From an uncultured Clostridia bacterium (GTDB taxonomy: Bacteria > Bacillota > Clostridia > Oscillospirales > Acutalibacteraceae): a stretch of 33,167 nt of DNA. The DNA is taken from assembly GCA_946407465.1 (NCBI GenBank), contig CAMJOD010000010.1, positions 1-33,167 of the forward strand, in the 5' to 3' direction. This document shows positions 1 through 33,167 of the stretch, piece by piece; positions within the stretch are counted from its first letter, which is position 1; the number at the start of each line of letters is the position of its first letter. The translations under genes and the position numbers were made by a program. Below the pieces are notes generated by a model that was not told the origin of the DNA, did no database searches, and worked only from the letters and a program-made list of their open reading frames with translations.

Positions 1-65
1 GCTAAGGATAGTATACCATCATCACAACAAAATTTCAATAGATTATGGATAAAATATGTACAAAA

Positions 66-115
66 CCGCAAGCTTGAAGCTTGACCCAATCCGCAAGCGT
101 GACGCTTGACCCAAT
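66..115. repeat. Two tandem 25-bp palindromic units (ccgcaagcttgaagcttgacccaat / ccgcaagcgtgacgcttgacccaat)
   Basis: Read directly: 66-90 and 91-115 match at 23 of 25 positions; each has a perfect inverted-repeat core (AAGCTT-G-AAGCTT, AAGCGT-G-ACGCTT). A related inverted unit occurs at 357-381. Confidence 0.85.
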
Positions 116-153
116 CCGCGCTTCATGCGTTTGCTGGAAAGGTTACATGAATA

Positions 154-397
154 GCCGCGTTCAAAATGGCTATGGCAACTTGAGTTCCAATGCCTTTTTG
201 AACGCGGCGTTTATCTGCGTTTTATCTTTATATGCTGCTATCCAAAGCCGCGCTGCCCACCGTGGCAACGGCAATAGCGACTTAATCTCTAATGCCTTTT
301 CTGACGCGGCGTTTATCTAAGTTTATCGTTAAATGCTGCTATCCAAAGCCGCGCTGAATCAAGCGTCACGCTTGCGCGCTGCCCACCGTGGCAACGG
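154..397 (+). repeat. Two tandem copies of a dispersed palindromic intergenic element (about 154-271 and 248-397)
   Basis: Shared blocks: tgcctttt..gacgcggcgtttatct / tatgctgctatccaaagccgcgctg / cccaccgtggcaacgg. First copy has a 13-bp perfect inverted repeat GCCGCGTTCAAAA (154-166) / TTTTGAACGCGGC (196-208). Confidence 0.8.
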
Positions 398-752
398 TTT
401 CGACTTCGACTAATACGTTTTTGGGAAGGGTTTTGACGGCTACGCAGGAGCGTGCCGGCTTGGAGGTGAAGTAGGTGCCGTAAACGGCGTTGAATGCCGC
501 AAAGTCGTTCATGTCGGCGAGGAAGCAGACGGTCTTGACAACATTGTCGAGCGAGCTGCCTGCGGCTTCGAGCACGTTTTTGAGGTTTTTGCAAACCTGC
601 TCGGTCTGCGCCTCAATGCCCTCTGCGTCCACATTGCCGGTCGCCGGGTTAATCGCAATCTGTCCCGAGGTGAAAACAAAGCCGTTTGCCTTGATTGCCT
701 GTGAATAGGGGCCGATGGCGTCGGGTGCGTTTTTGGTGTAAATCTTTTCCAT
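366..752 (-). CDS. ridA: RidA family protein (reactive intermediate/imine deaminase)
   Basis: 128 aa: MEKIYTKNAPDAIGPYSQAIKANGFVFTSGQIAINPATG...; RidA signature and adjacency to threonine ammonia-lyase. Confidence 0.93.
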   Translation of the reverse strand: MEKIYTKNAPDAIGPYSQAIKANGFVFTSGQIAINPATGNVDAEGIEAQTEQVCKNLKNVLEAAGSSLDNVVKTVCFLADMNDFAAFNAVYGTYFTSKPARSCVAVKTLPKNVLVEVETVATVGSAQA

Positions 753-764
753 AATTCTTTCTCC

Positions 765-1964
765 TTATACCAATTTAAAGCCTGCGCCGGTGAGTGCTTC
801 CGAAATCTGGCGCACATGGTCAAAGTTTCTGGTTTCTATTACTATGCGCAAATAGGCGGCGGTTACGTCGCTGCCCTCTCCTGCCCTCTCGTGGTGAACC
901 GAAATCACGTTTGCGCCGAGGTCGGCGATAATCTTGGACACTGCCACAAGCTGACCGGGCTTGTCCTGCAGCTCAATGCACAGCGTCTGCTGTCTGCCGG
1001 AGCGGAGGAGTCCGCGCTTGATGACGCGGTTGAGAATCGTCACGTCGATGTTGCCGCCCGACACAATGCAGACGACCTTTTTGCCCTCAACAGGCAGCTT
1101 GCCGAACATGACAGCCGCCAGCGGCGCCGCACCGGCACCCTCGGAGACCATCTTTTGGCTCTCAATCAGCGCCAAAATAGCGGAGGCGATTTCGTCGTCG
1201 GAGACGGTCACGATGTCGTCCACATATTTCTGAATATATTTAAAGGTATGCTCGCCCGGCTCCTTGACCTGAATGCCGTCGGCAATCGTTGAAACCTTGT
1301 CCAAATGAACCGGCTTGCCCTGCTTGATGGATTCAACCATAGACGGCGCGCCCTCTGCCTGCACACCGTAGACCTTGATGTTGGGGTTGAGGTTCTTGAT
1401 GGCACAGGCTACGCCGGAGAGCAGTCCGCCGCCGCCGATTGCCGCCACAACCGCGTCTACGTCGGGCATTTCGTTGAGAATTTCGAGACCGATGGTGCCC
1501 TGACCGGCAATGACATTTTCGTCGTCAAAGGGGTGAATAAAGGTGTAGTTCTTTTCGTCGAGCAGACGGAGCGCCTCGTTGTAGGCGTCGTCATACACGC
1601 CGGGCACCATGCGCACCTTGGCGCCGTAGCCCTTGGTCGCCTCCACCTTGGAAATCGGCGCACCGTCGGGCAGACAAATCAGCGACTCAATGCCGTATTT
1701 GGTCGCCGCCAGCGCCACACCCTGCGCGTGGTTGCCTGCCGAGCAGGCGATAACGCCGTGCGCCTTTTCTTCGTCGGAGAGCTGTGAAATCTTGTAGCCG
1801 GAGCCTCTCACCTTGAACGAACCGGTGATTTGCAGGTTTTCGGGCTTGAGATACACATCACACAAATCGGTGATGCCGGACGCCTTGACCAAGTGTGTGG
1901 GACGGATAACGTCCTTGAGCACATAAGAAGCGTGATAAATCCTGTCGAGTGTAAGCATTTTCAT
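765..1964 (-). CDS. ilvA: Threonine ammonia-lyase (PLP-dependent) with C-terminal ACT domain
   Basis: 399 aa; SFKVRGSGYKI PLP-lysine motif, IGGGGLLSGVA loop, C-terminal ACT-like region. Start may be the second ATG at 1958. Confidence 0.92.
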   Translation of the reverse strand: MKMLTLDRIYHASYVLKDVIRPTHLVKASGITDLCDVYLKPENLQITGSFKVRGSGYKISQLSDEEKAHGVIACSAGNHAQGVALAATKYGIESLICLPDGAPISKVEATKGYGAKVRMVPGVYDDAYNEALRLLDEKNYTFIHPFDDENVIAGQGTIGLEILNEMPDVDAVVAAIGGGGLLSGVACAIKNLNPNIKVYGVQAEGAPSMVESIKQGKPVHLDKVSTIADGIQVKEPGEHTFKYIQKYVDDIVTVSDDEIASAILALIESQKMVSEGAGAAPLAAVMFGKLPVEGKKVVCIVSGGNIDVTILNRVIKRGLLRSGRQQTLCIELQDKPGQLVAVSKIIADLGANVISVHHERAGEGSDVTAAYLRIVIETRNFDHVRQISEALTGAGFKLV

Positions 1965-2200
1965 ACCTTCTTTTTAAAAATCATACCCTCATATTTTATA
2001 CCAAACCGGTGCAGAAATCAAGCCCTATTCACGCTAATTAACAGTAATTTGAAGCGAATTATTTTGACCTCCGACACGAGAAACAAAAAACAGCTTGCTA
2101 TTTTTAAATTTTTGTGATATATTAATACCAAGGTCACATCAAAAAATTATCGACTGCACACAAACGCACCTCGTTGACAGCATATTCCCGCCAAAACGCC

Positions 2201-2229
2201 CGTTATACATAACGTTTAACAGCGCTGTT
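2201..2229. promoter_or_regulatory. Two palindromes upstream of the DtxR/MntR-type gene (CGTTATACATAACG; AACAGCGCTGTT)
   Basis: CGTTAT-AC-ATAACG at 2201-2214 and the perfect 12-bp AACAGCGCTGTT at 2218-2229, about 50-80 bp before the start codon; operator role is inferred. Confidence 0.45.
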
Positions 2230-2279
2230 TTGAACAAGAATCTACTATAAAATATTCGCACCCGAACAGGAGTGATGTT

Positions 2280-2645
2280 ATGCAGCTGAAAGAATCCGGC
2301 GAAATGTATCTTGAAACCATCTATGTTCTCCACCAGCAAAAGGGCTTTGTGCGCTCCATTGACGTCTGTGAAGAGATGGGCTATTCCAAGCCCAGCGTCA
2401 GCCGCGCGGTCGGACTGCTCCGCGACGGCGGCTATCTGACCGTGAGCAAGGACGGCGGTCTCCACCTCACCGAAGCAGGTCTGGAGGTTGCCGAGCGCAC
2501 CTATGAGCGCCACACCGTTCTCAGCGAGCTATTTGAAAAACTCGGCGTCAGCGAGGAACGAGCCGTTGCCGACGCCTGCAAAATTGAACACGTCATCAGC
2601 GTCGAAACCTTTGCCGCGCTGAAAAAGCTGAATCAGTCTATGTAA
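2280..2645 (+). CDS. DtxR/MntR-family metal-dependent transcriptional regulator (compact, 121 aa)
   Basis: N-terminal wHTH (GEMYLETIYVL...RSIDVCEEMGYSKPSVSRAVGLLRDGGYL) and dimerisation helices with ERH and ACKIEHVIS motifs. Confidence 0.9.
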   Translation: MQLKESGEMYLETIYVLHQQKGFVRSIDVCEEMGYSKPSVSRAVGLLRDGGYLTVSKDGGLHLTEAGLEVAERTYERHTVLSELFEKLGVSEERAVADACKIEHVISVETFAALKKLNQSM

Positions 2646-2650
2646 CAAAG

Positions 2651-2690
2651 CAGAACCACCCGTTGTGATACAGGTGGTTCTGTTTTTCTT
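2651..2690. terminator. Intrinsic terminator between the converging DtxR-type gene and cysK
   Basis: CAGAACCACC(2651-2660)...GGTGGTTCTG(2673-2682) followed by TTTTTCTTTT. Confidence 0.85.
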
Positions 2691-3620
2691 TTAATCGGAG
2701 AACATCGGTGTGGAGAGGTAGCGGTCGCCTGTGTCCGGCAGAAGCGCCACAATCACCTTGCCCTTGTTTTCGGGACGCTTGGCAAGCTGAATCGCCGCAA
2801 ATACCGCCGCACCGGAGGAAATGCCGACCAAAATGCCCTCGGTTTGGGCAATCGCCTTGCCGGTTGCAAAGGCGTCCTCGTTGTCAACGGGAATAATTTC
2901 GTCGTAGATATCGGTGTTCAGCGTGTCGGGCACAAAGCCTGCGCCGATACCCTGAATCTTGTGGGGACCTGCCTTGCCCTCAGACAGCACCGGAGAACCG
3001 GAAGGCTCCACCGCCACTACCTTGACATTGGGGTTCTGCTGCTTGAGATAGCCGCCCACGCCCGACAGGGTGCCGCCGGTGCCGACGCCGGCCACAAAAA
3101 TGTCAACCTTGCCGTCGGTGTCGTTCCAGATTTCGGGGCCCGTTGTGGCGAGGTGAGCCGCAGGGTTTGCCGGATTGACAAATTGACCGGGAATAAAGCT
3201 GCCGGGAATTTCCGCCGCCAGCTCGTCAGCCTTGGCGATAGCGCCCTTCATGCCCTTTGTGCCGTCGGTCAGCACAATTTCGGCGCCGTATGCCTTGAGC
3301 AGATTGCGGCGCTCCACGCTCATGGTCTCGGGCATGGTGAGAATGGCGCGGTAGCCGCGTGCAGCCGCCACAGCCGCCAAGCCGATGCCGGTGTTGCCGC
3401 TGGTCGGCTCGATAATCACAGAGCCTTTTTTGAGCTTGCCGGTCTTTTCGGCGTCGTCAATCATGGCAAGCGCGATTCTGTCCTTGACGCTGCCTGCCGG
3501 ATTAAAGTATTCGAGCTTTGCCAGCACCTCGGCTTGAAGCTCCTGCGCAGCAATCAGATTGGAAAGACGGACTAACGGGGTGTTGCCGATGAGGTCGGTA
3601 ATTTTATTATATACTTTCAT
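2691..3620 (-). CDS. cysK: Cysteine synthase A (O-acetylserine sulfhydrylase)
   Basis: 309 aa; [15 protein letters not shown] lysine, [24 protein letters not shown] motifs. Confidence 0.95.
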
Positions 3621-3738
3621 GGTGATACTCCTTTTGATTTTAAATGATTATTTATTTGCGAACGTTTGCGGACGGGTTCAGCGTCAACATCGTTTTTGCC
3701 GCATGACAAAGCCCTCTTTCATATTAAAGTTTATTAAT

Positions 3739-3787
3739 CCTAGTGATTTTGTAGGTTTATGATAGCACATCTTTTTCCGTTTGTCAA
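3739..3787 (-). promoter_or_regulatory. cysK promoter with CCTA-N9-TAGG inverted repeat at the predicted +1
   Basis: On minus strand TTGACA (plus 3782-3787) - 17 bp - TATCAT (plus 3759-3764); CCTA-N9-TAGG at 3739-3755. Confidence 0.7.
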
Positions 3788-3857
3788 CCCCTATTTTCTC
3801 TTGCTGACATGATTTCGCAAATATTGTCAGTTTTTTATGATTAGTTTTAGTTTTCAC

Positions 3858-3886
3858 TTTACAAAACCGATAAAAAATAGTATGAT
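3858..3886 (+). promoter_or_regulatory. Sigma-A-type promoter for maf
   Basis: TTTACA (3858-3863) - 17 bp - TATGAT (3881-3886). Confidence 0.7.
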
Positions 3887-3915
3887 AATAGTGACAGAAA
3901 ACGAGGAGTGATTCC

Positions 3916-4473
3916 ATGATTGTATTGGCTTCCAATTCACCGCGCCGCAAACAGCTGATGCGGCTGATTTCACCGAGCTTTATCATTGACCCTGCCGACA
4001 TTGAAGAGAGCCGCGCCGAGAACATTCCGCTCGACCGCATGCCGGAATTTTTGGCGCTCCAAAAGGCGCAGCAGGTACAAAAAAAGCACCCCGACGACAT
4101 TGTTATCGGCTGCGACACCGGAGTGTTTATCAACAATATGATGATTGGCAAGCCAAGCTCTGACAAGACAGCGTTTGAAATACTCAAAATGCTCTCGGGC
4201 AAAACGCACCGCGTTATCACCGGCTGCGCGATCATCAAGGGCGAGCAGACGCTCCGCTTTTCGCAGACGACCGAGGTGGAGTTCTATCCCCTCACCGACG
4301 AGGAAATGAAAGCCTACATCGCCACCGGTGAGCCTGGCGACAAGGCAGGCGCCTACGGCATTCAGGGCAAGGGCGCGCTGTTGGTCAAGGAAATCCGCGG
4401 CGACTTCTACAACGTTGTCGGACTGCCCGTCGCGCTGCTCAGCCGCAAGCTGCGCCTGCTGGAGGACGAATAA
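3916..4473 (+). CDS. maf: Maf family nucleotide pyrophosphatase
   Basis: 185 aa; IVLASNSPRRKQLM N-terminus, GCDTGVFI, GDKAGAYGIQGKGALLVKEIRGDFYNVVGLPV. Confidence 0.95.
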   Translation: MIVLASNSPRRKQLMRLISPSFIIDPADIEESRAENIPLDRMPEFLALQKAQQVQKKHPDDIVIGCDTGVFINNMMIGKPSSDKTAFEILKMLSGKTHRVITGCAIIKGEQTLRFSQTTEVEFYPLTDEEMKAYIATGEPGDKAGAYGIQGKGALLVKEIRGDFYNVVGLPVALLSRKLRLLEDE

Positions 4474-4512
4474 GCCTTTGCAAGCGCAAACATTTAGATA
4501 TAGGAGATTATT

Positions 4513-5118
4513 ATGAAAAAAGTATTGACCGTCTTGCTGGCGGCAACAGGCATGCTGGCTTTTTCTGCTTGCGGCGGCAACAACGTCCGTACACCGGAAG
4601 CGCCGTCTGCCGCAGACAGCACACAGTCTGCGCCGACAACACAAGCCGCGCCTGTCACACAGGCAACCACCGAGGCGCAAGCGTCCGACGAGGTGACCAT
4701 CACCGACAACGGCGTCACCTTTGTTTTGCCCAAGGGCTTCCGCACTTATAACGACCGGATTCCGGAGGGAAGCGGCATTACCACGATGGTGGCAAGCCCC
4801 ACCGAAAGGATTGTTTTTTGTGCTGTCAGGGAGGAAAAATCGCTCTTTGAGGGCACCGAAATCACCTCCGCCGAGAGCTATTTGCAGTTCCAGCATGACA
4901 ACGCCAAGGGCAAGAACGTCACGGCAATCAAAAACGAACCGGGTATCCCCTACTTTGAATACGAATACACCAACGGTAATCAATCCTTTCGCTATTTTAC
5001 CACCGCCATGGAATCCATCGGCGCCTACTACGCGCTCCAGTGCTTTACGCCTGCCGACGAATACGATAGCTATAAGGACAGGATCGTTAATTGGATGAGA
5101 CAGATAAGCGTGGAATAA
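4513..5118 (+). CDS. Putative lipoprotein of unknown function
   Basis: 201 aa; signal peptide and lipobox MKKVLTVLLAATGMLAFSACGG, low-complexity Thr/Ala/Gln linker, globular domain. Confidence 0.75.
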   Translation: MKKVLTVLLAATGMLAFSACGGNNVRTPEAPSAADSTQSAPTTQAAPVTQATTEAQASDEVTITDNGVTFVLPKGFRTYNDRIPEGSGITTMVASPTERIVFCAVREEKSLFEGTEITSAESYLQFQHDNAKGKNVTAIKNEPGIPYFEYEYTNGNQSFRYFTTAMESIGAYYALQCFTPADEYDSYKDRIVNWMRQISVE

Positions 5119-5148
5119 TTTTCACGGTCATAGGCATGCCGTTTGTCC

Positions 5149-5188
5149 GACAGGCTCTTTGTTTTTTGAAGAAACAGAGGGTCTGTTT
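5149..5188 (+). terminator. Probable imperfect intrinsic terminator downstream of the lipoprotein gene
   Basis: acaggctctttgttt...gaaacagagggtctgt followed by ttt. Confidence 0.45.
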
Positions 5189-5230
5189 TAAATTTATACA
5201 AAAAATTACGTGACAGATGAAAACTAACTA

Positions 5231-5286
5231 TTGCATTTTATCACAAAAAATGATATGATAGTAGTACGCTGAGAGGCGAACCTCTC
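5231..5286 (+). promoter_or_regulatory. Promoter of the sugar ABC operon plus hairpin at the predicted mRNA 5' end
   Basis: TTGCAT (5231-5236) - 17 bp - TATGAT (5254-5259); GAGAGG-CGAA-CCTCTC at 5271-5286. Confidence 0.7.
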
Positions 5287-5337
5287 CGCATTATCCGTGC
5301 GTCAGATGGATAAATTTTTTTAGAAAAGGTGATTTAC

Positions 5338-6690
5338 GTGAAAACAACAACAATCCGGAAGGCAGCCGCTTTGACAATGGCTGCTCTGATGGCAGGAACC
5401 GCACTCGCAGGCTGCGGCGGCAACAACAACAGCAGCTCTTCCAAGGCTGACGGCACCGCCGACAGCGCTTCCAAGGCGGCAAGCGGCGCAAAGGGCTCGG
5501 TCTATTGGCTCAACTTCAAGCCTGAAATCGACGAAACCCTGCAGGCTCTCGCCAAGAAGTACACCGAGACCAAGGGCGTTGAGGTAAAGGTAGTAACCGC
5601 TGCTTCGGGCACCTACAGCACCACTCTCACCGCTGAGATGGACAAGTCCAATCCCCCGACACTGTTTGTTATCGGCAACCAGCAGGGCGTCAAGGACTGG
5701 GGCGACTTTGCTCTTGACCTCAAGGACACCGCGATTGCCAAGGAACTGAACACAGACGCTTACAACCTCTATGACGCAAACGGCAAGCTCGTTTCTATCG
5801 GCTACTGCTACGAGTGCTACGGCATCATCGCCAACCCCGACCTGATTGAAAAAGCAGGCCACAAGATGGAAGAAATCAAGAACTTTGACGGCTTGAAGGC
5901 TGTTGCCGAGGACATCCACAAGAGAGCCGCAGAGCTGAAGTTTGACGCTTTCTCCTCCTCCGACATGGACGACAGCTCCTCCTGGAGATTCACCGGCCAC
6001 ATGGCTAACCTCGAGTATTTCTATGAGGAAAAGGCTGCAGGCAAGACCTGGACCGAATGCCCCGCTACCATCACCGGCGACTACCTCCCCAACTTCAAGA
6101 ATCTGTATGATCTCTGCATCAACAACTCCCTCACCGCTCCCACCGACCTGTCCGCAGGCGGCCACAACGCTGAGGAAGAATTTATCAACGGCAAGGCTGC
6201 TTTCTTTGTAAACGGCTCTTGGGAGTACGCTGCGGTTTCCAAAAAGGTTCCGAACGCGGTTATGATCCCCTACTACTGCGGTGTTGAGGGCGAAGAAAAA
6301 GCCGGTCTCAACTGCGGCACCGAAAACTGCTGGGCAGTTAACGCCAACGTCAGCGAGGACGATCAGCAGGCTACCATCGACTTTATGGTATGGCTCGTAA
6401 GCGATCCCGACGCTTCCAAGACTATGGTTGAGCAGCTCGGCGTTATGCCCTACAAGAACGCTGCTCCTTCCTCCAACGGCTTCCTCCAGAACGCTGAGGC
6501 TTACAGCGCTGACGGCTGCTACGTCATGGATTGGGCTACCAACTATCAGCCCAACGTTGACGAGTACCGCAAGGATCTCGTTTCCGCTCTGAACGCATAC
6601 AATGCCGATCAGTCTGACGCTAACTGGGCAAAGGTTAAAGAAGCCTTTGTTGACGGTTGGGCTAAGCAGTACAAGGCTATCCAGGGCTAA
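5338..6690 (+). CDS. Carbohydrate ABC transporter substrate-binding lipoprotein
   Basis: Signal peptide/lipobox ...MAGTALAGCGG, extracellular solute-binding family 1-like sequence; GTG at 5338 is better spaced from AAAGG than the 5329 start. Confidence 0.9.
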   Translation: MKTTTIRKAAALTMAALMAGTALAGCGGNNNSSSSKADGTADSASKAASGAKGSVYWLNFKPEIDETLQALAKKYTETKGVEVKVVTAASGTYSTTLTAEMDKSNPPTLFVIGNQQGVKDWGDFALDLKDTAIAKELNTDAYNLYDANGKLVSIGYCYECYGIIANPDLIEKAGHKMEEIKNFDGLKAVAEDIHKRAAELKFDAFSSSDMDDSSSWRFTGHMANLEYFYEEKAAGKTWTECPATITGDYLPNFKNLYDLCINNSLTAPTDLSAGGHNAEEEFINGKAAFFVNGSWEYAAVSKKVPNAVMIPYYCGVEGEEKAGLNCGTENCWAVNANVSEDDQQATIDFMVWLVSDPDASKTMVEQLGVMPYKNAAPSSNGFLQNAEAYSADGCYVMDWATNYQPNVDEYRKDLVSALNAYNADQSDANWAKVKEAFVDGWAKQYKAIQG

Positions 6691-6707
6691 TCAACAATAC
6701 ACCATTT

Positions 6708-6746
6708 ACGGGGCGGGCGCAGTCGCCCGTCCCGTTATTTCTTTTT
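6708..6746 (+). terminator. Strong GC-rich intercistronic hairpin (attenuator/terminator-like) between binding-protein and permease genes
   Basis: acggggcgggcg (6708-6719) CAGT cgcccgtcccgt (6724-6735), then tatttcttttt. Confidence 0.75.
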
Positions 6747-6768
6747 CGCCGAGAACAGGAGGCTTATT

Positions 6769-7707
6769 TTGAAAACTACCGCAGCTGCAGCCGACGGCGC
6801 CAAGGCTAATCCGGTCAAAAAGCGCAAAAAGGCTGCCTACAAATCCGGTCACAGCTCGATGACCAAGCGCTCGCTGCGCAAGTGGTCATGGCTGTTCATC
6901 GGTCCTGTTTTTGCCGCGTTCATCATCGGCTTTATCTGGCCGTTTGCACAGGGTATTTATCTCTCCTTCTGCGGCAAATTCAGCGTTATCTCACAAGCCC
7001 GTATCAAGGGCTTTGAAAACTACGTCAAGGCGTTTTCCGACGAAACCTTTTTCCATTCGTTCTGGTTCACCGCCCTATTCGCCGTCGTCAGCGTTATCCT
7101 CATCAACTTGCTGGCGTTCACCATCGCCTATGCCCTCACGCAAGGGGTCAAGGGCTCCAACCTATTCCGCACGGTATTCTTTATGCCGAACCTCATCGGC
7201 GGTATCGTGCTGGGCTATCTCTGGTCTATGATTTTTGACGGTCTGCTCGATTTGTGGACGACCCAAAACCTGGTTGACAACGAAACCTACGGCTTTTGGG
7301 GTCTGATTATCCTCCTGCTCTGGCAACAGGTGGGTTATATGATGATTATCTACATCGCAGGCTTGCAGGCTGTTCCCGACGATATGATTGAAGCGGCAAA
7401 AATCGACGGCGCCACCAAGACGCAGACGCTGTTCCGCGTCATCATTCCCAACGTGATGCCGTCCATCACCATCTGCACCTTCCTCACCCTCACCAACAGC
7501 TTCAAGCTGTTTGACCAAAACCTTGCCCTCACCGGCGGCAAGCCCGGACGTCTGACCGAAATGCTCGCGCTGAACATTTCCAACGGCTACTCCAACATGG
7601 CAACACGCGGCATGGCGCAGGCAAAGGCGGTTATCTTCTTCTTGTTTGTTGCGGCGCTGGGCATTGCGCAGCTCGTCGCCACCAGAAGAAAGGAGGTGCA
7701 GCAATAA
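6769..7707 (+). CDS. Sugar ABC transporter permease (MalF/UgpA type)
   Basis: 312 aa, multiple TM helices, EAA motif EAAKIDGATKTQTLFRVIIPNVMP; TTG start after aggagg. Confidence 0.92.
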   Translation: MKTTAAAADGAKANPVKKRKKAAYKSGHSSMTKRSLRKWSWLFIGPVFAAFIIGFIWPFAQGIYLSFCGKFSVISQARIKGFENYVKAFSDETFFHSFWFTALFAVVSVILINLLAFTIAYALTQGVKGSNLFRTVFFMPNLIGGIVLGYLWSMIFDGLLDLWTTQNLVDNETYGFWGLIILLLWQQVGYMMIIYIAGLQAVPDDMIEAAKIDGATKTQTLFRVIIPNVMPSITICTFLTLTNSFKLFDQNLALTGGKPGRLTEMLALNISNGYSNMATRGMAQAKAVIFFLFVAALGIAQLVATRRKEVQQ

Positions 7708-8570
7708 TGGGTAAGCAGCAATCCATTCAACAGGAAAAACGCCGCAAGGCGATTATGTCGATTGTGCTGGCGATTATCTGCGTTATCTATATGCTGCCAA
7801 TCGTCACCATTTTGATTAACACCTTCAAAAACGCGGGCGCTGTCAAATCCAATCTGTTTGCACTGCCGAACGCCGAAACCTTTGTCGGCTTTGAGAACTA
7901 CGTCACCGGCATGACCGCAGGCTCCTTCCCGTTCTGGAAGGCAGTGCTGTTCAACGTCATCATCACCGTGCTCTCAGCGTTTTTGATTTTGCTGTTCTGC
8001 TCCATGGCGGCTTGGTACGTGGCGCGCGTCAACAGCATTTTCTGCAAGATTTTCTATTATCTGTGCGTGTTCTCCATGGTTGTTCCGTTCCAGATGGTGC
8101 AGTTCACCCTCTCCAAAACAGCGGACTCCCTCTCGCTGAACACACCGTGGACAATCCCGATTGTCTATCTCGGCTTTGGCGCCGGACTGGCTATCTTTAT
8201 GTTTGTGGGCTTTGCCAAATCCATTCCGATTGAGATTGAAGAAGCCGCTTCCATCGACGGCTGCGGTCCGCTGAAAACCTACTTCATGGTCGTATTCCCC
8301 ATGCTCAAGCCGACCATGATTTCGGTTGGTATTCTGGAAATCATGTGGGTTTGGAACGACTATCTCCTGCCCTCTCTCGTGCTCGACCTCGCGGAATACC
8401 GCAACATTCCGATGCACATTCAGCTCACCACCACCGGCAGCTACGGTCAGATGAACCTCGGCGCTATGATGGCGATGATTTTCCTCTCCATCGTTCCGAT
8501 CATCATCTTCTACCTTCTCTGCCAAAAATACATCATCAAGGGCGTTGCCGCAGGTGCGGTAAAAGGCTAA
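7707..8570 (+). CDS. Carbohydrate ABC transporter permease (MalG type)
   Basis: 287 aa, multiple TM helices, EAA motif EEAASIDGCGPLKTYFMVVFPMLKP. Confidence 0.93.
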   Translation: MGKQQSIQQEKRRKAIMSIVLAIICVIYMLPIVTILINTFKNAGAVKSNLFALPNAETFVGFENYVTGMTAGSFPFWKAVLFNVIITVLSAFLILLFCSMAAWYVARVNSIFCKIFYYLCVFSMVVPFQMVQFTLSKTADSLSLNTPWTIPIVYLGFGAGLAIFMFVGFAKSIPIEIEEAASIDGCGPLKTYFMVVFPMLKPTMISVGILEIMWVWNDYLLPSLVLDLAEYRNIPMHIQLTTTGSYGQMNLGAMMAMIFLSIVPIIIFYLLCQKYIIKGVAAGAVKG

Positions 8571-8695
8571 GTGCCCGTGGGCACTTTCGGCGGCTTTGGA
8601 TAGGTTCATCCGGAGATAAATGCGGATGAACGCCGCGTCAGAAGTATCATAGTACGGTAATGTCACTATTGCCCTTTTAAACGCGGCTATGATGG
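8571..8695 (-). repeat. Third, diverged copy of the dispersed palindromic element, inverted, directly after the permease stop
   Basis: Reverse complement reads atagccgcgtttaaaagggcaatag...ctgacgcggcgttcatccgca...ctatccaaagccgccgaaagtgcccacgggcac, alignable to the copies at 154-397. Internal hairpins GTGCCC-GT-GGGCAC (8571-8584) and TTCATCCG...CGGATGAA. Confidence 0.7.
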
Positions 8696-8761
8696 TATTC
8701 TCACTATCAAACGTCATATTTGCGGATTGCCATTATCGCAGCTATACAAACACCTAAAAAA

Positions 8762-8796
8762 CAGGGACGTGAACACAACCACGTCCCTGCTTTATT
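8762..8796. terminator. Bidirectional intrinsic terminator between the ABC operon and the suf genes
   Basis: CAGGGACGTG (8762-8771) / CACGTCCCTG (8780-8789), A-run before and T-rich after. Confidence 0.8.
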
Positions 8797-8874
8797 CTAT
8801 ATTGGAATATTAAAAGGATTTAATGACAGCTTTTCCCAACCGCCCATTAAGCATTAAGCATTATGAATTATGAA

Positions 8875-9807
8875 TTATCTCAGGAATCCCTTGATTATCT
8901 GTTCTTCCGCTTCCGCTTCCGTGAGTCCGAGGGTCATCAGCTTGATCAGCTGGTCGCCGGCGATTTTGCCGATAGCTGCCTCGTGGAAGAGCATGGCGTC
9001 CACGTCGTTTGCTTCGAGCGACGGAATCGCGAGGATTTTGCCGCTGTCCATAATAATCGAATCACATTCGGTGTGACCGTTGCACGGCGCGTTGCCGGTA
9101 ATTCTGGCGTTGAAGGTCTGTGACGAGGTATCTCTCGCGACCGAACGCGACACCACGTCGGCGGTGGCGTTTTCGCCGTTGAGCGTGACCATATAATCGC
9201 TCTTGGCAACCTGGTCGCCGTGTGTCATCAGGCGCTCCTTGACAACCAGCTTGGAGCCTGCTTTCAGCTCGGCAATCGTCGTGCGGACGGTGGAGTCCAC
9301 ACCCTTGATCTGCTCCATTTCCATCTCCATGGAGCTGTTCTCCTCCATATAGACCTCTGTCTGCGGATTCAAAATGCGCTTGCCGTTGCCGTCGCCGCTG
9401 CCGTAGTGCTTTTCCACATACTTGATATGGGCGTTCTTGCCCACATAAAAGCGGTGTACGCCATCATGCTGCGAGTCGTGCTCGCCGCAGTTGTCGATGC
9501 CGCAGCCTGCCACAATCACCACGTCGCAGTCGTCGCCGATATAAAAATCGTTGTAGACCGTCTCCTTGATGCCGGAGGCGCTCACCACAACGGGAATATG
9601 CACGCTCTCGCCCTTGGTGTGCGGCTTGATGAAGATGTCAATGCCGGGCAGCCCTTCCTTGGTCATAATGTCGATATTGTCGGTGGTGTGTCTGCCTGCA
9701 AGCTGCGAGTTAACACGGAAGTTGTAGGCGCCGGCAGGTGTGTCGTGAATGTCGGCAATCTCCGCCAAAAGCGACTTGCCGATGTCGTCAATATTCAAAT
9801 CAAGCAT
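8875..9807 (-). CDS. SufB/SufD family Fe-S cluster assembly scaffold (short, 310 aa)
   Basis: NARITGNAPCNGHTECDSIIMDSGKILAIPSLEANDVDAMLFHEAAIGKIAGDQL C-terminal SufBD core; adjacent SufC. Confidence 0.92.
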   Translation of the reverse strand: MLDLNIDDIGKSLLAEIADIHDTPAGAYNFRVNSQLAGRHTTDNIDIMTKEGLPGIDIFIKPHTKGESVHIPVVVSASGIKETVYNDFYIGDDCDVVIVAGCGIDNCGEHDSQHDGVHRFYVGKNAHIKYVEKHYGSGDGNGKRILNPQTEVYMEENSSMEMEMEQIKGVDSTVRTTIAELKAGSKLVVKERLMTHGDQVAKSDYMVTLNGENATADVVSRSVARDTSSQTFNARITGNAPCNGHTECDSIIMDSGKILAIPSLEANDVDAMLFHEAAIGKIAGDQLIKLMTLGLTEAEAEEQIIKGFLR

Positions 9808-9819
9808 GGTGTTCCCTCC

Positions 9820-10548
9820 TTACTTCAAACGCTCGCACGCGTCAACCGCGGCGGTGGTGCCGATCAGCTGCGGCAAAACCTCGTCAACCGAGCCGGTCTG
9901 CTTGATGGTGCCGTCGCTGAGCAGAATAATTTCGTCGGCGATTTGCAGAATACGCTCCTGGTGCGAAATAATCACAATCGAGCTGTCCTTGATTTCGCGG
10001 CGCATATTCTCAAAAATACGGATAAGATTCTGGAAGCTCCACAGGTCAATGCCTGCCTCCGGCTCGTCAAAGACGCTCAAACGTGTCTGACGCGCGAGCA
10101 GAGTGGCAATTTCAATACGCTTCAATTCGCCGCCGGAGAGGGAGGAATTGATTTCGCGGTCGATATAATCTCTTGCGCACAAACCGACCTCCGACAGAAA
10201 ATCGCATGCCTCGCTGATGCCGAGCTGCTTGCCCGACGCCAGACGAAGCAGGTCAATCACGCGAATACCCTTAAAGCGCACCGGCTGCTGAAAGGCAAAG
10301 CTGACGCCGAGCTTGGCGCGTTCGGTGACGCCGAGGGCGGTAATGTCCTGACCGTCAAAGAAGATTTGACCCGAGGAGGGTTTTTCGATGCCCATAATCA
10401 GTCGCGCGAGCGTCGATTTGCCGCTGCCGTTGGGACCCGTGATGACGACAAATTTGCCGTCCGGAATGGTAAGGCTGAGGTTGTGGAGGATTTCCTTTTT
10501 TATTCCGTCGCTCTCAACCGAAAAGGAAAGATTTTTTAATTCCAGCAT
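9820..10548 (-). CDS. sufC: Fe-S cluster assembly ATPase SufC
   Basis: MLELKNLSFSVESDG...GPNGSGKSTLARLIMG (Walker A), LSGGELKRIEIATLLAR signature; start set at 10548 by RBS aggag. Confidence 0.93.
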   Translation of the reverse strand: MLELKNLSFSVESDGIKKEILHNLSLTIPDGKFVVITGPNGSGKSTLARLIMGIEKPSSGQIFFDGQDITALGVTERAKLGVSFAFQQPVRFKGIRVIDLLRLASGKQLGISEACDFLSEVGLCARDYIDREINSSLSGGELKRIEIATLLARQTRLSVFDEPEAGIDLWSFQNLIRIFENMRREIKDSSIVIISHQERILQIADEIILLSDGTIKQTGSVDEVLPQLIGTTAAVDACERLK

Positions 10549-10579
10549 GGTGATTCTCCTACTTGTAAGCATTTCTACT

Positions 10580-10608
10580 ATTATACATCAAATCCCGATA
10601 AAAAGCAA
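10580..10608 (-). promoter_or_regulatory. suf promoter
   Basis: Minus strand TTGCTT (plus 10603-10608) - 17 bp - TATAAT (plus 10580-10585). Confidence 0.6.
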
Positions 10609-10643
10609 TTCATAATATAGGTTTTTTGTAGGTTTTTTGTGTC

Positions 10644-10672
10644 TTTACAAAACCGCGGCAAAAGGTTATAAT
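10644..10672 (+). promoter_or_regulatory. Promoter for the PNPOx-like / cysteine-peptidase-like pair
   Basis: TTTACA (10644-10649) - 17 bp - TATAAT (10667-10672). Confidence 0.7.
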
Positions 10673-10694
10673 GTTTTTAAAGGACGGTGATTTT

Positions 10695-11165
10695 ATGTTT
10701 AGAAAAATGAGACGCTTCAGGCAACAACTGACCGACAGTGCCTGCGCAGAAATTCTTGAACACGGACAGCGCGGCGTTTTGGCGGTTTTGGGTGACGGCG
10801 GCTATCCCTATACGGTGCCGCTCGACTATGTTTATACGGACGGAAAGCTCTATTTTCACAGCGCGGTAGAGGGGCACAAGGTAGACGCGGTGCGCGCCGA
10901 ACCAAAGGCATCCTTCTGTGTGCTGGCACAGCGCGAACAGGACGCGGACGGCTGGTCATATTATTTTGACAGCGTGGTCGTGTTCGGCAAGGTACACATC
11001 ATAGCGGACGAGGACGAACGCCTGCACGCGCTGCAGCTGCTAGGCACGAAATACTTCCCCGACGCGCAGATGGTTGAGGATGATATACGCAAAAACGCGG
11101 CGCGCGCACTGGTGCTCTGTCTGCAAGCCGAGCACATCAGCGGCAAACACATACATGAGAGGTAA
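10695..11165 (+). CDS. Pyridoxamine 5'-phosphate oxidase-like flavin-binding family protein
   Basis: MFRKMRRFRQQLTDSACAEILEHGQRGVLAVLGDGGYPYTVPLDYVYTDGKLYFHSAVEGHKVDAV split-barrel pattern; start at 10695 after aggacggtga. Confidence 0.85.
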   Translation: MFRKMRRFRQQLTDSACAEILEHGQRGVLAVLGDGGYPYTVPLDYVYTDGKLYFHSAVEGHKVDAVRAEPKASFCVLAQREQDADGWSYYFDSVVVFGKVHIIADEDERLHALQLLGTKYFPDAQMVEDDIRKNAARALVLCLQAEHISGKHIHER

Positions 11166-11168
11166 GCG

Positions 11169-11669
11169 ATGAGCCGGTATTTGTATCGCCAAAACGACCC
11201 CTCCGTTGCCGCGCTGCCCTACGGGAGACTGCGGCGTCATGTAGCGGACGCAGGCTGCGCCTTGGTCGCGATTTATAATCTGATGAACCGCTTGGGACAG
11301 CCGCAGGATTTTTCGGCGATTATCCGAGACGCGCAGCGGCTGCGTATGCCGTGGCTGTTTGGACTGTTCGGCACCAAACCGCATGCGCCGGCGCGCTATT
11401 TTCGCGAAAAGAGTATTCCCTGTTTTTGCACCAACCATGCAGAGACCTTCAAAGAACGGCTCGCGGACTGCAACGCCGCCATTATCTGCGCATGGAACAA
11501 GCCGCGCCGCTATGGGATTCATTTTTATGTCATCCGCAATGACGGCGGCAGACTGACAGCGCTCAACCGCTACGCAAACGACAACACGCCCACTGATTTT
11601 TCGCCTGATGATGTGGAAAAGGGTTACTTTATCACCGGATATATTTTTCCAAAAGAGAAAAAAGCTTGA
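11169..11669 (+). CDS. Uncharacterised protein, putative papain-like/C39-like cysteine peptidase fold
   Basis: 166 aa; AGCALVAIYNLMNRLG (C30), RRYGIHFYVI (H118), LNRYAN (N133) ordered as a C-H-N triad; family assignment by motif only. Confidence 0.55.
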   Translation: MSRYLYRQNDPSVAALPYGRLRRHVADAGCALVAIYNLMNRLGQPQDFSAIIRDAQRLRMPWLFGLFGTKPHAPARYFREKSIPCFCTNHAETFKERLADCNAAIICAWNKPRRYGIHFYVIRNDGGRLTALNRYANDNTPTDFSPDDVEKGYFITGYIFPKEKKA

Positions 11670-11705
11670 CTTAGCCAATCGGTTAAGTCAAGCTTTTGGT
11701 TTTAT
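11660..11705. terminator. Bidirectional terminator, 17-bp stem, between converging genes
   Basis: AAAAGCTTGACTTAGCC (11660-11676) AATC GGTTAAGTCAAGCTTTT (11681-11697); contains the upstream gene's stop codon. Confidence 0.9.
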
Positions 11706-11715
11706 TATTTTAGTT

Positions 11716-14700
11716 TTAGTCTTCTACCGTTTCCAAATCCGCTTCGGAAACCTTGCGAAGCTCTTTTTTGTTGAACGCGTCATAAATCAGCGGAATGATG
11801 AACAGCGTCATCAGGGTCGCATAGAGCAGACCGCCGATGCAGACGATCGCCATGGGCTGCATCATTTCGGCGCCGGTGCCGATGCCGAGCGCCATGACCG
11901 AGAGACCGAGAACCGTGGTGAGCGCCGTGATAAAGATAGGCCGCATGCGCGTTTTGCCTGCCTCCACGATCGCCTCCACACGCTCCTTGCCCTCGAGCCG
12001 CAGCACGTTGATGTAGTCCACCAGCACGATGCCGTTATTGACGATGATGCCGCAGAGCATGATGAAGCCGACCAGCGATATGACGCTGATGTCAAAGCCC
12101 GTGAGGAGCAGCCCGATGAAGCCGCCCGTGAACGCCAGCGGAATGGTGAACATGATGATGAACGGCGATTTGAGGCTTTGGAACTGCGCCACCATGATGA
12201 GATAAATCATGATTACGCCGAGCAGCATCATCAGCATGAGCTGCTGCAGCGCTTCCATGGTCTCTTTGTCGCTGCCCTCGTAGTCGAGCGAAAAGCCGGT
12301 GGGCAGCTCATAATCGCTGAAAAGCCGCTTGGCGCGCGCATTGACGTCGGTGAGGTTGTAGCCCTCCTTGACGGTGCCCGAAATCGTCAGATAACGCTTT
12401 TGACTTTTGCGCGTAATCATATCCATGGTCTCGGCATTGTCGATGCTCGCCACACGCGCGAGCGAAATCTTTTTGTCGTTGCCCTCGGCATCCTTGTAGG
12501 TCAGGTTGATGCTGCCCAGCTTGTCGGCGGTGATTTTTTGCGCGTCGTCCTTGACGGTCACAATGTCCACACTTTTGCCGTCGCCGGTTTTGAGGGTGGT
12601 AGAGGTCTTTTCGCCTGCCACAGCCGCCGCTATCTGCTGGAACACCTGCGCGGTGGTCAAGCCCTTTTCAGCCGCTTTTTTGCGGTCAACCGTCACCTTT
12701 AGCTCAGGTGAGGTCGCGCCGACGCCGCTGTCGGTTTCGTCAATACCCTCCAGTGCGCCGAGCTTTTCCGCCATGTTTTCGGCGGTCGCTTTGAGCTTTT
12801 TGAGGTCGTCTCCGTAGAGCGTAATCTGCACGCTCCTGTCGCCGAGCATGGCGCCCATGGACGCGCTGGCGTCGGAGCTGACGGTGACCTCACCGTTGAT
12901 GGTGAGCTTGCTCTCAACCTCCTTGCCGATGGCGCCGCCGCGCTTGATGTGTTCGGGCTTCAAGACGCCGTAAGCCGTGACTGTGCCGCTGTTGCTGCCG
13001 CTGCTGCCGCCTGCCGGCGCAATGCCCAACATGCCGCCGGTGCCGCCGACCATCACGCCGACCGTCTCAAATTCATCGTATTCGCGCAGCACCTCATTGA
13101 CCTGCTCTGCCGCTTCGACGGTTTCTTCAAAGGTCGCGTTCGGGTCGAGCTGAACCGTGACCTGCACCTCGGTGTTGCTCATGCTCGGCAAAAAGCTAAA
13201 GCCGCGCAGCAGCACCAAGAATCCGCTGCCGAACAGCAGAACCAGCACCAACAGAATGGCGACAAGCTTGTGACGGAGCACAAAACGTAGGGATTTTTCG
13301 TAGGAGCGGAGAATTTTGCCCTCCCCTGTTCGTTTGGGCTGCCGCACCTTGCGCAGCATGCGCTGGCTCATGGCAGGCACCAGCGTAAGCGCAACAATCA
13401 GGCTCGCCGCAAGCGAATAGGTGATGGTGAGCGCCAAGTCCACAAATAGCTGCCGCGTGATGCCCTCGACAAAGACAATCGGGAGGAATACGCAAACCGT
13501 GGTGAGTGTGGACGCGACAATCGCGCCTGCCACCTGCTTGGCACCGTTGAGCGCCGCCTGTACGGGCGAATAGCCGAGATGGCGCAAACGGTAGGTATTT
13601 TCGATAACGACCACCGAATTGTCCACCAGCATGCCGACGCCGATTGCCAAGCCCGAGAGCGAGAACATGTTGAGCGTGATGCCGCTGAAATACATCATGA
13701 CGATCGCGAACACCACGCTGACGGGAATGGAAACCGCGACAATCACCGTGGGCTTGATGTCGCGCAGGAACAGCAGCAGGATAATAATCGCCAGTGCCGC
13801 TCCCATCAGGAGGTTTTGGAGCACGCTGCCGATGATGATGCGGATATAGTCGCCCTGACTGTAAATCGTGGTAAAGTGAAGTCCGTCAAATTCCGCTTCG
13901 AGCTGCCCGGCTGTCTCGGTGATATGGTCGCAGACCGTGGCGGTGGCAATGTCGCTCTGCTTGGTAAAGCTGAGAATCACGCCGTCGCCGCCGTTGACCT
14001 TGGTATAAATCTCGTCGGAATTGTCGGCGGTGAACACGTCCGCCACGTCGCTGAGGTGAATCACGCCGATACCGTCAATTTTGGAGTCGAAGAGCGGCAG
14101 ACCGGCAAGCTCCTTTTCGTCGGCAAGCTCATCGCCGACACGCACCAGATAGCGGTTGTTGTTGTCGTCGGTCACATAGCCTGCCGGCATGGAAAAGTTT
14201 TGGGCGGTCAGAATGCCCGAAACGGTGTCGATCGTCACCAGCGCGTTTGGGTCAGCTTTTTTCTTTGCCTCATCCTTTTGCGCGGTCAGCTCGCTGAGGC
14301 TCTTTTCCAGCTCGCCCTGTGCCGCGCTGAGCTGTGCCGCGGCTGCCGTGACCTCTGTCTGTTTGGCGGCAAGCGTGGCAACCGCGCCGGACATCTTAAA
14401 GTCCGCGCTTGACTGCTGCTGCGCAATGGTCGCAAGCGCCTCGTTGACCGTAACGGTGTTGTCGTCCAAGCCGCCGATTGCCGTATCTATCTGTTCGATG
14501 CCGCTGTTGATCTGCGCAATGCGGCTGCTGATTTCGTTGAGGGTATCATCAAGCAAAGAAGTGTCGGTGCCAAGCTCCCTGAGCTTTTGGTTCACGTCGA
14601 CGAGCGAGCTGTTGACACGCTCCAATGCCGCGTTGGCAGCGGCAATCGCTACCGCCAAGCCCTCTTTTTTGACACCCGTCGGCTCGAGCTGTTTGTCGAT

Positions 14701-15756
14701 TTCCGCAAGCTGCGCGTTGGCTTCCGCCCGTTGCTCCTCGGTGCTGTCGGGATTGGACAGCGTTGCGAGTGCGGCAAGATATTGTTCGTTTATAGAATTA
14801 AGGTTCTCCAGCCTGCCGACAAGCTCGTTTTTCTCCCTGAGCAAATCGTCATAGGTTGTCTTGACAGTCAATAACGCCTGATAGGTCGCCTCGAGCAACT
14901 GCTTGGTGGTGGCGAGGGTAGTCTTTTGGTCGAGCAGCTCCATTTTTGCGGAGATAATCTTGCTCTTGCCGTTGTCCGCTTCCTTTTGCGCGGCGGCAAG
15001 CTGCTCCACAAGCGCTGCCTGCTCCTTGTTTATCGTGTCGAGCGAGTCGGTGATGACCGCCGCTCCCTCCTGCGCCTGTGCGGCGTTGTCCTCCAACTCC
15101 TTTTTGGCGTCCTTGATCTTCTCCTCCGCTTCGTCAAACCGGCTGTCCAGCGCGGCGGTTATCTTTTTGTTGAGCGCGTCGAGCTTTTTTTGCGAGAGGA
15201 CAACGTTCTCCTTCTCGACCACAACGCCTCCGTCGGAAACCGAGGCAATGCCGTCGATTCCCTCCAAGCGGTTGAGGAGTGTTTCGCTTACAAAATCGGA
15301 GATACCGATTCTGTCCTTGCCCTCATAGTCCACCGCCATCATGGCAACCGGCAGAATATTCGGGTTAATCTTGATCAAATACGGGCTGCCGACCGCATCG
15401 TCCCAGTTGTCGGACAGGGTGTCGAGCGCGGCACGGACGTCGATGGTGGCGGTGTTCATGTCGGTGCCGTCGGCAAATTCGATGATGCACATGGAATAGC
15501 TGTCGCTCGAGGTGGAGCGCACCTGCTCCACGCCGTCAATCACCGCAACGGAGGACTCCAAGGGCTTGGTGACAACGGTTTCGACGGTCTCGGGATTCTG
15601 TCCCGGATAGGTGGTGAGCACCAGCGCATAGGGTAAATCCATATTCGGCATCAGGTCGGGCGTCATTTTCAAAAAAGAAACAACACCCAAAACCATTACC
15701 AGCACCACCGCCACAAAGATGGTCATCGGCTTTTTTACACTGAATTTAGATAACAT
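11716..15756 (-). CDS. RND-superfamily efflux permease (AcrB/HAE-like) with large coiled-coil insertion
   Basis: 1346 aa; MTIFVAVVLVMVLGVVSFLKMTPDLMPNMDLP N-terminus, GMLVDNSVVVIENTYR and GIIVNNGIVLVDYIN TM motifs; coiled-coil at about residues 192-503. Confidence 0.93.
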   Translation of the reverse strand: MLSKFSVKKPMTIFVAVVLVMVLGVVSFLKMTPDLMPNMDLPYALVLTTYPGQNPETVETVVTKPLESSVAVIDGVEQVRSTSSDSYSMCIIEFADGTDMNTATIDVRAALDTLSDNWDDAVGSPYLIKINPNILPVAMMAVDYEGKDRIGISDFVSETLLNRLEGIDGIASVSDGGVVVEKENVVLSQKKLDALNKKITAALDSRFDEAEEKIKDAKKELEDNAAQAQEGAAVITDSLDTINKEQAALVEQLAAAQKEADNGKSKIISAKMELLDQKTTLATTKQLLEATYQALLTVKTTYDDLLREKNELVGRLENLNSINEQYLAALATLSNPDSTEEQRAEANAQLAEIDKQLEPTGVKKEGLAVAIAAANAALERVNSSLVDVNQKLRELGTDTSLLDDTLNEISSRIAQINSGIEQIDTAIGGLDDNTVTVNEALATIAQQQSSADFKMSGAVATLAAKQTEVTAAAAQLSAAQGELEKSLSELTAQKDEAKKKADPNALVTIDTVSGILTAQNFSMPAGYVTDDNNNRYLVRVGDELADEKELAGLPLFDSKIDGIGVIHLSDVADVFTADNSDEIYTKVNGGDGVILSFTKQSDIATATVCDHITETAGQLEAEFDGLHFTTIYSQGDYIRIIIGSVLQNLLMGAALAIIILLLFLRDIKPTVIVAVSIPVSVVFAIVMMYFSGITLNMFSLSGLAIGVGMLVDNSVVVIENTYRLRHLGYSPVQAALNGAKQVAGAIVASTLTTVCVFLPIVFVEGITRQLFVDLALTITYSLAASLIVALTLVPAMSQRMLRKVRQPKRTGEGKILRSYEKSLRFVLRHKLVAILLVLVLLFGSGFLVLLRGFSFLPSMSNTEVQVTVQLDPNATFEETVEAAEQVNEVLREYDEFETVGVMVGGTGGMLGIAPAGGSSGSNSGTVTAYGVLKPEHIKRGGAIGKEVESKLTINGEVTVSSDASASMGAMLGDRSVQITLYGDDLKKLKATAENMAEKLGALEGIDETDSGVGATSPELKVTVDRKKAAEKGLTTAQVFQQIAAAVAGEKTSTTLKTGDGKSVDIVTVKDDAQKITADKLGSINLTYKDAEGNDKKISLARVASIDNAETMDMITRKSQKRYLTISGTVKEGYNLTDVNARAKRLFSDYELPTGFSLDYEGSDKETMEALQQLMLMMLLGVIMIYLIMVAQFQSLKSPFIIMFTIPLAFTGGFIGLLLTGFDISVISLVGFIMLCGIIVNNGIVLVDYINVLRLEGKERVEAIVEAGKTRMRPIFITALTTVLGLSVMALGIGTGAEMMQPMAIVCIGGLLYATLMTLFIIPLIYDAFNKKELRKVSEADLETVED

Positions 15757-15757
15757 A

Positions 15758-16381
15758 TTACCTCCCGGATGTTTGCAGCGCGCCGGCTTGGAGAATCGCG
15801 AGCTTGCGCCGGTAGTCGCGTCTGACCTTTTCGTATGCTTCTTCCATTACATAATAGTTGAACAGAGCGTTTTTGAGAATACCCGTCAGGATTTGCAGCA
15901 GGAGTTCAAAGTCGGTATCGTCCGGAAAACGCAGTTTTTCGCGCGAAAAATGCTTGGTGCAGTCCTTAAACTCGTCAATGCCCTTGAAGCGGTTTTTCAT
16001 GTATTCAAACACCAAATCATCATTGGCGCGCAAATTGCTCGTCAGGCGCCGCAAAACGGTGCGGTTCTCGCAGTCCTCCGAAACGGCGGCAATGGTATCA
16101 AACAGCTGCGCATAAGTGAAAAAAATATCGCCGCCGGAGCCGGACGCCGTGGTATCAAGCTTCTCCAGAACCGTTTCGACAAAGGATTTCATCAGCACCT
16201 CAATCAAATCCACCTTGTCCTCAAAATATTGATAAAAACTGCCGCGTGAAATGTCGGCGCGGCGGATGATGCGGTTGATGCTGACCTTTTCGTCGGCGGA
16301 CTCCGAAAACTCGCTGATAATCGCCGCTGTTATTCTGCGCCGCTTTTCTTCGGGCAGGTTATAAAATGTCGGTTTTATCAC
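15758..16381 (-). CDS. TetR/AcrR family transcriptional regulator
   Basis: VIKPTFYNLPEEKRRRITAAIISEFSESADEKVSINRIIRRADISRGSFYQYFEDKVDLIEVL; GTG start at 16381 preceded by gaggagg. Confidence 0.88.
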   Translation of the reverse strand: MIKPTFYNLPEEKRRRITAAIISEFSESADEKVSINRIIRRADISRGSFYQYFEDKVDLIEVLMKSFVETVLEKLDTTASGSGGDIFFTYAQLFDTIAAVSEDCENRTVLRRLTSNLRANDDLVFEYMKNRFKGIDEFKDCTKHFSREKLRFPDDTDFELLLQILTGILKNALFNYYVMEEAYEKVRRDYRRKLAILQAGALQTSGR

Positions 16382-16402
16382 AATTTTTCCTCCTCTGCTC
16401 GT

Positions 16403-16462
16403 GTGACAACCGGTCATATGATAGGCTGTCACAATTGTAACACCACAGCGGTAACATGTCAA
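16403..16462 (-). promoter_or_regulatory. Promoter and candidate TetR operator of the tetR-RND operon
   Basis: Minus strand TTGACA (plus 16457-16462) - 17 bp - TACAAT (plus 16434-16439); 30-bp dyad GTGACAaccggtCATATGataggcTGTCAC at 16403-16432. Confidence 0.72.
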
Positions 16463-16468
16463 TACCCA

Positions 16469-16499
16469 CAAAAAATAAGGAGCCGAAATTCGACTCCTT
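16469..16499 (-). terminator. Intrinsic terminator downstream of ptsI
   Basis: Minus strand AAGGAGTCG AATTT CGGCTCCTT followed by ATTTTTT. Confidence 0.8.
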
Positions 16500-16520
16500 A
16501 TCACAAAATATGACAATTTT

Positions 16521-18221
<1,701 letters not shown>

Positions 18222-18258
18222 GTGAATCACCTCTTCAAAAATTCGTTATAATGTACAT

Positions 18259-18283
18259 CAGGGAAGCGGAAGCCGCCTCCCTG
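18259..18283 (-). other. Intercistronic hairpin between ptsH and ptsI
   Basis: CAGGGAAGCGG AAG CCGCCTCCCTG (11-bp stem with one wobble); no T-run, so probably not a terminator. Confidence 0.5.
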
Positions 18284-18317
18284 AGCCATATTATTTCATA
18301 CTGTGCAATGTCAGACG

Positions 18318-18581
18318 TTATTCGCCCAAGCCGCTCTCGATTCTCTCAACAGCGTCAGCCAGCGCCTCGTTCTCGTCGGGGCCGTCGCAGACCAGCTCAA
18401 TCTCGCTGCCGCACTTGATGCAGGCTGCGATGATGTTCAGCAGGCTCTTTGCGTTGTACTGGTTGCCGTTGAATTTGATGGTAACGCTGGAAGCATATTT
18501 GCCCATAGCGGTCGCAAATACGGAAGCCGGACGCATATGAAAGCCCTGTGCGTTAACGAGTGTTACTTTTTTGGATACCAT
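18318..18581 (-). CDS. ptsH: HPr family phosphocarrier protein
   Basis: 87 aa; GFHMRPAS (His15 region), KSLLNI (Ser46 region). Confidence 0.93.
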   Translation of the reverse strand: MVSKKVTLVNAQGFHMRPASVFATAMGKYASSVTIKFNGNQYNAKSLLNIIAACIKCGSEIELVCDGPDENEALADAVERIESGLGE

Positions 18582-18646
18582 AAGACATTTCTCCTTTATG
18601 ATGATTTTGCAAAATAATGAACTGATTTATTATAATAGATGAAAGA

Positions 18647-20593
18647 TTATTCCTTGACGGGCTTTTTGAGAACGGCGAGCAGGAGCATGCCAATCACGGA
18701 GCCGATTACCAGTGCGAGGAAGTACATAGCGGGATTGCCGATGGTGGGCAATACGAAGATACCGCCGTGAGGTGCTCTCAGGGTGCAGCCGAACAAAGCG
18801 GACAGTGCGCCTGCGGCAGCAGAACCGACCAGGCAGCTCGGGATGACCTGCAGCGGATGACCTGCAGCGTAAGGGATAGCGCCCTCGGTGATGAAGGACA
18901 GACCCATGATGAAGTTAACGGGACCGTTCTTTCTCTCTTCGGGAGTCCAGCGGTTGCGGAAGATAGTGGTGGACAGCGCGATAGCAATCGGGGGAACCAT
19001 ACCGCCGATCATAACAGCAGCCATAATCTTGAAGGCAGGGTCGTTCGGGTCGGTGGAAGCGCCGGTGAGGAGTGCGGTTGCGGTTACATAAGCTGCCTTG
19101 TTGAACGGGCCGCCCATGTCGATAGCCATCATGCCTGCGAGCAGTGCGCATACGGGAACGAGCAGAGCAGGCTGAGAAGCCATGTAGTTAACAGCATTCT
19201 TCATGCCTTCGTTGATAACGCCCATGATGGGGTTGACAGCGCACATCATAACGGCGACGATTCCCAAGCCGGCAAGCGGATAGATGAGAATCGGCTTGAT
19301 GCCTTCGAGCGCGTGCGGCAGATGGTCGCATGCCTTTTCGAGCATCTTGAGGAGCCAGCCGGCTACGAAGCCTGCGAGAAGAGCGCCGAGGAAGCCGGAG
19401 GGAATGGCGTCAACAGCGCCGGGGTTGGCAAAGGTGTTGCCGGCTGCTGCCAGGGCGCCGCCGACGATACCGACGAGCAAGCCGGGACGGTCGGCAATCG
19501 ACATAGCGATAAAGCCTGCGAGTACGGGCAGCATGAAGTTGAATGCTACGCCGCCGATGTTCTTGAACCATGCGGATACGGGAGTACCGGTACCGAAGTT
19601 GCCGTCCTGCGTAACGCCTGCGAAGGAGTCAATCAGGAAGGCGATGGCGATGAAGATACCGCCTGCTACAACGAACGGAAGCATGTGGGATACGCCGTTC
19701 ATCAGGTGCTTGTAAAGCTTGCGTCCGAAGCTTTCGTCGCCGCCGGACGCCTCGCCGGCAGCTACCTTGTGGTCGGAATGGAATACGCCGACTTCTTTGT
19801 TAACAATCTTGTTGATGAGTTCCTCGGGCTTGTGAATGCCGTCGGCAACCTTGGTCATCAGAACGGGCTTGCCGTCAAAGCGCGCGGTCTCCACGTTCTT
19901 GTCGGCAGCGATGATGATACCGTCGCAGTTGGCGATTTCTTCCGCGGTCAAAACGTTCTTTGCGCCGCCGGAGCCGTTGGTCTCAACCTTTACGGTGATG
20001 CCCATCTTGTCGCCTGCCTTGGCGAGTGCCTCGGCAGCCATGTAGGTGTGTGCGATACCGGTCGGGCAGGCAGTGACTGCCAGCACGCGGTAGCCGCCTG
20101 CTGCGGCAGGAGCCGGAGCAGCCGCTTCATCGGGGAACTGCTTGGTTTCCTGATCGTCAATGATGTTCAGGAATTCGGTGGCGGATTTTGCCGCCTTGAG
20201 CTTGGCGGTGAAGTCCTCGTGCATGAGCATCTGCATCAGGCGAGCCAGCACCTCGAGGTGAACGTCGCCGTCCAGTGTCGCCGCGATCATGAAAATGAGC
20301 TTGACGGGAGCGCCGTCGGGAGAATCATAGTCTACGCCGTTCGGAACCGTGATAGCTGTCAGCGCCGGTGCCTTGACAGCCTCGCTCTTTGCATGGGGAA
20401 TAGCTACCTCCATACCGATAGCGGTGGTGCCCATATCCTCTCTGGCGAGAATACCCTTTTTGTACGCTGCGGTGTCAGACAGATTGCCACATCTCTCGTG
20501 CAGTTTGACGAGGATGTCAATCGCGTCTTGTTTGCTCTTGGGAGCCGCGCCGAGCGTGATTCCCTGTTTTTTGAGCAGGTCTTTAATACGCAT
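18647..20593 (-). CDS. fruA: PTS fructose transporter subunit IIABC
   Basis: 648 aa; EIIA AIPHAKSEAV, EIIB AVTACPTGIAHTYMAAEAL, polytopic EIIC GGIFVLP... Confidence 0.94.
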   Translation of the reverse strand: MRIKDLLKKQGITLGAAPKSKQDAIDILVKLHERCGNLSDTAAYKKGILAREDMGTTAIGMEVAIPHAKSEAVKAPALTAITVPNGVDYDSPDGAPVKLIFMIAATLDGDVHLEVLARLMQMLMHEDFTAKLKAAKSATEFLNIIDDQETKQFPDEAAAPAPAAAGGYRVLAVTACPTGIAHTYMAAEALAKAGDKMGITVKVETNGSGGAKNVLTAEEIANCDGIIIAADKNVETARFDGKPVLMTKVADGIHKPEELINKIVNKEVGVFHSDHKVAAGEASGGDESFGRKLYKHLMNGVSHMLPFVVAGGIFIAIAFLIDSFAGVTQDGNFGTGTPVSAWFKNIGGVAFNFMLPVLAGFIAMSIADRPGLLVGIVGGALAAAGNTFANPGAVDAIPSGFLGALLAGFVAGWLLKMLEKACDHLPHALEGIKPILIYPLAGLGIVAVMMCAVNPIMGVINEGMKNAVNYMASQPALLVPVCALLAGMMAIDMGGPFNKAAYVTATALLTGASTDPNDPAFKIMAAVMIGGMVPPIAIALSTTIFRNRWTPEERKNGPVNFIMGLSFITEGAIPYAAGHPLQVIPSCLVGSAAAGALSALFGCTLRAPHGGIFVLPTIGNPAMYFLALVIGSVIGMLLLAVLKKPVKE

Positions 20594-20640
20594 AAATTTA
20601 CCTCCTTGATTAATTAAATAATTTTTATTTAATGAATTGC

Positions 20641-21558
20641 TCAGCCAAACTGTTTTTCAAATTTCTCCAGCAATTCATTGATTTTTTCTTTGGTTGCCAA
20701 ACCGCTGAGGAACGCCGTGGCGTTGCCGCAGACACTGCCCAGCTTGAGAGCGTAGCCATAGTCGCCTGTCTTGACGTAGCCGGCGACAAAGCCTGCTACC
20801 ATGGAGTCGCCGGAGCCGACGGTGTTGATGACCTTTTCTTTGAGAACGCCTGCCTTGTGCTTGCCGCCGTTTTCGTCAATCAGCATAGCGCCCTCGCCGC
20901 CGAGCGAAATCAGCACGTTGCGCGCGCCGAGCTTTTGGAGCTCCTTGGCGTAATGCTCAATATCATCCTCGGTCTTGACCTCAACGTTGAAGATTTCGGA
21001 GAGCTCCTGACGGTTGGGCTTGATGAGGAAGGGATGATATTTGAGCGAATTGACAAGAAGCTGCTTGGTGGCGTCCACCACAATGCGCACATCCTTGCCG
21101 CCGATGCGCTGCATCATAATCTCGTAGGTGTCGTCGGGCATGGTGTTGGGAATGCTGCCTGCGAGAATCAGGGTGTCGCCGGGCTGAATACGGTCGATTT
21201 TTTGGAGCAGTCTTTCCAGCTCCTGTTCGTCTATGTGAGGACCCTGACAGTTGATTTCTGTCTCCTCGCCAGCTTTGATTTTGATGTTGATACGCGAAAT
21301 GCCCTCTTTGAGCTTGATGAAATCGGTGATAATGTGGTCGTTGCGAATACCGTTTTCAATCGCCTTGCCGGTAAAGCCTGCCACAAAGCCGTAGGCAGTG
21401 GAGTCCAAATCCAGCTCGGCGAGCACCAGCGAAACGTTGATACCCTTGCCGCCGAAGTAGTATTCCTCGCTTGTGGTGCGGTTGGTGATGCCGCTCGTCA
21501 GCTTGTCAAGCCGCACGATATAGTCGATTGACGGATTGAGTGTTACCGTGTAAATCAC
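20641..21558 (-). CDS. fruK: 1-phosphofructokinase
   Basis: VIYTVTLNPSIDYIVRLDKL...GGKGINVSLVL...NTVGSGDSMVAGFVAGY PfkB motifs; GTG start at 21558 forms a GTGA overlap with the regulator stop. Confidence 0.93.
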   Translation of the reverse strand: MIYTVTLNPSIDYIVRLDKLTSGITNRTTSEEYYFGGKGINVSLVLAELDLDSTAYGFVAGFTGKAIENGIRNDHIITDFIKLKEGISRINIKIKAGEETEINCQGPHIDEQELERLLQKIDRIQPGDTLILAGSIPNTMPDDTYEIMMQRIGGKDVRIVVDATKQLLVNSLKYHPFLIKPNRQELSEIFNVEVKTEDDIEHYAKELQKLGARNVLISLGGEGAMLIDENGGKHKAGVLKEKVINTVGSGDSMVAGFVAGYVKTGDYGYALKLGSVCGNATAFLSGLATKEKINELLEKFEKQFG

Positions 21559-22310
21559 TTCATGACCTCCTTGATGACCGTTTCCTTGGCAAACCGTGAG
21601 TCGGGCATGGCGTCGGTGATGATGCAGCACTTGCGCAGCGGCGAAAACGTGACCGAAAAGACACGCCGGAACTTGGTTCTGTCCGCCAGCACAAACGCCA
21701 TGTAGGCATGGTTGACTGCCGCCTCCTTAATCATTGCCTCCTCCACATCCGGAGTGGTGAAGCCTGACTTGAAGTCAATCCCGTTGGTACCCATGAAAGC
21801 CTTGGAAAAATTAAAGTTTTTTAGATTGGCAATTGCCTCCGCACCGACTGTCGCCTCTGTTGCCGATTTGACCTTGCCGCCTATGAGGTAGGCGTTGAGT
21901 CCCTTTTGCACCAGCTTGCGTGCGTGCACGATGCCGTTGGTGACGTAGGTTGCCTGATTGTTGTCGATAAAATCAATCAATCTCGAAGTGGTTGTGCCTG
22001 CGTCAATGAAAACAAAGTCGGTATTGTTAATCAGCTGCGCACTGTAGCGTGCGATTTCGGTTTTTTCTTCGCTCATCAGCTTTTCGCGCATACTGACGGT
22101 GTCCTCATAAACACCCTCTGATTTGGTGATGGAGGTTGCGCCGCCGAATACTTTTTTCAGCTTTCCGAGCTCATCCAGCGCCGTCAGGTCGCGGCGGACA
22201 GTGGATTCGGAGATGCCCAGCATTTCGGCGAGCTCGGCGACCGTCACCGCGCTCTTCTCATTTACCATGCTCAAAATTGATTGATATCTCTCTTGAGTGA
22301 GCAAATTCAT
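21555..22310 (-). CDS. fruR: DeoR/GlpR family transcriptional regulator (fructose operon)
   Basis: 251 aa; MNLLTQERYQSILSMVNEKSAVTVAELAEMLGISESTVRRDLTALDELG; DeoR sensor domain; first gene of the fru operon. Confidence 0.9.
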   Translation of the reverse strand: MNLLTQERYQSILSMVNEKSAVTVAELAEMLGISESTVRRDLTALDELGKLKKVFGGATSITKSEGVYEDTVSMREKLMSEEKTEIARYSAQLINNTDFVFIDAGTTTSRLIDFIDNNQATYVTNGIVHARKLVQKGLNAYLIGGKVKSATEATVGAEAIANLKNFNFSKAFMGTNGIDFKSGFTTPDVEEAMIKEAAVNHAYMAFVLADRTKFRRVFSVTFSPLRKCCIITDAMPDSRFAKETVIKEVMK

Positions 22311-22324
22311 TCACCTCTATGCTC

Positions 22325-22399
22325 ATTATAGCACAAATTCAATCAAAGTCAAGCAGATTTTTGCAATTTTTCTTATTATTTCTTCATATTATGAAGAAA
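22325..22399 (-). promoter_or_regulatory. fru operon promoter and upstream perfect palindrome
   Basis: Minus strand TTGACT (plus 22347-22352) - 16 bp - TATAAT (plus 22325-22330); TTTCTTCATA-T-TATGAAGAAA at 22379-22399. Confidence 0.65.
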
Positions 22400-22420
22400 A
22401 ATTAGGCAATTGTTCAAAGT

Positions 22421-22460
22421 CACAAAAACGGCGCACCTTTGTTTGATAAAAGTGCGCCGT
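22421..22460 (-). terminator. Intrinsic terminator downstream of the aldo/keto reductase gene
   Basis: acggcgcac (22428-22436) / gtgcgccgt (22452-22460); on minus strand followed by TTTTTGTG. Confidence 0.8.
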
Positions 22461-22482
22461 ATCTTGCTGTTATATTATATTA

Positions 22483-23400
22483 TTAAGGTAAAATATGTCC
22501 CGAGGACAGATAGAGGCGGTACCACTCCTCACGCGTCAGCTCAATCTCCGCCGCGCGTGAAATCTCCAGCATGCGGTAATAGTTCATGGTGCCGACAATC
22601 GTCTGCATTTTTGCCGGGTGGCGCAGAATCCACGCCGCCGCAATGGTGGACTTGGTGACGTTGTACTTGGCGCTGATTTCGCCGAGCGCCCAGTTGAGGT
22701 CGGGATAGCCGTCGTTGTTGTCCACAAACGCGCCTCTGCCGCTCTGGAAGGGCGACCACGCCTGAATCGTCATATTGTTCAGCCGACAGTAGTTGAGCAC
22801 GTCGCCGCCGCGGTCAATCGCGCCCTCGGAGTTCATGTTTGCCTCCATGCCGGTCGATATTATATTAGAAAAGGGAATGCTGAACTGAATCTGGTTGGTT
22901 TGCAGCTCCTGCTTCACGCAGGTTTTGAGCAGCTCAATCTGCGAGGGCTTGTGATTGGACACGCCGAAATAGCGCACCTTGCCCTTGGTGTAAAGCTCGT
23001 CAAACGCCTTGGCGACCTCCTCCGGCTCCACCAGCGCGTCGGGACGGTGCACCAGCAAAATATCGAGGTACTCGGTGCCGAGACGCTTGAGCGTTTCGTC
23101 CACGCAGCGGATGATGTGCGCGTAGGAATTGTCATACATCCAGCCGGGCACGATGCCGCACTTTGACTGCAAAATAATCTGGTCGCGCGGTATGCCGATT
23201 TCCTTGAGGCTCTCGCCGAACATGGTCTCACATTCGCCGCCGCCGTAGATGTCCGCATGGTCAAAGAAATTGACGCCCAGCGAGATGCAGTGCCAGATGT
23301 ACTGCGGAATATCCCAGCGCTCCAGCTCCGTCAGGCGCATGCAGCCCAGTCCGATTACGGGCACCTCCAAATCGGATTTGCCGAACCGTATTGTTTTCAT
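22483..23400 (-). CDS. Aldo/keto reductase family oxidoreductase
   Basis: MKTIRFGKSDLEVPVIGLGCMRL...FFDHADIYGGGECE...YLDILLVHRPD; start at 23400 overlaps upstream stop (ATGA). Confidence 0.92.
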   Translation of the reverse strand: MKTIRFGKSDLEVPVIGLGCMRLTELERWDIPQYIWHCISLGVNFFDHADIYGGGECETMFGESLKEIGIPRDQIILQSKCGIVPGWMYDNSYAHIIRCVDETLKRLGTEYLDILLVHRPDALVEPEEVAKAFDELYTKGKVRYFGVSNHKPSQIELLKTCVKQELQTNQIQFSIPFSNIISTGMEANMNSEGAIDRGGDVLNYCRLNNMTIQAWSPFQSGRGAFVDNNDGYPDLNWALGEISAKYNVTKSTIAAAWILRHPAKMQTIVGTMNYYRMLEISRAAEIELTREEWYRLYLSSGHILP

Positions 23401-23816
23401 AGCGCGTCCTCCCATGCCCTTTTTCTTCTTCTGTACGGAATCAGGAGGCCGACAAAATAGAAAACAATCGCCACGCCGAACCCAATCAGGGAATAGATAA
23501 TCAGCCGCTCGGCGTTTTCGTCATGCACCTCCCCTGCAATCCAATCGCCCATTCGTGCGCTCATGCGCAGCAGATAGATAATGGCGTAGAGGAAGAAGCA
23601 AACGCCGCCCAGACGCAGCGCCGCCTGGTTGGTTTTGGGCGCATAGCCGATGACAAACGCAAAAAGAATCAAAAACGCGCTTGCCGCATAAAACAGCACC
23701 ATGCTGAGCGCACCTCTGCGCGACGTGGCGTCGTAGTCGTTCATCAGCACCAGCGAGCCGAGCATCGTGACCGGCGGCACCAGCGTCAGCACCCACAGCC
23801 AAAAATGTCTTTTCAT
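23397..23816 (-). CDS. Small membrane protein of unknown function
   Basis: 139 aa with about four hydrophobic helices; ATGA-coupled to the aldo/keto reductase. Confidence 0.7.
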   Translation of the reverse strand: MKRHFWLWVLTLVPPVTMLGSLVLMNDYDATSRRGALSMVLFYAASAFLILFAFVIGYAPKTNQAALRLGGVCFFLYAIIYLLRMSARMGDWIAGEVHDENAERLIIYSLIGFGVAIVFYFVGLLIPYRRRKRAWEDAL

Positions 23817-23919
23817 CTATAATTCACCCCGGTTTCCCGTCTTTTTTCTATATTATATACGAAAAACAACATGATTTCAAGTGGATAGAAAAAAAATTGC
23901 GTAATCCTGAAAAAAACAT

Positions 23920-23947
23920 TTGACTGTATTTTAAAACGTGCTATAAT
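23920..23947 (+). promoter_or_regulatory. Promoter of the PqqD-like / peptidase / NTase trio
   Basis: TTGACT (23920-23925) - 16 bp - TATAAT (23942-23947). Confidence 0.7.
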
Positions 23948-24028
23948 AGTGTAGTATGAATTATAGTGAGATAATATGTCTTTTTTGCATAAAAAGCAGA
24001 AGTTATTTAATTAGAAAGGAATTTTAGA

Positions 24029-24289
24029 ATGAAGCTCAACGAGAATTTTTTGACACAGGAAATCGACGATACACAGGTTATGGTTGCCACAGGCGACACG
24101 GCGTTCAGCGGCATTGTCCGCAGCAATCAGACCGCTGCGGAAATTGTCAATTTGATGAAGGAAGAAACCACCCGTGACGAGGTGGTGGACAAGATGTGCG
24201 CCAAGTATGACGCTTCGCGCGAGGAAATCGCCGCTGACGTGGACATGGTTATCGCAACCCTGCGCAAGGTCGGCGCACTGGACGAATGA
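24029..24289 (+). CDS. PqqD family peptide-binding (RRE-like) protein
   Basis: 86 aa; MKLNENFLTQEIDDTQVMVATGDTAFSGIVRSNQTAAEIVNLMKEETTRDEVVDKMCAKYDASREEIAADVDMVIATLRKVGAL, PqqD-like pattern. Confidence 0.85.
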   Translation: MKLNENFLTQEIDDTQVMVATGDTAFSGIVRSNQTAAEIVNLMKEETTRDEVVDKMCAKYDASREEIAADVDMVIATLRKVGALDE

Positions 24290-24741
24290 CCGAGCAGCTG
24301 AATTTGGAAACCTTGCTCCGCCGGGACGGCGTGCTGGTCTACAAAACGCGCGGCGTGAGCATGCGTCCCCTGTTTAAGGAGAACCGCGATTTGGTGACCG
24401 TCCGCCCCTGTCAGAGCAGCGGACTGAAAAAGTACGACGTGCCGCTCTACCGCCGCCGCGACGGGCGCTTTACGCTGCACCGCATTATCGACGTGCGAAA
24501 CGGCGTCTATGTGATACGCGGCGACAACACCTTTGTGAAGGAATATGTGCCGGAGAGCCAAATTGTGGGCGTGCTCACCGAATTTCAGCGCAAGGGCAAA
24601 AAGCACACCGTGGAGGATTCCGGCTACCGTGCCTACGCGCGGTTTTGGAACGCCGTTTACCCCGTGCGTCTGGTGCTGCACAAGGTCAGGCGCCTCGGCG
24701 GCAAAATCAAAAGAGCCATAAAGGGTGAACAGAAGCCATGA
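24286..24741 (+). CDS. S24/S26 (signal peptidase I-like) family protein, no obvious TM segment
   Basis: 151 aa; TRGVSMRPLF (S25) and RFTLHRIIDV (H65) match the Ser/His-type S26 core; ATGA overlap with the PqqD-like gene. Confidence 0.8.
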   Translation: MTEQLNLETLLRRDGVLVYKTRGVSMRPLFKENRDLVTVRPCQSSGLKKYDVPLYRRRDGRFTLHRIIDVRNGVYVIRGDNTFVKEYVPESQIVGVLTEFQRKGKKHTVEDSGYRAYARFWNAVYPVRLVLHKVRRLGGKIKRAIKGEQKP

Positions 24742-25877
24742 ACGCAACCGAACAATTTATCTATCTGACCGCCTGTGCCGCCGCCAAGCGGCAGGCGACG
24801 CTGGACACCGCGGACTTTGACAGGCTGTGGCAGATGGCGCAGGGTCACAACCTGACCGCGCTGGTCGCCAAGGCGCTGCAGGGCACCGAGGCGTTTCGCG
24901 CCGCCGACGCGCAGGAGCAAAAGCGCTGGAGCAGCGTGCTCGACAACAACATCAAAAAAACCATGCTGTTTGAAGCGGAGCGGCGCGCAATTGAGCGCTA
25001 CTTCGAGCAAAACGGCATTTGGTACATGCCGCTCAAGGGCGTGATTATCAATCCGCTGTTTCCGCACTACGGCACCAGGGAATTTGCCGACTACGACATT
25101 TTGATGGATCCGTCGCGCATGGCGGACGGCAAGGCGTTTATGTTCAAACGCGGCTACACCTTCCGCACCGACAGCTTTCCTGCCGACGAATACTCCAAGC
25201 CGCCGTTCTACAACATCGAGCTGCACCGCGAGATGATTGACCATTCGCCGCAGTTTGAACTGTTCTACCGGTACTACGCCAACGTGAAGGACCGGCTGAT
25301 CAAGGACAAGGGCAACGGCTTTGGCTATCATTTTTCGGACGACGATTTTTATATCTTCTTTATCGTCCACGCCTTTAAGCACTACGACAACCGCGGCACG
25401 GGCTTTCGCACCGTCGCGGACGAATATGTGCTGCTGCACACGGACAAGCTGCACTTTGATTTCTCCGCTGTCACGCGCGAGTTGGAAAAGCTGGGCATCG
25501 CCGATTTTGAGTACAAGCTGCGCACGCTTGCCGACGCGGTGTTTGAAAATCCGGAGCAGACGGCGGACAACCTTCGCGCGCTCTCGCCCGAGCTGCGCGA
25601 AATGCTGCAATTCGTCCTGTCCTGCGGCACCTTCGGCAGCATGGAGAACCTCTTTTCAAAGGAATTTGAGGAGAGCGCCGGCAGCAGCCACTCAAAGGCA
25701 AGATATTTTTTGAAGCGCGTGTTCCCCGAAAGAAAGCGCTTTAAGTATTCCAATCCCTTTGTGTACAAGCACAAGGCGGTCTATCCGTTCTTTTTGATGT
25801 ACCGCATGGCGGTGCGTCCCATCAAGAACCGCCGCGAGCTCCGCAAGGAGTTAAAAACCATCAAGCATATCAAGTAG
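24738..25877 (+). CDS. Nucleotidyltransferase family protein (NTP_transf_5-like)
   Basis: 379 aa; WYMPLKGVIINPLFPHYGTREFADYDILMDP (DxD-type metal site), NIELHREM; ATGA overlap with the preceding gene. Confidence 0.8.
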   Translation: MNATEQFIYLTACAAAKRQATLDTADFDRLWQMAQGHNLTALVAKALQGTEAFRAADAQEQKRWSSVLDNNIKKTMLFEAERRAIERYFEQNGIWYMPLKGVIINPLFPHYGTREFADYDILMDPSRMADGKAFMFKRGYTFRTDSFPADEYSKPPFYNIELHREMIDHSPQFELFYRYYANVKDRLIKDKGNGFGYHFSDDDFYIFFIVHAFKHYDNRGTGFRTVADEYVLLHTDKLHFDFSAVTRELEKLGIADFEYKLRTLADAVFENPEQTADNLRALSPELREMLQFVLSCGTFGSMENLFSKEFEESAGSSHSKARYFLKRVFPERKRFKYSNPFVYKHKAVYPFFLMYRMAVRPIKNRRELRKELKTIKHIK

Positions 25878-25919
25878 CAGGCTGTTCAACTGTCTATTAT
25901 TGATAATAAAATAAATGTG

Positions 25920-25944
25920 CGGATGACCGCCCGGCGGAAATCCG
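25920..25944 (+). other. Leader hairpin immediately upstream of the EPS genes
   Basis: CGGAT-GA-CCGC-CCG-GCGG-AA-ATCCG: two stems separated by a GA/AA internal loop. Confidence 0.5.
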
Positions 25945-25966
25945 TGCCGAAAACAGGAGTTTTAGC

Positions 25967-26815
25967 ATGGAAAAAGAAATTGTTACAACAACCAAACAGG
26001 ATCCGGCTGCGCGCGAGGTTGAGGTCAACATCGCTCCCCTGCTGTCCGCCATTGTCAAAAAGCTCTGGCTGATCATTCTGGGAGCGGTCATCGGAGGACT
26101 GCTGTTCCAAGGGGCTGTACGCGTCTTTGTCAAACCCAACTATCTGTCCTCCTTCACCGCCTTTGTCAACAACCAGACACAGAATAACGGTCAAAAAAGC
26201 GCGGTGTCGCAGGCGGATATTCAGGCGTCGCGTGAGCTGGTTGCCACCTATTCGCGTATTCTCACCAGCAACAACGTGCTGGTCGCCTCGGCTGAATTTA
26301 TCAACCTGGACATGAGCTACGATCAGCTCTCCCGCTGCGTCAGCACCCAAGTCGTTGACAACACGCAGGTTATCCGTGTGAATGTCATCACCACCAACGC
26401 CATCCTCTCCTACCGGCTGGCGCAGGCAATCGCCAACACCGCTCCCACCTATATGTCGCAGATTGTAGAGGGCAGCTCGATGAAAATCGTCGACGCACCG
26501 CGCGCGCCAAAGGGCAAATACGGCCCCAACTACGCCATGTCCTCCGTGCTGGGCGCGCTGGTCGGCGCCGTGATCGCGCTGATTTATATCCTCGTGAAGT
26601 ATTTCAAGGATGACTCCATCAAGAGCGAGGGCGATTTGGAGGGCAGATACGGCATGCCCGTTATCGGCGTGATTCCGAACCTGAACGAAACCAGGGGCTT
26701 GGGCTACTACCAAAACGATTATTACAGCGATTATTACGTGAAATCCGAAGAAATGAAAAAGCAGCAAAAGAAAGATAAAAAGAACCGGAAGAAGGGAGAC
26801 ATCGACAATGTTTAA
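25967..26815 (+). CDS. Wzz/CpsC-like polysaccharide co-polymerase (chain-length regulator, YveK family)
   Basis: 282 aa; two TM segments flanking an extracytoplasmic domain, NIAPLLSAIVKKLWLIILGAVIGG; precedes CpsD. Confidence 0.88.
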   Translation: MEKEIVTTTKQDPAAREVEVNIAPLLSAIVKKLWLIILGAVIGGLLFQGAVRVFVKPNYLSSFTAFVNNQTQNNGQKSAVSQADIQASRELVATYSRILTSNNVLVASAEFINLDMSYDQLSRCVSTQVVDNTQVIRVNVITTNAILSYRLAQAIANTAPTYMSQIVEGSSMKIVDAPRAPKGKYGPNYAMSSVLGALVGAVIALIYILVKYFKDDSIKSEGDLEGRYGMPVIGVIPNLNETRGLGYYQNDYYSDYYVKSEEMKKQQKKDKKNRKKGDIDNV

Positions 26816-27527
26816 GAAGAAAAAAGCCAAAAACAAGGTGTTCAATCCCTCCAAAATGCTGCTCGGAGAAAACGCCTCCTTTTCCATGCAGGAGTCCTTC
26901 AAGACCCTGCGCACCAACGTCTCCTTTTCGCTGCCCGGCAAAAAGAACCGCTGCATCGGCATTGTCAGCGCCAACCGCGGCGAGGGCAAAAGCACGGTCT
27001 CGGTCAACCTTGCCATTTCGCTGGCGCAGATTGACAAAAAGGTCGTTATCGTGGACTGCGACATGCGTATCCCGACCGTTGCCGCCAAGCTCGGCATGGA
27101 GAACTATCCCGGTCTGAGCGACTATCTCGCCGACGAGGAGGGCTACAGCCATCTTCCCATCGCGCACAACGACACCTTTAACATCGACGTGATTCCGGCA
27201 GGCACCATTCCGCCCGACCCGACCAAGCTGATTGAGTCGCCGCAGATGAGCGAGCTGATTGAAGCGCTCAAGCTTGTCTATGACTATATCGTTGTGGACT
27301 TTCCGCCTGTTACCGTTGTTTCGGACTCGGCGATTCTGTCCTCCGTTATCGACGGCTATCTGATTGTGACGCTGCACGGCTCCACCGAGGTTTCTCAGAT
27401 GGACGAAACCATCCGTCAGCTCAACTTTGCCAACGCCAACGTGCTCGGCTTTGTCTACAACAGCAAGCCCGCGTCGCGCAAATCCTACAAGAAAAATTCG
27501 AAATACTACTATTACGAATACCGCTAA
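26808..27527 (+). CDS. CpsD/CapB-family tyrosine-protein kinase
   Basis: 239 aa; IVSANRGEGKSTVSVNLA (Walker A), VVIVDCDMRIPT (Walker A'), C-terminal KYYYYEYR tyrosine cluster. Confidence 0.92.
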   Translation: MFKKKKAKNKVFNPSKMLLGENASFSMQESFKTLRTNVSFSLPGKKNRCIGIVSANRGEGKSTVSVNLAISLAQIDKKVVIVDCDMRIPTVAAKLGMENYPGLSDYLADEEGYSHLPIAHNDTFNIDVIPAGTIPPDPTKLIESPQMSELIEALKLVYDYIVVDFPPVTVVSDSAILSSVIDGYLIVTLHGSTEVSQMDETIRQLNFANANVLGFVYNSKPASRKSYKKNSKYYYYEYR

Positions 27528-27550
27528 TCCCGCAAAAGGAAAGATGATTT

Positions 27551-28354
27551 ATGGAATACAGCGTACTGATGTCGGTCTATGCCAAGGATCAGCCTGACTA
27601 CCTGCGCACTGCCATCGACAGTATGCTCTGCCAGACCGTGCCGCCGGCGCAGTTTGTGCTGGTGTGCGACGGTCCGCTTACGCCGGCGCTGGACGAGGTC
27701 ATCAACGGCTACGGCGAGCGCCTGGAGGTTTTGCGTCTTCCCGTCAACAAGGGACCGGGCTTTGCGCGCAACCATGCGCTGTCCCACTGCCGCTGCGAGC
27801 TGGTCGCCGGCATGGACAGCGATGACATCAGCCTGCCCGACCGCTGTGAAAAACAGCTTGCCGCGTTTGAGCGCGACAGCGAATTGGCAGTGGTGAGCGG
27901 CGCGATTGAAGAATTTAACGAGAATCCGGACGAGCCGTTCGCGGTTCGCAGGGTTCCCCTGACCCATGAGGAGATTCTGCAATACAGCAAAAAGCGGATT
28001 CCCTTCAATAATGTTACCGCTATGTTCAAAAAAGCCGCCGTCGAAGCCGCCGGCGGCTACAATGCTACGCTGCGGCTTTTTGAGGATTATGATTTGTGGA
28101 TCCGCACCCTGAAAACCGGCGTCAAAACCGCCAACCTGCCCGATGTGCTGGTCAAGGTGCGCAGCACACCGGCACAGCTCAGGCGCCGCGGCGGCAGGGT
28201 TTATGCCAAAAGCATGCTGCGCTTTCGCAGGCAGCTGCTGAAAACCGGCTGGATTTCGCGCCGTGATTATGTGCTGAGCGCTTATCCGCATTTTATTGTC
28301 TGCATGAGCCCAAACGGCGTGCGCCGCTTGGTGTATAAAATAATCAGAAAGTGA
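27551..28354 (+). CDS. Glycosyltransferase family 2
   Basis: 267 aa; YSVLMSVYAKDQPDYLRTAIDSMLCQT, AGMDSDDIS, GTA fold. Confidence 0.9.
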   Translation: MEYSVLMSVYAKDQPDYLRTAIDSMLCQTVPPAQFVLVCDGPLTPALDEVINGYGERLEVLRLPVNKGPGFARNHALSHCRCELVAGMDSDDISLPDRCEKQLAAFERDSELAVVSGAIEEFNENPDEPFAVRRVPLTHEEILQYSKKRIPFNNVTAMFKKAAVEAAGGYNATLRLFEDYDLWIRTLKTGVKTANLPDVLVKVRSTPAQLRRRGGRVYAKSMLRFRRQLLKTGWISRRDYVLSAYPHFIVCMSPNGVRRLVYKIIRK

Positions 28355-28363
28355 GGACGCCCG

Positions 28364-29437
28364 ATGGTCGTTCTGCATATTTGCCCGTTGAGCGACGATT
28401 TGTGCAACGGCGTTCACAACGCGGTGCCTTGTCACGTAAAGGCGCAGAGAGCCTATGCGGATGCGGCGCTGTGGAATTTGGGGCAGCCGCTTGTAATCGA
28501 CGGACTCGAGCAATGCTTTTCCGCCGATTCGTTCAGCGCACTCCCTGCACCCTACCGGCAACCGGATTTGGTTGTCTTTCATGAAATCTATATTCCGCGC
28601 TATCTTGCACTTTCCAAGGAGCTGCGCAGACGGCGGATTCCCTATGTGATTGTGCCGCACGGCGCACTGAAAAAAGGCGCCCAGCAAAAGAGCCGTCTCA
28701 AAAAAGCCGCGGCGAATCTGCTGCTGTTCAAGCGGTTTTGCAACGGAGCCGCCGGTATTCAATGCCTGACCGAGATAGAGCGGCAGGAGAGCGTCATGGG
28801 TAAAAACCTGTTTGTGGCGCCCAACGGCGTGGACATGCCTGCAAAGACAAAGACCGCGTTCCGGACGGACGAAACACACTTTGTCTATATCGGACGGATT
28901 TTGCCGTTCATCAAGGGGCTTGACCTCATGATACAGGCGTTTGCGCTGGAAAAGGATTTTCTGCGCCAACACGGCTGCCGTCTGGATATTTACGGTCCCA
29001 CAGAGGACAGAGGCGTATCGTTTATTCCCGAAATGCAGAGCTACATCAGCCAAGGCGGTGTGGAGGAGCTTGTCAGCCTGCATCCGGCGGTTGTCCGTGA
29101 GGAAAAGCGCCGCGTGCTGCTCGACGCCGACGTCTTTATCCAAACCTCGCGCACCGAGGGCATGCCGATGGGGATTCTGGAAGCGCTGAGCTACGGACTG
29201 CCCTGTCTTGTCACCGAGGGCACGACCTTTGCGCAGACCATCAAAGGCAGCGGCGCCGGATGGAACGGCGGCACAAGCGCGAAAACCATTGCCGAGGCGC
29301 TTTGTCTGGCAGTGAACAGCCGCTCCCGTTTCGGCGAAATGTCCGCAAACGCCGTGCGCATGGCAGAGGCTTACAGCTGGAACAGCGCAGCCGCCACTGC
29401 CATAGGACACTATCGAGAATGTATAAAGGAGCGATAA
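28364..29437 (+). CDS. Glycosyltransferase family 4 (GT-B)
   Basis: 357 aa; FVYIGRILPFIKGLDLMIQAF, RTEGMPMGILEALSYGLPCLVTEGT. Confidence 0.9.
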   Translation: MVVLHICPLSDDLCNGVHNAVPCHVKAQRAYADAALWNLGQPLVIDGLEQCFSADSFSALPAPYRQPDLVVFHEIYIPRYLALSKELRRRRIPYVIVPHGALKKGAQQKSRLKKAAANLLLFKRFCNGAAGIQCLTEIERQESVMGKNLFVAPNGVDMPAKTKTAFRTDETHFVYIGRILPFIKGLDLMIQAFALEKDFLRQHGCRLDIYGPTEDRGVSFIPEMQSYISQGGVEELVSLHPAVVREEKRRVLLDADVFIQTSRTEGMPMGILEALSYGLPCLVTEGTTFAQTIKGSGAGWNGGTSAKTIAEALCLAVNSRSRFGEMSANAVRMAEAYSWNSAAATAIGHYRECIKER

Positions 29438-29441
29438 CGAC

Positions 29442-30830
29442 TTGATTTTTAAATTCAACAAGGACAATCTGGCAAACGCGCTGCTGTTCGTTTTTCTGTC
29501 GCTCGTTTTTGTGGCAAAGGTGCTGGACGTCAACTTTCTGCTCTATCCTGCCATTATTGCGATAGCAGCCGCCCTCTGCATGGGCAACAACAGCTTTCGC
29601 GTCGGCGCCTGCCTGCTGTTGGTTCCGAATATCCGTCTGCTCGACAGCCTGAACATCAGCTTCGGCATCAACCTGCTGATTGCGCTGCCGGTGTTTATCT
29701 ATCTGTTTGAAAGGCGCCGGGTCAATTTTACCGCCGCCATGCACGTGGTTATTATCGAAGTCTGGGATTTGGCGCACTCCGTCTGTTTCGGTCAGTACAA
29801 CCAAATCCTGCCCAACCTGAGCACCGCCCTCGTTCTGTACTATGTGGAGTGTGTGCTGACAGAAAAAAACATCAAAATCAACTACGCCGACATTACCCGA
29901 AAGTTCTGCTTCGGCTGCATCTATTCCGGCGTGCTCTACATGATTCATATCGCGCTCTACGAATCGCTTCCGCTCGTCGATTATATCTCGCTCTGGCGTC
30001 TGTACGGCTACGCCGGCGACCCCAACTATTTTTCGCTGTATTTGTGCGTGGGCGTTGCCATGCTGTTTATTATCAAAGAAAAGCACAAAATACGCGACTA
30101 TTTTTACATACTCATTATGATTGGCATCACGCTGCTGACCGCCTCCAAAATGTCGCTGGTCACCATGCTGCTGATTCTTCTCTACTTTGGCGTCTATTCT
30201 CTCTACAGCTTTTTGGCGAACAAAAACCGCTTTGCGCAGAGAATCGTGCTGATTGGCGCCGTTATCGGCGTGGTTTTCAGCAACCGCATCGCGGATATTA
30301 TCAAGTCAACGGTGATTCGTCTGCGCGAAAAAAACGGCAGCACGCTTGATATTGACACCATCACCTCCAACCGTTTCATGATACAAAACTATTATTTTGC
30401 CGAAATGCTGGCAAATCCCATGGTGTTGCTGTTCGGGTACGGTCTGCAATACAACGAAACCGACTATTTCAGACGCTTCTTTCACATGGCGCACAACACC
30501 TACATGGACATTGTTTTGTCGTGGGGTATTCCCGGACTTATCATCATGTTCGCCATATTTTTCAGTATTCTGAGAAAAATGCGCAAAATCCGCACGGAGC
30601 GCCTGACGCTGAACCACTTCCTGCCGCTTGCGGTTGTCGGCCTCACCTTTATGGCGCTGAGCTGTCTGAGCGCCACCATGTTCTGGTGGATGGTCTGTGC
30701 CGTGCTGCTGCCGCTGAAAGGACTGAAAAATGAATCCGCTTATCTCCTGCGTAGTTCCCGTTTACAACGCACAAAAATACATTTCCGATTCCGTAACGTC
30801 CATAACGGCGCAAACGTATCCAAGGCTTGA
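29442..30830 (+). CDS. O-antigen ligase/polymerase (Wzy-like) membrane protein
   Basis: 462 aa polytopic; LYGYAGDPNYFSLYLCVGVAMLF, MAHNTYMDIVLSWGIPGLI; last ~33 codons overlap the next gene out of frame. Confidence 0.82.
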   Translation: MIFKFNKDNLANALLFVFLSLVFVAKVLDVNFLLYPAIIAIAAALCMGNNSFRVGACLLLVPNIRLLDSLNISFGINLLIALPVFIYLFERRRVNFTAAMHVVIIEVWDLAHSVCFGQYNQILPNLSTALVLYYVECVLTEKNIKINYADITRKFCFGCIYSGVLYMIHIALYESLPLVDYISLWRLYGYAGDPNYFSLYLCVGVAMLFIIKEKHKIRDYFYILIMIGITLLTASKMSLVTMLLILLYFGVYSLYSFLANKNRFAQRIVLIGAVIGVVFSNRIADIIKSTVIRLREKNGSTLDIDTITSNRFMIQNYYFAEMLANPMVLLFGYGLQYNETDYFRRFFHMAHNTYMDIVLSWGIPGLIIMFAIFFSILRKMRKIRTERLTLNHFLPLAVVGLTFMALSCLSATMFWWMVCAVLLPLKGLKNESAYLLRSSRLQRTKIHFRFRNVHNGANVSKA

Positions 30831-31656
30831 GATCATCTTGGTAGACGACGGCTCCACCGACAACTCGCCTGCCATTTGTGACGCCTTTGCCGCCCAGTAT
30901 GACAATATCCGCGTCATCCATCAGGAAAACATGGGTCTTTCCGGCGCACGCAACGCCGGTATGAACGTCGCAAGAGGCGAACTGATCACCTTTGTGGACA
31001 GCGACGACAGCATTCATCCTGAGATGCTGGAGCGCTTGTTCCGTCTGATGGAGGAAACCGGTGCGGACATCTCTTCCGCAGGCACCGATACAGGAAAACA
31101 CGTCGGCGGCATGATGACGCCGGAGCAGGCGATCACCTGTCTGCTCAAGGAAAACACCACCTTCAACACCTCAGCTTGGGGCAAACTCTATAAGACAACG
31201 CTGTTTGACGGCATTCGCTTCCCGGAGGGACTGGTGTTTGAGGATTACGCCGTCATTCCGCAGGTGATACACCGCGCCGACCGCATCGCCCACACGGACG
31301 AAGCACTTTACCGCTATCGCACGGACAACCGCGAGAGCATCACCAAGGCGCCGTTCAATCCTGCGCATATGCAGTTTTTTACTGTTTCCGAACTTGTTAT
31401 AAAATTTCTCGAAGAGAATTATCCTCAACTTCGCCGCTATGCAAGGCTGCGGCAAACCAGCTTTGCCGTCTCGTTTTTCAGACGCTGTGCGCAGTCCGGC
31501 GCTGCCGGCACAAGCGAAGAACGCCGCTTGACCCGATACGTGCGCGAGGGACTGTTCCCCTATCTGTTCAGCGCCTACAAGCTGACGGCAAAGGCATACG
31601 GCATGCTGATCGCCGTCTGTCCGCCCTTGGCGCGCAAGCTGTTTGCGCCGCGATAA
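30730..31656 (+). CDS. Glycosyltransferase family 2
   Basis: 308 aa; PLISCVVPVYNAQKYISDSVTSITAQTYPRLEIILVDDGSTDNSPAICD, FVDSDDSIHPEM. Confidence 0.93.
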   Translation: MNPLISCVVPVYNAQKYISDSVTSITAQTYPRLEIILVDDGSTDNSPAICDAFAAQYDNIRVIHQENMGLSGARNAGMNVARGELITFVDSDDSIHPEMLERLFRLMEETGADISSAGTDTGKHVGGMMTPEQAITCLLKENTTFNTSAWGKLYKTTLFDGIRFPEGLVFEDYAVIPQVIHRADRIAHTDEALYRYRTDNRESITKAPFNPAHMQFFTVSELVIKFLEENYPQLRRYARLRQTSFAVSFFRRCAQSGAAGTSEERRLTRYVREGLFPYLFSAYKLTAKAYGMLIAVCPPLARKLFAPR

Positions 31657-31692
31657 CATCCGAAAACCGTTCATCAGAGAGCAGGAAATCAT

Positions 31693-33167
31693 ATGTTAAC
31701 AAAGCTAAAAAAAAAATATACCTCTCTGCCGGTACAGGTGCGCGCCTCGCTCTGGTTTTTGATTACCAATTTTATGCAGAAGGCGATTTCGGTCATTTCC
31801 ACACCGATTTTCACCCGACTGCTGACCACCGAGCAATATGGCGAATACAACGTCTTTCAGTCTTGGCTGGGCATCATCACGGTGATTGTCACACTGAACA
31901 TCAGCGCAGGCGTATTTTTGCAGGGTATGGTCAAGTTTGAGGACGACGCCAAGGTCTACGCCTCCACCATGCAGGGACTCACCCTGACGCTGTGCAGCAT
32001 TTGGACGGTCATTTATTTTATTTTCCGCGACTTCTTTAACCGGCTGCTCAACCTCAACACCGTGCAGATGTGCTACATGCTGCTGCTGATATGGACAACG
32101 GCGGTGTTCTACTTCTGGTCAACCGAGCAGCGCGTCAAGAACAAATACCGCCTGATGGTGGCGATTATCACCCTTGTTGCCATCGCGCAGCCTGCGCTCG
32201 GCGTGGTGCTGGTTATCTTCTCCGACGCCTCCTACAAGGCGACCGCCAGAATTTTGGGCTTGGTGATTGTCAACATTGCCGCCTACGGCTGGTGCTTCTT
32301 TGTTCAGATGAAGCGCGGCAAAAAGTTTTTCTCCAAAAAATACTGGCTTTATGCGCTCAAATTCAACCTGCCGCTGGTGCCGCATTATCTTTCACAGACG
32401 CTGCTCTACAATGTTGACCGCATTATGATCAGCCGCTACATCAGCGAGAGCAAGGCAGGCATCTACAGTCTCGCCTATTCCGTGGCGGTGCTGATGACGA
32501 TGGTAAACGCCTCGCTCAACCAGACGCTGGGACCGTGGGTCTACCGCAAAATTAAAGAACGCAAGGCGCATGAGATTGCGAGCGTGGAATACTCAGCCAT
32601 GCTGATTATCGCCGTGGCAAACATGCTGCTCATTATGCTGGCGCCCGAGGCTATCTCCATCTTTGCGCCGCCCGAATACAGCGAGGCCATCTGGGTGGTG
32701 CCGCCTGTGGCGTTGGGCACGTTCTTTATGTTCATGTACGACATGTTTGCGCCGTTCCAGTTCTATTTTGAAAAATCATGGTTCATCATGCTGGCAAGCG
32801 TTTCGGGCGCTGTGCTGAACATCGCGCTGAACTATATTTGTCTCAGTCCCAACCTGCTCAATCTCGGCTATGTCGCGGCAGGCTACACCACGCTGATTTG
32901 CTATGTGCTGTACGCGCTGGGACACTACGCCTGCATGCGCTGGGTGTGCCGCAAGCATCTCGACGGTGTGAGGGTCTATGACGCCAAGGTGCTTTTGGGT
33001 GTTTCCATCTGCTTTGTCACCGCCGGCATTTTGATTTCTCTCACCTACAACGCGCCGATTCTGCGCTACAGCCTTGTCGGTGTTATTCTGGTGCTGCTGC
33101 TCATCTTCCGCAAGCGCGTGACCGCCTTTGTCAAAAAGCTGCTCTCACTGCGCAAGCTGCAGCAATC
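31693..33167 (+). CDS. Oligosaccharide flippase (Wzx/MATE-like), truncated by the window edge
   Basis: ATG at 31693, open to the window end: MLTKLKKKYTSLPVQVRASLWFLITNFMQKAISVISTPIFTRLLTTEQYGEYNVFQSW; many TM segments. Confidence 0.9.
   Translation, partial: MLTKLKKKYTSLPVQVRASLWFLITNFMQKAISVISTPIFTRLLTTEQYGEYNVFQSWLGIITVIVTLNISAGVFLQGMVKFEDDAKVYASTMQGLTLTLCSIWTVIYFIFRDFFNRLLNLNTVQMCYMLLLIWTTAVFYFWSTEQRVKNKYRLMVAIITLVAIAQPALGVVLVIFSDASYKATARILGLVIVNIAAYGWCFFVQMKRGKKFFSKKYWLYALKFNLPLVPHYLSQTLLYNVDRIMISRYISESKAGIYSLAYSVAVLMTMVNASLNQTLGPWVYRKIKERKAHEIASVEYSAMLIIAVANMLLIMLAPEAISIFAPPEYSEAIWVVPPVALGTFFMFMYDMFAPFQFYFEKSWFIMLASVSGAVLNIALNYICLSPNLLNLGYVAAGYTTLICYVLYALGHYACMRWVCRKHLDGVRVYDAKVLLGVSICFVTAGILISLTYNAPILRYSLVGVILVLLLIFRKRVTAFVKKLLSLRKLQQ

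Follow-up and report, generated by a model that had tools for sequence, protein, structure and literature searches.

Linear polyphosphorylated peptides (LPPs) are RiPPs of Bacillota that were described in May 2026 from the lppAKBSDN genes of Paenibacillus alginolyticus (Popov et al. 2026; PMC13381572). Their clusters, which often lie in capsule loci, comprise a precursor (LppA), a kinase (LppK), an RRE protein (LppB), a SipW-like peptidase (LppS), an exporter (LppD), and an NTP transferase (LppN). For the Paenibacillus system, YxxP-dependent binding by the RRE, RRE-dependent cleavage by the SipW-like peptidase, and polyphosphorylation of Ser3 by the kinase have been shown, and no visible effect of an lppN deletion was seen in the published host (PMC13381572). 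Kinases and nucleotidyltransferases (NTases) also occur in rumen lasso peptide clusters (PMC7533575), and in one lasso cluster the enzyme PsmN attaches hexoses to phosphorylated Ser, either directly or following nucleotidylation (PMC9266682). Here, we compare with these systems a gene trio from an uncultured Clostridia bacterium, which is quite probably one portion of a split, LPP-like RiPP pathway acting on dispersed precursors.

The window, meaning the whole stretch of 33,167 nucleotides (nt) that was analyzed, is one contig (C10) of a 2.06-Mb genome in 194 contigs. In the genome collection, it comes closest to assemblies of the RUG series from uncultured Clostridiales and Ruminococcus, which we take to be rumen genomes; a literature search on this system in Ruminococcus returned nothing specific. 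Positions 24029 to 25877 hold three intact open reading frames (ORFs) of 86, 151, and 379 amino acids (aa) on the forward strand, joined by ATGA stop-start overlaps at 24286 to 24289 (first and second genes) and 24738 to 24741 (second and third genes). A first-pass annotation of this DNA had placed all three behind one promoter, and a consensus scan returns a candidate on the same strand, the promoter-like site TTGACT-16-TATAAT with an extended -10 at 23920 to 23947 (11/12 matches). Further along that strand, at 25967 to 31656, Pfam identifies an exopolysaccharide (EPS) locus encoding Wzz, a tyrosine-kinase-type ATPase, glycosyltransferases, and Wzy. Each gene of the trio also kept the family that had been read from its sequence (an RRE-like PqqD protein, an S26-type protein with Ser25 and His65, and a DxD nucleotidyltransferase), as the comparisons below describe.

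The first gene (24029 to 24289) encodes a PqqD-type protein (PF05402, E=7e-15), the equivalent of LppB. A PqqD profile built from 59 homologues retrieves TbiB1 (1e-12) and TfuB1 (2e-8), both lasso RREs of solved structure, and it also matches the 2026 structures PbaB1 (4e-6) and LppB (7e-6). The model of the window protein (pLDDT 79) can be superposed on TbiB1, taken from the structure with its leader, at a TM score of about 0.8, so that the RRE fold, on which the first-pass annotation had staked its reading, is present in prediction. In the crystal structure, the leader is touched by LppB residues N33, Y60, and D70 (PMC13381572); at the aligned positions the window protein also has N33, Y60, and D70, which are conserved in 54/59, 54/59, and 48/59 homologues, respectively. 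In the model, the protein is an RRE that most resembles the lasso B1 proteins, and the discrete RRE of lasso B1/LppB type that characterizes LPP systems is present in the window. Assignment to the PqqD of PQQ biosynthesis was rejected, with a TIGR03859 score of 26 bits against the PqqD equivalog cut-off of 46.

An RRE closest to lasso B1 proteins, together with the kinases and NTases of rumen lasso clusters (PMC7533575), would also suit a trio left over from a lasso peptide cluster that had lost its B2 peptidase and cyclase. The likening of the trio to kinase- and NTase-bearing lasso clusters was indeed apt, but the B2 cysteine leader peptidase family (PF13471) has no match in the genome, on which ground we rejected this origin, and the conserved set includes the S26 gene, which ordinary lasso clusters lack. 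We consider such a remnant extremely improbable.

The second gene (24286 to 24741) encodes the putative peptidase. In Pfam it scores weakly (PF00717, E=0.022), and its AlphaFold model (pLDDT 91) has SpsB as its best PDB match, followed by weaker matches to SipA, SEC11A, and LexA-type folds. Ser25 is found in 43 of 44 homologues, the remaining row being truncated at its N-terminal end, and all 44 carry His65, Asp80, and Glu86. No transmembrane segment was found in the protein, whose best 19-residue hydropathy is 0.42, in keeping with the earlier description of it as soluble. In an alignment with SEC11C, Glu86 falls where SEC11 has an Asp, which we take to be its catalytic Asp. By its predicted structure the protein is a SipW/SEC11-type peptidase, the LppS equivalent and a kind for which a leader-peptidase role has been shown in LPP RiPPs (PMC13381572); by that analogy, the leader-cleaving module that had been suggested here appears sound. 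A SipW/archaeal-type signal-peptidase-like leader peptidase beside the RRE, another feature of LPP systems, is present as judged by gene order, fold, and Ser/His conservation. At three loci (L145:4905-7172, L149:4057-6987, and L150:6903-9194), the S26 domain lies inside much longer proteins of 755 to 976 aa.

The third gene (24738 to 25877) encodes an NTP_transf_5 enzyme (PF14907, E=3e-40) equivalent to LppN, with a DxD motif (D118 and D120) that is invariant in 24/24 homologues, so that the NTP transferase of the LPP set is present in the window as well. The window contains neither an HprK-like kinase nor an MsbA-like exporter. Elsewhere in this genome, an HprK-like kinase is found as a fragment at the end of a contig (C97), and no clear LppD orthologue appears among 35 ABC matches, the best being 29% identical. 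Both are at home in the sets of relatives, the kinase lying 5' of the PqqD gene in many of them.

The arrangement of the trio extends well beyond this strain, which was the other point on which its reading had been made to depend. Across 59 relatives, in gene calls made with a simple purpose-written script, the S26 gene lies immediately 3' of the PqqD gene in 57/86 cases; the NTase gene follows immediately 3' of 17 PqqD-S26 pairs and about 1.8 kb further along in eight. In the loci read, this gap of about 1.8 kb between the S26 and NTase genes contains an MsbA-type ABC exporter. Four loci (L028, L029, L151, and L152) carry an S26-NTase fusion. With PqqD-S26-NTase seen again in many species, and with S26 and NTase joined into one protein in some of them, the arrangement is far from chance. 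In distant families (L140 to L143), the full operon runs from a secreted protein and a short peptide through the kinase, PqqD, S26, and exporter to the NTase. Short ORFs and HPr-kinase-like genes, both of which had been proposed as neighbors worth seeking, are thus found in relatives. The trio set recurs across Clostridia, and the window trio is a real, conserved module, part of a recently described kind of system.

A tie to surface polysaccharide, as had been suggested, is borne out in part. An HprK-like kinase belongs to the set: at locus L007, kinase-PqqD-S26-NTase runs into the Wzz operon that also follows the trio in the window, and the start of the EPS gene order behind the trio is shared by L005, L007, and L008. 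The linkage to EPS genes is kept in related species, but the machinery also occurs outside polysaccharide loci; gene linkage, and gene linkage only, suggests that the product of the trio acts on polysaccharide. At six loci of relatives (L023, L024, L025, L049, L050, and L055), PqqD-S26, with or without the NTase, lies directly 3' of groES-groEL and not near a polysaccharide locus.

No precursor peptide had been noticed in the window, and a scan of its 348 short ORFs for leader-type peptides likewise gave 0 matches; the genome as a whole, by contrast, encodes five such peptides in trans. Short ORFs beside PqqD/S26 modules share an N-terminal pattern, and a profile seeded with 17 of these peptides retrieved, from the fetched loci, 47 of 11,075 short ORFs at E<0.02, with a gap to the following match at E=1.6. 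Their consensus reads K..Y..PE(L/I/F)E(I/V)..F..EDVI.TS, followed by a short, mostly acidic tail; the Tyr is present in 46/47, Y/F..P in 26/47, and a Ser at the leader-core boundary is nearly invariant. The peptide of locus L092 is MKKEGYERTDLEIIFFKTEDVITTSDPKDYELERDMG. Among the peptides tested, none was covered by Pfam or NCBIfam apart from one chance match. The five in this genome lie on contigs C34, C22 (two), C17, and C28, of which the C28 peptide and the second C22 peptide are weak (E of 0.008 and 0.014) and lack EDVI.TS; other genomes encode up to 26. A precursor with a YxxP RRE-binding motif is thus present as in LPP systems, but in trans and outside the cluster. These peptides with their Y..PE(L/I)E...F..EDVI.TS leader are likely the substrates of the machine and form a previously unannotated family.

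Radical SAM genes, a third kind of neighbor that had been proposed for the search, were found outside the window trio. At three loci, a leader peptide with a Cys tail adjoins a radical SAM gene whose product is ranthipeptide-maturase-like at sub-cut-off scores, which is consistent with a leader-plus-core organization. Two Cys-tail leader peptides beside radical SAM genes lie in the same genome as the window (L091:1166-2684 on C34 and L093:7659-9348 on C17), and the radical SAM genes there resemble PapB/CefB-type ranthipeptide maturases under the curated cut-offs. Two further loci carry unusual peptides. L156:7747-13192 encodes two peptides in tandem, of 43 and 48 aa, whose leader is divergent (Y/YV.PE/PK...VEER); close by are genes for a radical-SAM-like protein, an HprK-like kinase, S26, an ABC exporter, PqqD, and NTase. 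At L041:7224-7472, an 82-aa Cys-containing peptide (MKKTYEKPMVYFEELSFDTTIADMCS...) with no NCBIfam match is encoded directly 3' of a PqqD gene.

Genomes with the peptidase tend to be those with the peptides. Among the relatives, 42/44 that bear the peptidase have a peptide hit, versus 1/15 of those without it. In a class sample of 293 genomes, the peptide was found in 41/77 peptidase-bearing genomes versus 7/216 others (p=1.3e-21, a value that, like any p-value for this co-occurrence, is too strong because the genomes are related); the exceptions were 36 peptidase-bearing genomes without a peptide hit and seven peptide-bearing genomes without the peptidase. The position of the peptide genes is equally distinctive: 43/47 start within 75 nt 3' of a gene whose product has 400 aa or more or is truncated by a contig end, versus 33/377 other genes, although the loci were picked for holding peptides or modules and these counts are therefore not a random sample. 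Most of the large proteins that precede the peptides have a signal-peptide-like N terminus.

This placement invites another explanation, in which the short peptides are something other than RiPP precursors, such as small regulators or chaperones that serve the secreted protein before them. Nearly always, the spacing between the two genes is -1 to 70 nt, and we did not find such a linkage described in the literature on LPPs. A regulator would hardly account, however, for a YxxP-type RRE-binding motif at the peptide N terminus, for co-occurrence with the peptidase, for direct linkage to kinase-PqqD-S26 in distant families, or for leader variants whose Cys tails adjoin radical SAM genes, and we judge this explanation very unlikely.

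The same genome carries a second PqqD-S26 pair on another contig (C1), which raises the question as to which machine handles the dispersed peptides. The C1 pair may share or take over the substrates. If it processed them all, the window trio could be specialized on another substrate, e.g., a peptide or protein belonging to the neighboring polysaccharide machinery, as its tie to an EPS locus in several species with no peptide gene there would allow. Yet the two PqqD proteins form one family in which the leader-contact residues are largely kept in both, and at L026 two leader peptides adjoin a PqqD-S26-NTase trio. Such a division of labor seems to us rather unlikely. A lone PqqD-type gene with a TTG start lies on a further contig (C2; L012:7410-7670), directly 3' of a helicase-like gene and with neither S26 nor NTase as neighbor; a fourth PqqD match (C16, in a 468-aa frame) was sub-cut-off and left out of the count.

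We return to the reading of the trio as part of an LPP-like pathway. The gene set, its folds and conserved residues, the precursor family, and its co-occurrence and linkage were established by computation; by analogy with Paenibacillus, we infer RRE binding, cleavage, and Ser phosphorylation in this genome. The PqqD-type RRE would bind the short precursors through their Y..PE(L/I) leader motif and present them to the S26 peptidase, which would remove the leader near the EDVI.TS motif, with a cut on either side of the conserved Ser. The nearly invariant Ser at the leader-core boundary is probably phosphorylated by an HprK-like kinase whose gene lies elsewhere, and its phosphate is probably where the NTase attaches a nucleotidyl group or a sugar; for the NTase, we infer its action on a phosphorylated peptide because PsmN adds hexoses to phosphorylated Ser (PMC9266682). 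The precursors would come from small genes that are dispersed through the genome and, in nearly every case, sit immediately 3' of a secreted-protein gene. Their products may be exported and may act at the cell surface. On a wider scale, it is possible, and we propose it tentatively, that one or two LPP-like machines per genome process many precursors in trans across Clostridia, each precursor being paired with its own large secreted protein. Surface proteins would then be produced together with a small partner peptide in phosphorylated or glyco-phosphorylated form, and the same leader would also be read by radical SAM maturases. That the peptides are placed so strictly behind secreted proteins offers a concrete clue to their role, one that is testable in culturable relatives.

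Among described systems, the NCBIfam families SynChlorMet and HPr-rel-A likewise pair a PqqD-type protein with an HprK-like kinase, and membership in either was rejected with all scores far under the curated cut-offs. Lasso clusters of the paeninodin and pseudomycoidin type share the B1-type RRE, the HprK-like kinase, and the NTP_transf_5 enzyme but differ in that the leader peptidase here is of the S26 type, with no B2 peptidase in the genome; a macrolactam cyclase of the asparagine-synthetase type was not noticed among the genes of the operons either. The LPP systems are closest. The window trio corresponds to the B-S-N part of their set, relatives carry the published gene order A-K-B-S-D-N including the HprK-like kinase and MsbA-like exporter, and the YxxP leader motif and linkage with capsular or exopolysaccharide loci are shared. 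The differences lie in the Clostridia host, in a window operon with neither kinase nor exporter, in precursors dispersed in trans 3' of secreted proteins, in Glu86 as the third acid of the peptidase, and in the S26-NTase fusions of relatives. The leader continues with F..EDVI.TS rather than VLxHQxIxFETxxS, and the full LPP consensus YxxPxVLxHQxIxFETxxS is not matched by the peptides here. Because the leader differs beyond YxxP and the exporter was not found in the genome, we class the system as LPP-like, a variant rather than a strict LPP. LPP-type processing, shown so far for the Paenibacillus system, is extended in this way to Clostridia, including rumen species, with an unannotated leader-peptide family supplying the missing precursors. 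The kind of system is known; what is new is its arrangement, with precursors in trans behind secreted proteins.
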